A DNA stretch of 64,000 nt from Streptococcus oralis ATCC 35037 (lineage in GTDB: Bacteria; Bacillota; Bacilli; Lactobacillales; Streptococcaceae): assembly GCF_900637025.1 (NCBI RefSeq), contig NZ_LR134336.1, positions 512,001 through 576,000 of the forward strand, in the 5' to 3' direction. The number at the start of each line of letters is the position of its first letter. Position 1 is the stretch's first letter. The translations under genes and the position numbers were made by a program. Positions 1 to 64,000 of the stretch are shown here, piece after piece. Below the pieces are notes generated by a model, which ran no database searches, was not told the origin of the DNA, and saw only the letters and a list, made by a program, of their open reading frames with translations.

Positions 1-599
1 ATGACGTCATGAAAGAGTTGAATGGTATCAGTGGTATTAACTGGAAGAGCTACACACTTGTGAAGAGCTCCTCTAACTACCCAGCTCTAGAGCAATCCAT
101 CTCTGGTATGTACAAGATGGCCAACCTCCTCTTCTGGGGTAGCTTGAGCTTCTCAGTTCTTCTCCTTGCACTCTTGCTCAGTCTTTGGATCAATGCTCGT
201 CGCAAGGAAGTGGGAATTCTCCTCTCTATCGGTCTCAAGCAGGCAAGTATCTTGGGGCAATTCATCACCGAATCGATTTTGATTGCCATTCCTGCTCTTG
301 TTTCGGCTTACTTCCTAGCCAACTACACAGCCCGTGCCATCGGAAATACTGTTCTTGCCAATGTCACTTCAGGTGTTGCCAAGCAAGCCAGCAAGGCTGC
401 TCAAGCCTCTAATCTTGGTGGTGGTGCAGAAGTAGATGGCTTTAGCAAGACCTTGTCGAGCCTAGACATTTCCATTCAGACATCAGACTTCATCATCGTC
501 TTTGTCCTTGCTCTGGTTCTAGTGGTTCTCGTTATGGCGCTTGCCTCAAGCAATCTCCTTAGAAAACAACCAAAAGAGCTCTTGCTCGATAGTGAATAA
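1..599 (+). CDS. vex3: Vex3 ABC transporter permease, C-terminal part (5' end outside window)
   Basis: This is the last ~199 codons of a MacB/FtsX-type permease. The frame stays open to the left edge (Asp-Val precede the first Met), so the Met at position 9 is not the true start. Three hydrophobic segments are visible: one before a cytoplasmic NARRKEVGIL loop that is typical of FtsX-like permeases, one after it, and one near the C-terminus. The end reads LLRKQPKELLLDSE. The vncR-vncS pair directly downstream matches the pneumococcal vex123-vncRS locus, where Vex1/2/3 form an exporter that has been linked to a secreted peptide. The family is secure; the name rests on context and remembered sequence. 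Confidence 0.9.
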   Translation, partial: DVMKELNGISGINWKSYTLVKSSSNYPALEQSISGMYKMANLLFWGSLSFSVLLLALLLSLWINARRKEVGILLSIGLKQASILGQFITESILIAIPALVSAYFLANYTARAIGNTVLANVTSGVAKQASKAAQASNLGGGAEVDGFSKTLSSLDISIQTSDFIIVFVLALVLVVLVMALASSNLLRKQPKELLLDSE

Positions 600-606
600 A
601 AAACTT

Positions 607-652
607 GCTACCTATTCTCCCCTAAATGGGGTATAATATAGGTAGCATTTTT
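607..652 (+). terminator. Terminator after vex3
   Basis: A 9-bp perfect stem (607-615 with 638-646) encloses a second CCCC/GGGG stem (619-622 with 628-631) and is followed by ATTTTTA. A TATAAT lies inside the 3' half (632-637), so the element could also contribute to vncR transcription, but no well-spaced -35 was found. Confidence 0.75.
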
Positions 653-741
653 ATCTATTTCATCTTGATAAGGACTCTACCTATCAGGATGAAACAGAGA
701 AGATTTACAAGAAATTTAAAGGAATGTGAAACGTTTTTTCT

Positions 742-1398
742 ATGAAAATTTTAATTGTAGAAGATGAAGAGATGATCCGTGAGGGGATCAGTGACTATTT
801 GACGGATTGTGGTTATGAGACCATTCAGGCTGCGGACGGTGAGGAAGCTCTAGAACAATTTTCCAGCTATGAAGTAGCACTAGTTTTACTGGATATCCAG
901 ATGCCCAAGCTCAATGGTTTAGAAGTCCTAGCTGAGATTCGTAAAACCAGTCAGGTTCCTGTCTTGATGTTGACTGCCTTTCAGGATGAAGAATACAAGA
1001 TGAGTGCCTTTGCTTCTCTGGCAGATGGCTATCTGGAAAAGCCCTTCTCACTCTCCCTTTTAAAAGTGAGAGTAGATGCGATTTTCAAGCGCTACTACGA
1101 TACGGGACGAATCTTCTCCTATAAGAATACCAAGGTGGACTTTGAGAGCTACAGTGCAAGCCTAGCAGGCGAGGAAGTGGCTATCAATGCTAAAGAGTTA
1201 GAAATTTTGGACTATCTGGTGAAAAATGAAGGACGGGCCTTGACTCGATCTCAGATAATCGATGCTGTCTGGAAGGTGACAGATGAGGTGCCTTTTGACC
1301 GTGTTATTGATGTTTACATCAAGGAACTGCGGAAAAAGCTAGACTTGGATTGTATCCTCACTGTGCGTAATGTTGGTTATAAATTGGAGCGAAAATGA
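742..1398 (+). CDS. vncR: Response regulator VncR
   Basis: OmpR/PhoB-type DNA-binding response regulator of 218 residues. The N-terminal receiver domain has an acidic pocket (EDEE near residues 7-10), the phosphoacceptor Asp51 in LLDIQMP, and a conserved Lys in YLEKPF. The C-terminal winged helix (about 125-218) carries the typical RVIDVYIKELRKKL recognition region. The start is the ATG at 742; its upstream ribosome-binding site is weak. The stop overlaps the vncS start (ATGA), so the two are co-translated. It pairs with VncS next to the vex exporter. Its DNA targets cannot be read from this sequence. Confidence 0.92.
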   Translation: MKILIVEDEEMIREGISDYLTDCGYETIQAADGEEALEQFSSYEVALVLLDIQMPKLNGLEVLAEIRKTSQVPVLMLTAFQDEEYKMSAFASLADGYLEKPFSLSLLKVRVDAIFKRYYDTGRIFSYKNTKVDFESYSASLAGEEVAINAKELEILDYLVKNEGRALTRSQIIDAVWKVTDEVPFDRVIDVYIKELRKKLDLDCILTVRNVGYKLERK

Positions 1399-2723
1399 AA
1401 CGAACAGGTCTATTTACTAAAATATTTATCTATACCTTCTCGATTTTTAGTGTTCTGGTTATTTGTCTTCATTTAGCCATTTATTTTCTCTTTCCATCAA
1501 CTTATCTAAGTCATCGTCAGGAAACCATTGGCCAGAAAGCGACAGCCATTGCCCAGTCCCTAGAAGGGAAAGATAGGCAGAGTATCGAGCAAGTGTTGGA
1601 CTTGTATTCCCAGACTAGTGATATCAAGGGGGCTGTTAAGGGAGAGATGACCGAGGACAAGTTGGAGGTCAAGGACAATCTTCCTCTGGACACGAATCGC
1701 CAGACCACCTCTCTCTTTATCGAGGAGCGTGAGGTGACAACCCAAGATGGTAGCACTATGACACTTCAATTTCTAGCTTCGATGGACCTGCAAAAGGAAG
1801 CGGAGCAGATTAGTCTCCAGTTTCTCCCCTATACCTTACTGGCATCCTTTCTGATTTCCCTCTTGGTGGCCTACATCTATGCTCGGACCATTGTTGCGCC
1901 GATCTTGGAAATCAAGCGGGTGACCCGTCGGATGATGGACCTGGATGCTCAAGTGCGGTTGCGCGTGGACTCTAAGGATGAGATCGGTGATCTTAAGGAA
2001 CAAATCAATAGCCTTTACCAGCATCTTTTGACTGTCATTGCGGACTTGCATGACAAGAATGAAGCCATTCTCCAGTTAGAAAAAATGAAGGTTGAATTCC
2101 TACGAGGGGCCTCTCATGAATTGAAAACACCTCTGGCTAGTCTCAAAATCCTAATCGAAAATATGAAAGAAAATATCGGTCGTTATAAAGATAGAGACCA
2201 CTATCTGGGAGTTGCCTTGGGGATTGTGGATGACCTCAGTCACCACGTTCTTCAGATACTTTCTCTTTCTTCGGTCCAGGAATTGCGAGAGGAGAAGGAA
2301 AACATCGACCTACTCCAAATGACGCAAACTCTGGTTAAGGATTATACTTTACTAGCCAAGGAAAGAAAAGTTCAGATAGACATTAGCTTGTCCCATCAGC
2401 AGGCTTACATAAACCCATCTGTCATGAAGTTGATTCTATCGAATCTCATCAGCAATGCTATCAAGCACTCCACTTCAGGTGGCCTGGTCCGCATTGGCGA
2501 TAGAGAAGGAGAACTCTTTATCGAGAATAGCTGTAGTCCTGAAGAACAAGAAAAATTGGCTCAGTCTTTTTCTGGCAATGCTAGTCGCAAGGCCAAGGGT
2601 TCAGGAATGGGGCTCTTTGTGGTCAAAAGTTTATTAGAACACGAGAAATTACCTTATCATTTTGAGATGCAAGATGATCGTTTGACCTTCTTCATGTCTT
2701 ATCCTAAAGTCGATCAAGACTAA
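1395..2723 (+). CDS. vncS: Sensor histidine kinase VncS
   Basis: Membrane histidine kinase of 442 residues. A transmembrane segment lies near residues 10-32, an extracellular sensor loop follows to about 145, and a second transmembrane segment spans about 147-168. Next come a HAMP-like linker (IVAPILEIKRVTRRM), the DHp helix with phosphoacceptor His241 in SHELKTPLASL, and the catalytic domain with an N-box (LISNAIKHS) and G-box (GSGMGLFVV). It overlaps vncR by four bases and is expected to phosphorylate it. Pneumococcal literature discusses the system around vancomycin tolerance, which has been disputed. Confidence 0.92.
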   Translation: MKRTGLFTKIFIYTFSIFSVLVICLHLAIYFLFPSTYLSHRQETIGQKATAIAQSLEGKDRQSIEQVLDLYSQTSDIKGAVKGEMTEDKLEVKDNLPLDTNRQTTSLFIEEREVTTQDGSTMTLQFLASMDLQKEAEQISLQFLPYTLLASFLISLLVAYIYARTIVAPILEIKRVTRRMMDLDAQVRLRVDSKDEIGDLKEQINSLYQHLLTVIADLHDKNEAILQLEKMKVEFLRGASHELKTPLASLKILIENMKENIGRYKDRDHYLGVALGIVDDLSHHVLQILSLSSVQELREEKENIDLLQMTQTLVKDYTLLAKERKVQIDISLSHQQAYINPSVMKLILSNLISNAIKHSTSGGLVRIGDREGELFIENSCSPEEQEKLAQSFSGNASRKAKGSGMGLFVVKSLLEHEKLPYHFEMQDDRLTFFMSYPKVDQD

Positions 2724-2805
2724 GGGAAAGAAAGGGTTTACATTGATTGAGTTGGAAGAAATTCAATCTAAAGTATGGGAAAAACTAGCTTTTTTTGTCA
2801 AAAAG

Positions 2806-2814
2806 TGATAAAAT
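2806..2814 (+). promoter_or_regulatory. Extended -10 promoter of fba
   Basis: TG-A-TAAAAT is an extended -10 motif with no good -35 at 17 bp. Transcription would start near 2821. A small TGGGA/TCCCA hairpin (2827-2838) then forms just upstream of the AGGAGG ribosome-binding site of fba. Confidence 0.55.
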
Positions 2815-2862
2815 GAACAATGTAAATGGGATGTCCCAAAAAATATATAGGAGGCCTGACAA

Positions 2863-3744
2863 ATGGCAATCGTTTCAGCAGAAAAATTTGTCCAAGCAGC
2901 TCGTGACAACGGTTATGCAGTTGGTGGATTTAACACAAACAACCTTGAGTGGACTCAAGCTATCTTGCGTGCAGCAGAAGCTAAAAAAGCTCCAGTTTTG
3001 ATCCAAACTTCAATGGGTGCTGCTAAATACATGGGTGGTTACAAAGTTGCTCGCAACTTGATCGCTAACCTTGTTGAGTCAATGGGTATTACTGTACCAG
3101 TAGCTATCCACCTTGACCACGGTCACTACGAAGATGCACTTGAGTGTATCGAAGTTGGTTACACTTCAATCATGTTTGACGGTTCACACCTTCCAGTTGA
3201 AGAAAACCTTAAATTGGCTAAAGACGTTGTTGAAAAAGCACACGCTAAAGGTATCTCAGTAGAAGCTGAAGTTGGTACTATTGGTGGTGAAGAAGACGGT
3301 ATCATCGGTAAAGGTGAATTGGCTCCAATCGAAGACGCTAAAGCAATGGTTGCAACTGGTATTGACTTCTTGGCAGCTGGTATCGGTAACATCCACGGTC
3401 CATACCCAGCAAACTGGGAAGGTCTTGACCTTGACCACTTGAAGAAATTGACTGAAGCTCTTCCAGGCTTCCCAATCGTATTGCACGGTGGATCAGGTAT
3501 TCCTGATGAGCAAATCCAAGCAGCTATCAAACTTGGTGTTGCGAAGGTTAACGTTAACACTGAATGCCAAATCGCATTCGCTAACGCAACTCGTAAATTT
3601 GCTCGTGACTACGAAGCAAACGAAGCTGAATACGACAAGAAGAAACTCTTCGACCCACGTAAATTCTTGGCTGACGGTGTAAAAGCTATCCAAGCATCAG
3701 TTGAAGAACGTATCGACGTATTCGGTTCAGAAGGTAAAGCATAA
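2863..3744 (+). CDS. fba: Class II fructose-1,6-bisphosphate aldolase
   Basis: Cytosolic glycolytic enzyme of 293 residues that splits fructose-1,6-bisphosphate into dihydroxyacetone phosphate and glyceraldehyde-3-phosphate. It is the zinc-dependent class II form: HLDHGH carries the metal-binding and catalytic His/Asp, and EAEVGTIGGEED, GNIHGPY and LHGGSG are family signatures. A strong AGGAGG lies eight bases before the ATG. Codon use is biased to a few preferred codons (GGT, GTT, GAA, AAA), typical of a highly expressed streptococcal gene and clearly different from the flanking vncS and hydrolase genes. It is monocistronic, between its own promoter and terminator. Confidence 0.98.
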   Translation: MAIVSAEKFVQAARDNGYAVGGFNTNNLEWTQAILRAAEAKKAPVLIQTSMGAAKYMGGYKVARNLIANLVESMGITVPVAIHLDHGHYEDALECIEVGYTSIMFDGSHLPVEENLKLAKDVVEKAHAKGISVEAEVGTIGGEEDGIIGKGELAPIEDAKAMVATGIDFLAAGIGNIHGPYPANWEGLDLDHLKKLTEALPGFPIVLHGGSGIPDEQIQAAIKLGVAKVNVNTECQIAFANATRKFARDYEANEAEYDKKKLFDPRKFLADGVKAIQASVEERIDVFGSEGKA

Positions 3745-3766
3745 TCTAGCTGAACAATACAGATGA

Positions 3767-3792
3767 AACCTGCCCATTGGGTGGGTTTTTTG
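3767..3792 (+). terminator. Terminator of fba
   Basis: A 9-bp stem (3767-3775 with 3779-3787, two G-U pairs) with a 3-nt loop runs into a T-rich tract. Confidence 0.85.
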
Positions 3793-3838
3793 GTTTGTGA
3801 ATATATAGCCAATATACTGTAGAAGAACCAATCTTAAG

Positions 3839-3867
3839 TTGCTAAAAGGTTCTATTTTTTGTACAAT
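3839..3867 (+). promoter_or_regulatory. Promoter of the hydrolase gene
   Basis: TTGCTA (3839-3844), a 17-bp spacer and TACAAT (3862-3867). The expected transcription start, seven bases after the -10, is 3874, the A of the likely ATG. Confidence 0.65.
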
Positions 3868-3873
3868 AATGCT

Positions 3874-4806
3874 ATGAAAATACTGAAAAAATGGTGTTTT
3901 GGCTTCATTAGTTTGCTTCTTTTGTTTTTACTCGCTACATTCATCTTTCACCGTATCTGTTTGGAAAAGGAAGAAGCCTCACTGACACCTATTGGGCAAC
4001 AAGTTCTCGTCAATGGACATCAAATAAATGTTTATGTTGAGGGGGATGGTCCTGAGACTATAGTAGTTCTCTCAGGTGCTGGTATTGCTTCTCCTATATT
4101 GGATTTTAAAGAAGTATCGGAATCCTTATCGAAACGGTATAAGGTAGTTATCGTGGAGCGGGTGGGATATGGTTATAGTGATGATAGCAATCATTCAAGA
4201 GATGTGATGGAGGTTTTGTCTGAGACTCGCCAAGCACTTTCGCAAGCAAATATCACAGGGCCGTTTATCATTCTATCTCATTCCATGGCTAGTCTAGAGA
4301 GTTTGGCTTGGCAAGAGAAGTATCCTGATGAAGTGAAAGCCTTGATTGGTCTGGATTGGGCACTGCCGTCAAGTTATGAGAATTTAAAGGATAATCAGGC
4401 CTTGCTCACTGTGGCATATTGGAGCAGTAAGATTGGGTTATTACGTTATTTCCCTGAATCCTTTTATATAAAAAATCAAACTCTGACCGAGAGTGAACGA
4501 AAACAATATAAACTTCTAGCTTATAAGCAGTTGATGTCACAAGCTATGCTTCATGAATCCCAAACGGTAAAGGAAAATGCCAAGAAAGTTCCCTCAAACA
4601 TTAATCCGAAAATTCCCACCTTACTACTGGTGTCTAACGGAAAAGGCACTGGTTTTAGCCAATTTGAGTGGCAACGTTATGCAGAGAGATTTGCAAGCGA
4701 CCAGTCTAATGTTCAAGTCGTCTATATGGATGCGCCACACGATCTCTATCATTATCAAAGTCATGAAATAGTTTCGCAGATTGAAGATTTTTTAAAGAGT
4801 AATTGA
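3874..4806 (+). CDS. Membrane-anchored alpha/beta hydrolase
   Basis: Predicted alpha/beta-hydrolase of about 310 residues with an N-terminal hydrophobic anchor (roughly residues 8-26), so the catalytic part is probably outside the membrane. The nucleophile elbow reads LSHSMAS, a variant of G-x-S-x-G with Ser and Ala where Gly is usual. An oxyanion-loop-like VVLSGAG lies before it, and a C-terminal DAPHDLYHY supplies the probable catalytic His. A TTG 15 bases upstream is also in frame, but the ATG is preferred because it coincides with the predicted transcription start and no Shine-Dalgarno is present for either. Substrate unknown. It stands alone between two terminators. Confidence 0.75.
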   Translation: MKILKKWCFGFISLLLLFLLATFIFHRICLEKEEASLTPIGQQVLVNGHQINVYVEGDGPETIVVLSGAGIASPILDFKEVSESLSKRYKVVIVERVGYGYSDDSNHSRDVMEVLSETRQALSQANITGPFIILSHSMASLESLAWQEKYPDEVKALIGLDWALPSSYENLKDNQALLTVAYWSSKIGLLRYFPESFYIKNQTLTESERKQYKLLAYKQLMSQAMLHESQTVKENAKKVPSNINPKIPTLLLVSNGKGTGFSQFEWQRYAERFASDQSNVQVVYMDAPHDLYHYQSHEIVSQIEDFLKSN

Positions 4807-4914
4807 TGGTTTAGAGATTTTTTTAATTTTAGACTGATGACTCTAATTAAATAATGAAGGATTAACAGTAGAATCGTAAATTTTTTCGGTAAAAAAATTC
4901 TTTTTCTTACCAAC

Positions 4915-4943
4915 AAACCTGCCCTTCTGGGCAGGTTTTCTTT
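4915..4943 (+). terminator. Terminator after the hydrolase gene
   Basis: A perfect 10-bp stem (4915-4924 with 4929-4938), 4-nt loop and TTTT follow. The 5' arm, AAACCTGCCC, is identical to that of the fba terminator 1.15 kb upstream. The rest of the gap 4807-5178 holds only the promoter and cre site listed next. Confidence 0.88.
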
Positions 4944-5024
4944 GTATTATAAGGAAACGATGAAACCAGAATTTTTGATTAAAACTATTATTTTAAGAGT
5001 GAAATTTCTAATTTCATAATCCAT

Positions 5025-5063
5025 AGGCAAACGCTTGCATTCCATTTTTTATTGGACTATAAT
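5025..5063 (+). promoter_or_regulatory. Promoter with overlapping cre-like site for the ABC exporter
   Basis: TTGCAT (5035-5040), 17 bp and TATAAT (5058-5063) form a near-ideal sigma-A promoter. A 15-mer at 5025-5039 matches the catabolite-response consensus WTGNAANCGNWNNCW with one mismatch (G for T at position 2) and contains the palindrome GCAAACGCTTGC-like core. It covers the -35, where CcpA would repress. Inference only. Confidence 0.65.
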
Positions 5064-5178
5064 AGGTTGGTATAAAGCCTTCTGTAATAATAAAATGTAG
5101 AAGGTGTAGAAAGTAAGGATTTAGAATGTTTGTAGTCAAAAACACAATGTTGCTATTCCTTGCGATAGGGAGATAGAT

Positions 5179-6171
5179 ATGGCAATGATAGAAGTGGAAC
5201 ATCTTCAGAAAAATTTTGTGAAGACAGTAAAGGAACCGGGGTTAAAGGGGGCTTTGCGCTCCTTTATTTATCCTGAAAAGCAGACCTTTGAAGCGGTTAA
5301 AGATTTGACCTTTGAAGTTCCAAAAGGCCAAATTTTAGGCTTTATCGGAGCAAATGGTGCTGGGAAGTCGACAACCATCAAAATGCTGACAGGAATTTTG
5401 AAACCGACATCTGGTTTTTGTCGGATTAATGGCAAGATTCCGCAGGACAATCGTCAAGATTATGTCAAGGATATTGGAGTTGTTTTTGGACAACGCACCC
5501 AGCTATGGTGGGATTTGGCTCTGCAAGAGACTTACACGGTCTTGAAAGAGATTTACGATGTGCCAGACTCGCTCTTTCATAAACGCATGGATTTTTTAAA
5601 TGAAGTCTTGGATTTGAAGGACTTTATCAAGGACCCCGTGCGGACTCTTTCACTAGGTCAACGGATGCGGGCGGATATTGCGGCTTCCTTGCTTCACAAT
5701 CCTAAAGTTCTCTTTTTAGATGAGCCGACCATTGGTTTGGACGTTTCGGTCAAGGATAACATTCGTCGGGCCATTACTCAGATCAATCAAGAGGAAGCAA
5801 CAACCATTCTCTTGACCACTCATGACCTGAGCGACATTGAGCAGCTTTGTGATCGAATTTTTATGATTGATAAGGGGCAAGAGATTTTTGATGGAACGGT
5901 TAGCCAGCTCAAGGAGACCTTTGGCAAGATGAAGACTCTTTCCTTTGAGCTGACGCCAGGTCAAAGTCATCTCGTCTCTCATTATGAAGGCTTGCCTGAT
6001 ATGACCATTGATAGACAAGGAAACAGTCTCAATATTGAATTCGATAGTTCCCGCTACCAGTCGGCTGAGATTATCAAGCAAACCCTGTCTGATTTTGAAA
6101 TTCGCGATTTGAAGATGCTGGATACGGATATTGAGGATATTATCCGTCGCTTCTATCGAAAGGAGCTCTAA
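5179..6171 (+). CDS. ABC-2 type exporter, ATP-binding protein
   Basis: ATPase subunit of 330 residues with Walker A (GANGAGKSTT, about residues 57-66), signature LSLGQRMRAD, Walker B VLFLDEPT and an H-loop in TTHDLSD. A ~100-residue C-terminal extension follows. The LSLGQ signature in place of LSGGQ, and the substrate-free architecture, match the ABC-2 subfamily that pairs with two dissimilar six-helix permeases (DUF990/viologen-exporter-like). A GGGAG ribosome-binding site precedes the ATG. It is first gene of a three-gene operon. Cargo unknown; export is likelier than import because no binding protein is encoded. Confidence 0.88.
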   Translation: MAMIEVEHLQKNFVKTVKEPGLKGALRSFIYPEKQTFEAVKDLTFEVPKGQILGFIGANGAGKSTTIKMLTGILKPTSGFCRINGKIPQDNRQDYVKDIGVVFGQRTQLWWDLALQETYTVLKEIYDVPDSLFHKRMDFLNEVLDLKDFIKDPVRTLSLGQRMRADIAASLLHNPKVLFLDEPTIGLDVSVKDNIRRAITQINQEEATTILLTTHDLSDIEQLCDRIFMIDKGQEIFDGTVSQLKETFGKMKTLSFELTPGQSHLVSHYEGLPDMTIDRQGNSLNIEFDSSRYQSAEIIKQTLSDFEIRDLKMLDTDIEDIIRRFYRKEL

Positions 6172-6172
6172 G

Positions 6173-6991
6173 ATGGTCAAATTGTGGAGACGTTATAAAC
6201 CCTTTATCAATGCAGGTGTTCAGGAGTTGATCACCTATCGAGTCAACTTTATTCTCTATCGGATTGGCGATGTCATGGGGGCTTTTGTCGCTTTTTATCT
6301 CTGGAAGGCTGTCTTTGATTCTTCGCAAGAGTCTTTGATTCAGGGTTTTAGTATGGCAGATATCACCCTCTACATCATTATGAGTTTTGTGACTAATCTT
6401 TTGACCAGGTCAGATAGCTCCTTTATGATTGGTGATGAGGTCAAGGACGGATCCATTATCATGCGCTTGCTGCGACCAGTGCATTTTGCGGCTTCTTACC
6501 TCTTTACGGAGCTTGGGTCCAAGTGGTTGATTTTTATCTCTGTTGGCCTGCCATTTTTAAGTGTCATTGTGTTGATGAAAATCTTATCTGGGCAAGGTAT
6601 TGTAGAAGTGTTGGGATTAACTATCCTTTATCTCTTTAGCTTGATGCTGGCCTACCTGATTAACTTTTTCTTTAATATCTGCTTTGGGTTTTCAGCCTTT
6701 GTGTTTAAAAATCTTTGGGGTTCCAATCTACTCAAGACTTCCATAGTGGCCTTTATGTCTGGAAGTCTGATTCCCTTGGCTTTCTTTCCAAAGCTTGTTT
6801 CAGATATTCTCTCCTTCTTGCCTTTCTCATCCTTGATCTACACTCCGGTCATGATCATTGTTGGGAAATACGATGCTAGTCAGATTCTTCAGGCCATCTT
6901 GCTACAGTTTTTCTGGCTCTTAGTGATGGTGGGCTTGTCTCAGTTGATTTGGAAACGAGTCCAGTCATTTATCACTATTCAAGGAGGTTAG
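6173..6991 (+). CDS. ABC-2 type exporter permease subunit 1
   Basis: Integral membrane protein of 272 residues with about six hydrophobic segments and no ATP-binding motifs. The ATG at 6173 is chosen over an earlier in-frame start inside the ATPase gene because AAAGGAG lies just upstream and the ATPase stop is at 6169-6171. The family is the ABC-2/DUF990 permease group, whose members form heterodimers with the product of the next gene. Cargo is not deducible. Confidence 0.85.
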   Translation: MVKLWRRYKPFINAGVQELITYRVNFILYRIGDVMGAFVAFYLWKAVFDSSQESLIQGFSMADITLYIIMSFVTNLLTRSDSSFMIGDEVKDGSIIMRLLRPVHFAASYLFTELGSKWLIFISVGLPFLSVIVLMKILSGQGIVEVLGLTILYLFSLMLAYLINFFFNICFGFSAFVFKNLWGSNLLKTSIVAFMSGSLIPLAFFPKLVSDILSFLPFSSLIYTPVMIIVGKYDASQILQAILLQFFWLLVMVGLSQLIWKRVQSFITIQGG

Positions 6992-6992
6992 T

Positions 6993-7778
6993 ATGAAAAA
7001 ATATCAACGCATGCATCTGATTTTTATCAGACAATACATCAAGCAAATCATGGAGTACAAGGTTGATTTTGTGGTTGGTGTCCTTGGAGTTTTTCTGACT
7101 CAAGGCCTGAACCTCTTGTTTCTCAATGTCATCTTTCAACACATTCCATCCTTAGAAGGCTGGACCTTCCAAGAGATTGCCTTTATCTATGGATTTTCCT
7201 TAATTCCCAAGGGACTGGACCATCTCTTTTTTGATAATCTTTGGGCACTGGGACAACGCTTAGTCCGAAAGGGAGAGTTTGACAAGTATCTAACTCGTCC
7301 TATCAATCCTCTTTTTCACATTCTGGTTGAGACCTTTCAGATTGATGCCTTGGGTGAACTATTGGTCGGTGGCATTTTACTAGGGACAACAGTATCAAGT
7401 ATTGCTTGGACTCTTCCCAAATTCTTGCTTTTCCTAGTCTGCATTCCTTTTGCGACCTTGATTTATACTTCCTTGAAAATCGCGACTGCCAGTATCGCCT
7501 TTTGGACCAAGCAGTCAGGCGCCATGATTTACATTTTCTATATGTTTAATGATTTTGCCAAGTATCCGATTTCTATTTACAATTCGCTTCTTCGTTGGTT
7601 GATTAGCTTTATCGTGCCTTTCGCCTTTACGGCCTACTATCCTGCCAGCTATTTCTTGCAGGACAAAGACGGGCTCTTTAACATCGGTGGTTTGATGTTG
7701 ATTTCCCTTGTCTTCTTTGTCATTTCTTTGAAACTATGGGACAAGGGCTTAGATGCCTACGAAAGTGCGGGTTCTTAA
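6993..7778 (+). CDS. ABC-2 type exporter permease subunit 2
   Basis: Integral membrane protein of 261 residues with roughly six membrane spans and a conserved-looking loop KGEFDKYLTRPINPLF, typical of the second permease of this exporter family. Its ATG lies one base after the stop of the previous gene, and the AAGGAGG ribosome-binding site sits in that gene's last codons, so translation is coupled. A terminator follows, ending the operon. Confidence 0.85.
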   Translation: MKKYQRMHLIFIRQYIKQIMEYKVDFVVGVLGVFLTQGLNLLFLNVIFQHIPSLEGWTFQEIAFIYGFSLIPKGLDHLFFDNLWALGQRLVRKGEFDKYLTRPINPLFHILVETFQIDALGELLVGGILLGTTVSSIAWTLPKFLLFLVCIPFATLIYTSLKIATASIAFWTKQSGAMIYIFYMFNDFAKYPISIYNSLLRWLISFIVPFAFTAYYPASYFLQDKDGLFNIGGLMLISLVFFVISLKLWDKGLDAYESAGS

Positions 7779-7819
7779 GAGATAAAATAGAATGAGAGTT
7801 AAAAATTAAATATGTTACA

Positions 7820-7851
7820 AACAACCGTTGAAAATTATTGCGGTTGTTTTT
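7820..7851 (+). terminator. Terminator of the ABC exporter operon
   Basis: AACAACCG (7820-7827) pairs with CGGTTGTT (7841-7848), followed by a T-run. The remainder of 7851-8036 is A+T-rich with no recognisable gene. Confidence 0.75.
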
Positions 7852-8036
7852 GCATGTTTATTAAGGCACGAATTCTATCCATACCCCTTTTTGCGATTTT
7901 GGTAGTTATTCCAGTTAATTGCTACTATTTTTGATGGTGTGAATGTGCTGATAATGTATCCCAGTTAACTACGAAAGTTTTGGGTTTATATTTTTTAATG
8001 TACATTAAAAAAAAAATTAATGCGTGTTAATTTTTC

Positions 8037-8065
8037 TTGACTTAAAATTTTTTAATTGATATACT
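8037..8065 (+). promoter_or_regulatory. Promoter of prtA
   Basis: TTGACT (8037-8042), 17 bp and TATACT (8060-8065), with TG one base before the -10 (8057-8058). This is strong by consensus. It leaves a leader of about 135 nt with no clear hairpin; a GAAGGA ribosome-binding site lies before the ATG at 8208. Confidence 0.75.
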
Positions 8066-8207
8066 ATTTTTCAGAGAGCTAACAATTATATATAAATGTA
8101 CTACTCTATCCCACTAGATAATACGTCATAAAACTTTTTATAACAAAGGCTAGCAAGGTTAAAGTTTTCTATCTATTGGGTTTAAAATAAAAAATGAAGG
8201 AATTATA

Positions 8208-11200
8208 ATGAAAAAAAGTACGGTATTGTCATTAACTACTGCTGCAGTTATTTTAGCAGCATATGCCCCCAATGAGGTAATTTTAGCAGATGCACCTAGT
8301 TCTGAAGATGCTTTAAGAATTTCTGATAAAGAAAAAGTAGTAGCAGATGCACCTAGTTCTGAAGATGCTTTAAAAATTTCTGGTAAAGAAAAAGTAGTAG
8401 CAGATAAAGAAACAGAAAAAAATGAACAATCTGAAGAACTTCATAATGTTATAGAAACTTCAAAGGATACTGAGGAGAAGAAGACAACAGTTATTGAGGA
8501 AAAAGAAGTTGTTAGTAGAAAGCCTAAGATAGACAAAAAAACTAGTAACGAAGGAGCAAGTATCAAAGAAGACTCCAATCAATCCAAAGGAGATGATGCG
8601 AACTCATTTGTAAATAAAGATACAGAAAATCCTAAAAAAGAAGATAAACTTGTCTATATTGCTGAATTTAAAGATAAAGAATCTGGAGAAAAAGTAATTA
8701 AGGAACTATCCAATCTGAAGGATACAAAAGTTTTGTATACCTATAATACGATTTTTAATGGCGCTGCCATTGAAACAACTCCAGATAATTTGGACAAAAT
8801 TAAACAAATAGAAGGTGTTTCGTCGGTTGAACGATCACAAAAAGTCCAACCAATGATGAATCATGCCAGAAAGGAAATTGGAGTTGAGGAAGCTATTGAT
8901 TACCTAAAGTCTATTAATGCTCCATTTGGGAAAAATTTTGATGGTAGAGGTATGGTCATTTCAAATATCGATACTGGAACAGATTATAGGCATAAGGCTA
9001 TGAGGATCGATGATGATGCCAAAGACTCAATGAAATTTAAAAAAGAAGACTTAAAAGGTACTGATAAAAATTATTGGTTGAGTGATAAAATCCCTCATGC
9101 GTTCAATTATTATAATGGTGGTAAAATCACTGTAGAAAAATATGATGATGGAAGGGATTATTTTGACCCACATGGGATGCACATTGCAGGGATTCTTGCT
9201 GGAAATGATACTGAAAAAGACATCAAGAACTTCAATGGCATAGATGGAATTGCGCCTAATGCACAAATTTTCTCTTATAAAATGTACTCTGACGCAGGAT
9301 CTGGGTTTGCGGGTGATGAAACAATGTTTCATGCTATTGAGGATTCGATCAAACACAATGTTGATGTTGTTTCGGTATCATCTGGCTTTACGGGAACAGG
9401 TCTTGTAGGCGAGAAATATTGGGAGGCTATTAGAGCATTAAGAAAAGCTGGAATCCCAATGGTTGTTGCTACAGGTAACTTTGCGACTTCTGCTTCAAGT
9501 TCTTCTTGGGATTTAGTAGCAAATAATAATCTGAAAATGACAGATACTGGAAATGTAACACGAACTGCCGCACATGAAGATGCGATAGCGGTCGCTTCTG
9601 CTAAAAATCAAACCATTGAGTTTGATAAAGTTAACATAGGTGGACAAAGTTTTAAATACAGAAATATAGGTGCTTTTTTCGATAAAAATAAAATCCTAAC
9701 AAATGAGGATGGCTCAAAAACTCCAAATAAATTAAAATTTGTATATATAGGCAAAGGTCAAGACCAAGATTTGATAGGCTTGGATCTTAAGGGCAAAATT
9801 GCAGTAATGGATAGAATTTATACCAAGGATTTAAAAGATGCTTTTAAAAGAGCTACGGATAAAGGCGCACGTGCCATTATGGTTGTAAATACTGTAAATT
9901 ACTACAATAGAGATAATTGGACAGAGCTTCCAGCTATGGGATATGAAGCGGATGAAGGGACTAAAAGTCAAGTATTTTCAATTTCAGGAGATGATGGTGT
10001 AAAATTATGGAACATGATTAACCCTGATAAAAAAACTGAAGTCAAAAGAAATAATAAGGAAGATTTTAAAAATAACTTAGAACAATACTATCCAATTGAT
10101 ATGGAAAGCTATAATTCTAATAAACCAAATGTAGGTGATGAAAAAGAAATTGACTTTAATTTTGCAGCTGACACAGACAAAGAACTTTATAAAGAAGATA
10201 TTATAGTTCCAGCAGGGTCTACATCTTGGGGGCCAAGAACAGACTTGCTTTTAAAACCGGATGTTTCAGCACCTGGTAAAAATATTAAATCCACTCTAAA
10301 TGTTATTAATGGTAAATCCACTTATGGTTATATGTCAGGAACTAGCATGGCAACTCCAATCGTAGCAGCTTCTACTGTTTTGATTCGACCAAAATTAAAG
10401 GAATTGCTTGAAAGACCTGTCCTGAAAAATCTTAAGGGAGATGACAAAATAGACCTTACAAGTCTTACAAAAATAGCCCTACAAAATACTGCAAGACCTA
10501 TGATGGATGCAACCTCTTGGAAAGAAAAGAGTCAATACTTTGCATCACCTAGACAGCAGGGAGCGGGGCTAATTAATGTTGCCAATGCTTTGAGAAATGA
10601 AGTTGTAGCGACTTTCAAAAATACAGATTCTAAAGGTTTGGTAAATTCATATGGTTCCATTTCTCTTAAAGAAATAAAAGGTGATAAAAAATACTTTACA
10701 ATCAAGCTTCACAATACCTCAAATAGACCTTTAACCTTTAAAGTTTCTGCATCAACTGTAACTACAGATGCTCTAACTGATAGGCTAAAACTCGATGAAA
10801 CATATAAAGATGAAAAATCTCCGGACGGGAAGCAAATTGTTCCAGAAATTCACCCAGAAAAAGTCAAAGGAGCAAATATCACATTTGAGCATGACACTTT
10901 CACTATAGGTCCAAATTCCAGCTTTGATTTAAATGCGGTTATAAATGTTGGAGAGGCTAAAAACAAAAATAAATTTGTAGAATCATTTATTCATTTTGAG
11001 TCAGTGGAAGAAATGGAAGCTCTAAACTCCAACGGGAAGAAAACAAATTTCCAACCATCTCTATCGATGCCTCTAATGGGATTTGCTGGGAATTGGAACC
11101 ACGAACCAATCCTTGATAAATGGGCCTGGGAAGAAGGGTCAAAATCAAAAGCGATGGAAGGTTATGATGATGATGGCAAACCAAAAATTCCAGGTACCTT

Positions 11201-14200
11201 AAATAAGGGGATCGGTGGAGAACATGGTATAGATAAATTTAATCCAGCAGGAGTTATCCAAAATAGAAAAGATAAAAATACAACATCCCTAGATCAAAAT
11301 CCAGAACTATTTGCTTTCAATAACGAAGGAATCAACGCACCCTCATCAAGTGGTTCTAATATTGCTAAAATTTATCCTTTAGATTCAAATGGAAATCCTC
11401 AAGATGCTCAACTTGAGAGAGGATTAACGCCTTCTCCACTTGTATTAAGAAGTGCAGAAGAAGGAGTGATTTCAATAGTAAATACAAATAAAGAAGGAGA
11501 AAATCAAAGAGACTTAAAAGTCATTTCGAGAGAACACTTTATTAAAGGAATTTTAAACTCTAAAAGAAATGATGCAAAGGGCATTAAATCTTCTAAGCTA
11601 AAAGTTTGGGGTGATTTGAAATGGGATGGACTCATTTATAACCCTAGAGGTAGAGAAGAAAATGCCCCAGAAAGTAATGACAAAAAAGATCCTGCTACTA
11701 AGATACGAGGACAATTTGAACCGATTGCGGAAGGCCAATATTTCTATAAATTTAAATATAGATTAACCAAGGATTACCCATGGCAGGTTTCCTATATTCC
11801 TGTAAAAATTGATAACACCCCTCCAAAGATTGTTTCAATTGATTTTTCAAACCCTGAAAAAATTAAGTTGATTACAAAGGATACTTATCACAAGGTCAAA
11901 GAGCAATACAAGAATGAAACGCTATTTGCGAGAGATCAAAAAGAACATCCTGAAAAATTTGACGAGATTGCCAACGAAGTTTGGTATGCTGGGGCCGCTC
12001 TTGTTAATGAAGATGGAGAGGTTGAGAAAAATCTTGAAGTAACTTATGCAGGTGAGGGTCAAGGAAGGAATAGGAAACTTGACAAAGACGGAAATACCAT
12101 TTATGAAATTAAAGGTGCAGGAGATTTAAGGGGCAAAATCATTGAAGTGATTGCATTAGACGGTTCTAGCAATTTCACAAAGATTCATAGAATTAAATTT
12201 GCTGATCATGCTGATAAAAATGGGATGATTTCCTATTATCTAGTAGATCCTGATCAAGATTCATCTAAATACCAAAAGCTTGGCGAGATTTCCGAATCTA
12301 AATTTAAAAATTTAGAAAATAGAAAAGAGGATAGTCTTAAAAAAGATACAACTGAAGTAGAACATCATCAAGAAAATGAAGAGGCTACCGAAGAAAAATC
12401 TAGCTTGACTATTCATAAAACAATTTCAACAATTAGAGACTTTGAAAGCAAAGATTTAAAGAAACTCATTAAAAAGAAATTTAGAGAAGTTGATGACTTT
12501 ACAAGTGAAACTGGTAAGAGAATAGAGGAATACGATTATAAATACGATGATAAGGGAAATATCATTGCTTATGACGATGGTAGTGCCTTAGAATATGAAA
12601 CTGAAAAACTTGATGAAATCAAATCAAAAATTTATGGCATTCTAAACCCATCTAAAGATGGACACTTTGAAATTCTTGGAAAGATCAGTAATGTTTCTAA
12701 AAATGCCAAGGTATATTATGGCAATAATTATAAATCGATAGAAATCAAAACGACCAAGTATGATTCACATTCAAAAACGATGACATTTGATTTATACGCT
12801 AATATTAATGATATTGTGGATGGATTAGCTTTTGCAGGAGATATGAGATTCTTTGTGAAAGATGATGATCAGATAAAAGCTGAAACTAAAATTAGAATGC
12901 CTGAAAAAAATAAGGAAACTAAAGCAGAATATCCGTATGCATCAAGTTATGGGAATGTAATAGAATTAGGAGAAGGAGATCTTTCAAAAAACAAACCAAA
13001 CAATTTAACTGAAATGGAATCTGGTAAAATCTATGCTGATTCAGAAAAACAACAATATCTGTTAAAGGATAACATCATTCTGAGAAAAGGCTATGTACTA
13101 AAAGTGACTACCTATAATCCTGGAAAAACGGATATGTTAGAAGGGAATGGAGTCTATAACAAGGAAGATATAGCAAAAATCCAAAAGGCCAATCCTAATC
13201 TAAGAGTTTTATCAGAAACAACAATTTATGCTGATAGTAGAAATGTTGAAGATGGAAGAAGTACTCAATCAGTATTAATGTCGGCTTTGGACGGCTTTAA
13301 CATTGTAAGGTATCAAGTGTTTACATTTAAAATGAATGATAAAGGGGAAGCAATCGATAAAGATGGCAATCTTGTAACAGATCCTTCTAAACTGGTATTA
13401 TTTGGTAAGGATGGTAAAGAGTACACTGGAGAGGATAAGTCCAATGTAGAAGCTATAAAAGAAGATGGCTCTACGTTATTTATTGATGCAAAACCAGTAA
13501 ATCTTTCAATGGACAAGAACTACTTTAATCCATCTAAATCTAATAAAATTTATGTACGAAATCCAGAATTTTATTTAAGAGGTAAGATTTCTGATAAGGG
13601 TGGTTTTAACTGGGAGTTGAGAGTTAATGAATCAGTTGTAGATAATTATTTAATCTACGGAGATTTACACATTGATAACACTAGAGATTTTAACATTAAG
13701 CTTAATGTTAAAGACGGTGACATCATGGACTGGGGAATGAAAGACTATAAAGCAAACGGATTTCCAGATAAGGTAACAGATATGGATGGAAATGTTTATC
13801 TTCAAACTGGCTATAGCGATTTGAATGCGAAAGCGGTTGGAGTACACTATCAATTTTTATATGATAATGTAAAACCAGAAGTAAACATTGATCCTAAGGG
13901 AAATACTAGTATCGAATATGCTAACGGAAAATCTGTAGTCTTTAACATCAATGATAAAAGAAATAATGGATTCGATGGTGAGATTCAAGAACAACATATT
14001 TATGTAAATGGAAAAGAATATAAATCATTTGATGATATTAAACAACTAACAGATAAGACACTAAACATTAAGATTGTTGTAAAAGATTTTGCAAGAAATA
14101 CAACCGTAAAAGAATTCATTTTAAATAAAGACACGGGAGAGGTAAGTGAATTAAAACCTCATAGGGTAACTGTGACCATTCAAAATGGAAAAGAAATGAG

Positions 14201-14696
14201 TTCAACGATAGTGTCGGAAGAAGATTTTATGTTACCTGTCTATAAGGGTGAATTAGAAAAAGGATACCAATTTGATGGTTGGGAAATTTCTGGTTTCGAA
14301 GGGAAAAAAGACGCCGGCTATGTTCTTAATCTATCAAAAGATACCTTTATAAAACCTGTATTCAAGAAAATAGAGGAGAAAAAGGAGGAGGAAAATAAAC
14401 CTACTTTTGATGTATCCAAAAAGAAAGAAAAAACACAATCTGATTCAACTAATGATGTCAACAGCATTGTTTCTGATGAAAATGATAAAAACTTTGAAAT
14501 TGACAAGAACGTTTATCTAAATGAACAAGGAAACGTAACTAATAAAAATACCAACATCAATAGTAAATCAACTATTAACAATCCTAATGAGTTGCCAAAA
14601 ACCGGAACAGCAAGCGGAGCCCAGACACTATTAGCTGCCGGAATCATGTTTATAGTAGGAGCTTTTCTTGGAATGAAGAGAAAAAATAAAGATTAA
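8208..14696 (+). CDS. prtA: PrtA, sortase-anchored subtilisin-like serine protease
   Basis: Cell-wall-anchored protease of 2162 residues. A signal peptide (about 1-27, no YSIRK motif) leads into a charged variable region with a 19-residue tandem duplication, then an I9-like propeptide (about 145-205). The S8 catalytic triad is Asp255 (NIDTGTD), His322 (DPHGMH) and Ser713 (GTSMATP). A PA-domain-like insert lies between His and Ser, and Fn3-like and long lactocepin/C5a-peptidase-like regions follow. The C-terminus has LPKTG at 2129-2133, a hydrophobic span and a basic tail for sortase A. It closely resembles pneumococcal PrtA. The gene is more A+T-rich than its neighbours, common for surface proteins. 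Confidence 0.96.
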   Translation: MKKSTVLSLTTAAVILAAYAPNEVILADAPSSEDALRISDKEKVVADAPSSEDALKISGKEKVVADKETEKNEQSEELHNVIETSKDTEEKKTTVIEEKEVVSRKPKIDKKTSNEGASIKEDSNQSKGDDANSFVNKDTENPKKEDKLVYIAEFKDKESGEKVIKELSNLKDTKVLYTYNTIFNGAAIETTPDNLDKIKQIEGVSSVERSQKVQPMMNHARKEIGVEEAIDYLKSINAPFGKNFDGRGMVISNIDTGTDYRHKAMRIDDDAKDSMKFKKEDLKGTDKNYWLSDKIPHAFNYYNGGKITVEKYDDGRDYFDPHGMHIAGILAGNDTEKDIKNFNGIDGIAPNAQIFSYKMYSDAGSGFAGDETMFHAIEDSIKHNVDVVSVSSGFTGTGLVGEKYWEAIRALRKAGIPMVVATGNFATSASSSSWDLVANNNLKMTDTGNVTRTAAHEDAIAVASAKNQTIEFDKVNIGGQSFKYRNIGAFFDKNKILTNEDGSKTPNKLKFVYIGKGQDQDLIGLDLKGKIAVMDRIYTKDLKDAFKRATDKGARAIMVVNTVNYYNRDNWTELPAMGYEADEGTKSQVFSISGDDGVKLWNMINPDKKTEVKRNNKEDFKNNLEQYYPIDMESYNSNKPNVGDEKEIDFNFAADTDKELYKEDIIVPAGSTSWGPRTDLLLKPDVSAPGKNIKSTLNVINGKSTYGYMSGTSMATPIVAASTVLIRPKLKELLERPVLKNLKGDDKIDLTSLTKIALQNTARPMMDATSWKEKSQYFASPRQQGAGLINVANALRNEVVATFKNTDSKGLVNSYGSISLKEIKGDKKYFTIKLHNTSNRPLTFKVSASTVTTDALTDRLKLDETYKDEKSPDGKQIVPEIHPEKVKGANITFEHDTFTIGPNSSFDLNAVINVGEAKNKNKFVESFIHFESVEEMEALNSNGKKTNFQPSLSMPLMGFAGNWNHEPILDKWAWEEGSKSKAMEGYDDDGKPKIPGTLNKGIGGEHGIDKFNPAGVIQNRKDKNTTSLDQNPELFAFNNEGINAPSSSGSNIAKIYPLDSNGNPQDAQLERGLTPSPLVLRSAEEGVISIVNTNKEGENQRDLKVISREHFIKGILNSKRNDAKGIKSSKLKVWGDLKWDGLIYNPRGREENAPESNDKKDPATKIRGQFEPIAEGQYFYKFKYRLTKDYPWQVSYIPVKIDNTPPKIVSIDFSNPEKIKLITKDTYHKVKEQYKNETLFARDQKEHPEKFDEIANEVWYAGAALVNEDGEVEKNLEVTYAGEGQGRNRKLDKDGNTIYEIKGAGDLRGKIIEVIALDGSSNFTKIHRIKFADHADKNGMISYYLVDPDQDSSKYQKLGEISESKFKNLENRKEDSLKKDTTEVEHHQENEEATEEKSSLTIHKTISTIRDFESKDLKKLIKKKFREVDDFTSETGKRIEEYDYKYDDKGNIIAYDDGSALEYETEKLDEIKSKIYGILNPSKDGHFEILGKISNVSKNAKVYYGNNYKSIEIKTTKYDSHSKTMTFDLYANINDIVDGLAFAGDMRFFVKDDDQIKAETKIRMPEKNKETKAEYPYASSYGNVIELGEGDLSKNKPNNLTEMESGKIYADSEKQQYLLKDNIILRKGYVLKVTTYNPGKTDMLEGNGVYNKEDIAKIQKANPNLRVLSETTIYADSRNVEDGRSTQSVLMSALDGFNIVRYQVFTFKMNDKGEAIDKDGNLVTDPSKLVLFGKDGKEYTGEDKSNVEAIKEDGSTLFIDAKPVNLSMDKNYFNPSKSNKIYVRNPEFYLRGKISDKGGFNWELRVNESVVDNYLIYGDLHIDNTRDFNIKLNVKDGDIMDWGMKDYKANGFPDKVTDMDGNVYLQTGYSDLNAKAVGVHYQFLYDNVKPEVNIDPKGNTSIEYANGKSVVFNINDKRNNGFDGEIQEQHIYVNGKEYKSFDDIKQLTDKTLNIKIVVKDFARNTTVKEFILNKDTGEVSELKPHRVTVTIQNGKEMSSTIVSEEDFMLPVYKGELEKGYQFDGWEISGFEGKKDAGYVLNLSKDTFIKPVFKKIEEKKEEENKPTFDVSKKKEKTQSDSTNDVNSIVSDENDKNFEIDKNVYLNEQGNVTNKNTNINSKSTINNPNELPKTGTASGAQTLLAAGIMFIVGAFLGMKRKNKD
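8286..8399 (+). repeat. 57-bp tandem duplication in prtA
   Basis: Two in-frame 57-bp copies (8286-8342 and 8343-8399) encode ADAPSSEDAL(R/K)IS(D/G)KEKVV. They differ at a few bases and lie immediately after the signal peptide. Confidence 0.92.
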
Positions 14697-14832
14697 GACA
14701 AAAGCTATAGAAAAAATGGTTTATGTACTGAGATTAGATAGTGAGGTGATGACATAGTTTTGTGAAAGTATTGATTTATAAATATATTATTTAGATTTCT
14801 ATGAAAATGGGAGATTTAAAAGAGATATATGT

Positions 14833-14861
14833 AAAAGCCTTGTCTCAGGACAGGCTTTTTC
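14833..14861 (+). terminator. Terminator of prtA
   Basis: AAAAGCC and TGTC pair with GACA and GGCTTTT around a TCAG loop, with one bulged T, followed by more T. It lies about 135 bases after the prtA stop. Confidence 0.75.
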
Positions 14862-14931
14862 TAATGGAGATGGGTTCTGTTTAACGTCTGTGTCTCCTGC
14901 TTATAAATAAAAACTAAAATTTATATTTTTG

Positions 14932-14961
14932 TGGTATAATATATATTAACAAGTACTTGTT
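14932..14961 (+). promoter_or_regulatory. Extended -10 promoter with 14-bp palindrome at the start site
   Basis: TG-G-TATAAT (14932-14940) is followed at 14948-14961 by the perfect palindrome AACAAGTACTTGTT, which covers the expected transcription start. This is an operator position. No -35 of quality is seen. The leader to the next ATG is about 155 nt and includes a TTTAGAA/TTCTAAA hairpin. Confidence 0.55.
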
Positions 14962-15103
14962 TTCGTTCCGTTTTAGAGGACTATAGGCTGTTAATCATTT
15001 TAGAATTTTTTGCATAGATTTTCTAAAAATTATAAAAATCCATGGATAATAACGGATGAAGTCTCGTAAGCTTGGCTGAATAGAAATCAAAAAGGAGAAA
15101 ATT

Positions 15104-16003
15104 ATGAATAAGAAAGAATGGGTAAAACAATTTGAGGAGGTCAATGGCCGCAAGCCGACTGCATCAGAATTAGCAGAGGCGCAGTCAACTAAAAAGTTTG
15201 CGAGAGGAACTAGAAACATTAAAATCTATATTGGGTTAGTCCTCGGTATTTTGGTTGCTATAATCCTAGTAAGTGTTTTCTCGCATTCTTTGATTGGAAA
15301 GAAAGAGTCAAATCAAGCATCGTCTGCTGTTTCAACTACAGAGTCAACAAGTCAATCGTCTACAAGCCAAGGAAAAACAGATGAGGCTGATAAGGATAAA
15401 CAAGAGGAAATTCAGAAACTCAAGGATCAACTGACTGCTTTAGATACCAAAATTACTGAAGCAGAAGCACTTGTTAGCAAGTTAAAGAAAGAAACTACCG
15501 TTCCAAAACTAGATATTGAAGCAATCAAGAACAATGATTTGTCTAGTTTAGAAGGCACTTGGCGTAGTCAATCTGGTAATGAATACATTATTAAGAATTC
15601 TGGAGAAGTAGATGCGACTTGGTTTACAAATGATCAAAAGTACGAATCTGTAGTTGGATTAAAGGTATCAAAAGGTCAAGATAGTCGTAACCCTGAGACA
15701 GCTTCTATCAGCGCGTGGGTAAAAGATTCTGTTGCTGGAGGATTTGTAGTAGTTGCTGTTCCAAGTGGAGTTGTTATGCAACCTGCTGATGATGGAAAGA
15801 TTACGGATAAAAGCAATCATGCTGAAGAAAGACTACTTTCGGGCCAAGATTATGGATCGATGTTAATGAAACCAGAAGATGTTTACTATCGTGTGAAACC
15901 AGATACCAGTAAACTTGAGGAAGCAGAAAAGAACTTAGCTCAACTGCAAGCTGATCGTGAAGCAATCAAATCTTCTCTAGAATCTAAGGAAAAGAAAAAC
16001 TAG
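15104..16003 (+). CDS. Membrane-anchored extracellular protein of unknown function
   Basis: 299 residues in three parts. A cytoplasmic N-terminus (1-38) carries the streptococcal motif KEWVKQFEEVNGRKPTASE; one transmembrane helix spans about 39-60; and an external part has a Ser/Thr linker, a coiled coil (about 100-135), a compact domain starting GTWRSQSGNEYIIKNSGE, and a final coiled coil. The compact domain resembles a small beta-barrel domain seen in many streptococcal surface and lipoproteins (DUF6287-like, from memory). AAAGGAG precedes the ATG. It stands alone between terminators, so context gives no function. Confidence 0.75.
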   Translation: MNKKEWVKQFEEVNGRKPTASELAEAQSTKKFARGTRNIKIYIGLVLGILVAIILVSVFSHSLIGKKESNQASSAVSTTESTSQSSTSQGKTDEADKDKQEEIQKLKDQLTALDTKITEAEALVSKLKKETTVPKLDIEAIKNNDLSSLEGTWRSQSGNEYIIKNSGEVDATWFTNDQKYESVVGLKVSKGQDSRNPETASISAWVKDSVAGGFVVVAVPSGVVMQPADDGKITDKSNHAEERLLSGQDYGSMLMKPEDVYYRVKPDTSKLEEAEKNLAQLQADREAIKSSLESKEKKN

Positions 16004-16044
16004 TTTAGAATCTAACTTTAGATTCCCTTGTACTTGGTAAAATC

Positions 16045-16073
16045 AAGAAGCTCAAATGAGCTTCTTTTCTTTT
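16045..16073 (+). terminator. Terminator
   Basis: A perfect 9-bp stem AAGAAGCTC/GAGCTTCTT with an AAAT loop, then TTCTTTT. Confidence 0.85.
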
Positions 16074-16127
16074 ATCACTACTATTCAACCTCTTAGACAG
16101 AGATATTGACCAGATAGGCAAAAGGGC

Positions 16128-16156
16128 TTGTTCTTGAAAAATTCCTCTGCTATAAT
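16128..16156 (+). promoter_or_regulatory. Promoter of the small membrane protein gene
   Basis: TTGTTC (16128-16133), 17 bp and TATAAT (16151-16156) with TG one base upstream. The leader is about 67 nt. Confidence 0.65.
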
Positions 16157-16229
16157 GGTTCATGTAAGTGACGTGAGGGGTCAGTATCAGACAACTCAAG
16201 TTAATAAAAAAGAAAATGGAGACATAAAA

Positions 16230-16541
16230 ATGAAAAAATTATTGGGACTTGTATTTTTAGTAGCTGCAGCGCTGGTATTGTATTTCGGTTCTGTTGGTTG
16301 GCCAAGTTTGGATATCAACCTCTGGTCACTGATTCCAGTTGGCTTGTTCCTCTATTTTACTCTAGAAAATCTTTTGAAAAAAGACTACAAGGCTAGTCTG
16401 ATGTGCTTGATTATTGCCTTTATCATTGCAAATGCTATTTTGGATCTCTTACCAATTTCAAGTGGTTTGGTGATTGGTGCCGGTGTGTTAGCTTGTGTAG
16501 GACTTGGCTATCTCTTTCCAGATAAAAAAGAAGACAAATAG
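16230..16541 (+). CDS. Small membrane protein, LiaI/LiaF-N-like
   Basis: 103 residues, almost entirely four hydrophobic segments with a short charged tail PDKKEDK. The ATG at 16230 is chosen because it follows a purine-rich GGAGA ribosome-binding site; a longer in-frame start at 16128 would begin at the promoter. The pattern, especially a WSLIPVGLFLYF segment and two adjacent glycine-rich spans, resembles the membrane half of LiaF/LiaI-type envelope-stress proteins, but similarity of such short hydrophobic proteins is weak evidence. Single-gene unit. Confidence 0.7.
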   Translation: MKKLLGLVFLVAAALVLYFGSVGWPSLDINLWSLIPVGLFLYFTLENLLKKDYKASLMCLIIAFIIANAILDLLPISSGLVIGAGVLACVGLGYLFPDKKEDK

Positions 16542-16542
16542 A

Positions 16543-16575
16543 AAAGTCTCGAGGTTTCTCGAGACTTTATTTTTA
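16543..16575. terminator. Bidirectional terminator between convergent genes
   Basis: An 11-bp perfect stem (16543-16553 with 16558-16568) with a GTTT loop is flanked by A-rich and T-rich sides. It serves the small membrane gene on + and the amidase on -. Confidence 0.9.
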
Positions 16576-18372
16576 TTTACCAGCGTAATATTTTTGAATC
16601 CCTTTTACGATGCCTGCGACCAGTTTATCTTGGTAGCGACTATCTCTGATTTGTTGGCTTTCAGTGAAATTATCCATATAACCAAGTTCAAGGAGGACGG
16701 CTGGTTTGGCTGTTTCGCGTAGTACGGCAAAACTTCTTTCTAACTGACCAGCATCCTTAGCCCCTGTTTCGGCTAAGAGAGAGGAGTGGATAGCAGCAGC
16801 GAGGCGCTTACTTTCACTAATGCGATCAGGATGGTTGTGCCAGTATGGATTAATCTTACTTGGATAATCAGGTTCATCGCTATAGGAGTAGGTTTGAATA
16901 CCGCTCGCTTTTGAATATGCGTTTCCAGTTGCATTGAAGTGGATACTGATAAAAATGTCAGAGTTGGTTTTGTTGACCATACGGGAACGTTCTGTAATGA
17001 AATCTACATCAATATCACTATCACGTGAGGTGAGAACCTTGTAGCCTAGTTCTTCTAACTTGGTGCGAAGTTTACGGTAGATTTGCATATTGAGATCTTT
17101 TTCAGCTACATTGTAGTAAAAGGCGCCAGAATCTCGACCACCGTGTCCGGGATCGAGGAAGATGGTGTTACTGTATTGGCCTTTTACAAATCCACCCTCA
17201 GTTGAAACTTCAGAAATCCATTTCCCATCTTTTTGGAAGAGATGGTCTTTTCCAGAAATCTTGTGAATTCCTGTAACATAGCGACCATTTTCATCCAAAT
17301 AGTAACGCCCTTTGTCTTGACTATCATCGATCCACTCGTTTTTGGCCATATAGCCACCAGACTTGAGATAATAAGCTCCAATCCACTCCTGATTTGCATA
17401 ATGCCCATTCGCTTTTAGATAGAACCAGCTCTTATAAGTCTTGTCGAAGATCCATTCTTTTTCAGCCATGGCCCCACTGGTCTTGAGGTAGTAGCTTCCT
17501 TGCCATTTATCTGCTAGCATTCCCCCATCATGAGTAAAAGAGTACCAAGAGCCCTGGATTTTTTGCCACTTGTCTTGGACGTATCTGCCTGAATCGCTAG
17601 CATAGAACCAAGTATCCTTGATTTTGACCCAGTTGTTTTCTGCCATAGCTCCACTCTTCTTAAAGAGGTAGCCCTTGAAGGTTGTTTCGCTCAACATCCT
17701 TCCTTCTTTGTCAAAATAGTACCAAGTACCCTTGATTTTCTCCCATTTGTCTTGAGAGATTTTTCCTGACGGCAGAACGTAGTACCAAACGTGATTGACC
17801 TCTTTCCAACCTTGAGATACCATGGCTCCACTTTGACCTAAGAAATAGCCATCAATGCTTGTATTGCTGAGCATGATTCCAGTTTGGTCAAAATAGTACC
17901 AAGCACCATTGATTTTTTTCCAAGCATTTTGAGTTAATCGTCCAGAAGGAGCAGCGTAATACCATTGATTCTCCAATTTGGTCCAGCTATTTTCCACCAT
18001 AGCACCCTCTTGGTCAAAGGCATAACCTTTATAGATAGTGGACTGGAGACGGTCACCATTTTGGTCGAAGTAGTACCATTTGCCTTGAATTTTTTTCCAG
18101 TTCACTGCAGGTTGGTCATCTTGGTAGAAGCGCCAGTGATGATTTTCTTGGTACCAGCCCTCCTTTTTGGGCTTGTCTTCTTGCACATCTACTTTCGGAA
18201 GAGTTTCTGATTTAGAGTTTTCCTCAATACTTGATTCTTTCTTTTCTTCTTTGGCAATTGCTTCCTTGACAGCAGGTGTGGCTTGAGTTGTATTTTCTTC
18301 TCCTAAGACGGATGCGGGTGCTAATCCTGCGATTGAAAGGATTAAAGCACTGGTCAGTAGTATCTTTTTCAC
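16573..18372 (-). CDS. Choline-binding N-acetylmuramoyl-L-alanine amidase (Amidase_3)
   Basis: Secreted murein hydrolase of 599 residues. A signal peptide (about 1-24) and acidic linker lead into about a dozen choline-binding repeats (roughly 70-395, of the form W-x-K-I-x-G-x-WYYF-D-x-x-G). These bind teichoic-acid phosphocholine. The C-terminal Amidase_3 domain (403-599) has presumed zinc ligands His410 (LDPGHGG), Glu424 and His478 (SIHFNATG), and catalytic Glu562 (LLELGYMD). Catalytic and binding modules are in reverse order to LytA, which has a different, Amidase_2 fold. The start is GTG with AGGAAATGG upstream. It lies 45 bases after the LysR gene without a terminator, so it is probably co-transcribed. 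Confidence 0.9.
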   Translation of the reverse strand: MKKILLTSALILSIAGLAPASVLGEENTTQATPAVKEAIAKEEKKESSIEENSKSETLPKVDVQEDKPKKEGWYQENHHWRFYQDDQPAVNWKKIQGKWYYFDQNGDRLQSTIYKGYAFDQEGAMVENSWTKLENQWYYAAPSGRLTQNAWKKINGAWYYFDQTGIMLSNTSIDGYFLGQSGAMVSQGWKEVNHVWYYVLPSGKISQDKWEKIKGTWYYFDKEGRMLSETTFKGYLFKKSGAMAENNWVKIKDTWFYASDSGRYVQDKWQKIQGSWYSFTHDGGMLADKWQGSYYLKTSGAMAEKEWIFDKTYKSWFYLKANGHYANQEWIGAYYLKSGGYMAKNEWIDDSQDKGRYYLDENGRYVTGIHKISGKDHLFQKDGKWISEVSTEGGFVKGQYSNTIFLDPGHGGRDSGAFYYNVAEKDLNMQIYRKLRTKLEELGYKVLTSRDSDIDVDFITERSRMVNKTNSDIFISIHFNATGNAYSKASGIQTYSYSDEPDYPSKINPYWHNHPDRISESKRLAAAIHSSLLAETGAKDAGQLERSFAVLRETAKPAVLLELGYMDNFTESQQIRDSRYQDKLVAGIVKGIQKYYAGK

Positions 18373-18417
18373 TTTCCATTTCCTAACTTTTTCTTTTTCT
18401 CTTTTTCATTTTTCCTA

Positions 18418-19326
18418 TTAATTATCGAATTGAACTTCTTCTAGTAGATACTCGATAAAGCGTTCGCCCATCTTAGACAGGCTGGTTTTTTCATGCTGGA
18501 TATAGACTAGTTCAATCGGGTCGTCAATGTCCAGTGGAATGGAAACGATATTGTCTCCGTTAAGGTTGCTGTTCAAAATCCCTGTTGCAATCGTGTAACC
18601 ATCCAAACCAATCAAGAGATTAAAGAGGGTGGCACGGTCGCTGACTACGATAGATTTTTTGTGGTATTCCTGAGAGAGAATCTCTTCAGAGAAGTAGAAG
18701 GAGTTGTGAGTCCCTTGGTCATAGCTGAGGTAAGGGAAGTTCTCCAAGTCTTCTAGTTTAACCTTATCTTTCTTTGCCAGAGGATTGGTCTTGCTGACGA
18801 AGATATGGGGCTGGGCTGTAAAAAGATGGTGGGCCAAGAGGTGGTTGTCATCCAGCATTTTCGTTAAAACATCACGGTTATAACTATTCAAAAAGAGGAC
18901 ACCGACTTCACTACGGAAGTTCTTGACATCGTCGATAATCTCCCAAGTCCGAGTTTCACGAAGGAAAAGTTCGTATTTTTCCATATCACTTTTTTTGAGC
19001 AAGGAGACAAAGGCATTGACTACAAAGGCATAGTGCTGAGAGGAAACACTGAAAAGTTCGCGGTGGGCGATAGGATTTTTATAGCGTTCCTCAAGAAGCT
19101 GAGTTTGCTCAACGACCTGACGGGCATAGGAGAGAAACTCCATCCCATCACGGGTTAAGGTAATGCCCTTGGGATTGCGGATAAAGATTTCAATGCCCAT
19201 TTCATTTTCCAAGTCTCGAACGGCATTGGAGAGACTAGGTTGGGTGATAAAGAGTTGCTTGGCTGCTTCATTCATAGAGCCAGTTTCGACGATTTTGATA
19301 ATATAGTGTAATTGTTGAATTCTCAT
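18418..19326 (-). CDS. LysR-family regulator, CpsY/MtaR-like
   Basis: 302-residue LysR-type regulator. The N-terminal winged helix (about 1-60) contains the typical GSMNEAAKQLFITQPSLSNAVRDLE helix-turn-helix region, written here in part, and a periplasmic-binding-like effector domain follows. The N-terminus matches, from memory, streptococcal CpsY/MtaR, regulators tied to methionine uptake and envelope fitness. The ATG at 19326 is chosen over an upstream in-frame start because TACAAT ends exactly six bases before it. No Shine-Dalgarno is present, so a leaderless mRNA is predicted. It is divergent from yqgQ and upstream of the amidase. Confidence 0.85.
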   Translation of the reverse strand: MRIQQLHYIIKIVETGSMNEAAKQLFITQPSLSNAVRDLENEMGIEIFIRNPKGITLTRDGMEFLSYARQVVEQTQLLEERYKNPIAHRELFSVSSQHYAFVVNAFVSLLKKSDMEKYELFLRETRTWEIIDDVKNFRSEVGVLFLNSYNRDVLTKMLDDNHLLAHHLFTAQPHIFVSKTNPLAKKDKVKLEDLENFPYLSYDQGTHNSFYFSEEILSQEYHKKSIVVSDRATLFNLLIGLDGYTIATGILNSNLNGDNIVSIPLDIDDPIELVYIQHEKTSLSKMGERFIEYLLEEVQFDN

Positions 19327-19332
19327 GCTTTT

Positions 19333-19365
19333 ATTGTACCATACTTGCGGAAGAATGGGCAATGA
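19333..19365 (-). promoter_or_regulatory. Promoter of the LysR gene
   Basis: On the minus strand: TTGCCC, 18 bp, TACAAT, with TGG directly upstream of the -10. The -10 ends six bases before the ATG, placing the start of transcription on the start codon. Confidence 0.65.
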
Positions 19366-19401
19366 AGACGAAGAAAATAGGGGGAAAGAGCCGGTCCAGT
19401 A

Positions 19402-19430
19402 TTGAAAAAAAGTCTAAAATCTGTTAGAAT
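19402..19430 (+). promoter_or_regulatory. Promoter of yqgQ
   Basis: TTGAAA (19402-19407), 17 bp, TAGAAT (19425-19430) with TG one base upstream. The predicted transcription start is 19437, one base before the ATG. Confidence 0.65.
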
Positions 19431-19437
19431 GAAAGCT

Positions 19438-19662
19438 ATGAAAACATTCTATGATGTGCAGCAATTTCTCAAACAGTTTGGCATTATTGTCTATGTGGGG
19501 AAGCGCTTGTATGATATTGAACTGATGAAGCTCGAACTCTCTCGGATTTATGATGCAGGTCTGATGGACAAGCTAGACTATCTAGAGGCGGAAGCTGTTC
19601 TTCGTAGAGAGCACAAGATAGAATTAGACTACATAGAGAAAAATGGAGATAAGAACTTATGA
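19438..19662 (+). CDS. yqgQ: YqgQ family small protein (DUF910)
   Basis: 74-residue acidic helical protein starting MKTFYDVQQFLKQFG, characteristic of the Firmicutes YqgQ family, which has no assigned biochemical role. The ATG at 19438 is preferred over an in-frame start at 19402 because the latter is the -35 box. No Shine-Dalgarno sequence is possible between promoter and ATG. The stop overlaps the rhodanese start (ATGA), so the two form an operon; a rhodanese next to yqgQ is common in Firmicutes. Confidence 0.85.
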   Translation: MKTFYDVQQFLKQFGIIVYVGKRLYDIELMKLELSRIYDAGLMDKLDYLEAEAVLRREHKIELDYIEKNGDKNL

Positions 19663-20039
19663 CAATTTGGATTTTGTGGGGAATCGTACTAGCGATGGCG
19701 GCTTGGATGGGGTATAACTACCTTCGTATTCGTCGTGCGGCTAAGATTGTAGACAATGCAGAATTTGAAGCCTTGATTCGGAAAGGACAGTTGATTGATG
19801 TCCGTGATGCAGCAGAATTTCACAGAAAACACATTCTTGGTGCGCGCAATATTCCTTCAAATCAGTTGAAGTCAAGCCTTGCAGCCCTTCGCAAGGATAA
19901 ACCTGTCCTTCTCTACGAAAACCAACGCGGACAACGAGTGACCAATGCAGCACTTTATCTGAAAAAACAAGGTTTCTCTGAAATTTATATCCTTTCTTAT
20001 GGGTTGGATTCTTGGAACGGGAAGGTCAAGACGAGTTAA
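19659..20039 (+). CDS. Membrane-anchored rhodanese-like protein
   Basis: 126 residues: an N-terminal transmembrane helix (about 3-22), then a single rhodanese domain (LIDVRDAAEFHRKHILGARNIPSN). At the position of the catalytic loop the sequence reads LLYENQRGQR, without the usual Cys, so sulfur transfer activity is doubtful. It overlaps yqgQ by four bases. The arrangement matches YibN-like proteins. It may bind or sense rather than catalyse. Confidence 0.82.
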   Translation: MTIWILWGIVLAMAAWMGYNYLRIRRAAKIVDNAEFEALIRKGQLIDVRDAAEFHRKHILGARNIPSNQLKSSLAALRKDKPVLLYENQRGQRVTNAALYLKKQGFSEIYILSYGLDSWNGKVKTS

Positions 20040-20125
20040 CATTCTATTAAAATCTGTCGAATGGTAGATAAAGCTAGTATCTTAAGGTATCATCATTTAT
20101 ATTAAATTTAAGGAGATTTTATAAT

Positions 20126-20386
20126 ATGAATTCACAACAAAAGAAAAAAACTTCACTTATTTTAGGTATCTTATCTATCGTCCTTGGTTTGCTATTTCCA
20201 ATAGTAGGTCTGATTTTGGGGATCATAGGATTGGTCTTGGCTTTTTCATACCAAAAAGAATCTGGACTAGACTATAAAACAGAAAAAATTCTCAACATCG
20301 TAGGACTTGTGGTTTCTGTACTTAACTGGATTGTAGCTGTCGCAGTATTTTTTAGAATTGTAGCTGTTGCAGTATTTTTTAGATAA
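20126..20386 (+). CDS. Small membrane protein (DUF4190-like) with duplicated C-terminus
   Basis: 86 residues: a basic N-terminus, a long hydrophobic pair of helices (about 10-44), a polar loop and a last hydrophobic segment. The C-terminus ends with the nine-residue unit IVAVAVFFR twice, encoded by a 27-bp tandem duplication. AAGGAG precedes the ATG. The layout resembles small DUF4190-type membrane proteins, whose function is unknown. Confidence 0.72.
   Translation: MNSQQKKKTSLILGILSIVLGLLFPIVGLILGIIGLVLAFSYQKESGLDYKTEKILNIVGLVVSVLNWIVAVAVFFRIVAVAVFFR
20330..20383 (+). repeat. 27-bp tandem duplication at a gene end
   Basis: Copies at 20330-20356 and 20357-20383 differ at one base (C/T, synonymous). 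The stop codon follows directly. Confidence 0.92.
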
Positions 20387-20395
20387 GCAAAAAAT

Positions 20396-20424
20396 AAAAA
20401 AGCTTTAAATTTAAAGCTTTTTTA
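20396..20424. terminator. Bidirectional terminator
   Basis: A-run, the perfect palindrome AGCTTTAAATTTAAAGCT, then a T-run, between the convergent small membrane gene and rsuA. Confidence 0.88.
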
Positions 20425-20426
20425 TT

Positions 20427-21152
20427 TTATCGACTCATCTCTAAGTAGTTTTTTATGATTTCCAATTCCTCTGGATTCAAAGGACGGTATTGCCCTTCTG
20501 CAAGTTCTGAATCTAACGTAAAATCACCGAACTGAACTCGTTTGAGAGTGGTCACCTTGACACCAACTGAGAGGAACATTTTTTTAACCTGATGAAATTT
20601 GCCTTCTGAGATGGTGATGGAGGCACGGCTCTCTGTTGGGCTTGCGGACAGAATATCTAGTTTTGCAGGTTTACAAGTGGTCCCATCTAAAAAGACAATC
20701 CCCTCTTTGAAGTACTGAATATGGTCTGGTGTGAGCAGTCCGTTGACCACCACTTGATAGGATTTATCGACATGGTACTGGGGATGAAGGAGTTGAAAAC
20801 CAAGAGGTCCATTGTCTGTCAAAAGCAGTAGTCCCGTCGTATCGCGGTCTAGTCTGCCGACAGCATAGAGTTGGTCAGACTGGATGTCCGGAGGAAGGAG
20901 GTCCATGACGGTTGGTAGGCCCTTATCCTTGCTAGCTGTAACGCTTCCGTTTGGTTTATGAAGCATGAGGTAGGTGTGCTCGTATCCTTGAATCTGCCGT
21001 CCTTGAAAGACTAGTTTCTGCAATCCAGTGTCGACATTTTGAGCGAGAGAGCGAGCTGGACAATCGTCCACTAGGATTTCTTTTTTCAAAAGTGCCTGTT
21101 TCATAGCCTTGCGACTGACCATTTCTTGGGCTAATAATCTATCTAAACGCAT
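20427..21152 (-). CDS. rsuA: 16S rRNA pseudouridine synthase, RsuA family
   Basis: 241 residues. The N-terminal S4-like RNA-binding domain (MRLDRLLAQEMVSRKAMKQ) is followed by the synthase domain with the catalytic Asp in GRLDRDTTGLLLL (near residue 102) and a C-terminal KFHQVKKMF motif. It is expected to isomerise a uridine of 16S rRNA in the cytosol. The -10 TAAGAT with TG extension ends only eight bases before the ATG and no ribosome-binding site is present, suggesting a 5' leader of about two bases. Confidence 0.88.
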   Translation of the reverse strand: MRLDRLLAQEMVSRKAMKQALLKKEILVDDCPARSLAQNVDTGLQKLVFQGRQIQGYEHTYLMLHKPNGSVTASKDKGLPTVMDLLPPDIQSDQLYAVGRLDRDTTGLLLLTDNGPLGFQLLHPQYHVDKSYQVVVNGLLTPDHIQYFKEGIVFLDGTTCKPAKLDILSASPTESRASITISEGKFHQVKKMFLSVGVKVTTLKRVQFGDFTLDSELAEGQYRPLNPEELEIIKNYLEMSR

Positions 21153-21160
21153 ACCAGCTT

Positions 21161-21169
21161 ATCTTATCA
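21161..21169 (-). promoter_or_regulatory. Extended -10 promoter of rsuA
   Basis: On the minus strand TG-A-TAAGAT, with a TTTTCA 17 bp upstream as a poor -35. Eight bases separate the -10 from the ATG. Confidence 0.5.
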
Positions 21170-21261
21170 TAAGTCTCTGACTTTGAAAAGAGTTGCCTTG
21201 ACTAGAAAAGCAGAGTGAAAACATTTACACTTAGCTGAACTGTGATTTTTGAATGAGACTG

Positions 21262-21270
21262 TGGTATAAT
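21262..21270 (+). promoter_or_regulatory. Extended -10 promoter of typA
   Basis: TG-G-TATAAT, consensus extended -10; no clear -35. The leader is about 34 nt and includes AGAGGAAA as ribosome-binding site. Confidence 0.6.
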
Positions 21271-21310
21271 TGTTCAGTTAGAAATAAAAATTTAAATATT
21301 AGAGGAAATC

Positions 21311-23152
21311 ATGACAAAATTAAGAGAAGATATCCGTAACATTGCGATTATCGCCCACGTTGACCACGGTAAAACAACCCTCGTTGACGAATTATTGAAA
21401 CAATCAGAAACGCTTGATGCACGTACTGAATTGGCAGAGCGCGCTATGGACTCAAACGATATCGAGAAAGAGCGTGGAATAACCATCCTTGCGAAAAACA
21501 CTGCCGTTGCCTACAACGGAACTCGTATCAATATCATGGATACACCAGGACACGCGGACTTCGGTGGAGAAGTTGAGCGTATCATGAAAATGGTTGACGG
21601 TGTTGTCTTGGTCGTGGATGCCTACGAAGGAACCATGCCACAAACTCGTTTCGTATTGAAAAAAGCCTTGGAACAAAACCTTGTTCCAATCGTGGTTGTC
21701 AACAAAATCGATAAACCATCAGCTCGTCCAGCAGAAGTAGTGGACGAAGTCTTGGAACTTTTCATCGAGCTTGGTGCAGATGATGACCAGCTTGATTTCC
21801 CAGTGGTGTATGCTTCAGCTATCAACGGAACATCTTCATTGTCAGATGATCCAGCTGACCAAGAAGCTACGATGGCACCAATCTTTGACACCATTATCGA
21901 CCACATCCCAGCTCCAGTAGACAACTCAGATGAGCCTTTGCAATTCCAAGTGTCACTTTTGGACTACAATGACTTCGTTGGACGTATCGGTATCGGTCGT
22001 GTCTTCCGTGGTACTGTTAAGGTTGGGGACCAAGTTACCCTTTCTAAACTAGATGGTACAACGAAGAACTTCCGTGTTACAAAACTCTTCGGTTTCTTTG
22101 GTTTGGAACGTCGTGAAATCCAAGAAGCCAAAGCTGGTGACTTGATTGCCGTTTCCGGTATGGAAGACATCTTTGTCGGTGAAACCATCACTCCGACAGA
22201 CGCAGTTGAAGCACTTCCAATCCTACACATCGATGAGCCAACTCTTCAAATGACTTTCTTGGTCAACAATTCACCATTTGCTGGTAAAGAAGGTAAATGG
22301 GTGACTTCTCGTAAGGTGGAAGAACGCTTGCAGGCAGAATTGCAAACAGACGTTTCCCTTCGTGTTGACCCAACGGATTCACCAGATAAATGGACAGTTT
22401 CAGGACGTGGAGAATTGCACTTGTCAATCCTGATCGAAACCATGCGCCGTGAGGGTTATGAACTTCAAGTATCTCGTCCAGAGGTTATCGTAAAAGAGAT
22501 TGATGGTGTTAAATGTGAACCATTTGAACGTGTTCAAATCGATACTCCAGAAGAATACCAAGGATCTGTTATCCAAAGCCTTTCTGAACGTAAGGGTGAA
22601 ATGTTGGATATGATTTCAACTGGTAATGGTCAAACTCGTTTGGTCTTCCTTGTTCCAGCGCGTGGTTTGATCGGTTACTCAACTGAGTTCTTGTCAATGA
22701 CTCGTGGTTACGGTATCATGAACCATACCTTCGACCAATACTTGCCATTGATTCCAGGTGAAATTGGTGGACGTCACCGTGGTGCCCTTGTTTCCATCGA
22801 TGCTGGTAAGGCAACAACATACTCAATCATGTCTATCGAAGAACGTGGTACAATCTTTGTCAACCCAGGTACTGAGGTTTACGAAGGAATGATTATCGGT
22901 GAAAACTCTCGTGAAAACGATTTGACAGTTAACATCACTAAGGCCAAACAAATGACCAACGTTCGTTCTGCAACCAAGGACCAAACAGCGGTTATCAAGA
23001 CACCTCGTATCTTGACCCTTGAAGAGTCTCTTGAGTTCTTGAACGACGATGAGTACATGGAAGTAACGCCTGAGTCAATCCGTTTGCGTAAGCAAATCCT
23101 CAACAAGGCAGAGCGCGAGAAAGCCAACAAAAAGAAAAAATCAGCTGAATAA
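21311..23152 (+). CDS. typA: Ribosome-associated GTPase TypA/BipA
   Basis: 613-residue translational GTPase. The G domain has [10 protein letters not shown] (G1), RGITI (G2), DTPGHADF (G3) and NKID (G4), followed by domains II, III and V as in EF-G and the BipA-specific C-terminus. It binds ribosomes and affects assembly and stress or cold adaptation. Codon use is strongly biased, as expected for an abundant protein. It is followed after 19 bases by a small membrane-protein gene within the same unit. Confidence 0.97.
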
Positions 23153-23171
23153 GAGCTAGAAAGAGATAAAG

Positions 23172-23426
23172 ATGGTCTATTTAATCATAGGGATACTCTT
23201 ATTACTACTCTATGTATTTGCGACACCCCAAAGTATCAAAGGAACAGTCAACATCGTTATCTTGGTCTTTGTAGTTGTTGCTCTCTTGATTTTGCTGATG
23301 TTGTCCATCTTGCAAATCTTCCAATTACCGACAGAATTCTTTGTCACAATAGCCATGCTTGCCCTAGCCTACTTTAGCTTGAGGGACATTACGCTCATGT
23401 CTGTAAAAAAGAGCAAAAGAAGATAA
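23172..23426 (+). CDS. Small membrane protein, DUF3165 family
   Basis: 84 residues with three hydrophobic segments (about 2-18, 23-45, 54-70) and a basic tail KKSKRR. A GAAAGAGA purine stretch serves as a weak ribosome-binding site, 19 bases after typA, so co-transcription is likely. The family is known from streptococci only as DUF3165; no function can be read from the sequence. Confidence 0.8.
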   Translation: MVYLIIGILLLLLYVFATPQSIKGTVNIVILVFVVVALLILLMLSILQIFQLPTEFFVTIAMLALAYFSLRDITLMSVKKSKRR

Positions 23427-23430
23427 ATAG

Positions 23431-23455
23431 AAAGAGAGCTATGGCTCTCTTTTTC
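23431..23455 (+). terminator. Terminator of the typA unit
   Basis: AAAGAGAGC/GCTCTCTTT stem with TATG loop and T-run. Confidence 0.88.
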
Positions 23456-23507
23456 GATGTCAGAATGAGGACTAGAGCATTTTCGTTTAGTATTATTTCC
23501 ATAAAAA

Positions 23508-23516
23508 TGGTAAAAT
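23508..23516 (+). promoter_or_regulatory. Extended -10 promoter of murD
   Basis: TG-G-TAAAAT; no good -35. It is followed by GGAGT-type ribosome-binding sites before the ATG at 23544. Confidence 0.5.
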
Positions 23517-23543
23517 AGTAGGAGTAGAAATGGAGTTTGAGAC

Positions 23544-24896
23544 ATGAAAGTAATCGATCAATTTAAAAATAAGAAAGTTCTTGTTTTAGGTTTGGCTAAG
23601 TCTGGTGAGTCTGCGGCCCGTTTGCTAGACAAGCTAGGAGCTATTGTGACAGTAAATGACGGCAAGCCTTTTGAGGAAAATCCTGCTGCTCAAAGCTTGC
23701 TAGAAGAGGGAATCAAGGTTGTCACTGGTGGGCATCCTTTGGAGCTCTTGGATGAAGATTTTGCTCTGATGGTGAAAAATCCAGGTATCCCGTATAGCAA
23801 TCCCATGATTGAAAAGGCATTGGCAAAGGGGATTCCAGTCTTGACTGAGGTGGAATTGGCTTATTTGATTTCAGAAGCGCCAATTATCGGTATCACTGGT
23901 TCAAATGGGAAAACCACTACAACGACGATGATTGGGGAAGTTTTGACTGCTGCTGGTCAACGCGGTCTCTTGTCAGGGAACATCGGCTATCCTGCTAGTC
24001 AAGTGGCTCAAACTGCAACAGCCAAGGACACGCTCGTCATGGAACTTTCTTCTTTCCAACTGATGGGTGTTCAAGAATTCCATCCTGAGATTGCGGTTAT
24101 TACCAACCTCATGCCAACTCATATCGACTATCATGGTTCTTTTGAGGAGTATGTGGCAGCTAAGTGGAATATCCAGAACAAGATGACAGCAGCTGATTTC
24201 CTTGTCTTGAACTTTAACCAAGACTTGGCAAAAGAATTGGCTACCAAAACACAAGCTACTGTTGTACCATTTTCAACACAGGAAAAGGTTGATGGAGCTT
24301 ATTTGGAAGATGGTCAACTCTACTTCCGTGGAGAAGTGGTCATGGCAGCTAGTGAAATCGGTGTTCCAGGTAGCCACAATGTAGAAAATGCCCTTGCGAC
24401 TATTGCTGTAGCCAAGCTCCGTGGTGTGGATAACCAAACCATCAAGGAAACTCTTTCAGCCTTTGGTGGTGTCAAACACCGTCTCCAATTTGTGGATGAA
24501 ATTCAGGGTGTCAAATTCTATAACGATAGCAAATCAACCAATATCTTAGCGACTCAAAAAGCCTTGTCAGGATTTGACAACAGCAAGGTCATCTTGATTG
24601 CAGGTGGTTTGGACCGTGGTAATGAGTTTGACGAGCTGGTGCCAGACATTACTGGACTCAAGAAGATGGTTATCCTTGGTCAGTCTGCAGAACGTGTCAA
24701 ACGGGCAGCGGATAAGGCTGGTGTGGCTTATGTAGATGCGACAGATATTGCAGATGCGACCCGCAAGGCTTATGAACTCGCGACTCAAGGAGATGTGGTT
24801 CTCCTCAGTCCTGCCAATGCTAGCTGGGATATGTATGCTAACTTTGAAGTACGTGGCGACCTCTTTATCGACACAGTAGCGGAGTTAAAGGAATAA
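23544..24896 (+). CDS. murD: UDP-N-acetylmuramoyl-L-alanine:D-glutamate ligase
   Basis: 450-residue cytosolic Mur ligase that adds D-glutamate to UDP-MurNAc-L-Ala in peptidoglycan precursor synthesis. It shows the N-terminal Rossmann-like domain ([12 protein letters not shown]), the ATP-binding [12 protein letters not shown] (near residue 116), HIDYHGS with the central-domain metal site, and the C-terminal NDSKSTN and [10 protein letters not shown] motifs. First gene of the murD-murG-divIB division cluster; one base separates its stop from murG. Confidence 0.97.
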
Positions 24897-24897
24897 T

Positions 24898-25956
24898 ATG
24901 AAAAAAATTGTCTTTACAGGTGGGGGGACGGTTGGACACGTGACCCTCAACCTTTTGTTAATGCCCAAGTTCATAGAAGATGGCTGGGAAGTCCACTATA
25001 TCGGGGACAAGCGTGGGATCGAACACCAAGAAATCCTCAAGTCAGGTCTGGATGTGACCTTCCATTCCATAGCGACAGGGAAATTGCGTCGTTACTTCTC
25101 CTGGCAAAACATGCTAGATGTCTTTAAAGTTGCCTGGGGTATCGTCCAATCTCTCTTTATCATGTTACGACTGCGTCCACAGGCTCTTTTTTCAAAGGGG
25201 GGCTTTGTCTCTGTACCGCCTGTTATCGCAGCGCGTGTGTCAGGAGTACCTGTCTTTATCCACGAATCGGACCTATCCATGGGCTTGGCCAATAAAATCG
25301 CCTATAAATTCGCAACCAAAATGTACTCTACTTTTGAGCAGCCTGCTAGCCTTGTTAAGGTAGAGCACGTGGGAGCAGTGACCAAGGTAACAGGTCAAGA
25401 GACGCCAGAACCAGACGAGTTGGTGGATATCCAAACTCACTTTAATCCTAAATTGCCAACGGTATTGTTTGTCGGTGGTTCTGCAGGAGCTCGTGTATTT
25501 AACCAATTGGTGACAGACCATAAAAAAGAGTTGACAGAGCGCTACAATATTATCAATTTAACTGGAGATTCTAGCCTCAATGAGTTGAGTCAAAATCTCT
25601 TTCGTGTTGATTATGTGACGGATCTCTATCAACCCTTGATGAAGATGGCAGATGTGGTGGTAACGCGTGGCGGTGCTAATACGATTTTTGAGCTCTTGGC
25701 CATGGCGAAACTCCATCTCATCGTACCATTGGGTCGTGAAGCAAGTCGAGGAGATCAGATTGAAAATGCCGCCTACTTTGTAAAGAAAGGCTATGCAGAA
25801 GAACTTCAAGAAAGTGACTTGACCTTGGAAAGCTTGGAGGAGAAACTCAGTCACTTGCTTAGTCACAAGGATCAATACCAAGCTAGCATGAAGGCTTCGA
25901 CTGAATTGAAATCTCTTGCAGATTTTTACGATCTACTAAGAAAAGACCTAGCATAA
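24898..25956 (+). CDS. murG: UDP-N-acetylglucosamine transferase MurG
   Basis: 352-residue membrane-associated GT28 glycosyltransferase that converts lipid I to lipid II. The N-terminal glycine-rich loop GGGTVGHV differs slightly from the usual GGTGGH, a typical streptococcal form. [10 protein letters not shown] and [15 protein letters not shown] are the UDP-GlcNAc-binding motifs. It lies between murD and divIB, with spacings of one and nine bases, which indicates one transcript. Confidence 0.96.
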
Positions 25957-25965
25957 GGAATATCA

Positions 25966-27129
25966 ATGTCAAAGGATAAGAAAAAAGAATCAAACCAGAA
26001 GCAAGAATTGTCTGAATGGCAGAAACGAAACCAGGAATACCTGAAGAAGAAGGCTGAGGAAGAAGCTGCCCTTGCTGAAGAGAAGGAAAAGGAAAAACAA
26101 GCTCGAAAAGAAGCCAACTCGAAACTATTGGAGGAATCCAAGAAATCATCGAGTGAGTCAGATGAGGAAGTCTCAAGTCCGAGCAAGGAACCATCCGAAA
26201 AAGAAGAAAAATCTCAAAAGGATAATCCTAAGGTCAAAGAAGAAAAAGAGAAGAAGAAAAAAGAAAAACCAGAGAAACCAGAAAAACCTGCTAAGCCTAA
26301 AATTGCGCCTGTTCATATTTGGCGAGCTGTGAGTATCTTGGTACCGAGTGTCCTGGTCCTCCTTCTTTCAGTCTATCTGTTGACTCCGCTTTCGACCATC
26401 AAAAATATCGAGATTAAGGGAAATAGTAACACGCAGGCGGATGACATCAAACAGGCTTCTGGAATTCAAGATAGCGACTATACCTTAGCTCTATTGTTGG
26501 ATAAGGAAACATACGCTGAGCGAATCAAGTCCAACCATTGGATAGAATCAGCGAAGATTGACTATCAATTTCCGACTAACTTTACAATTGAGGTTAAGGA
26601 ATTTGATATTGTCGGTTATTATGTGTCTGGTGAAGAACATTATCCTATTCTGTCTAGTGGTACAGTAGAGTCAACTCCTGTTGATCGCTTAAACTTGCCT
26701 GAGACTTATCTGACAGTTACCTTTAACGATGAGCAGCAGGTGAAAGAACTGATCAAAGGATTGTCTACCATCAGTGAGGATATCAAGAGCCAAATCCAGA
26801 AAATCGAATTAGCGCCGAGCAAGGCAACAGCAGATCTTTTAAAAATTACCATGCTGGATACAGATGAGATTTTGGTTCCCCTATCAGAATTGAGCAAGAA
26901 ATTGCCTTATTACAGCAAAATCAAGCCCCAATTGTCAGAGCCGAGTGTAGTCGATATGGAAGCTGGAGTATACAGCTACACGATAGCGGATAAACTGATA
27001 GAAGAGGCTGAGGAAAAAGCCAAACAAGAGGCCAAGGAAGCTGAGAAGAAAAAACAGGAAGAAGAAAAGAAAAAACAAGAAGAACAGGGAAATCAAAACC
27101 AAACGAGCCAGCAATCACAGAGTCGTTAG
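25966..27129 (+). CDS. divIB: Cell division protein DivIB/FtsQ
   Basis: 387-residue bitopic divisome protein. A long, highly charged cytoplasmic N-terminus (1-115, Lys/Glu-rich) precedes one transmembrane helix (about 118-140), an external POTRA domain starting LTPLSTIKNIEIKGNS, a beta domain and a Lys/Glu/Gln-rich C-terminal tail. The overall plan equals Gram-positive DivIB, which binds FtsL and DivIC. It ends the mur/div cluster, and the PyrR attenuator follows. Confidence 0.93.
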   Translation: MSKDKKKESNQKQELSEWQKRNQEYLKKKAEEEAALAEEKEKEKQARKEANSKLLEESKKSSSESDEEVSSPSKEPSEKEEKSQKDNPKVKEEKEKKKKEKPEKPEKPAKPKIAPVHIWRAVSILVPSVLVLLLSVYLLTPLSTIKNIEIKGNSNTQADDIKQASGIQDSDYTLALLLDKETYAERIKSNHWIESAKIDYQFPTNFTIEVKEFDIVGYYVSGEEHYPILSSGTVESTPVDRLNLPETYLTVTFNDEQQVKELIKGLSTISEDIKSQIQKIELAPSKATADLLKITMLDTDEILVPLSELSKKLPYYSKIKPQLSEPSVVDMEAGVYSYTIADKLIEEAEEKAKQEAKEAEKKKQEEEKKKQEEQGNQNQTSQQSQSR

Positions 27130-27184
27130 ACTAACTTTTCCTCTTGATTTTGAATGGTATAGAAGTCCAGTTTCGAGTTTTTGC

Positions 27185-27213
27185 TTGACAAGTCCTACTA
27201 TAAATAATAGAAT
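27185..27213 (+). promoter_or_regulatory. Promoter of pyrF-pyrE
   Basis: TTGACA (27185-27190), 17 bp and TAGAAT (27208-27213). Confidence 0.7.
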
Positions 27214-27220
27214 AGAAAAA

Positions 27221-27320
27221 AACCTTTAAAGCAGTCCAGAGAGGCAGCTAAGGTTAGACGGTGAAAGGGTGGAGACTACCCATTTTTCGTGGAACCTTGC
27301 TGTTGGCAGGTTCCTTTTTT
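27221..27320 (+). promoter_or_regulatory. PyrR-dependent attenuator
   Basis: The PyrR-binding loop AGTCCAGAGAGGC (27233-27245) sits in a hairpin closed by AACCTT (27221-27226) and AAGGTT (27250-27255). A terminator follows: GGAACC (27291-27296) pairs with GGTTCC (27309-27314) and runs into six T. In the known mechanism, PyrR bound with UMP stabilises the first hairpin and lets the terminator form, lowering pyrimidine gene expression. Confidence 0.88.
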
Positions 27321-27357
27321 CATGCTCTCTAGCTTACAAAGGTAAAAGGAGAAAGGT

Positions 27358-28059
27358 ATGCGTGAACATCGTCCAGTTATTGCTCTTGATTTTCCTAGTT
27401 TTGAGGCAGTCAAGGAATTTTTATCTCTTTTCCCAGCAGAAGACAGTCTTTATCTAAAAGTAGGGATGGAGCTTTATTATGCGGAAGGTCCAGAAGTTGT
27501 CCGTTATTTGAAGTCACTGGGGCATAGTGTCTTTCTGGACCTCAAGCTACATGACATTCCCAATACAGTCAAATCTGCTATGAGGGTCTTGTCTCAGCTT
27601 GGTGTAGACATGACTAACGTTCATGCAGCTGGTGGTGTGGAGATGATGAAGGCTGCGCGTGAAGGTCTGGGGACACAAGCCAAATTGATCGCTGTGACCC
27701 AGCTTACCTCAACGTCGGAAAGCCAGATGCAGGATTTTCAAAATATCCAAACCAGCCTGCAAGAGTCTGTGATTCACTATGCCAAGAAGACAGCTGAAGC
27801 GGGCTTAGATGGTGTCGTTTGCTCAGCTCAGGAAGTGCAACTCATCAAGCAGGCCACCAATCCAGATTTTATCTGCCTGACACCGGGAATTCGTCCAGCG
27901 GGCGCTGCGGTTGGAGACCAAAAACGCGTCATGACACCAGCGGACGCCTACCAAATCGGTAGTGACTATATCGTAGTGGGACGTCCTATTACCCAAGCTG
28001 AGGATCCTGTTGCAGCTTATCATGCTATCAAGGATGAATGGAACCAAGACAGAAATTAA
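27358..28059 (+). CDS. pyrF: Orotidine-5'-phosphate decarboxylase
   Basis: 233-residue cytosolic enzyme that makes UMP from OMP, the last step of de novo pyrimidine synthesis. The family signature [13 protein letters not shown] holds the catalytic Lys/Asp cluster (near residues 60-68), and the C-terminal [17 protein letters not shown] and [10 protein letters not shown] bind phosphate. GGAGAAAGG precedes the ATG. It is read with pyrE from the attenuated promoter. Confidence 0.97.
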
Positions 28060-28092
28060 AGAAATAGATTATAAAAACAAAAGGAGAATACT

Positions 28093-28725
28093 ATGACACT
28101 TGCTAAAGATATCGCTAGCCACCTCTTGAAAATCCAAGCCGTTTACCTCAAACCAGAGGAGCCTTTTACTTGGGCATCTGGGATCAAATCGCCGATTTAT
28201 ACTGACAACCGTGTGACGCTTGCCTATCCAGAAACTCGTACCTTGATTGAAAATGGTTTTGTGGAAGCTATTAAAGCAGAATTTCCAGAAGTAGAAGTGA
28301 TTGCAGGAACTGCGACAGCAGGAATTCCACACGGAGCTATCATTGCTGACAAGATGAACTTGCCTTTTGCCTATATCCGCAGCAAACCAAAAGACCACGG
28401 AGCTGGTAATCAAATCGAAGGTCGCGTAGCTCAGGGGCAAAAGATGGTTGTTGTTGAAGACCTCATTTCAACTGGTGGGTCTGTTCTTGAAGCCGTAGCA
28501 GCTGCTAAACGCGAAGGGGCAGATGTTCTTGGTGTCGTAGCGATTTTTAGTTATCAACTACCAAAAGCAGATAAGAACTTTTCGGATGCTAGTGTAAAAT
28601 TGGTGACGCTTTCTAACTACAGTGAACTCATCCACCTAGCCCAAGAAGAAGGTTACATCACACCAGAAGGGCTCGACCTCCTAAAACGCTTTAAAGAAGA
28701 CCAAGAAAATTGGCAAAATGCCTAA
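28093..28725 (+). CDS. pyrE: Orotate phosphoribosyltransferase
   Basis: 210-residue type I phosphoribosyltransferase that joins orotate to PRPP. The PRPP loop [16 protein letters not shown] (near residue 118-133) and the catalytic loop with [15 protein letters not shown] are visible. It lies 33 bases after pyrF, preceded by AAGGAGAA, and a terminator ends the unit. Confidence 0.97.
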
Positions 28726-28733
28726 AACATAGA

Positions 28734-28771
28734 AAATCAGGTAGTCACTAGGATTACCTGATTTCTTTTTG
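28734..28771 (+). terminator. Terminator of pyrFE
   Basis: A 10-bp stem AAATCAGGTA/TACCTGATTT (28734-28743 with 28755-28764), then TCTTTTT. It also lies downstream of the convergent transporter operon and may act on both strands. Confidence 0.85.
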
Positions 28772-28787
28772 TTATGTTTATTAGATG

Positions 28788-29654
28788 TTAGTCGACTTTT
28801 CCACCTTCAACAACTAGATCATCTGCTTTAGCAGCGTCACCGTAGGTTGGGTGAAGTGTCTTTTCATAAGCCTTGTGGAAGAAGTTTTCTTTACCAAGTT
28901 TTTCGATTTCTTGGTTGATGTAGTCAAGAAGTTCTTGATTACCCTTTTGAACTGCTGGTGCGATGGTATCTGGGTCACCGAGGGAAGAAATTCCTACTTC
29001 AAATCCTTTATTTTCGAGTGCCCAAGCTAGGACTTCCGTATTGTCAGTAGAGAAGGCATCTCCACGTCCGTCAAGAAGGGCTTGATAGGCATCGCTATAT
29101 TGGTCGTATTTTTGGAGTTTTACTTCTGGGTGATTTTTTTCAAAGTAAGTTTCAGCAGTCGTTCCCTTTGTAACAATCAAAGTTTTGCCTTCTAATTCTT
29201 TAACGTCTTTGATGACTTTATCTTTTGGTGACACAACACCGAGTGATACTTTCATGTAAGGAAGGGCAAAGTCAACTTGTTTCTTACGTTCGTCAGTAAC
29301 TGTGAAGTTGGCAAGGGTGATATCCACCTTGTTTGAAATCAAGTATTCAGCACGGTTGGCAGCATCAACGGAAACGTATTTAACTTTCACACCAAGGTCT
29401 TGTGCCAGTTGGTTCCCAAGTTCAATATCGTATCCTTGGTAAGAACCGTCGTTGTCAATATAACCAAACGGTTTTTTGTCTCCAAATACGGCGATTCGAA
29501 GCTCACCGCTTTTTTTGATTTCGTCAATAGTGCGGGCCTTGGCGGTTTTTTTTCCTGATGAAGCATCAGAGCTTCCACCTGAGCTACAAGCTGTGACAAA
29601 GATAAGCGCAAATGCTAGAGCAAAAACAGTTAGAATTGGTTTGAGTAGTTTCAT
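28788..29654 (-). CDS. Amino-acid ABC transporter, substrate-binding lipoprotein
   Basis: 288 residues with a lipoprotein signal: hydrophobic segment and lipobox VTAC near residue 23, then a Ser/Gly linker. The mature part is a family 3 solute-binding protein (SBP_bac_3): LRIAVFGDKKPFGYIDNDG, GYDIELGNQLA and the arginine-bearing ANFTVTDERKK region are typical of binders of polar or acidic amino acids (Gln, Glu, Asp, cystine). The exact ligand cannot be assigned. It is the last gene of its operon, 11 bases after the ATPase. Confidence 0.92.
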   Translation of the reverse strand: MKLLKPILTVFALAFALIFVTACSSGGSSDASSGKKTAKARTIDEIKKSGELRIAVFGDKKPFGYIDNDGSYQGYDIELGNQLAQDLGVKVKYVSVDAANRAEYLISNKVDITLANFTVTDERKKQVDFALPYMKVSLGVVSPKDKVIKDVKELEGKTLIVTKGTTAETYFEKNHPEVKLQKYDQYSDAYQALLDGRGDAFSTDNTEVLAWALENKGFEVGISSLGDPDTIAPAVQKGNQELLDYINQEIEKLGKENFFHKAYEKTLHPTYGDAAKADDLVVEGGKVD

Positions 29655-29665
29655 AAAAATCTCCT

Positions 29666-30424
29666 TTATAGATATGAGCCGAACTGGCTAAAGTCAAAGA
29701 CGTTTAAAAATTCCTGTGCTCGTTTGGTTTGTGGATTGGTGAAGAATTCCTGAGCCGTTCCTTCTTCAGCGATTTTCCCTTGGTCGAGAAAGATAATGCG
29801 GTCTGCAATAGCTTGGGCAAACTGCATTTCGTGGGTTACCAGAATCATGGTGCGCCCTTCTTGAGCCAAGTCATTTATGAGTTCCAGAACTTCACGCACC
29901 ATTTCTGGATCCAGTGAAGCCGTCACTTCGTCAAAGAGGATAATTTCTGGATGCATGAGAAGGGCACGGACAATCGCCACTCGTTGTTTCTGTCCCCCAG
30001 ATAATTGGCGAGCAAAACTGTCTTTTTTATCGAGCAAACCCACACGTTCCAGTAGTTGTAAAGCTTCCTCCGTTACTTCTTTCTTGTCTCGTCCCTGAGC
30101 TTTGATAGGGCCTAGGATGAGGTTTTGAAGGACATCTAGGTGAGGAAAAAGTTCATAACTTTGAAAGACCATGCCAATCTTTTGGCGAACCAGGTGAAAG
30201 TTTTTCTGATTGCCAACAATAGACTGGCCATCTAGAAGAATATCTCCACCTTGTATGGTTTCTAAGCCATTGAGGCAACGAAGGAGAGTGCTTTTTCCGC
30301 AACCAGATGGTCCTAGAATGACAACGACTTCCCCCTTTTTGATATCCAGAGAAAGGCCTTGGAGGATGGGATTGTCTCCAAAGGATTTTTTTAAGTCCTT
30401 GATTTCTAAAATAGTTTCAGACAT
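29666..30424 (-). CDS. Amino-acid ABC transporter, ATP-binding protein
   Basis: 252-residue GlnQ-type ATPase: Walker A GPSGCGKSTLL, signature LSGGQKQR, Walker B IILFDEVTASLD and H-loop VTHEM. The Walker B is followed by VTA instead of the usual PTS, a known variation in this subfamily. Its ATG is adjacent to the stop of the upstream permease gene, so the genes are translationally linked. Confidence 0.94.
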   Translation of the reverse strand: MSETILEIKDLKKSFGDNPILQGLSLDIKKGEVVVILGPSGCGKSTLLRCLNGLETIQGGDILLDGQSIVGNQKNFHLVRQKIGMVFQSYELFPHLDVLQNLILGPIKAQGRDKKEVTEEALQLLERVGLLDKKDSFARQLSGGQKQRVAIVRALLMHPEIILFDEVTASLDPEMVREVLELINDLAQEGRTMILVTHEMQFAQAIADRIIFLDQGKIAEEGTAQEFFTNPQTKRAQEFLNVFDFSQFGSYL

Positions 30425-31102
30425 TTAGTTCCTCCAATGTTTTTCTAAGTGAGTGGATAGTTTGGAAATAGGAAAACAGACTGCGAAATACAGGACCAGA
30501 ATGGTTCCATAAATCCAAAAGGAAGCGGTTGGGATGGTCAAGCGATTGCTATCGATGATTTGTTGTCCAACCTTGGTCACTTCCACAACCCCAATCAAGA
30601 CAACTAATGAAGTGGTTTTAATCATCCGAGTAACAAGGTTGATGGCTTGCGGTAGTAGTCTTCTCAAGACCTGTGGAATGATAATGTGATAGTAAAGTTG
30701 GAAGTTGGTCAAGCCCAGAGCCTGTCCGCTTTCAAACTGATGTTTAGGGAGGGAAGTAATGGCCCCACGAACCAAGTCCCCCATTTCAGCTGTTCCCCAG
30801 AGGGTAAAAACAATAATAGCCGAAGTCTCGCCTGAGATATTGATATTAAAGTTTCGAGCTAAGCCGAAATAAACGATGAAAAGTAGTACTAGCTGGGGCA
30901 TGATACGGATAAATTCCAGATAAAAGCGTGTTAAAAAACGAATAACTCTAGAATGGGAGGTCATGATGATTCCCATGACTGTTCCGAAAATCATTGATAG
31001 AAGGACGGAGAGAATGGAAATTCCAATCGTGACACCCAATCCCTGTAAGATTCGCAGGAGATTATTTCCCTGAAAGAGTACTTGCATTCCCGAATCCTGC
31101 AT
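30425..31102 (-). CDS. Amino-acid ABC transporter permease 2
   Basis: 225-residue HisM/GlnP-type permease with about five membrane spans and the EAA-like loop GQALGLTNFQLYYHIIIPQ. The ATG at 31102 is supported by an AAAGGAGG eight bases upstream, although this makes a 41-base overlap with the preceding permease gene. It is probably a heterodimer partner of that permease. Confidence 0.9.
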   Translation of the reverse strand: MQDSGMQVLFQGNNLLRILQGLGVTIGISILSVLLSMIFGTVMGIIMTSHSRVIRFLTRFYLEFIRIMPQLVLLFIVYFGLARNFNINISGETSAIIVFTLWGTAEMGDLVRGAITSLPKHQFESGQALGLTNFQLYYHIIIPQVLRRLLPQAINLVTRMIKTTSLVVLIGVVEVTKVGQQIIDSNRLTIPTASFWIYGTILVLYFAVCFPISKLSTHLEKHWRN

Positions 31103-31757
31103 GGCGGAGCCTCCTTTCTATCCAGCTAAAGACTAGAGAGATGGGTAACAGCATGATCAGGTAAGCAACTACCAACATGGCTAGTGCAATGTCTGTCTCA
31201 TAATAGAGTCCAATCAAGTCCTTGGCGACATACATGAGATCGGCTAAGGCTACCGCAGAGAAGACAGAGGTTTCTTTGATGAGGAAAATGACATTGGCAC
31301 TAAAGGACGGTAGGGCTACCGCAGTCGCTTGCGGAAAAACCACATAGCGAAAGACCTGTACAGACGTTAGACCAATGGCTAGACCAATCTCGTGCTGGGT
31401 TTGACTGACTGCTTCCAGTCCGCTTCTGAAAGATTCAGCCATGTAGGAGCCACCTAAAAAGATGAGTCCGACTGTTGCACAGACTTCTGAAGAAAGAACA
31501 ATCCCTATTCGGGGAAGCCCGAAGTAGAGGAAGAAGAGCTGAATCAAAAGGGGCGTGTTTCGTGACAATTCGATGTAGGCTGTTGCTAGCTGTGAAAAGA
31601 TAGGAACGCGATAATGCCGAATGACACTAACGATTAGACCAACAAGAAAAGAACCCAGAATTCCCCAAACTGCGATATGTAGGGTCAGAAAAAAAGCCTT
31701 TTGATAGAGTGGTAAATATTGTTCAACAATGGACCAATCCAAAATAGAACCTCCCAT
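31062..31757 (-). CDS. Amino-acid ABC transporter permease 1
   Basis: Up to 231 residues, with the conserved loop IGLAIGLTSVQVFRYVVFPQ of polar amino-acid permeases and about five membrane spans. The ATG at 31757 has no ribosome-binding site before it; GGGAGG lies inside the first codons and is well spaced for a TTG at 31742, so the true protein may start five residues later (Leu6). First gene of the four-gene importer operon, divergent from lctO. Confidence 0.88.
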   Translation of the reverse strand: MGGSILDWSIVEQYLPLYQKAFFLTLHIAVWGILGSFLVGLIVSVIRHYRVPIFSQLATAYIELSRNTPLLIQLFFLYFGLPRIGIVLSSEVCATVGLIFLGGSYMAESFRSGLEAVSQTQHEIGLAIGLTSVQVFRYVVFPQATAVALPSFSANVIFLIKETSVFSAVALADLMYVAKDLIGLYYETDIALAMLVVAYLIMLLPISLVFSWIERRLRHAGFGNASTLSGK

Positions 31758-31774
31758 CTAGGAATAATATAGCT

Positions 31775-31783
31775 ATTGTAGCA
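31775..31783 (-). promoter_or_regulatory. Extended -10 promoter of the amino-acid importer
   Basis: On the minus strand TG-C-TACAAT. The -35 is weak. Region 31758-31951 is the divergent promoter area shared with lctO. Confidence 0.5.
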
Positions 31784-31874
31784 CTAAAGGACATGTTTGG
31801 ATAATATGAATTTTTTATCACAATGATAGAAAATATTTATCATGTCTGTGCTTTGAAATTTCCAGACAAAATTT

Positions 31875-31933
31875 TTGAAAGGATTCTGAAAAAGAGGTAA
31901 GATAGTTTATGTAAGAAAAAGTAAACGCTTACT
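31875..31933 (+). promoter_or_regulatory. Promoter and cre-like site of lctO
   Basis: TTGAAA (31875-31880), 17 bp and TAAGAT (31898-31903). A site at 31919-31933 with palindromic core GTAAACGCTTAC matches the cre consensus with one mismatch and lies just after the transcription start, a position where CcpA would block elongation or initiation. Confidence 0.65.
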
Positions 31934-31951
31934 TAACAAGGAGGACACTTT

Positions 31952-33088
31952 ATGTCATATAAAACAAGCAACGCAGAAGGACCTGTAGATTTTATTAACA
32001 CTTATGATTTGGAGCCAATGGCGCAACAAGTCATTCCTAAAGCTGCCTTTGGTTATATCGCTAGCGGAGCAGAGGATACTTTCACTTTACGCGAGAACAT
32101 CCGTGCCTTTAACCACAAACTGATTGTTCCACATACGCTTTGTGATGTTGAAAATCCAAGTACAGAGATTGAATTTGCAGGTGAAAAATTATCTTCACCC
32201 ATCATTATGGCGCCTGTTGCGGCTCATAAATTGGCAAATGAACAAGGTGAAGTGGCTACTGCGCGTGGTGTGCATGAGTTTGGTTCTCTTTACACAACTA
32301 GCTCTTACTCTACTGTAGATCTTCCAGAAATTACAGAAGCTCTTCAAGGGACACCTCACTGGTTCCAATTTTACTTTAGTAAGGATGACGGAATCAACCG
32401 CCATATCATGGACCGTGTGAAGGCTGAAGGTTATAAAGCGATTGTCTTGACGGCGGATGCAACTGTAGGGGGCAATCGTGAGGTTGATAAGCGCAATGGT
32501 TTTGTCTTCCCAGTTGGTATGCCAATTGTTGAGGAATATCTGCCAGAAGGTGCTGGAAAATCAATGGACTTTGTTTACAAGTCAGCTAAACAACGCTTGT
32601 CTCCACGCGATGTCGAATTTATCGCTGCATACTCAGGTCTTCCTGTTTATGTCAAGGGGCCACAATGCCGTGAGGACGTTGAACGCTCTCTTGCCGCAGG
32701 TGCTTCTGGTATCTGGGTAACCAACCACGGTGGCCGCCAAATCGACGGTGGACCAGCATCCTTTGACTCGCTTCAAGAAGTGGCTGAAGCAGTTGATAAA
32801 CGTGTGCCAATTGTCTTTGACTCTGGTGTTCGTCGCGGTCAACACGTCTTTAAAGCCTTGGCTTCAGGAGCAGACTTGGTAGCTATTGGTCGCCCTGTGA
32901 TCTATGGTTTGGCTCTTGGTGGTAGTGTTGGTGTGCGTCAAGTCTTCGAGCACTTAAATGCAGAATTGAAGACAGTCATGCAGTTATCTGGAACTCAGAC
33001 TATTGAGGATGTCAAACACTTCAAACTCCGTCATAACCCATACAACCCAACCTTCCCAGTCGATCCTCGTGATTTGAAATTGTATTGA
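31952..33088 (+). CDS. lctO: L-lactate oxidase
   Basis: 378-residue FMN-dependent alpha-hydroxyacid oxidase that turns L-lactate and O2 into pyruvate and H2O2. The family signature VTNHGGRQIDGGPAS contains the catalytic His near residue 259; FDSGVRRGQHVFKALA is the FMN phosphate site. AAGGAGGA precedes the ATG. With SpxB, 11 kb downstream, it gives pneumococci their large peroxide output and recycles lactate. Confidence 0.96.
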   Translation: MSYKTSNAEGPVDFINTYDLEPMAQQVIPKAAFGYIASGAEDTFTLRENIRAFNHKLIVPHTLCDVENPSTEIEFAGEKLSSPIIMAPVAAHKLANEQGEVATARGVHEFGSLYTTSSYSTVDLPEITEALQGTPHWFQFYFSKDDGINRHIMDRVKAEGYKAIVLTADATVGGNREVDKRNGFVFPVGMPIVEEYLPEGAGKSMDFVYKSAKQRLSPRDVEFIAAYSGLPVYVKGPQCREDVERSLAAGASGIWVTNHGGRQIDGGPASFDSLQEVAEAVDKRVPIVFDSGVRRGQHVFKALASGADLVAIGRPVIYGLALGGSVGVRQVFEHLNAELKTVMQLSGTQTIEDVKHFKLRHNPYNPTFPVDPRDLKLY

Positions 33089-33100
33089 TAAAGTAGAAGG

Positions 33101-33126
33101 CCTCCACCTGATGTGGAGGTTTTTAT
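33101..33126 (+). terminator. Terminator of lctO
   Basis: CCTCCAC/GTGGAGG stem with a CTGAT loop and T-run. Confidence 0.9.
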
Positions 33127-33198
33127 TTGTGTTTTAATAGTTTTAATAAAGGGAAATAGTATCAAAAACTATATAAATATATTTTCTAATCAAATATC

Positions 33199-33227
33199 TT
33201 GCTAGGGCTTTCAAATTCTGTTATACT
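33199..33227 (+). promoter_or_regulatory. Promoter of the thiamine operon
   Basis: TTGCTA (33199-33204), 17 bp, TATACT (33222-33227) with TG one base upstream. It places the transcript start just ahead of the TPP riboswitch. Confidence 0.7.
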
Positions 33228-33251
33228 GGTCCAGTAATAAAATAATAAAGA

Positions 33252-33406
33252 CATTTGGGGTGCTTTAGGCTGAGATGATACCCATTGAACCTGATACAGT
33301 TAAGACTGGCGAAGGGAAATGTGAAAAGGTTTTTTTCGTATGTCGAAAAGAACTGTCTAATCTTGTAAGCTAAACTCTAATTCTTGATTGTAATTGGAGT
33401 TTTTTT
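33252..33406 (+). promoter_or_regulatory. TPP riboswitch and terminator
   Basis: The aptamer spans about 33252-33321: P1 pairs CATTT with AAATG; GGGGTGC, CTGAGAT and GAACCTGATACAGTTAA are the conserved thiM-box elements. The expression platform includes a terminator at 33372-33402 (AAACTC-T-AATT with AATT-G-GAGTTT) running into seven T, so control is by premature termination when TPP is abundant. The gap 33089-33492 holds only the lctO terminator, this promoter and this switch. Confidence 0.94.
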
Positions 33407-33492
33407 GTTTATCAAAAGAGGATAGGTTGGACGGCAAGCCTTTCGGTAGCTCTCCTTGAATGCCCCACTTTTCTTTAAAAAAGGAGTTTTTT

Positions 33493-34053
33493 ATGTTGAA
33501 AAAATGGCAGTTAAAAGATGTTATCTTGCTTGCTTTCTTGTCTATCTTTTTTGGTGGCGTTTTTGTGGGTTCAGGCTATCTGTTTGATATCCTCACCCTG
33601 ATCTTGGCCCCTCTTGGTTTGCAGGCCTTTGCCAATGAAATTCTCTTTGGTCTCTGGTGTATGGCTGCGCCCATTGCAGCTATCTTTGTTCCAAGAGTCG
33701 GAAGTGCAACGATTGGAGAAGTGTTAGCTGCACTTGCTGAAGTCCTTTATGGTAGCCAATTCGGTCTAGGTGCTCTTTTGTCCGGCTTGGTTCAAGGCTT
33801 GGGAAGTGAATTTGGTTTTCTCGTAACCAAGAATCGCTATGAAAGTTGGCTCTCTCTAACTGCCAATAGTATTGGGATTACGCTTTTTAGCTTTGTCTAT
33901 GAATACATTAAGTTAGGTTACTACGCCTTTTCCCTTCCTTTTGTCCTTTCCTTGCTTGTGGTGCGTTTTATTTCTGTCTTTTTCTTCTGTGCCATCTTGG
34001 TTCGTGCCATTGTCAAGCTCTATCATCAGTTTGCATCTGGAGGTAAGGCATAG
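33493..34053 (+). CDS. ykoE: ECF transporter S component YkoE (HMP/thiamine)
   Basis: 186-residue membrane protein with about five or six spans, matching YkoE, the substrate-binding component of the thiamine-precursor ECF transporter YkoEDC. The ATG at 33493 is chosen over an in-frame start 33 bases earlier because AAGGAG precedes it. Directly abuts ykoD (stop TAG then ATG), giving translational coupling. Control by the TPP riboswitch upstream supports a thiamine or hydroxymethylpyrimidine substrate. Confidence 0.88.
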   Translation: MLKKWQLKDVILLAFLSIFFGGVFVGSGYLFDILTLILAPLGLQAFANEILFGLWCMAAPIAAIFVPRVGSATIGEVLAALAEVLYGSQFGLGALLSGLVQGLGSEFGFLVTKNRYESWLSLTANSIGITLFSFVYEYIKLGYYAFSLPFVLSLLVVRFISVFFFCAILVRAIVKLYHQFASGGKA

Positions 34054-35439
34054 ATGGGGCTGGAACTACGGGGGATTCAGTCACCAATCTTTTCGGAACC
34101 GATTGATTTTACTTTTCATGCGCAAGCTTTTACCTTGTTAGTTGGGAGCAGTGGTTCAGGAAAATCCAGTCTCTTTCAAATCATTGCCCAGGTCACTTCC
34201 TTACCCTATAGTGGTCAAGTCCTGATAGATGGAAACCAGGTCAGTCAGCTTTCAATCGTTGAACGTGTTCAGACGATCGGCATTCTCTTTCAAAATCCCA
34301 ATCATCAATTTACCATGGAGAACTTGTTTGAGGAGCTGATTTTTACCTTGGAAAATATTGGGCATCCCGTTCAGGAAATTGATTCTAAAATAGCAGAGGT
34401 GGTCCAGCAATGTCGCTGCAAGGCGATTTTGCACCGTCCCATTCATCACTTATCAGGTGGGGAAAAGCAAAAGGCTGCTTTGGCTGTTCTCTTTGCTATG
34501 AATCCTAGGGTCTATCTCTTGGATGAGCCCTTTGCTTCTATTGACCGCAAGAGCAGGCTGGAGATATTGGAGATTCTAAAAGAGTTGGCCTCTGATGGGA
34601 AGACAGTCATCCTGTGCGACCATGATTTATCAGACTATGAAGCCTATATCGACCATATGGTGGAGCTAAGAGACGGCCAGTTAAGGGAGGTGTTTCAAAT
34701 CCCTTGCTCTGAGATGACACAGGTTGCTTCAAAGAAAGTTGCTCCTAGCCCAGAACTATTCCACATGGACAGAACGACTTGTGAGCTAGATCATCGCCCC
34801 CTCTTTTCCATTTCTGATTTTACATTCTACCAAGGAATTTCTTGTATCTTGGGTGATAATGGTGTCGGGAAATCAACCCTCTTTCGTTCCATTCTTCAAT
34901 TTCAAAAGTATAAAGGGCGCATTAGTTGGAAGGGATCGGTTCTCAAAAAGAAAAAGAGTTTGTATCGTGACTTGACAGGTGTTGTTCAGGAAGCTGAGAA
35001 GCAGTTTATCCGAGTCAGTCTGCGAGAGGAACTGCAATTAGATGTTCCAGATACTGTGAGAAATCAGCGGATTCTCCAAGCATTACGATATTTTGATCTG
35101 GAGCAGGCGCTCGATAAGAGTCCCTATCAATTAAGTGGTGGACAGCAAAAGATTCTTCAGCTATTGACCATCTTGACCAGCAAGGCTTCTGTGATTTTGC
35201 TAGATGAACCTTTTGCTGGTTTGGATGATAGAGCTTGCCATTATTTTTGTCAGTGGATTGTGGAGGAGAGCAATCAAGGAAGAAGTTTTTTGATCATTAG
35301 CCATCGTTTAGATCCCTTGATCTCTGTGGTTGATTATTGGATCGAGATGACTAGTGAGGGTCTCCGTCATATTAAAGACGTGACAATCAGCAAACCACTC
35401 ACATCTCGGAGTATCAATACTCAAGGGGAGGTGAAGTAG
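34054..35439 (+). CDS. ykoD: ECF transporter duplicated ATPase YkoD
   Basis: 461 residues containing two fused ABC domains. Domain 1 has Walker A GSSGSGKSSL, signature LSGGEKQ and Walker B VYLLDEPF; domain 2 has GDNGVGKSTL, LSGGQQK and VILLDEPF. One protein thus supplies both ATP sites of an energy-coupling-factor transporter, with YkoC as the membrane coupling subunit. It starts right at the end of ykoE, with GGAGG inside the ykoE tail. Confidence 0.92.
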   Translation: MGLELRGIQSPIFSEPIDFTFHAQAFTLLVGSSGSGKSSLFQIIAQVTSLPYSGQVLIDGNQVSQLSIVERVQTIGILFQNPNHQFTMENLFEELIFTLENIGHPVQEIDSKIAEVVQQCRCKAILHRPIHHLSGGEKQKAALAVLFAMNPRVYLLDEPFASIDRKSRLEILEILKELASDGKTVILCDHDLSDYEAYIDHMVELRDGQLREVFQIPCSEMTQVASKKVAPSPELFHMDRTTCELDHRPLFSISDFTFYQGISCILGDNGVGKSTLFRSILQFQKYKGRISWKGSVLKKKKSLYRDLTGVVQEAEKQFIRVSLREELQLDVPDTVRNQRILQALRYFDLEQALDKSPYQLSGGQQKILQLLTILTSKASVILLDEPFAGLDDRACHYFCQWIVEESNQGRSFLIISHRLDPLISVVDYWIEMTSEGLRHIKDVTISKPLTSRSINTQGEVK

Positions 35440-35440
35440 T

Positions 35441-36091
35441 ATGGTCAAAGTAGCAACCCAGACACCGATAATCGGTCTCTTCTTTCTAATTTTATCCTTG
35501 GAAACATCTTTCCTTCCTTCGATTGCTCTTAATCTTTCAGTAGTCGCATTTTGCATTCTCTTTATGCTCTATTATCGTCGATTTAAGATGTTGGCTTGGA
35601 TGATTGTGCTCGCCATTTTGCCATCTTTGGCCAACTACTGGGCAGTTCAGTTGCATGGGGATGCTTCGCAGGCAGTGATACTTGGAACGAGGGCTTTTGT
35701 GACCGTTTGTATCGGCCTTGTCTTTGTTTCCAGCATTTCCTTAAAAGAGCTTCTCTTGTACTTGGCTCAAAAGGGGTTATCACGGTCTTGGGCCTATGCC
35801 TTGATTGTGGTATTCAATGCCTTTCCCCTCATTCAGCAGGAAATCAAGTCCCTCAAGGAAGCTTGCTTACTGCGTGGTCAAAAACTGCATGTTTGGTCGC
35901 CCTTGATTTACAGTAAGGTTTTGATGACGGTTTTTAGATGGCGCCATCTCTACTTGAGAGCTCTGTCTGCACATGGATATGACGAACATGCGCAGTTGGA
36001 GAATCGCTATCGGACTTTTTATATTTCTAAAAAAACAAAATTAATCTACCTGCTGTTCTTTTTATTACTTCAAACCAGTCTATTTTTATAA
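35441..36091 (+). CDS. ykoC: ECF transporter transmembrane (T) component YkoC
   Basis: 216-residue membrane protein of the CbiQ/EcfT type. The coupling-helix motif appears as KEACLLRGQKL (A-R-G class, around residue 143-153) and a second RALSAHGYD near residue 180. It connects the YkoD ATPase to the S components. One base separates it from ykoD. Confidence 0.9.
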   Translation: MVKVATQTPIIGLFFLILSLETSFLPSIALNLSVVAFCILFMLYYRRFKMLAWMIVLAILPSLANYWAVQLHGDASQAVILGTRAFVTVCIGLVFVSSISLKELLLYLAQKGLSRSWAYALIVVFNAFPLIQQEIKSLKEACLLRGQKLHVWSPLIYSKVLMTVFRWRHLYLRALSAHGYDEHAQLENRYRTFYISKKTKLIYLLFFLLLQTSLFL

Positions 36092-36101
36092 AGGAGTTAT
36101 T

Positions 36102-36794
36102 ATGGATTTTACAGATATTGCGATGGAATTATCCAGGGAAGCTTGGCAGGCTTCCTTTCATCACCCATTTGTATTACAGTTACAAGAGGGGAATTTAGAA
36201 CCTTCCATCTTTCGCTATTACCTGATTCAGGATGCCTACTATCTGAAGGCCTTCTCAGAAGCCTATCACCTCTTGGCTGATAAGACTTCAAACGAGGAGA
36301 TGAAAAGACTCTTGAAACAAAATGCCCAGAGTCTAGTGGAGGGTGAGTTGTTTATCCGACAACAATTTTTCAAGGAATTAGGAATCAGCGACCAGGAAAT
36401 GGACGAGCAACCGATTGCTCCAACCTGTTATCATTACATTTCGCATATTTATCGACAGTTTGCAGAACCAAACTTGGGCATTGCTTTTGCTAGTTTGCTC
36501 CCTTGTCCTTGGTTATACCATGATTTGGGCAAGGCACTTAATCGCAAACCATCCCCGAATCCTCTTTATCAACAGTGGATTGAAACCTATATCACCGATG
36601 AGTTAGAACAGCAGATTAAAGAGGAAGAAGAGCTGGTCAATCAACTCTATCAAGAAAGCGACGAGACAGACAAACAAAAAATGCTAGAGGCCTTTCACCG
36701 AAGTGTCCACATGGAAGCCAAGTTTTGGGAGATGGCTTACCAACATCAAACATGGACGAGTGATTTGCAGTCCTTAGAAAAAGAGAAGAAATAG
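36102..36794 (+). CDS. tenA: Aminopyrimidine aminohydrolase / thiaminase II TenA
   Basis: 230-residue cytosolic all-helical enzyme of the TenA family. It shows the typical start ELSREAWQASFHHPFVLQL, a YLIQDAYYL segment, and the C-terminal HRSVHMEAKFWEMAY with the conserved Glu. TenA recovers the pyrimidine moiety from degraded thiamine. AAAGGAG precedes the ATG. Position within a TPP-controlled operon with transport and ThiM/ThiE genes fits salvage rather than de novo synthesis. Confidence 0.94.
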   Translation: MDFTDIAMELSREAWQASFHHPFVLQLQEGNLEPSIFRYYLIQDAYYLKAFSEAYHLLADKTSNEEMKRLLKQNAQSLVEGELFIRQQFFKELGISDQEMDEQPIAPTCYHYISHIYRQFAEPNLGIAFASLLPCPWLYHDLGKALNRKPSPNPLYQQWIETYITDELEQQIKEEEELVNQLYQESDETDKQKMLEAFHRSVHMEAKFWEMAYQHQTWTSDLQSLEKEKK

Positions 36795-36797
36795 AAA

Positions 36798-37322
36798 ATG
36801 AGAAAGCACCAACTACAAGTTCACAAATTAACTATTTTATCCATGATGATTGCCCTTGACGTAGTCCTTACACCCATCTTTCGAATTGAAGGAATGGCAC
36901 CGATGTCTAGTGTAGTCAATATCCTAGCAGGAATTTTGATGGGGCCTGTTTATGCCTTGGTCATGGCTACAGTCACAGCATTTATCCGTATGTCAACTCA
37001 GGGGATTCCTCCTTTGGCCCTCACAGGAGCTACTTTCGGAGCCCTCCTAGCAGGTCTCTTTTATAAGTATGGTCGAAAATTTTACTTTTCTGCCCTAGGA
37101 GAAATCTTGGGAACAGGGGTTATCGGTTCCATTGTTTCCTATCCTGTTATGGTTCTCTTTACCGGATCTGCGGCCAAGCTCAGCTGGTTTATCTACACCC
37201 CTCGATTTTTCGGAGCAACCTTGATCGGTACAGCCATAGCCTTCCTTGCCTTTCGATTTTTAATCAAGCAGGAATTCTTTAAAAAAGTGCAGGGATATTT
37301 CTTTGGAGAAAGGATAGACTGA
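36798..37322 (+). CDS. thiW: ECF transporter S component ThiW
   Basis: 174-residue membrane protein with five to six spans, matching ThiW, the predicted thiazole (HET) carrier of ECF transporters. It is the second S component in this operon; only one ATPase and one T subunit are encoded here, so YkoE and ThiW might share them, or ThiW might use the housekeeping ECF module encoded elsewhere. Its stop overlaps the thiM start (TGATG). Confidence 0.88.
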
Positions 37323-38125
37323 TGCAGGCATTTACAAATCCTTTCCCTCTGGCAACCAGTTCCTTGATTCACTGCATCACCAATGAGATTTCCTGTGAGA
37401 TGCTGGCTAATGGCATTTTGGCTCTAGGATGCAAACCTGTCATGGCAGATGACCCTCGTGAAGTTCTTGATTTTACTAAGCAAAGTCAAGCCCTCTTTAT
37501 CAATTTGGGGCATTTGTCAGCCGAGAAGGAAAAAGCAATCCGTAGGGCAGCTTCTTATGCAGACCAAGCTTGTCTCCCAATGGTAGTAGATGCGGTTGGC
37601 CTAGCAGCATCTCCCATTCGAAAGACCTTAGTCAGAGATCTTTTAGAATACAAGCCCACAGTCCTTAAAGGGAATATGTCGGAAATCCGAAGTCTTGTTG
37701 GTTTAAAGCACCACGGAGTTGGAGTTGATGCTAGCCATAAAGATCAAGAAACTGAGGATTTACTTCAAGTCTTGAAAGACTGGTGTCAGCTTTATCCTGG
37801 TATGTCATTCTTAGTAACTGGACCTAAGGACCTCATAGTTTCAGAGAATCAAGTTGCTGTATTGGGAAATGGCTGTGACGAATTAGACTGGATAACGGGG
37901 ACAGGAGACCTGGTTGGAGCCTTGACAGCTGTTTTTCTCAGCCAAGGAAAGACTGCCTTTGAAGCTTCGTGCTTAGCGGTTTCTTATCTCAATATTTCTG
38001 CTGAGAGAATTCTTGTTCAAGGAATGGGATTGGAAGATTTCCGCTTTCAAACTCTCAATCAGCTCTCTCTTCTAAAAAGAGATAAAAATTGGCTAGATGC
38101 TATCAAAGGAGACTTTTATGAATAG
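37322..38125 (+). CDS. thiM: Hydroxyethylthiazole kinase
   Basis: 267-residue ribokinase-like enzyme that phosphorylates the thiazole unit of thiamine. Seen: [36 protein letters not shown] and the ATP/anion-hole [12 protein letters not shown] (near residue 195). It overlaps thiW by one base and thiE by eight. The product and HMP-PP are joined by ThiE, the next gene. Confidence 0.95.
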
Positions 38126-38750
38126 AGAAGCACTCAGACTATATCTGGTAACCAATCGCTACCAAGATTCCTTGGAAAACTTTCTTGAAAAAGTCGAGAC
38201 GGCCTGCCGTTCAGGTGTTACCATCATCCAACTACGAGAAAAAAATCTCACCACCAATCAATACTATCAACTGGCAAAACAAGTCAAGGAAATAACCGAT
38301 GCCTATCAGGTCCCCTTGATTATCGATGATCGTTTGGATGTTTGTCTCGCGGTTGATGCTGCTGGGTTGCATATAGGCGACGATGAACTACCAGTTTCGG
38401 TTGCCCGCAAAGTCTTGGGTCCTGAAAAAATCCTCGGTGTCACTGCTAAAACAGTAAAAAGGGCTCTTGAGGCGGAAACATCGGGTGCGGATTACTTGGG
38501 AACAGGAGCCATTTTCCCGACTACGACCAAAGAAAATGCACCCATCACTCTGATTTCAACCTTGAAAACCATTTGCCAAACGGTCGCCATTCCAGTAGTT
38601 GCTATCGGAGGATTGACGTCAGAGAATATTGACCAACTTGCTGAAACTGGTATAGCAGGGGTAGCCGTTGTCCGTGATTTGATGCAGGCAGAAGATATAG
38701 AAGCAAAAACGCAAGCTTTTTTAACAAAGCTAGATGACATTATTTCCTAA
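38118..38750 (+). CDS. thiE: Thiamine-phosphate synthase
   Basis: 210-residue TIM-barrel enzyme that condenses thiazole phosphate with HMP pyrophosphate. Motifs: [54 protein letters not shown] and [11 protein letters not shown]. The ATG at 38118 is used because AAAGGAG precedes it; it lies inside the last codons of thiM. Last gene of the salvage operon. Confidence 0.95.
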
Positions 38751-38752
38751 TC

Positions 38753-38797
38753 AAAAACTCTCTAATTCCCTTATAGTGGGAACTAGAGAGTTTTTTC
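38753..38797. terminator. Bidirectional terminator between thiE and thiD
   Basis: AAAAACTCTCTA (38753-38764) pairs with TAGAGAGTTTTT (38784-38795) and encloses a GTTCCC/GGGAAC-type inner helix, with A and T runs on either side. Confidence 0.9.
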
Positions 38798-39589
38798 TTA
38801 ATCTTTAAAGCTTGTATGGTTGACTGGGCCAGAACCATGACCGAGTTGAGGGGCGTCTTGGATGGCTTTTGTGATAAAGGCCTTGGCCTTATCGACTGCC
38901 TGATAAAGGGTCTTCCCCTTGGCTAGTTCAGCCGTAATCACTGCAGCAAAAGTACATCCAGTACCATGGGTGTGACAGGTTTGAATTCGTGGACTTTCCC
39001 AGACAAATTGTTCCTCCTTGGTAAAGAGGAAATCCTTGGCACCACCTTCAAGATGACCACCTTTGATAACTACAGACTGAGGACCAAATTCTTTTAAAAT
39101 CAGGCGACCAGCACGCTGCATGTCTTCTGGATCATGGATTGAAAAACCAACAATCTCTTCTGCTTCAGGAAGATTGGGAGTGATAATGGTTGCAAGGGGA
39201 AGTAGGTTTGTTTTTAGGAAGCTTCTCGCACTGGTATCAATCAGGGTGTCCCCACTCGTAGCGACCATAACAGGGTCCAGCACATAGGGACAGTCCAGCT
39301 TTTTAAGGTAGGGTTGGATGATCTCCATGATCTCAGTAGTTGCCAACATACCAGTTTTCACAGCCTGAGGTTTGATATCCGAAAAGACACTCTCCAATTG
39401 AGCTTCCAGCATTTGGTTGGAGACGTGCTCGATTAATTGAACACCTCTGGTATTTTGAGCGACAAGGCTGGTGACAACGGCCATTCCATAGACATCTCTC
39501 GCTTGGAATGACTTCAAATCAGCCATAATGCCAGCACCGCCACTAGGGTCAGTTCCTGCAATGGTTAGAGCAACGGGTAAATAAGTCAT
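38798..39589 (-). CDS. thiD: Hydroxymethylpyrimidine (phosphate) kinase
   Basis: 263-residue ribokinase-family enzyme that converts HMP to HMP-PP for ThiE. Seen: AGTDPSGGAGIMADLKSF, VLDPVMVATSGD, LTPNLPEAE-like ITPNLPEAEEIV, KGGHL and THGTGCTFAA with the catalytic Asp position region. GGGAGG precedes the ATG. It is convergent to the ykoEDC-thiE operon but carries its own TPP riboswitch, so both halves of the pathway respond to the same signal. Confidence 0.95.
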   Translation of the reverse strand: MTYLPVALTIAGTDPSGGAGIMADLKSFQARDVYGMAVVTSLVAQNTRGVQLIEHVSNQMLEAQLESVFSDIKPQAVKTGMLATTEIMEIIQPYLKKLDCPYVLDPVMVATSGDTLIDTSARSFLKTNLLPLATIITPNLPEAEEIVGFSIHDPEDMQRAGRLILKEFGPQSVVIKGGHLEGGAKDFLFTKEEQFVWESPRIQTCHTHGTGCTFAAVITAELAKGKTLYQAVDKAKAFITKAIQDAPQLGHGSGPVNHTSFKD

Positions 39590-39631
39590 CTAAAACCTCC
39601 CAACCAACTGAAGTTTGTATTCTCAAGAACA

Positions 39632-39767
39632 AGCTAGTCTGTTTGAGGAAAGCAATAGAAGACTAGCTAGTCCTCATTATCATTTCCACTTCCATCAGCT
39701 AGCATTACCTAGATTGAGTCAAAGGGATATAACAGTCGTTAATCTCAGCTTTACGCACCCCTAGTGG
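39632..39767 (-). promoter_or_regulatory. TPP riboswitch upstream of thiD
   Basis: On the minus strand the aptamer runs from 39767 to 39686: P1 CCAC/GTGG, then GGGGTGCG, CTGAGAT, CCCTTTGA and an ATCTAGGTAATGCTAGC element. The P3-region sequence is less standard than in the first switch, but the key boxes are present. Downstream, GCTAGTC (39667-39661) can pair with GACTAGC (39638-39632) ahead of TTGTTCTT, a weak terminator-like platform. Confidence 0.88.
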
Positions 39768-39785
39768 TTGTTTTCTTTTTTCTAC

Positions 39786-39794
39786 AGTATAGCA
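39786..39794 (-). promoter_or_regulatory. Extended -10 promoter of thiD
   Basis: On the minus strand TG-C-TATACT, about 20 bases before the aptamer. Confidence 0.55.
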
Positions 39795-39885
39795 TATTTT
39801 TATAGTTTATATAGTGAAATTTGACTGCAAATCTCTCGTTACAGGATTAGAATTCTATTTTTCGAAAAAATAATAAAAATTATAG

Positions 39886-39939
39886 TTGACAAATGTAGAT
39901 TTTGAGAGTATACTAATAACTGTAATCGACAAATGTAGA
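39886..39939 (+). promoter_or_regulatory. cop promoter with two CopY operators
   Basis: TTGACA (39886-39891), 17 bp, TATACT (39909-39914). The 12-mer GACAAATGTAGA occurs at 39888-39899, overlapping the -35, and again at 39928-39939, after the transcription start. It fits the known cop box KACANNTGTA. Two boxes 40 bp apart bracket the -10. Confidence 0.92.
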
Positions 39940-39955
39940 TTTAGGAGGTGTGATG

Positions 39956-40351
39956 ATGCAGATTTCAGATGCAGAATGGCAGGTCATGAAGATTATTTGG
40001 ATGCAAGGAGAGCAGACCAGTACGGATTTGATCAGGGTTCTGGCGGAGCGGTTCGACTGGTCCAAGTCGACCATTCAAACTCTTTTGGCTCGTTTAGTTG
40101 AGAAAGAGTGTCTGACAAGGAAAAAAGAAGGCAAGTTCTTTGTCTATTCAGCCCTTTTAACTCTGGACCAGAGTCGAGACTTGCTTGTCCAAGATATCAA
40201 AGACAAGGTTTGTTCTCGTAGGATTAAGAACTTGTTGGCTGATTTGATTGTGGAATGTGATTTCACTTTGGCTGACTTGGAAGACTTAGAAGCTGTGATT
40301 TCTAAGAAGAAATCAAGCGCTGTAACAGAAGTAAGATGTAATTGTATGTAA
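39956..40351 (+). CDS. copY: Copper-responsive repressor CopY
   Basis: 131-residue BlaI/MecI-type winged-helix repressor. DNA binding is in the N-terminal ~70 residues (AEWQVMKIIW, STIQTLLARLVEKE). The C-terminus ends RCNCM, with another Cys near residue 82; this is fewer than the usual CxCx4CxC metal motif. Of three consecutive in-frame starts (GTG, ATG, ATG), the last at 39956 has the best spacing from AGGAGG. It represses the operon until Cu(I) displaces it. Confidence 0.94.
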   Translation: MQISDAEWQVMKIIWMQGEQTSTDLIRVLAERFDWSKSTIQTLLARLVEKECLTRKKEGKFFVYSALLTLDQSRDLLVQDIKDKVCSRRIKNLLADLIVECDFTLADLEDLEAVISKKKSSAVTEVRCNCM

Positions 40352-40361
40352 AGGAGACGTC

Positions 40362-40733
40362 ATGTTAAATAGTATTGTAACCATTATTTGTATTGCCCTT
40401 ATCGCGTTTATCTTGTTTTGGTTTTTCAAAAAGCCTGAAAAATCTGGACAAAAGGCCCAGCAAAAAAAGGGTTACCAAGAGATCCGAGTGGAAGTCATGG
40501 GGGGCTATACGCCTGAGTTGATTATTCTTAAAAAATCAGTGCCAGCCCGCATTGTCTTTGACCGCAAGGACCCTTCACCCTGTCTAGATCAGATCGTCTT
40601 TCCAGATTTTGGTGTGCATGCGGATCTTCCTATGGGTGAAGAGTATGTAGTGGAAATCACACCTGAGCAGACTGGAGAGTTTGGCTTTGCATGTGGTATG
40701 AACATGATGCACGGCAAGATGATTGTAGAGTAG
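40362..40733 (+). CDS. cupA: Membrane copper chaperone CupA
   Basis: 123 residues: one N-terminal transmembrane helix (about 4-23), a Lys/Gln linker and a cupredoxin-like domain. The Cu(I)-binding loop is CGMNMMHGKM near the C-terminus, plus an upstream Cys (PSPCLDQI). In pneumococcus CupA holds Cu(I) and passes it to CopA. Ten bases after copY; nine bases before copA. Confidence 0.94.
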   Translation: MLNSIVTIICIALIAFILFWFFKKPEKSGQKAQQKKGYQEIRVEVMGGYTPELIILKKSVPARIVFDRKDPSPCLDQIVFPDFGVHADLPMGEEYVVEITPEQTGEFGFACGMNMMHGKMIVE

Positions 40734-40742
40734 GAGGAGACT

Positions 40743-42965
40743 ATGACAGAAATTGTGAAAGCAAGCCTAGAAAATGGCATTCAAAAAATCCGTATCCGAG
40801 CTGAAAAAGGCTATCATCCAGCTCATATTCAGCTTCAAAAAGGGATTCCGGCTGAGATAACTTTTCATCGTGTGACGCCATCAAACTGTTACAAAGAAAT
40901 CCTTTTTGAAGAAGAAGGTATCTTGGAACCAATCGGCGTGGACGAGGAGAAGACAATTCATTTTACGCCTCAAGAGTTGGGGCAACATGAATTTTCATGT
41001 GGCATGAAGATGCAAAAGGGGAGTTATATCGTAGTTGAGAAGACGCGAAAATCTTTGTCACTTTTGCAACGTTTTTGGATTACCAGTATCTTTACTGTGC
41101 CGCTAGTTATTCTCATGATTGGGATGTTGACAGGGACTATCAGTCATCCAGTCATGCATTGGGGCACCTTTTTAGCCACGACGCCTATCATGCTAGTGGC
41201 CGGTGGTCCTTATATCCAGAGCGCTTGGGCCAGCTTTAAAAAACACAATGCCAACATGGATACCTTGGTGGCACTGGGAACCCTAGTAGCCTATCTCTAT
41301 AGTCTAGTTGCTCTCTTTGCTGGTCTCCCTGTTTACTTTGAAAGTGCTGGATTTATCCTCTTCTTCGTTCTTTTGGGGGCGGTTTTTGAGGAAAAAATGC
41401 GAAAAAACACTTCTCAAGCTGTGGAGAAATTACTAGATTTGCAGGCTAAAACAGCAGAAGTCTTGCGTGAGGATAGCTATGTCCAAGTTCCCTTGGAGCA
41501 AGTCAAGGTAGGTGACCTGATTCGAGTGCGTCCCGGTGAAAAGATCGCGGTTGATGGTGTTGTTGTCGAAGGTGTCTCCAGTATTGATGAATCCATGGTG
41601 ACAGGTGAGAGCCTGCCGGTAGACAAAACAGTTGGAGATACTGTGATTGGCTCCACTATCAATAATAGTGGAACACTGGTTTTTAAAGCAGAAAAAGTTG
41701 GTTCAGAGACTGTCTTGGCTCAGATTGTGGACTTTGTGAAGAAAGCCCAGACCAGCCGTGCACCGATTCAGGATTTGACGGATAAGATTTCAGGAATTTT
41801 TGTCCCAGCAGTTGTCATTTTAGCGATTTTGACTTTTTGGATTTGGTTTGTCTTACTTGGGGCTAGTTTTGTGACCTCTCTACTTTATGGTGTGGCAGTT
41901 TTGATTATCGCTTGCCCTTGTGCCCTAGGTCTTGCAACACCAACAGCCCTCATGGTAGGAACAGGGCGGAGTGCCAAGATGGGGGTTCTCCTAAAAAATG
42001 GAACCGTCCTACAGGAAATCCAGAAAGTCCAAACTCTCGTCTTTGATAAAACAGGAACTTTGACGGAAGGAAAACCAGTGGTCACTGATATCATTGGCGA
42101 CGAGACAGAAGTACTTGGCTTAGCTGCCTCTTTGGAAGAAGCCTCTCAACACCCACTGGCTCAAGCTATTATCAAGCGAGCGAGTGAAGCAGGACTTGAG
42201 CTTCAACCTGTAGAAAATTTCCAAGCCCTACACGGAAAAGGTGTTTCAGGGCAAATCAATGGGAAACAAGTCTTGCTTGGAAATGCTAAAATGCTAGATG
42301 GCATGGATATTTCGAGCGCTTATCAGGAAAAACTAGAAGAACTGGAAAAAGAAGCTAAGACAGTTGTGTACTTGGCTGTTGACAATGAAATCAAAGGCTT
42401 GCTTGCCCTGCAAGATATTCCCAAAGAAAATGCCAAGCTTGCCATCAGTCAGCTGAAAAAACGTGGTCTCCGAACAGTGATGTTGACAGGAGATAATGCT
42501 GGAGTGGCGCGAGCTATTGCAGACCAGATTGGTATCGAAGAGGTCATTGCTGGTGTTTTGCCAGAAGAAAAAGCGCATGAAATCCATCAACTTCAACAGG
42601 CTGGTAAAGTAGCCTTTATCGGAGATGGTATCAATGATGCGCCAGCCCTTAGTGTAGCGGATGTGGGGATTGCCATGGGCGCAGGAACTGATATTGCTAT
42701 TGAGTCGGCAGGGATTGTTCTTACTCACAATGATTTGACAGGAGTGGTTCGTGCCTTTGATATGAGCAAGAGAACCTTCAATCGAATTCTTCTCAACCTC
42801 TTCTGGGCCTTTATCTACAATGTTATCGGAATTCCGATTGCAGCAGGAGTCTTTTCAGGAATTGGTCTCGTTCTCAATCCAGAACTGGCAGGTCTAGCTA
42901 TGGCCTTTAGTTCTGTATCTGTTTTAACCAGTTCACTCATGCTAAACTTTAGTAAAATAGACTAA
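40743..42965 (+). CDS. copA: Copper-exporting P1B-type ATPase CopA
   Basis: 740-residue membrane pump. The N-terminal domain is cupredoxin-like with CGMKMQKG, resembling CupA, instead of a CxxC heavy-metal domain. Then come eight membrane helices with the transport motif CPC (391-393), the phosphorylated Asp435 in [15 protein letters not shown], and the hinge [10 protein letters not shown]. It exports Cu(I) using ATP. It is the last gene of copY-cupA-copA and ends at a strong terminator. Confidence 0.97.
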
Positions 42966-42986
42966 AAGCGAGCTTGCTCGCTTTTT
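42964..42986 (+). terminator. Terminator of the cop operon
   Basis: AAAAGCGAGC/GCTCGCTTTT stem with a two-base loop and T-run; the stop codon of copA overlaps its 5' side. A BOX element begins right after. Confidence 0.9.
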
Positions 42987-43099
42987 ATACTCTTCGAAAA
43001 TCTCTTCAAACCACGTCAGCTCTATCTGCAACCTCAAAACAGTGTATTGAGCAACCTGCGGCTAGCTTCCTAGCTTGCTCTTTGATTTTTATTGAGTAT
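42987..43099. repeat. BOX-type repeat element (A-C form)
   Basis: A 113-bp element with ATACTC/GAGTAT ends and the typical AACCACGTCAG and GCGGCTAGCTTCCTAG segments of streptococcal BOX repeats. The internal part, AACCTCAAAACAGTG, is the conserved BOX stem. It starts at the end of the copA terminator T-run. A second copy lies at 49807-49911. Confidence 0.85.
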
Positions 43100-43115
43100 T
43101 ATTATAAAACAGTTG

Positions 43116-43232
43116 TATAAAACGTTTTCAAACTGTACTGTAATAGAGAATAAAAACTTCTGAGCACATTCTTAGGAGACCCAAAACAAATGTGGTAAAG
43201 TAGTAGAGTAAAAATTTGCTGAAACGTTTCCA
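43116..43232 (+). promoter_or_regulatory. spxB upstream region with two cre-like cores
   Basis: AAAACGTTTT (43120-43129 region) and GAAACGTTTC (43221-43230) are palindromic, cre-like cores with two and three mismatches to the consensus. A possible promoter TTGCTG (43216-43221), 17 bp, TATATG is weak and would place the second core in the spacer. No other structure is clear in 43100-43291. Confidence 0.35.
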
Positions 43233-43291
43233 ATTAGTATATGAAAACGGATTTATCAAATTTTAAAAATATTTGAAGGAGAGTTATCATT

Positions 43292-45067
43292 ATGACTCAA
43301 GGGAAAATTACTGCATCTGCAGCAATGCTCAACGTATTGAAAACATGGGGCGTAGACACAATCTACGGTATCCCATCAGGAACACTCAGCTCATTGATGG
43401 ACGCTTTGGCTGAAGACAAAGATATCCGCTTCTTGCAAGTTCGCCACGAAGAAACAGGTGCTCTTGCAGCGGTTATGCAAGCTAAATTTGGCGGCTCAAT
43501 CGGGGTTGCAGTTGGTTCAGGTGGTCCAGGTGCGACTCACTTGATTAACGGTGTTTACGATGCAGCTATGGATAACACTCCATTCCTTGCTATCCTTGGA
43601 TCACGTCCGGTTAACGAATTGAACATGGATGCCTTCCAAGAATTGAACCAAAACCCAATGTACAACGGTATCGCTGTTTACAACAAACGTGTAGCTTACG
43701 CAGAGCAATTACCAAAAGTTATTGACGAAGCTTGCCGTGCTGCCGTTTCTAAAAAAGGTCCAGCTGTTGTTGAAATTCCAGTAAACTTTGGTTTCCAAGA
43801 AATTGACGAAAACTCATACTACGGATCAGGTTCATATGAGCGCTCATTCATCGCTCCAGCTTTGAACGAAGTTGAAATCGACAAAGCTGTTGAAATCTTG
43901 AACAATGCTGAACGTCCAGTGATCTACGCTGGTTACGGTGGTGTTAAAGCTGGTGAAGTAATCACTGAATTGTCACGTAAAATCAAAGCACCAATCATCA
44001 CGACTGGTAAAAACTTTGAAGCTTTCGAATGGAACTATGAAGGTTTGACAGGTTCTGCTTACCGTGTTGGTTGGAAACCAGCCAACGAAGTAGTCTTTGA
44101 AGCAGACACTGTTCTCTTCCTAGGTTCAAACTTCCCATTTGCTGAAGTTTACGAAGCATTCAAAAACACTGAAAAATTCATCCAAGTGGATATCGATCCT
44201 TACAAACTTGGTAAACGCCATGCCCTTGACGCTTCAATCCTTGGTGATGCAGGTCAAGCAGCGAAAGCTATCCTTGATAAGGTAAACCCAGTTGAGTCTA
44301 CTCCATGGTGGCGTGCAAACGTGAAGAACAACCAAAACTGGCGTGATTACATGAACAAACTCGAAGGTAAAACTGAGGGTGAATTGCAATTGTATCAAGT
44401 TTACAATGCAATCAACAAACATGCTGATCAAGACGCTATCTATTCAATCGACGTAGGTGACACTACTCAAACATCTACTCGTCACCTTCACATGACACCT
44501 AAGAACATGTGGCGTACATCTCCACTCTTTGCGACAATGGGTATTGCCCTTCCTGGTGGTATCGCTGCTAAGAAAGACAATCCAAATCGCCAAGTATGGA
44601 ACATCATGGGTGACGGTGCATTCAACATGTGCTACCCAGACGTTATCACAAACGTTCAATACGACCTTCCAGTTATCAACGTTGTCTTCTCAAATGGTAA
44701 ATATGCCTTCATCAAGGACAAATACGAAGACACAAACAAACACTTGTTTGGTTGTGACTTCCCTAATGCTGACTATGCGAAAATCGCTGAAGCGCAAGGT
44801 GCTGTAGGATTTACAGTTGACCGTATCGAAGATATCGATGCAGTTGTTGCAGAAGCTGTTAAATTGAACAAAGAAGGTAAAACTGTTGTGATCGATGCTC
44901 GCATCTCTCAACATCGTCCACTTCCAGTAGAAGTACTTGAATTGGATCCAAAACAACACTCAGAAGAAGCAATCAAAGCCTTCAAGGAAAAATACGAAGC
45001 AGAAGAACTCGTACCATTCCGCCTCTTCTTGGAAGAAGAAGGATTGCAATCACGCGCAATCAAATAA
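43292..45067 (+). CDS. spxB: Pyruvate oxidase SpxB
   Basis: 591-residue thiamine-diphosphate and FAD enzyme that converts pyruvate, phosphate and O2 into acetyl phosphate, CO2 and H2O2. The N-terminal Pyr domain has the catalytic Glu in [11 protein letters not shown]; the central domain binds FAD; the C-terminal PP domain has [11 protein letters not shown] (near residue 438) as the Mg/ThDP motif. AAGGAGAG lies before the ATG. Codon use is strongly biased, as in fba and typA, fitting very high expression. Confidence 0.97.
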
Positions 45068-45070
45068 TTT

Positions 45071-45128
45071 CTCTCATCGAAAATCAAAAGTAAACATTGA
45101 AGATTTTATTCTTTGATTTTCATAGAGC
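45071..45128. repeat. Short BOX remnant
   Basis: CTCTCATCGAAAATCAAA and TTTGATTTTCATAGAG mirror the two ends of the BOX elements at 42987 and 49807 but are only about 57 bp apart in total, with the centre lost. GAAAATCAAA and TTTGATTTTC form a 10-bp hairpin just after the spxB stop. Confidence 0.55.
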
Positions 45129-45136
45129 GGAACTTG

Positions 45137-45166
45137 AAAAGATCGGAGCAATCCGGTCTTTTTCTG
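45137..45166 (+). terminator. Terminator of spxB
   Basis: AAAAGATCGGA/TCCGGTCTTTT stem with GCAA loop and one G-T pair, then T-run. Confidence 0.87.
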
Positions 45167-45228
45167 TTTCCTTTTTCTTATCACAAGATTGTGATAGTTT
45201 ACATCTTCATAACAAAAGCTACAAAGTC

Positions 45229-45257
45229 TTGATTGTTTTGAAAAAAGATTATAAAAT
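45229..45257 (+). promoter_or_regulatory. Promoter of the SemiSWEET gene
   Basis: TTGATT (45229-45234), 17 bp and TAAAAT (45252-45257). Confidence 0.5.
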
Positions 45258-45288
45258 ATGATTCATAAAAATGAAAGAGGTTTTGAAA

Positions 45289-45549
45289 ATGTCTGAAAAA
45301 CAAATGAAAATTTTGGGTTGGGTAGCGACCTTCATGTCCGTTATGATGTATGTCTCTTACTTCCCACAAATCATGAACAACCTGGCTGGTCAAAAAGGCA
45401 ACTTCATCCAACCCTTGGTCGCAGCCATCAACTGTAGTCTATGGGTTTACTACGGTCTTTTCAAGAAAGAAAGAGATATTCCCCTTGCGGCTGCTAATGC
45501 GCCAGGTATCGTTTTTGGACTAGTAACGGCTATCACAGCTTTGATTTAA
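45289..45549 (+). CDS. SemiSWEET family sugar transporter
   Basis: 86-residue membrane protein with one three-helix PQ-loop bundle; the PQ motif is seen in MYVSYFPQIMNN (about residues 20-31). Bacterial SemiSWEETs form dimers that let sugars diffuse across the membrane. The ATG at 45289 is chosen because GAGG lies eight bases upstream; a start at 45271 would lie at that ribosome-binding site. Upstream of a beta-glucosidase gene, though each has its own terminator or promoter, so a linked role is only a guess. Confidence 0.85.
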   Translation: MSEKQMKILGWVATFMSVMMYVSYFPQIMNNLAGQKGNFIQPLVAAINCSLWVYYGLFKKERDIPLAAANAPGIVFGLVTAITALI

Positions 45550-45553
45550 AAAG

Positions 45554-45577
45554 AAGACTGGTTTCAGTCTTTTTTCG
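45554..45577 (+). terminator. Terminator of the SemiSWEET gene
   Basis: AAGACTG/CAGTCTT stem, GTTT loop and T-run. Confidence 0.88.
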
Positions 45578-45644
45578 TATATATAAAAGTAAGTTTAGTG
45601 CTATCATTATCCAGAGAGTTCAAAACTTTTTGCCTTCTTTTTAG

Positions 45645-45650
45645 TATAAT
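45645..45650 (+). promoter_or_regulatory. -10 box of the GH1 gene
   Basis: A consensus TATAAT without a well-spaced -35. Confidence 0.4.
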
Positions 45651-45661
45651 AGAAGTAATAA

Positions 45662-47119
<1,458 letters not shown>

Positions 47120-47180
47120 AGCATATTTGTTCACTATTTTTATAAAATCTTCTCCCTACTTTATAATGTGTGAAAAAGAG

Positions 47181-47209
47181 TTCAATTAGACCTGGCTTTT
47201 TGCTATAAT
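47181..47209 (+). promoter_or_regulatory. Promoter of manA
   Basis: TTCAAT (47181-47186), 17 bp, TATAAT (47204-47209) with TG one base upstream. Confidence 0.65.
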
Positions 47210-47238
47210 GAGGTGAGAAAAACAGATAGGAGAATAAG

Positions 47239-48183
47239 ATGTCAGAACCATTATTTTTACAATCAGTTATGCAAGAAAAAATCTGGGGTGGAACCAAGCT
47301 ACGTGATGAGTTTGGCTATGACATTCCAAGTGAAAAAATCGGAGAATACTGGGCTATTTCAGCCCACCCAAATGGAGTTTCTAAGGTAGCCAATGGGCGC
47401 TTTGAGGGAACAGACCTAGCTACTTTATATGCGGAACACCGTGAATTGTTTGGCAATCGTCCAGAACCTGTATTTCCACTCTTAACCAAGATACTCGATG
47501 CCAACGATTGGCTCAGTGTCCAAGTTCACCCAGACGATGCCTATGGACTAGAGCATGAAGGCGAGCTCGGGAAAACAGAGTGCTGGTACATCATCGCTGC
47601 GGATGAAGGTTCAGAGATTATCTATGGTCACAATGCCAAATCAAAAGAAGAACTTCGCCAGCAAATTGAGGACAAGAACTGGGATGCCTTGCTGACCAAA
47701 GTGCCTGTTAAGGCTGGAGACTTCTTCTATGTACCAAGTGGCACCATGCACGCTATTGGAGCAGGTATCTTGATTCTTGAAACCCAGCAGTCTAGCGATA
47801 CCACCTACCGTGTTTATGACTTTGACCGTAAGGATGACAAGGGCAACTTGCGTGAACTTCACCTTGAAAAATCCATCGATGTCTTGAACATTGGTGAACC
47901 TGCTAATAGCCGTCCCGTAACTATCAAAGCAGATGATTTACGTTCCACTCTCCTTGTGTCTAATGACTTCTTCGCAGTTTACAAGTGGGAAATCACTGGA
48001 AAAGTTGACTTTAAAAAGACAGCAGACTACAGTTTGTTTAGTGTCTTAGCTGGTCAAGGTCAGCTTACTATTGACGGGAAAAACTATCCAATCCAAAAAG
48101 GTAGCCACTTTATCCTACCAAGTGATGTTGAAGCTTGGACCCTAGAAGGGCAAGGTTTGGAATTGATTGTTAGCCATCCATAA
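47239..48183 (+). CDS. manA: Mannose-6-phosphate isomerase, class I
   Basis: 314-residue zinc-dependent cupin enzyme that interconverts mannose-6-P and fructose-6-P. Seen: KIWGGTKLRDEFG near the start, VQVHPDDAYGLEHEGELGKTECWYI with the metal ligands (about 95-120), and PSGTMHAIGAGILILETQQSSD. GGAGAA precedes the ATG. Single-gene unit ending at a bidirectional terminator. Confidence 0.96.
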   Translation: MSEPLFLQSVMQEKIWGGTKLRDEFGYDIPSEKIGEYWAISAHPNGVSKVANGRFEGTDLATLYAEHRELFGNRPEPVFPLLTKILDANDWLSVQVHPDDAYGLEHEGELGKTECWYIIAADEGSEIIYGHNAKSKEELRQQIEDKNWDALLTKVPVKAGDFFYVPSGTMHAIGAGILILETQQSSDTTYRVYDFDRKDDKGNLRELHLEKSIDVLNIGEPANSRPVTIKADDLRSTLLVSNDFFAVYKWEITGKVDFKKTADYSLFSVLAGQGQLTIDGKNYPIQKGSHFILPSDVEAWTLEGQGLELIVSHP

Positions 48184-48189
48184 AAAAAG

Positions 48190-48222
48190 AAAGGGCCTGA
48201 GTTTACTACTCAAGTCCTTTTT
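48190..48222. terminator. Bidirectional terminator between manA and the symporter
   Basis: An imperfect 13-bp stem (AAAGGGCCTGAGT with ACTCAAGTCCTTT) between A-rich and T-rich flanks. Confidence 0.75.
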
Positions 48223-48224
48223 GA

Positions 48225-49565
48225 TTACATAAATTGGGCGATAAAAACCACAATGATGATAATAGGAATGATGAAACGAAGGAGGAAAAGCCAGACTTGG
48301 AAAAGTCCTTGTTTCCATGCTCTTTCATCAAGATGGAGTTCCTCCTTAGCATGAGCCTTCTTAAAGATGTAGCCTGTAAAAAGTGACAGGCAGAGAGCTC
48401 CAAATGGCATGAGGAGATTGGAAACCAAGAAATCCATAGCATCAAAGAAGGTCTTCCCAAAAATGTGAACATCCGCCATGACCCCATAGGATAGAGCTGA
48501 AGGAATTCCAAAGACAAAGGTCAAGATTCCTAAAATAGCACTCCATTTAGCACGCTTGCGATTGTCCTGATTGGTGATATTGCCCACATTGATTTCCAGC
48601 ATAACGACAGAAGAAGTGACCGTCGCAAAGAGGAAAAGCAAGAGGAAAAGGATGTAGAAAATGGTTCCAAAAGGCATCTTGTCAAAGAGTTGAGGCAAGA
48701 CGATAAAGAGCAGGCTTGGTCCCCCTTCCGACTGGATATTGAAAGCTGACATGGCTGGGAAAATGGCTAGTCCCGCCATGATGGAAACCGAGATGTTCAT
48801 GGCTACGATGGAAATCCCTGACTGGACCAGATTGGTTTTCTTGTCCAAGTAGGAAGCATAGGTCAGCATGGCTGTAACCCCTAGTGAGAGGGCAAAGAAA
48901 GATTGTCCCAGAGCATAGAGGAGACCAGCGCTGGTCAGTTTTGAAAAGTCTGGTTTGAGGAAGTAGAGAACCCCTTCCATGGCGTTTGGCAAGCTGAGCG
49001 AGCGCCCGATGATCACGACAAAGATGATAAAGAGCATAGGCATCATGACTTTCGAGGCTCTTTCAATTCCTTTTTGAACCCCACGTGATACAATAAAGAT
49101 ATTCAACAAGATAAAGGCTGCTTGAGCTCCTAGGGCAATGGCTGGATTTGAAATGATTGAAGTAAATAACTGAGCATAATCACCCGTACCGCCAAGCTGG
49201 AACAATTTCCCAAACTCAATTCCTAGATAGACTAGAATCCAACCTCCGATGACACTGTAAAAGGAGAGGAGGATAAAGAGGGCAAAGGCACCAATCCAAC
49301 CGATAAAGTTGTACTTGTTATTCTTGCCTAGTTTTCCAAAGGTTTTGATAGCGGAAACGCCAGCACTACGGCCAAGGGCAAATTCAGCCAGCAGGAGCGG
49401 GAAACCGATTAAAATGGTGGAAATGAGAAAGACCAGTAAAAAGCCTCCCCCGCCATTAGCGGCAGTCATGTAGGGAAATTTCCAAACGGCTCCAAGTCCG
49501 ATGGCTGAACCAGCAGATGCTAGGATAAAGCCTAGTTTCGAGCCCCATTGCGATTTTTCTGACAT
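48225..49565 (-). CDS. Neurotransmitter:sodium symporter (SNF) family transporter
   Basis: 446-residue polytopic membrane protein with about 11-12 spans. The N-terminus shows the NSS signature: SKLGFILASAGSAIGLGAVWKFPY, given here in part, with the unwound TM1 sodium/substrate site and AANGGGGFLLVF. Bacterial members such as LeuT and TnaT take up amino acids with Na+. The substrate cannot be assigned from the sequence. The GGAG ribosome-binding site lies ten bases before the ATG. It has a transcription terminator in its own leader (see next entries). Confidence 0.92.
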   Translation of the reverse strand: MSEKSQWGSKLGFILASAGSAIGLGAVWKFPYMTAANGGGGFLLVFLISTILIGFPLLLAEFALGRSAGVSAIKTFGKLGKNNKYNFIGWIGAFALFILLSFYSVIGGWILVYLGIEFGKLFQLGGTGDYAQLFTSIISNPAIALGAQAAFILLNIFIVSRGVQKGIERASKVMMPMLFIIFVVIIGRSLSLPNAMEGVLYFLKPDFSKLTSAGLLYALGQSFFALSLGVTAMLTYASYLDKKTNLVQSGISIVAMNISVSIMAGLAIFPAMSAFNIQSEGGPSLLFIVLPQLFDKMPFGTIFYILFLLLFLFATVTSSVVMLEINVGNITNQDNRKRAKWSAILGILTFVFGIPSALSYGVMADVHIFGKTFFDAMDFLVSNLLMPFGALCLSLFTGYIFKKAHAKEELHLDERAWKQGLFQVWLFLLRFIIPIIIIVVFIAQFM

Positions 49566-49589
49566 AGTTGAAACTCCAATCTTGTTTTT

Positions 49590-49626
49590 TAAAATAAGAA
49601 AAGGCTACTTGAGTTGTCAAATAGCC
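49590..49626 (-). terminator. Leader terminator of the Na+ symporter gene
   Basis: On the minus strand GGCTATTTGA (49626-49617) pairs with TCAAGTAGCC (49612-49603), one G-T pair, and runs into TTTTCTTATTTT. It lies between the promoter and the start codon, so it can only reduce transcription of the symporter gene. Confidence 0.75.
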
Positions 49627-49676
49627 CTCTCTCAATGGCTCTCTATGAACCTTCTGTTTGATTGATAGACTTGACT

Positions 49677-49705
49677 ATCCTATCATGTTTTCAAAGGTCT
49701 GTCAA
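49677..49705 (-). promoter_or_regulatory. Promoter of the Na+ symporter gene
   Basis: On the minus strand TTGACA (49705-49700), 17 bp, TAGGAT (49682-49677) with TG one base upstream. The transcript start is expected near 49670, about 44 bases before the leader terminator. Confidence 0.72.
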
Positions 49706-49766
49706 GAAAACCATTTTCAAGTTTTCACACCTTTCTCAAAAAGTTAAAAATTTTTCGCAAAAACGC

Positions 49767-49797
49767 TTGACTCTGACCTAGGGGGAGGGGTTATACT
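49767..49797 (+). promoter_or_regulatory. MerR-type promoter with 19-bp spacer
   Basis: TTGACT (49767-49772) and TATACT (49792-49797) are separated by 19 bp, the hallmark of promoters activated by MerR-family proteins through DNA distortion. The spacer is G-rich with a central CCTAGG. The downstream gene is itself a MerR/TipA regulator, so autoregulation is likely. Confidence 0.8.
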
Positions 49798-49806
49798 ATC
49801 AATGTA

Positions 49807-49911
49807 ATACTCTTCGAAAATCAAATTCAAACCACGTCAGCGTCGCCTTACCGTACTCAAGTACAGCTTGCGGCTAGCTTCCTAGTTTGCTCTTTGATTT
49901 TCATTGAGTAT
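49807..49911. repeat. BOX-type repeat element (A-C form) in the merR leader
   Basis: A 105-bp element with ATACTC/GAGTAT ends. It includes a stretch matching, with one mismatch, the site of the widely used BOXA1R typing primer, and the GCGGCTAGCTTCCTAG segment. The ends pair as 6 bp, a 3-base internal loop and a further 10 bp. It fills the entire space between the MerR-type promoter and the ribosome-binding site. Confidence 0.9.
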
Positions 49912-49923
49912 AAGGAGGAAATC

Positions 49924-50664
49924 ATGTACCATATAAAAGAAGCTGCGCAGCTTTCAGGTGTCTCTGTTAAGACTCTGCATCACTACGATAAGATAGGACT
50001 TCTGGTTCCCTTAAAGTCGGAAAACGGCTATCGAACCTATAGTCAGGAGGATTTGGAACGACTTCAGGTCATTCTGTACTACAAATATCTAGGCTTTTCT
50101 TTAGAAAAAATAGCAGAGCTGTTAAAGGAAGAAAGAACAGATTTATTGCCCCATTTGACTAGGCAGTTGGATTATCTAACTCGAGAAAGGCAACACCTGG
50201 ATACCTTGATTTCCACCTTGCAAAAAACCATTCAAGAACAAAAAGGAGAAAGAAAAATGACCATTGAGGAAAAATTCACTGGATTTAGCTATCAAGACAA
50301 TCAAAAATACCACCAAGAAGCGGTAGAGAAATATGGTCAAGAAGTCATGAGCCAAGCGCTTGAACGCCAAAGTGGTAGAGAAGATGAGGCTACAGCCGCC
50401 TTCAACCAAGTTTTTCAAGCCTTGGTACAAAACCTTCAAGCTGGTCTGCCTGCAACAGCGGCCGAAAACCAAGAGGAAGCAGCCAAACTCTTGCAAGCTA
50501 TTCGTACTTATGGATTTGACTGCTCTATTGAAGTCTTCGGTCATATCGGTAAAGGCTACGTCTACAACCCAGAGTTTAAGGAAAACATTGACAAGTTTGG
50601 ACCTGGTACAGCTCAATACACATCAGATGTCATTGCTGCTTACGTTCAGACAAATGCAGAATAA
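49924..50664 (+). CDS. MerR-family regulator with TipAS domain
   Basis: 246 residues. The N-terminal MerR winged helix (YHIKEAAQLSGVSVKTLHHYDKIGLL region, about 1-70) is followed by a dimerisation coiled coil (about 78-110) and a C-terminal TipAS-like ligand domain (about 125-246, with FNQVFQALVQNLQ and YTSDVIAAYV). TipA-type proteins bind drugs and activate their own promoter. An AAGGAGG directly after a BOX repeat is the ribosome-binding site; an earlier in-frame start at 49894 lies in the BOX and is less likely. Confidence 0.9.
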   Translation: MYHIKEAAQLSGVSVKTLHHYDKIGLLVPLKSENGYRTYSQEDLERLQVILYYKYLGFSLEKIAELLKEERTDLLPHLTRQLDYLTRERQHLDTLISTLQKTIQEQKGERKMTIEEKFTGFSYQDNQKYHQEAVEKYGQEVMSQALERQSGREDEATAAFNQVFQALVQNLQAGLPATAAENQEEAAKLLQAIRTYGFDCSIEVFGHIGKGYVYNPEFKENIDKFGPGTAQYTSDVIAAYVQTNAE

Positions 50665-50696
50665 ATAGGCTAGGAATTTCCTAGCCTATTTTTTAC
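50664..50696. terminator. Bidirectional terminator
   Basis: AATAGGCTAGG/CCTAGCCTATT stem with an A/T loop and T-run, between the MerR gene and the convergent NUDIX gene. Confidence 0.9.
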
Positions 50697-51148
50697 TTCA
50701 AATCATAAAGCCAGTCGTCACCGTCTTTATAGTAAAAGAATTCACTGAGATCCTCTTCTAAAAAAACACGAAGCATATCAGACATATCATCAGTAGCAAG
50801 TTTTAGATGAGATAGATTGTCAAAATCTTCCCACCATACCTTCCCTTCGTCTGAAGACTGGAGTTCACCTGAAAAGTGTTTTGTTTTGTAAAAAAGGACG
50901 ACATAACGATAATCCTTGTCATCGTACCAGTTTTTGATACCACAGAGTTGTGGTTTGGAAATGGTCAGACCAGTTTCTTCTTTCACTTCACGAATGACAG
51001 CATCGACAAAGGATTCGCCACGTTCAACATGACCACCAGGAAGAGTAATGCCAGGCCAGTCAGGATTAACTCGATCTTGAACCAGAACCTTGTCTCCGTT
51101 TTGAATCATACACATATTGACAAATTCGACTGTTTCTCTTCTGTTCAT
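50693..51148 (-). CDS. NUDIX hydrolase (8-oxo-dGTPase-like)
   Basis: 151-residue NUDIX enzyme. The box GGHVERGESFVDAVIREVKEETGL is complete over residues ~37-60 (G-x5-E-x7-REVxEExGL). The start INRRETVEFVNMCMI-like and the TLPGGH arrangement resemble streptococcal MutX-type oxidised-nucleotide diphosphatases, but the substrate is not proven by sequence. AGGAGAA precedes the ATG. It is the last of three co-directional genes with 10- and 14-base gaps. Confidence 0.88.
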   Translation of the reverse strand: MNRRETVEFVNMCMIQNGDKVLVQDRVNPDWPGITLPGGHVERGESFVDAVIREVKEETGLTISKPQLCGIKNWYDDKDYRYVVLFYKTKHFSGELQSSDEGKVWWEDFDNLSHLKLATDDMSDMLRVFLEEDLSEFFYYKDGDDWLYDLK

Positions 51149-51157
51149 CTTGTTCTC

Positions 51158-51679
51158 CTATTTTGTTAGTAACTTTTCTACTACGTTTAACTTTCGCATG
51201 GTCAGAACCACGCCAAACAATTTTTCAAGATAGTTGGTATTGAGCTTTTTTTGTTTTGCAGTTCTAGGAAGATAGAGGTAGAGACAGTAATCGCCTACAC
51301 AGATTTCTTCCTCGCCGTAGTCAGTTTTCAATTTTTCTAGTGGCAGACTTTGGATAAGTCCTTGATAAAGAATTACATGCACACGATCATGAAGATAGTC
51401 TTCTTTAAATGGATTCTCATGAACAATCTTTTCAAAATCGTTCTTATTCTTGATAACCATTTTTAAGTCGGCCCCAATTTTTTCCTTTATCAAAGTATGA
51501 ACGCGTTCTCGTATTTCTTCTAAATCTGAGTCACTCTCAAGAATGATATTCCCACTTTGAATATAGGTTCGAACGTGTTGAAAACCAGCTTCTGTCAAAA
51601 TATCTATCAAATAAGACATTTTCGGGATAGCATTTTTTCCATTAGGAGTAACGCCTCTCAGTAAAATAATATGTTCCAA
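51158..51679 (-). CDS. DUF1697 family protein
   Basis: 173 residues, starting with a TTG codon supported by AAGGAAG five bases upstream. The sequence (IILLRGVTPNGKNAIPKMSYLIDIL, TYIQSGNIILES) fits DUF1697, a widespread family with no established reaction. It sits between a flavoprotein gene and a NUDIX gene, probably on one transcript. Confidence 0.85.
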   Translation of the reverse strand: MEHIILLRGVTPNGKNAIPKMSYLIDILTEAGFQHVRTYIQSGNIILESDSDLEEIRERVHTLIKEKIGADLKMVIKNKNDFEKIVHENPFKEDYLHDRVHVILYQGLIQSLPLEKLKTDYGEEEICVGDYCLYLYLPRTAKQKKLNTNYLEKLFGVVLTMRKLNVVEKLLTK

Positions 51680-51692
51680 AGGACTTCCTTTC

Positions 51693-52931
<1,239 letters not shown>

Positions 52932-53777
52932 TTAGTTGATTTCATATCCCATCAACAAACCGCCATCTTCTGCATAGAAACTGCAGAGACCAGATGTCGG
53001 GATGATTTTGATATCCGCTTGTGGGAAGGTTTCCAGCAAGCGTTCTGACAATTGCTGACAGAATTTTTCATTGCTGCGATGAGCCATGACGATACGGCCA
53101 CCAGCGTAGCCAGCCTTGATGAGTTCTTCATAGGCTGCTTGAAGGGATTTTTTTGGTCCACGCGCTTTTTGGAGTAGTTCTAGGGTTCCAGTTTCACTTG
53201 CTTCCCCAACCATACGGATGTTGAGAAGACCGACAACTGTACCGATCAGCTTGCTTAAACGACCATTTTTTACCAAGTTATCAACCTTAGCGAGTACAAA
53301 AAGCAACTTCGTTTTTTCTTGGTAGGCTGTAATAGCTTCAACAATTTCCTCATAAGAAAGTCCTTGATCAATCAAGCTATTGATTTTCTCGACAATCAAG
53401 TCAACCTCACCACCTGCAGACAATGTATCGATCACATGAATCTGAGTGTCAGGGTGTTCTTCCAGATAGATATTCTTAGCGAGCTGTGCACTATTATGGC
53501 TACCTGAAAGAGTACCAGTGATAGTAACGACAAAGATATGCTTAGCACCTTCAAATGCTCGCAAGTAATCATCAGGGCTAGGACAAGCTGATTTTGAAGC
53601 CTCAGAAGTCGCATACATGGTTTCCATCATGTGGTCAATGTCAAGATTGGCATCATCGATAAAGACCTGATCAGCTACTTGAATGGTTAAAGGAACACTA
53701 ACAAATTCCGTATCAATAGCAGGAGTTGCCAGTTGACGATAATCACAACCAGAGTCAGCTACAATCTTCCAAGTCAT
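52932..53777 (-). CDS. DegV family fatty-acid-binding protein
   Basis: 281-residue cytosolic DegV protein. The N-terminal WKIVADSGCDY, the lipid-headgroup site TITGTLSGSHNSA (about 85-97), and KNGRLSKLIGTVVGLLNIR are family motifs. DegV/FakB proteins bind a fatty acid and present it to the kinase FakA for phosphorylation; which fatty acid is not readable. GGAGAA precedes the ATG. Own promoter TGATATAAT (minus strand, 53834-53842) and terminator. Confidence 0.93.
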   Translation of the reverse strand: MTWKIVADSGCDYRQLATPAIDTEFVSVPLTIQVADQVFIDDANLDIDHMMETMYATSEASKSACPSPDDYLRAFEGAKHIFVVTITGTLSGSHNSAQLAKNIYLEEHPDTQIHVIDTLSAGGEVDLIVEKINSLIDQGLSYEEIVEAITAYQEKTKLLFVLAKVDNLVKNGRLSKLIGTVVGLLNIRMVGEASETGTLELLQKARGPKKSLQAAYEELIKAGYAGGRIVMAHRSNEKFCQQLSERLLETFPQADIKIIPTSGLCSFYAEDGGLLMGYEIN

Positions 53778-53833
53778 AGAAATTCTCCATCTTTGTCACT
53801 TATACATTGACAAAGGTTCTGTCTTTTTTTACA

Positions 53834-53842
53834 ATTATATCA
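53834..53842 (-). promoter_or_regulatory. Extended -10 promoter of degV
   Basis: TG-A-TATAAT on the minus strand; no good -35. Confidence 0.55.
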
Positions 53843-53901
53843 TGAAAGCCCTTGAAACAAAAGTACCACCTCTCTGTTGTCACAAGTAGAAAGAAATTGT
53901 T

Positions 53902-54459
53902 ATGTCTGAACGTAAAATATCTGAAAAATCTCTTGAAAATCTCAGAAAATCAAATCAAGAATCCAATTTTTTAACCAGAGAAGCAATCGAGACGGCTCTT
54001 TTGCAACTTCTAGAGAAAAAAGACTTGGCCAAGATCAGTATTTCGGAGCTGGTCAAACGGGCGGGCGTCTCTCGTGCTGCCTTCTATCGTAACTATGACT
54101 CCAAAGAAGAGATTTTGGAAAGTGTTTTTAAACGCAGTGTCCATAACATTATGGAACAGTTGAGCCACTACGATGTCAAAACAGACCTTTATCTAGTCTG
54201 GGTACACCTTTTCCGCGCAGCCAAGAAAGAAGCCAAGGTTATCCAACTTGCTCTGGACTACCACTTGGAAAAGATTTTTGTCCAAGCCATGCAGGAATTT
54301 CTAGAAAAATACCACGGAAAGTCAAAAGGCGTTAGTAGCTACCTTCATTCCTTTTGGAGCTCTGCCATCGTATCGGTTCTGCTCAAATGGATCAAGGATG
54401 GCATGAAGGTTCCAGCTGAAAAGATTGCAGATTTACGCTTGCCATTTTTCAAAAAATAG
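53902..54459 (+). CDS. TetR-family transcriptional regulator
   Basis: 185 residues. The N-terminal helix-turn-helix (ISISELVKRAGVSRAAFYRNYDSKEEIL, about 45-72) is typical of TetR; an additional ~25-residue charged extension precedes it. The C-terminal part, with conserved SFWSSAIVSVLLKWI-like helices, resembles TetR members of the DhaS group. Divergent from degV and 18 bases upstream of the dCMP deaminase gene. The ribosome-binding site is weak. Target genes unknown. Confidence 0.85.
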   Translation: MSERKISEKSLENLRKSNQESNFLTREAIETALLQLLEKKDLAKISISELVKRAGVSRAAFYRNYDSKEEILESVFKRSVHNIMEQLSHYDVKTDLYLVWVHLFRAAKKEAKVIQLALDYHLEKIFVQAMQEFLEKYHGKSKGVSSYLHSFWSSAIVSVLLKWIKDGMKVPAEKIADLRLPFFKK

Positions 54460-54477
54460 AGGATAAGGAGAAGACTT

Positions 54478-54945
54478 ATGACAGAAAAAAGACTGGCTTG
54501 GGATGAGTACTTTGCAGCCCAGGCCTTACTGATTGCCAATCGTTCGACCTGCAAACGTGCAAAAGTGGGAGCTGTCCTCGTTAAGGACAATAAAGTCATT
54601 TCAACAGGCTACAATGGTTCCGTATCAGGAACGGAACACTGTATTGACCACGAATGTCTGGTCATTGAAGGTCACTGTGTTCGAACCCTTCACGCCGAGG
54701 TTAATGCCATCTTGCAAGGAGCCGAACGAGGGGTTCCAAGAGGATTTACAGCCTATGTGACCCATTTTCCGTGTCTGAACTGCACCAAACAACTGCTACA
54801 AGTTGGTTGCAAGCGCGTGGTTTATATCAACCAGTACCGAATGGATGACTATGCCCAGTACCTTTATCAAGAAAAAGGCACCGAGTTAACCCATTTACCA
54901 TTAGAGACTGTTCAGACAGCTCTTCAAGAGGCAGATTTGATTTAA
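54478..54945 (+). CDS. Deoxycytidylate (dCMP) deaminase
   Basis: 155-residue zinc enzyme of the ComEB/dCMP-deaminase family, which makes dUMP for thymidylate synthesis. Zinc ligands and catalytic Glu are in HAEVNAI (His72, Glu74) and PCLNC (Cys99, Cys102); the N-terminal WDEYFAAQALLIANRSTCKRAKVGAV is diagnostic. GGATAAGGAG precedes the ATG. It follows the TetR gene closely and may share its transcript. ComEB is a possible name, but no comEC lies next to it. Confidence 0.92.
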   Translation: MTEKRLAWDEYFAAQALLIANRSTCKRAKVGAVLVKDNKVISTGYNGSVSGTEHCIDHECLVIEGHCVRTLHAEVNAILQGAERGVPRGFTAYVTHFPCLNCTKQLLQVGCKRVVYINQYRMDDYAQYLYQEKGTELTHLPLETVQTALQEADLI

Positions 54946-54963
54946 AAATTAATAAAAATAAAT

Positions 54964-55001
54964 GGTTTAGAAAGCTTTTTAAACCGTTTTTTGATATAAT
55001 A
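54964..55001 (+). promoter_or_regulatory. Terminator fused to the upp promoter
   Basis: GGTTTA (54964-54969) pairs with TAAACC (54980-54985); its T-run then leads straight into TG-A-TATAAT (54992-55000). Terminator and extended -10 therefore share bases. Confidence 0.7.
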
Positions 55002-55033
55002 AGAAGAATAAATTGAAAGAAGGAATTCAGAAA

Positions 55034-55663
55034 ATGGGAAAAATTGAAGTCATTAATCATCCACTCATTCAACACAAATTGTCAATCTTGCGTCGTACAG
55101 ACACATCTACAAAAGCTTTTCGTGAGCTAGTAGATGAGATTGCAATGTTGATGGGATATGAAGTACTTCGTGATCTTCCACTTGAAGACGTGGAAATCGA
55201 AACACCTATCACAAAGACCGTTCAAAAACAATTGGCTGGGAAAAAATTGGCGATTGTCCCAATCTTGCGTGCAGGTATCGGGATGGTAGATGGCCTCTTG
55301 AGCTTGGTTCCAGCAGCTAAAGTTGGTCATATCGGTATGTATCGTGATGAAGAAACCCTTCAACCAGTTGAATACTTGGTGAAATTGCCTGAGGATATTG
55401 ACCAACGTCAAATCTTTGTCGTTGATCCAATGTTGGCAACAGGTGGCTCAGCAATCTTGGCAGTAGATTCGCTTAAAAAACGTGGCGCTTCAAATATCAA
55501 GTTTGTCTGCCTAGTATCTGCTCCAGAGGGAGTGAAAGCTCTTCAAGAAGCACACCCAGATGTAGAAATCTTTACAGCAGCCTTGGATGAACGCTTGAAC
55601 GAACACGGTTATATCGTTCCAGGTCTTGGAGATGCTGGAGACCGCTTGTTCGGTACTAAATAA
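55034..55663 (+). CDS. upp: Uracil phosphoribosyltransferase
   Basis: 209-residue salvage enzyme that makes UMP from uracil and [19 protein letters not shown] (PRPP loop, about 130-144) and the C-terminal [14 protein letters not shown] uracil-binding segment are diagnostic. The ATG at 55034 is used; an in-frame TTG at 55013 lies before the AAGGAA ribosome-binding site and is rejected. Monocistronic. Confidence 0.97.
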
Positions 55664-55752
55664 AATCCCAAAGTAAATAGTGAAACTAGAAGTTCGTTTT
55701 TAACTTGAAAGGAGGTTGAGTTTTTGTTTCTGTTTAGAGAATAGAGCAAAAA

Positions 55753-55782
55753 TTTGACCTTTTTTGACCAAGAAGATATAAT
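55753..55782 (+). promoter_or_regulatory. clpP promoter with CtsR operator
   Basis: TTTGACC-TTT-TTTGACC (55753-55769) is a perfect CtsR tandem heptad. TTGACC (55754-55759), 17 bp and TATAAT (55777-55782) form the promoter, so the operator covers the -35 and half of the spacer. CtsR repression relieved by heat is the established control of pneumococcal clpP. Confidence 0.93.
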
Positions 55783-55836
55783 AGTTCTGTATTGAGTCGT
55801 AAGACTAAGAAAATTCAACATTAAAAGGAGAAATGA

Positions 55837-56427
55837 ATGATTCCTGTAGTTATTGAACAAACAAGCCGTGGAGAACGTTCCTATGATATTTACTCTCGTC
55901 TTCTGAAAGACCGCATCATCATGCTAACAGGTCCAGTTGAAGACAACATGGCCAACTCCGTTATTGCTCAGTTGCTCTTCTTGGATGCCCAAGACAGCAC
56001 AAAAGATATTTACCTTTATGTCAATACACCTGGAGGCTCTGTTTCAGCTGGTTTGGCAATCGTTGATACCATGAACTTTATCAAAGCGGATGTCCAAACA
56101 ATCGTTATGGGGATGGCTGCATCCATGGGTACTGTCATCGCATCAAGTGGTGCAAAAGGCAAACGTTTCATGCTTCCAAATGCAGAGTATATGATTCACC
56201 AACCAATGGGTGGTACAGGTGGTGGTACCCAACAGACAGATATGGCAATCGCTGCAGAGCACTTGCTCAAAACTCGTAAGACTTTGGAGCAAATCCTTGC
56301 AGATAACTCTGGTAAATCAGTCGAGCAAATTCATGCAGATGCAGAACGTGATTACTGGATGAGTGCCCAAGAAACACTTGAATATGGCTTTATCGATGAA
56401 ATCATGGCCAATAATTCGTTAAGCTAA
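55837..56427 (+). CDS. clpP: ATP-dependent Clp protease proteolytic subunit
   Basis: 196-residue serine peptidase that forms a 14-mer chamber with Clp ATPases. Catalytic Ser96 is in GMAASMG and His121 in MIHQPMGG; the Asp lies near residue 170 in the DRDYWM-like segment (AERDYWMSA). AAAGGAGAAATG gives a strong start. In pneumococcus it affects heat tolerance, competence and virulence. Single gene followed by a strong terminator. Confidence 0.97.
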
Positions 56428-56438
56428 GCAACCTAGAA

Positions 56439-56467
56439 AGCAAACTCGACGGAGTTTGCTTTTTTTG
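56439..56467 (+). terminator. Terminator of clpP
   Basis: AGCAAACTC/GAGTTTGCT stem with GACG loop and seven T; the T-run merges with the -10 of ylbG. Confidence 0.9.
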
Positions 56468-56474
56468 ATATAAT
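56466..56474 (+). promoter_or_regulatory. Extended -10 promoter of ylbG
   Basis: TG-A-TATAAT starting inside the clpP terminator T-run. Confidence 0.6.
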
Positions 56475-56505
56475 AGGAGAAGATTTCTTAGAAAGAGGAT
56501 TCCTC

Positions 56506-56775
56506 ATGTTTGAAAAAACAAATCGATCAGGATTAATCATCTATCTCTACTATAATCGAGATGCAAAAAAAATTCAGGAATACGGTGATATCTGTTACCA
56601 TTCCAAAAAACATCGTTACTTGCAGCTCTATGTTCCAACTGAGGAGCTAGATGACTTAGTTGAGAGATTAGGTAAGGAAAGATATATCAAGAAAATTAGA
56701 CGTTGCCATATTCAAGAGCTAGAAACTCCCTTCGTTGGGAATCTCTATCGTAACGAAGAAAACGTTATCATTTAA
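56506..56775 (+). CDS. ylbG: YlbG family protein (DUF2129)
   Basis: 89-residue basic cytosolic protein. The [23 protein letters not shown] and [19 protein letters not shown] parts match the Firmicutes YlbG/DUF2129 family, whose role is not established. GAAAGAGG precedes the ATG. Between clpP and the liv operon, with separate promoters. Confidence 0.85.
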
Positions 56776-56792
56776 AAAATTAAATAAATGTA

Positions 56793-56821
56793 TTGACAAT
56801 TTTCTGATAATTCGGTATATT
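56793..56821 (+). promoter_or_regulatory. Promoter of the liv operon
   Basis: TTGACA (56793-56798), 17 bp, TATATT (56816-56821). The AAGGAG ribosome-binding site follows. No terminator separates it from ylbG. Confidence 0.72.
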
Positions 56822-56863
56822 CTTAACATACTATTTTTTGAAACAACTATAAGGAGATTAAAA

Positions 56864-58024
56864 ATGAAGAAAAAATTTGCCCTATCTTTTGTGGCTCTTG
56901 CTAGTGTGGCTCTTCTTGCTGCCTGTGGAGAGGTCAAGTCAGGAGCGTCAAACACAACTGGAAATCCAGTAGACGAAAAAACAATTAAAATCGGTTTTAA
57001 CTTTGAAGAGACAGGTGCTGTGGCAGCTTACGGTACAGCTGAACAAAAAGGTGCCCAACTTGCCGTAGACGAAATCAATGCTGCAGGTGGAATTGATGGA
57101 AAACAAATCGAAGTTGTAGACAAAGACAACAAGTCAGAAACTGCTGAAGCAGCTTCTGTTACAACAAACCTTGTTACCCAATCAAAAGTAGCAGCTATTG
57201 TAGGACCTGCGACATCTGGTGCAACTGCTGCAGCTGTAGCTAACGCTACTAAAGCTGGAGTGCCATTGATTTCACCAAGTGCTACTCAAGACGGTTTGAC
57301 TAAAGGTCAAGATTACCTATTTATCGGAACATTCCAAGATAGCTTCCAAGGGAAGATTATTTCTAACTATGTAACAAACAAATTGAATGCTAAGAAGGTT
57401 GTTCTTTATACTGACAACGCTAGTGACTATGCAAAAGGTATTGCTAAATCTTTCCGCGAATCCTACAAGGGTGAGATTGTAGCAGATGAAACGTTTGTAG
57501 CAGGTGATACTGACTTCCAAGCAGCCCTTACTAAAATGAAAGGGAAAGAGTTTGACGCTATCGTAGTTCCAGGTTACTACACAGAAGCTGGTAAAATTGT
57601 AAACCAAGCTCGTGGTATGGGAATTGATAAACCAATCATTGGTGGTGATGGATTTAACGGTGAAGAATTTGTTCAACAAGCAACTGCTGAAAGAGCATCA
57701 AACATTTACTTCATCTCTGGATTCTCAACTACAGTTGATGTTTCTGCAAAAGCTAAAGCTTTCCTTGAAGCATACCGTGCTAAATACAACGAAGAGCCTT
57801 CAACATTCTCAGCTTTGGCCTATGACTCAGTTTACCTAGTAGCAAATGCTGCAAAAGGTGCTAAAAACTCAAGTGAGATCAAGGACAACCTTGCTAAAAC
57901 CAAAGATTTTGATGGTGTAACTGGTCAAACAAGCTTTGATGCTGACCACAATACAGTGAAAACTGCTTACATGATGACCATGAACAATGGTAAAGTTGAA
58001 GAAGCAGAAGTTGTAAAACCATAA
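56864..58024 (+). CDS. livJ: Branched-chain amino-acid ABC transporter, binding lipoprotein
   Basis: 386-residue lipoprotein: signal with lipobox LAAC (Cys near residue 21), then a type I periplasmic-binding fold (IKIGFNFEETGAVAAYGTAEQKGAQ, VGPATSGATAAAVANATK, GGDGFNGEEF). It captures leucine, isoleucine and valine. The ATG at 56864 follows AAGGAG; the reading frame is open further upstream, overlapping ylbG in another frame, without a start signal. First gene of livJHMGF. Confidence 0.95.
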   Translation: MKKKFALSFVALASVALLAACGEVKSGASNTTGNPVDEKTIKIGFNFEETGAVAAYGTAEQKGAQLAVDEINAAGGIDGKQIEVVDKDNKSETAEAASVTTNLVTQSKVAAIVGPATSGATAAAVANATKAGVPLISPSATQDGLTKGQDYLFIGTFQDSFQGKIISNYVTNKLNAKKVVLYTDNASDYAKGIAKSFRESYKGEIVADETFVAGDTDFQAALTKMKGKEFDAIVVPGYYTEAGKIVNQARGMGIDKPIIGGDGFNGEEFVQQATAERASNIYFISGFSTTVDVSAKAKAFLEAYRAKYNEEPSTFSALAYDSVYLVANAAKGAKNSSEIKDNLAKTKDFDGVTGQTSFDADHNTVKTAYMMTMNNGKVEEAEVVKP

Positions 58025-58046
58025 CATTAGAATAGTAATTGAAATG

Positions 58047-58078
58047 GGGAATGAGCCTTTGACTCACTCCCTGTTTCG
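58047..58078 (+). terminator. Weak intra-operon hairpin between livJ and livH
   Basis: GGGAATGAG (58047-58055) and CTCACTCCC (58063-58071) form a stem with one A-C mismatch, followed by TGTTTC. It may reduce read-through so that more binding protein than permease is made. Confidence 0.55.
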
Positions 58079-58134
58079 GTGTTTATGAACTTGTGAAAAT
58101 AATGAAATTTTCTAAAAAATAAGGATAGAAAAGA

Positions 58135-59013
58135 GTGAATGCTATGCTCCAACAACTTGTGAATGGTCTAATTCTGGGTAGTGTTTATGCACTTTTGGCT
58201 CTGGGTTATACCATGGTTTATGGAATTATCAAACTCATCAACTTCGCCCACGGTGATATTTACATGATGGGTGCCTTTATTGGTTACTTTTTGATTAATT
58301 CTTTCCAAATGGATTTCTTTTTAGCTTTAATTATTTCAATGGCAGGAACCGCACTACTTGGTGTTGTGATTGAGTTTCTTGCCTACCGTCCTTTACGACA
58401 CTCTACACGTATTGCTGTATTGATTACTGCCATCGGAGTGTCTTTCCTACTGGAATACGGAATGGTTTATCTAGTAGGCGCCAATACTCGTGCCTTCCCT
58501 CAAGCAATTGAAACAGTCCGCTTTGACTTGGGACCAATTAGCTTGACAAATGTTCAATTGATGATTTTAGCAGTTTCTGTACTCTTGATGGTTTTATTAC
58601 AATTGATCGTCCAAAAAACAAAAATGGGGAAAGCCATGCGTGCGGTATCAGTTGATAGTGACGCGGCTCAATTGATGGGAATTAATGTAAATCGTACAAT
58701 CAGTTTTACCTTTGCTTTGGGTTCAGCTCTTGCTGGTGCAGCAGGTGTCCTCATTGCCCTTTACTACAACTCTCTTGAACCTTTGATGGGTGTGACTCCA
58801 GGTCTAAAATCATTCGTTGCGGCCGTACTGGGTGGTATCGGGATTATTCCTGGTGCAGCTCTAGGGGGATTTGTGATTGGCTTGTTGGAAACATTTGCTA
58901 CTGCCTTCGGTATGTCTGATTTCCGTGATGCTATCGTATATGGAATCTTGCTTTTGATTCTGATTGTTCGACCTGCAGGTATCCTTGGTAAGAATGTGAA
59001 AGAGAAGGTGTAA
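58135..59013 (+). CDS. livH: Branched-chain amino-acid ABC transporter permease LivH
   Basis: Permease of up to 292 residues with about eight spans. The start VNGLILGSVYALLALGYTMVYGIIKLINFAHGD is diagnostic, as is the C-terminal FRDAIVYGILLLILIVRPAGILG. The GTG at 58135 has AAGGA nine bases upstream; an ATG three codons later is possible. Forms the channel with LivM. Confidence 0.93.
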   Translation: MNAMLQQLVNGLILGSVYALLALGYTMVYGIIKLINFAHGDIYMMGAFIGYFLINSFQMDFFLALIISMAGTALLGVVIEFLAYRPLRHSTRIAVLITAIGVSFLLEYGMVYLVGANTRAFPQAIETVRFDLGPISLTNVQLMILAVSVLLMVLLQLIVQKTKMGKAMRAVSVDSDAAQLMGINVNRTISFTFALGSALAGAAGVLIALYYNSLEPLMGVTPGLKSFVAAVLGGIGIIPGAALGGFVIGLLETFATAFGMSDFRDAIVYGILLLILIVRPAGILGKNVKEKV

Positions 59014-59016
59014 ACA

Positions 59017-59973
59017 ATGAAGACAAATCTTAAAGTAAATATTCTCTGGTTATTCCTTCTGTTGGCGGGTTATGGATTGATTAGTGTACTGGTTTCTGCT
59101 GGTGTTCTCAATCTATTCCATGTCCAAATTTTAGAACAAATTGGGATTAATATCATCCTTGCAGTAGGCTTGAACTTAATCGTTGGTTTTTCAGGACAAT
59201 TCTCACTTGGTCATGCAGGTTTTATGGCGATTGGGGCTTATGCAGCAGCGATTATTGGTTCAAAATCACCAACCTATGGTGCTTTCTTTGGAGCGATGGT
59301 CTTGGGCGCTTTGATTTCTGGTGCAGTCGCTTTGTTCGTTGGGATTCCAACACTCCGTTTGAAGGGTGACTACCTGGCTGTTGCGACACTAGGTGTTTCA
59401 GAAATCATTCGTATCTTTATCATTAATGGTGGAAGTTTGACCAACGGTGCTGCTGGTATCTTGGGTATTCCAAACTTTACCAACTGGCAAATGGTTTATC
59501 TATTTGTGGTGATCACAACTATTGCAACTCTCAACTTCTTACGTAGTCCAATTGGACGCTCTACTCTATCTGTTCGTGAGGATGAGATTGCTGCAGAATC
59601 CGTTGGGGTAAACACTACAAAGATCAAGATTATCGCTTTTGTCTTTGGTGCTATTACAGCAAGTATTGCTGGTTCACTTCAGGCTGGTTTTATCGGATCT
59701 GTTGTTCCAAAAGATTACACCTTTATTAATTCCATCAATGTGTTGATTATCGTTGTATTTGGTGGACTTGGATCGATTACTGGTACCATCGTTTCAGCGA
59801 TTGTTTTAGGAATTTTAAATATGCTCCTTCAGGATGTAGCAAGCGTACGTATGATCATCTACGCTTTGGCTCTTGTATTGGTCATGATTTTCAGACCAGG
59901 TGGACTTCTTGGGACATGGGAATTGAGTCTATCACGTTTCTTTAAAAAATCGAAGAAGGAGGGACAAAACTAA
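59017..59973 (+). CDS. livM: Branched-chain amino-acid ABC transporter permease LivM
   Basis: 318-residue permease with about nine or ten spans. NLIVGFSGQFSLGHAGFMAIGAYA and VFGGLGSITGTIVSA are the family hallmarks. It begins three bases after livH and ends in TAATG, overlapping livG by one base. Confidence 0.95.
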   Translation: MKTNLKVNILWLFLLLAGYGLISVLVSAGVLNLFHVQILEQIGINIILAVGLNLIVGFSGQFSLGHAGFMAIGAYAAAIIGSKSPTYGAFFGAMVLGALISGAVALFVGIPTLRLKGDYLAVATLGVSEIIRIFIINGGSLTNGAAGILGIPNFTNWQMVYLFVVITTIATLNFLRSPIGRSTLSVREDEIAAESVGVNTTKIKIIAFVFGAITASIAGSLQAGFIGSVVPKDYTFINSINVLIIVVFGGLGSITGTIVSAIVLGILNMLLQDVASVRMIIYALALVLVMIFRPGGLLGTWELSLSRFFKKSKKEGQN

Positions 59974-60737
59974 TGGCATTACTTGAAGTTAAACAGTTAA
60001 CCAAACATTTTGGCGGTCTAACAGCTGTTGGAGATGTCACTCTTGAATTGAACGAGGGAGAATTGGTTGGTCTGATTGGACCAAACGGGGCTGGTAAAAC
60101 AACCCTTTTCAATCTCTTGACTGGTGTTTATGAACCGAGCGAAGGTACTGTGACACTAGATGGTCACCTCCTAAATGGGAAAACTCCCTATAAGATTGCC
60201 TCACTTGGTCTCAGTCGTACCTTCCAAAATATTCGTTTGTTCAAGGACTTGACAGTTTTGGAAAATGTTTTGATTGCATTTAGCAATCATCATAAACAAC
60301 ATGTTCTTGCGAGCTTCCTACGCCTACCAGCTTTTTATAAGAACGAGGAAGAATTAAAAAGCAAAGCTTTGGACTTGCTGAAGATTTTTGATTTGGATGG
60401 TGACGCAGATACTCTTGCCAAGAATCTGGCCTATGGCCAACAACGTCGATTAGAAATCGTTCGTGCTCTGGCAACTGAACCTAAAATCCTCTTTTTGGAC
60501 GAACCTGCAGCTGGTATGAATCCACAAGAAACAGCTGAATTGACAGAATTGATCCGTCGTATCAAAGATGAATTTAAAATTACCATCATGCTTATCGAAC
60601 ATGACATGAATTTGGTTATGGAAGTTACTGAGCGTATCTATGTTCTTGAATATGGTCGGTTGATTGCTCATGGGACTCCGGATGAGATCAAGAACAACAA
60701 ACGCGTTATCGAAGCTTATCTAGGAGGTGAAGCCTGA
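59973..60737 (+). CDS. livG: Branched-chain amino-acid ABC transporter ATPase LivG
   Basis: 254-residue ATPase: Walker A GPNGAGKTTLF, signature LAYGQQRRLEI (an AYGQQ form typical of LivG), Walker B ILFLDEPAAGMNP and H-loop IEHDM. GGAGGGA lies before the ATG in the livM tail. It overlaps livF by one base. Confidence 0.95.
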   Translation: MALLEVKQLTKHFGGLTAVGDVTLELNEGELVGLIGPNGAGKTTLFNLLTGVYEPSEGTVTLDGHLLNGKTPYKIASLGLSRTFQNIRLFKDLTVLENVLIAFSNHHKQHVLASFLRLPAFYKNEEELKSKALDLLKIFDLDGDADTLAKNLAYGQQRRLEIVRALATEPKILFLDEPAAGMNPQETAELTELIRRIKDEFKITIMLIEHDMNLVMEVTERIYVLEYGRLIAHGTPDEIKNNKRVIEAYLGGEA

Positions 60738-61447
60738 TGTCTATGTTAAAAGTTGAAAACCTCTCTGTGCATTACGGTATGATCCAAGCAGTTCGTGATG
60801 TAAGTTTCGAGGTTAATGAAGGTGAAGTTGTTTCCCTTATCGGTGCCAATGGTGCCGGTAAAACAACCATTCTTCGTACCCTTTCAGGTTTGGTTCGTCC
60901 AAGTGCTGGTAAAATTGAGTTTTTGGGAAAAGAAATTCAAAAGTTGCCTGCGCAAAAAATCGTGGCAGGTGGCCTTTCACAAGTTCCTGAAGGACGCCAT
61001 GTTTTCCCAGGTTTGACTGTTATGGAAAACTTAGAAATGGGAGCCTTTTTAAAGAAAAATCGTGAAGAAAATCAAGCCAACTTGAAAAAAGTCTTTTCAC
61101 GTTTCCCTCGTCTTGAAGAGCGTAAAAACCAAGATGCGGCAACTCTTTCAGGTGGTGAACAGCAGATGCTTGCTATGGGACGCGCTCTCATGTCTACACC
61201 TAAGCTCCTTCTCCTGGATGAGCCGTCAATGGGACTTGCCCCAATTTTTATCCAAGAAATTTTTGATATCATTCAAGATATTCAGAAGCAAGGAACAACA
61301 GTTCTCCTAATTGAGCAGAACGCCAACAAGGCCCTTGCTATCTCTGACCGTGGTTATGTCCTTGAAACAGGCAAGATTGTCCTATCAGGAACAGGAAAAG
61401 AACTCGCAGCATCCGATGAAGTCAGAAAAGCATATCTAGGTGGCTAA
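60737..61447 (+). CDS. livF: Branched-chain amino-acid ABC transporter ATPase LivF
   Basis: 236-residue ATPase: Walker A GANGAGKTTIL, signature LSGGEQQMLAM, Walker B LLLLDEPSMGLAP, H-loop IEQNA. Paired with LivG. Its TAA stop is part of the first hairpin of the repeat array that follows. Confidence 0.95.
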   Translation: MSMLKVENLSVHYGMIQAVRDVSFEVNEGEVVSLIGANGAGKTTILRTLSGLVRPSAGKIEFLGKEIQKLPAQKIVAGGLSQVPEGRHVFPGLTVMENLEMGAFLKKNREENQANLKKVFSRFPRLEERKNQDAATLSGGEQQMLAMGRALMSTPKLLLLDEPSMGLAPIFIQEIFDIIQDIQKQGTTVLLIEQNANKALAISDRGYVLETGKIVLSGTGKELAASDEVRKAYLGG

Positions 61448-61664
61448 ACTAGTCTGGGAGACTAGTTTAGGCTGTGGATGGAGATTGCGCACGCAATCCC
61501 TCTATAGTCCGAGGGACCTTTTTAGTCGGCAGATAAGGATTGCGTAAGTAATCATACAATCCAGTGGATTGTTTTAGTCGGCGGATAAGAATTGCGTATG
61601 CAATTCTCCTCTAGTCTGGGAGACTAGTTTAGGTTGTGGATGGAGATGATAATAGGTTTTCAAT
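61445..61664 (+). repeat. Four-unit hairpin array, about 54-bp period
   Basis: Units begin near 61449, 61503, 61557 and 61611. Each has a short hairpin, TTTAG or TTTTAG, then a conserved linker (TCGGC-GATAAG or GCTGTGGATGGAG) and usually a second ATTGCG hairpin. Units 1 and 4 share CTAGTCTGGGAGACTAG plus linker; units 2 and 3 share AGTCGGC-GATAAG-ATTGCGTA. Spacing of the TTTAG marks is 55, 52 and 55. Hairpin 1 (61445-61455 with 61459-61469) is a perfect 11-bp stem, overlaps the livF stop and may act as terminator. Confidence 0.8.
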
Positions 61665-61728
61665 ACTAATTGCTAGTATCCTTAACAACTGAAAGAAATA
61701 TAAATAATGATTGCTAACTTGCACATAT

Positions 61729-61756
61729 AGAGCTCTAGATTAGAGCTCTTTTTTGT
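61729..61756 (+). terminator. Strong terminator after the hairpin array
   Basis: AGAGCTCTA/TAGAGCTCT perfect stem with GAT loop and six T. The stretch 61665-61728 shows nothing recognisable. Confidence 0.9.
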
Positions 61757-61791
61757 AAAAGACTCAGATTATTCAAAATCTTGAAAAAGAG

Positions 61792-61830
61792 ATGAAAGCG
61801 TTTGATAGATTTTCTAAGAAAGTGTATAAT
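61792..61830 (+). promoter_or_regulatory. Promoter with overlapping cre-like site
   Basis: TTGATA (61802-61807), 17 bp, TATAAT (61825-61830). Positions 61792-61806 match the cre consensus with one mismatch (A for the late C) and overlap the -35. Confidence 0.6.
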
Positions 61831-61859
61831 AAAAATAGCAATATAGAAGGAGAAGTCTC

Positions 61860-62516
61860 ATGGCAGTTAAAGATTTCATGACCCGTAAGGTAGTTTATAT
61901 CAGTCCAGATACGACTGTAGCACACGCAGCAGATTTGATGCGCGAGCAAGGTTTGCACCGTTTACCTGTTATCGAAAACGATCAATTAGTTGGATTGGTA
62001 ACAGAAGGAACCATTGCGGAAGCCAGCCCATCTAAAGCAACCAGTCTCTCTATCTATGAGATGAATTATCTTCTGAATAAAACCAAAGTAAAAGATGTAA
62101 TGATTCGAGATGTCGTGACGGTTTCTGGCTATGCTAGTCTAGAAGATGCGACCTACCTGATGCTGAAAAATAAAATTGGGATATTGCCAGTCGTAGACAA
62201 TCATCAGGTCTACGGCGTCATTACAGACCGCGATGTTTTTCAGGCTTTCTTGGAAATCGCCGGATACGGAGAAGAGGGGATTCGGGTTCGTTTCATTACA
62301 GAAAATGAAGTCGGAGTACTGGGGAAAATTGTAGCTTTAATTGTAGAAGAGGATTTAAATATTTCCCATACTGTAAACATTCCACGTAAGGATGGCAAGG
62401 TCGTCATCGAAGTTCAAATTGATGGAAAAATCGATTTGACTGCATTAAAGGAAAAGTTTGAAAAAGAAGGAATTCAAGTGGAGGAGATTACTCATACCTC
62501 TGCCAAAGTCCTTTAA
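61860..62516 (+). CDS. CBS-pair and ACT domain protein (AcuB-like)
   Basis: 218 residues: two CBS domains (about 5-60 and 78-135: LHRLPVIENDQLVGLVTEG and IGILPVVDNHQVYGVITDRDVF) that usually bind adenine nucleotides, followed by an ACT-like domain (about 143-212: IRVRFITENEVGVLGKIVALIVEE). The layout is that of AcuB, but no acetoin genes are nearby, so the symbol is not applied. AGGAGAAG precedes the ATG. Monocistronic. Confidence 0.88.
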   Translation: MAVKDFMTRKVVYISPDTTVAHAADLMREQGLHRLPVIENDQLVGLVTEGTIAEASPSKATSLSIYEMNYLLNKTKVKDVMIRDVVTVSGYASLEDATYLMLKNKIGILPVVDNHQVYGVITDRDVFQAFLEIAGYGEEGIRVRFITENEVGVLGKIVALIVEEDLNISHTVNIPRKDGKVVIEVQIDGKIDLTALKEKFEKEGIQVEEITHTSAKVL

Positions 62517-62518
62517 AC

Positions 62519-62543
62519 AAGAGGCTTTAGAGCCTCTTTTCTT
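62519..62543 (+). terminator. Terminator
   Basis: AAGAGGCT/AGCCTCTT stem with a short loop and TTTC. Confidence 0.85.
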
Positions 62544-62626
62544 CTGCCATCAAAAGCGGTGAAAAGCAAAATATGGAAAGAAATGAGAGATTATGGTATA
62601 ATAAAACGATATGAAAAGGAGTATCT

Positions 62627-63722
62627 ATGGACATTTCAGAAATTCGTCAAAAAATTGACGCAAATCGTGAAAAATTAGCTTCTTTTAGGGGGTCTCTTTG
62701 ACCTCGAAGGCTTAGAGGAAGAGATTGCCATCTTGGAAAACAAGATGACAGAACCTGATTTTTGGAACGATAATATCGCGGCCCAAAAAACGTCGCAAGA
62801 ATTGAATGAATTAAAAAACACCTACAATACCTTCCGTAAAATGGAAGAGTTGCAGGATGAAGTTGAGATTTTATTGGACTTTTTAGCAGAAGACGAGTCA
62901 GTCCATGATGAACTGGTCGAACAGTTGACAGAACTGGATATGATGATGACCAGCTACGAGATGACCCTTCTCTTGTCAGAACCTTATGACCATAATAATG
63001 CAATCTTGGAAATCCATCCAGGATCTGGTGGTACTGAGGCACAGGACTGGGGCGATATGTTGCTTCGTATGTATACTCGTTATGGAAATGCCAAAGGCTT
63101 TAAAGTAGAAGTCTTGGATTACCAAGCTGGTGATGAAGCAGGTATCAAGTCTGTGACCTTGTCTTTTGAAGGACCCAATGCTTATGGCCTACTTAAATCA
63201 GAAATGGGTGTTCACCGTTTAGTCCGTATTTCGCCATTTGACTCTGCCAAACGTCGCCATACCTCTTTCACATCTGTAGAAGTAATGCCAGAGTTGGATG
63301 ATACCATCGAAGTGGAGATTCGTGAAGATGATATCAAAATGGATACCTTCCGTTCAGGTGGTGCTGGTGGACAAAACGTCAATAAGGTTTCAACAGGTGT
63401 GCGTTTGACACACATTCCTACGGGAACTGTCGTCCAATCAACGGTCGATCGTACCCAGTATGGAAATAGAGATCGTGCCATGAAGATGTTGCAGGCTAAG
63501 CTCTATCAAATGGAGCAAGAAAAGAAAGCTGCGGAAGTTGATTCCCTTAAAGGTGAGAAAAAAGAAATCACATGGGGAAGCCAAATCCGTTCATATGTTT
63601 TCACGCCTTATACTATGGTAAAAGATCACCGTACAAGCTTTGAAGTTGCTCAGGTAGATAAGGTGATGGATGGAGACCTTGATGGTTTTATCGATGCCTA
63701 CCTCAAGTGGCGAATCAGCTAA
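62627..63722 (+). CDS. prfB: Peptide chain release factor 2 (programmed +1 frameshift)
   Basis: RF2 recognises UGA and UAA stops. The ATG at 62627 follows AAAGGAG. After 24 codons the frame meets TGA at 62699-62701 in the context AGGGGG-TCT-CTT-TGA-C, the classic slip site: an internal Shine-Dalgarno, CUU and in-frame UGA. A +1 shift resumes at GAC (62700) and runs to 63722, giving about 364 residues. The GGQ catalytic motif is in [12 protein letters not shown]. Low RF2 raises the frameshift and thus RF2 itself. ftsE follows after 17 bases. Confidence 0.97.
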
Positions 63723-63739
63723 GATAGAAAGGAACTCAT

Positions 63740-64000
63740 ATGTCAATCATTGAAATGAGAGATGTTGTCAAAAAGTATGACAATGGAACGACTGCCCTGC
63801 GTGGTGTATCTGTTACTATTGAACCAGGAGAGTTTGCCTATATCGTAGGACCTTCTGGAGCAGGTAAGTCAACCTTTATTCGAGCTTTATATCGAGAAGT
63901 AAAGATCGAAAAAGGAAGCCTATCAGTTGCAGGCTTTAATTTAGTTAAAATTAAGAAGAAAGATGTCCCACTACTACGTCGTAGTGTCGGGGTAGTCTTT
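63740..64000 (+). CDS. ftsE: Cell division ATP-binding protein FtsE (5' part, runs off window)
   Basis: First 87 codons of an ABC ATPase. Walker A GPSGAGKSTFIRAL is at about residues 37-50, and the sequence continues to RRSVGVVF, just before the Q-loop. FtsE with FtsX controls peptidoglycan hydrolases (PcsB in streptococci) at the division site. AAAGGAA precedes the ATG. The position right after prfB is conserved in streptococci. Confidence 0.94.
   Translation, partial: MSIIEMRDVVKKYDNGTTALRGVSVTIEPGEFAYIVGPSGAGKSTFIRALYREVKIEKGSLSVAGFNLVKIKKKDVPLLRRSVGVVF

Follow-up and report, generated by a model that had tools for sequence, protein, structure and literature searches.

What is the tandem row of hairpins that follows livF in Streptococcus oralis, and why does it stand behind a transporter gene? 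In the window, by which we mean the whole 64,000-nt stretch of DNA analyzed, livF encodes a LivF-type ABC ATPase (open reading frame 60737..61447, plus strand) and is, judging from gene order, probably the last gene of a liv operon. The initial annotation had described four hairpin-linker modules downstream of this gene, repeating every 52 to 55 bp, and the array is indeed present there, with module starts spaced 55 and 52 bp. Its location was correct, but its start lies at 61444, one base before the stop codon.

The first module opens with a type A outer hairpin at 61444..61470 (plus strand), CTAAACTAGTCT-GGG-AGACTAGTTTAG, which forms a perfect 12-bp stem closed by a GGG loop. The stop codon TAA occupies 61445-61447, within the left arm; since the stem begins one base 5' of it, the C-TAA of livF, that is, the wobble base of the last glycine codon plus the stop codon, makes up the outer left arm in our pairing analysis. 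The BOX-like linker GCTGTGGATGGA and a second hairpin (61483-61498) complete this module at 61471..61498 on the plus strand. The other modules, also on the plus strand, are of type B (61503..61553; inner hairpin 61503-61525 with a degenerate left arm, linker TCGGCAGATAAG, second hairpin 61537-61553), type C (61557..61607; hairpin 61557-61577, linker TCGGCGGATA, second hairpin 61588-61607), and type A (61611..61646; hairpin 61611-61632, linker GTTGTGGATGGAGA), the last having no second hairpin of the usual kind after its linker, unlike modules 1 to 3. R1, a covariance model spanning the outer hairpin and the linker and made of 27 units (24 from livF and 3 from loci L105 and L106), recognizes the outer hairpin of module 1 at an E value of 2.6e-9 and modules 2, 3, and 4 at 2.7e-7, 3.6e-7, and 2.7e-8, respectively. 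Modules 1 and 4 are 97% identical over the 37 nt of outer hairpin and linker. Among the stem letters first reported, CTAGTCT/AGACTAG and CAATCC/GGATTG are correct, but AGTCC/GGACC pairs at only four of five positions. The separate terminator reported 3' of the array is an intrinsic terminator and was found at 61729..61754 (plus strand), as AGAGCTCTA-GAT-TAGAGCTCT followed by T5. The stretch 61440-61680 has a minimum free energy (MFE) of -85.9 kcal/mol versus -62.8 ± 4.1 kcal/mol in shuffles (z of -5.6; 0 of 200 shuffles as low). Compared with Rfam 15, the array reached the gathering score of no family; elsewhere in the window, Rfam matched two TPP riboswitches (33246-33334, plus strand; 39674-39772, minus strand) and one PyrR-binding element (27219-27323, plus strand), and no others.

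A BLAST search of 284 Streptococcus genomes with the array plus 18 bases of livF (E up to 0.01) matched 158 genomes, a set that differs from the 158 with a stop-codon hairpin considered below. The better matches provided 109 loci, 107 of them with livF (L105 and L106 being the exceptions), and livF was found in 170 of the 178 further genomes in which it was sought. The livF 3' end was thereby obtained from 275 of the 284 genomes; the stop-codon hairpin is found in 158 and missing in 117, arrays being recognized by pairing score and three look-alikes being counted among the 117. A motif-based check detected a linker-like motif in 3 of these 117 ends. Modules are present in G023 and G071, where the first stem contains a mismatch or is truncated, a state that recombination among modules would produce. 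G054 carries a separate BOX-like element further downstream and no stop-codon hairpin. There is no array at livF in 115 of the 275 genomes, and the linker motif occurs within 60 nt in 144 of the 158 arrays. Among eight named loci, the array is present in Streptococcus sp. Marseille-Q0941, S. mitis SK579, S. sanguinis SK1, S. sinensis HKU4, and S. suis HCJ31 and absent at livF of S. anginosus J4206, S. ovuberis CCUG 69612, and S. porci DSM 23759.

On a livF tree of 201 genomes, array presence changes at least 10 times and left-arm changes number 77, against at least 116 with shuffled labels (absence being treated as a state), counts that are rough because the genomes recombine. Since the genomes are related as well as recombining, our counts do not represent independent events. 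Nine livF ends from outside Streptococcus (L118 to L126) showed no array by eye, and an order-wide search of 198 genomes (E up to 0.001) matched 26, of which 25 were Streptococcus and one, weakly (E of 8.6e-4), belonged to another genus. We rejected a dependence on the downstream gene: a CBS-domain gene, sought within up to 850 to 900 nt (three array stretches were shorter), follows in 90 of 158 array genomes and in 79 of 117 others. The array does not need this neighbor. In G047, a second livF copy (L103), whose best one-frame match covers residues 1 to 140, still has its own array 3' of it; on visual inspection, the final codon of this copy, GAC, is likewise compatible with the stem.

It is in the first hairpin that pairing is kept while the letters change. 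The 158 arrays comprise 39 distinct first hairpins with 21 left arms as scored, two of these being shortened forms of others. The glycine wobble base and its right-arm partner are C:G in 132 arrays and T:A in 21, with five exceptions, two of them T:G (Fisher, 7e-21), and the stop codon faces the right arm as TAA:TTA in 144, TGA:TCA in 12, and otherwise in 2. A purine wobble base (GGA or GGG) occurs in 0 of 158 genes with the hairpin versus 58 of 115 glycine-ending livF genes without it. Of the first stems scored over 12 bp, the 34 unique ones have 11.9 of 12 pairs, compared with a mean of 10.1 and a maximum of 10.7 when arms were swapped between genomes (2000 shuffles). All these figures lean towards pairing because the arrays were chosen by pairing score. 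Across 31 distinct first hairpins, 99.2% of cells are paired versus 86.6% when shuffled and 62.8% when best slid, and cells changed on both sides number 57 versus 18.9 in the control; further pair types showed no excess in these hairpins (14 versus 14.1 shuffled).

When first and inner units were pooled (n = 27), 79.3% of positions paired versus 69.2% when shuffled. This compensatory change in homologues strengthens the suggestion of selection on RNA structure made in the initial annotation, above all where the first hairpin is concerned; the inner hairpins are constrained far less. In the first set of arrays, all 12 pairs are formed in 98 of 101 first stems, while 203 inner stems average 7.1. 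Median MFE values are -13.5 for first hairpins (n = 158), -3.5 for inner hairpins (n = 331), and -0.65 for the corresponding region of 114 genomes that lack the hairpin. The second hairpin of module 1 has at least six pairs in 142 of 158 arrays versus an average of 41.5 in base shuffles.

Is this module peculiar to livF? A unique, livF-only element was rejected, as R1 matches occur in at least 254 of 279 Streptococcus genomes among the matches listed (E up to 0.01), some genomes having all 23 scored candidates matching among the matches listed. In the S. oralis genome itself, R1 at E up to 1 gave 23 matches, namely, the 4 livF modules, 11 classic BOX copies, and 8 others. The BOX copies matched at hairpin, GTTGCAGATA or near, and hairpin, with E values of 0.04 to 0.54 each; the matches are weak singly, so that their number carries the kinship. 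The livF module, with its hairpin, GTTG..GATRGRA-type linker, and hairpin, is on this showing the core of BOX elements, a correspondence that the initial annotation had overlooked together with the livF stop codon inside the first stem. The boxA, boxB, and boxC labels given to loci here are ones that we take to apply by resemblance to the published description and to the BOX sequence.

The claim that the array is not explained by BOX is therefore partly wrong: its module core is the same as that of BOX, but the BOX ends are missing. Both the R1 matches and the tandem layout reveal hairpin-linker-hairpin B modules in tandem. A boxA 5' end was not found at the array, which is preceded by livF coding sequence; TATACTC lies within 400 nt downstream in 2 of 158 arrays, 235 and 297 nt past the stop codon, and the second of these (L027) opens a BOX-like copy behind the array. 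For the boxC 3' end, GAGTAT occurs within 400 nt in 4 of 158, and TATACTC and GAGTAT occur together in 0 of 158. Lacking the BOX ends, the array is filed as a boxB-like array and not as a BOX element; to judge from these motifs, it is probably a row of tandem boxB-like modules without boxA or boxC ends, a new form of a known kind of repeat.

According to Croucher and others 2011 (PMC3049150), BOX takes the form boxA-boxBn-boxC in S. pneumoniae and S. mitis, with BOX-type elements in S. suis, where the relatives have boxE and boxF ends; boxB arrays are variable, and a BOX copy provides the stop codon in 36 cases. The same text presents BOX as nearly confined to pneumococcus, S. mitis, and S. 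suis and almost absent from other streptococci. The livF array resembles BOX in its core (hairpin, GTTG-CAGATA-type linker, second hairpin) and in its tandem B modules of variable number. It differs in having no boxA or boxC ends, in its fixed position behind one gene in many species, in the livF codon and stop that supply its outer left arm, and in letters distinct from those of the BOX copies of its own genome. In G000, TTTAGTCGGCRGATA has two exact matches, both at livF, and two others at two mismatches (reversed control, 12); the general core, by contrast with this exact sequence, is dispersed. RUP, a simple 107-bp repeat, and SPRITE, an 18-bp duplex with a U-rich tract that resembles a terminator, are likewise small streptococcal repeats and were set apart from the array by their published size and structure (PMC3049150). 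We found no description of the livF array in the literature searched, and neither livF nor liv occurs in the main text of PMC3049150, PMC6212727, PMC8546594, or PMC2828477.

Loci L224 to L243 (n = 20) comprise 3 livF arrays and 17 dispersed copies, and a loose motif search reaching 300 nt found both a (T/A)ACTC-type sequence to the left and GAGTAT to the right in 11 of the latter and one of the two in 6. In L235, the one tandem dispersed copy examined in detail, the left arm of the later hairpin is degraded and its right arm complete, which is also the pattern at livF. R1 matches, livF included, reach 75 in G246, 74 in G079, and 47 in G277. In G246, a GGGAGTGGG-like start is found in 7 of 8 copies and CCGCACAG directly before the core in 8 of 8; in G277, the left end is TATAGTC-like in 6 of 8 copies, and GACTATA stands on the right in 4 of 8. 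The common hairpin core sits in families with unrelated ends, as if movable, in G246 (L441, L444, L450, L453, L456, L459, L462, and L465) and in G277 (L442, L445, L448, L451, L457, L463, and L466). The window contains a BOX core (L259) at 43019-43051 on the minus strand, along which it is preceded by TACTCAATAAAAATCAAAGAG and followed by GAGTATAA. Two other loci of the S. oralis genome (L250 and L252) share a similar AAAATAGTTCGGGGAACTATTTTAG hairpin with a different linker, GCCTGAGC.TAGAAATGAA, and a related form of this hairpin interrupts the livF array of G250 (L205). A module in the same genome (L245, C1:1732475) lies near what by eye is an apparent leuS 3' end, on the opposite strand. In G009 (L106), two modules stand upstream of a livH-like gene, and their outer stems, CTCCA and CTTCAA, differ from the livF stems.

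The explanation that we favor, tentatively and with less than even confidence, is that a row of BOX-type modules has been domesticated at livF and that its stop-codon hairpin is kept by selection on the liv mRNA, likely as a barrier to 3' exonucleases. Tandem BOX-type B modules without boxA or boxC ends are joined to the 3' end of livF in such a way that its stop codon and the wobble base before it serve as the outer part of the left arm in hairpin 1. We infer that selection maintains this hairpin in the liv mRNA. As a structural barrier it would stall 3'-to-5' exonucleases on the 3' side of the stop codon, and a decaying mRNA would thereby keep an intact reading frame and its stop. The inner modules, with their weaker stems, may act as spare barriers or weak terminators, gained and lost via recombination between modules. 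A role in 3'-end protection of the liv mRNA is possible, and we rank such a barrier as most likely, followed by neutral modules with templated arm correction and then by an effect on translation termination. Nothing in the data points to a trans-acting small RNA or to a protein-binding array. The arrangement is reminiscent of the enterobacterial REP/BIME hairpins, which stand behind genes, some near a stop codon, and reportedly slow 3' exonucleases and affect translation; REPs, unlike the livF array, occur dispersed and are associated with RAYT transposases.

A module of the BOX kind is found at one constant position 3' of a single transporter gene in many streptococci, coding sequence being part of its stem, and the array would be a well-defined system in which to test how a repeat becomes domesticated and how structure constrains a stop codon. 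We also put forward a reading that we hold to be less likely than not: a mobile module was domesticated at one gene, the livF stop and wobble base in the stem being kept paired across several Streptococcus clades, and the livF locus is possibly a long-standing site of a core movable among families with unrelated ends (TATACTC, GGGAGTGGG, and TATAGTC types). The observations suggest a BOX core older and wider than the survey in PMC3049150 could see.

Rather unlikely, in our estimate, is that the modules behind livF are neutral or parasitic, their first stems having been made perfect by template switching (palindrome correction) together with allele exchange by transformation. Template switching can indeed produce alike arms of inverted repeats without selection, and Croucher and others 2011 (PMC3049150) judge BOX more likely parasitic than functional. 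Mosaic turnover is strong as well: a rough regex reads 107 distinct module strings in the 158 arrays (7 arrays read as empty), arrays counted by linker regex within 420 nt contain between 1 and 8 modules (a minimum wherever the linkers diverge), and five genomes have a 24-nt tail in common with the window array while their module strings differ and their first hairpins are of types A, B, and C. Products of deletion or recombination are seen in G023 and G071. However, the inner hairpins of the same arrays have remained uncorrected, the 331 of them over 158 arrays having 7.0 of 12 pairs and all 12 pairs in only 4. The array also holds an identical position in S. mitis, S. sanguinis, and S. suis strains. 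The covariation of wobble base and stop codon with the right arm also counts against this reading, although copying from the right arm could give that as well.

It is improbable that the hairpin acts by slowing termination or recycling at the livF stop, thereby setting the LivF level. The stem begins one base before the stop codon in the counted arrays, as the search was constructed to require, and there is a precedent in E. coli, where Liang, Rudd, and Deutscher reportedly found in 2015 that REP hairpins near stop codons act on translation. However, the ribosome should open the stem before reaching the stop, so that the stem would have to be exceptionally stable to cause a clear block, and its outer half is A+U-rich.

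That the hairpins form a series of weak intrinsic terminators, staggering transcription ends ahead of the final terminator, seems more doubtful again. Right arms end in T3 to T5, a simple scan of 61300-61900 found three terminator-like sites (one being the final terminator) versus 0.5 expected, and second hairpins bear T-runs in some other species (S. suis, L115; G079, L104). Nevertheless, the T-run varies, from T5 down to TTT and to TTTC, without loss of pairing. Since the 12 TGA types interrupt the T-run (TTTCAG) and keep the pairing, the terminator T-run is not the conserved feature.

Very improbable, finally, is a DNA-level role as a recombination or protein-binding site, whether as a cruciform or as a target for module gain at GGTGGC: a single module does stand directly after GGTGGC inside a NUDIX-type gene of G049, but the stem letters vary so widely that they are ill-suited to a sequence-specific protein, and pairing with codon bases is simply explained at the RNA level, though a cruciform needs pairing too. 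This NUDIX module (L105, about 1501-1570; L430) has no BOX ends, and the GGTGGC before it matches the letters preceding the livF stop. A homologue without the module is L431; the empty-site comparison involves diverged homologues only (best identity, 73%), too diverged for the insertion limits to be more than approximate. The NUDIX-type relatives L432, L439 (G277), and L435 (G110) stop at the same PGG and continue into a common stretch with TGTGTCATAATAATGA.
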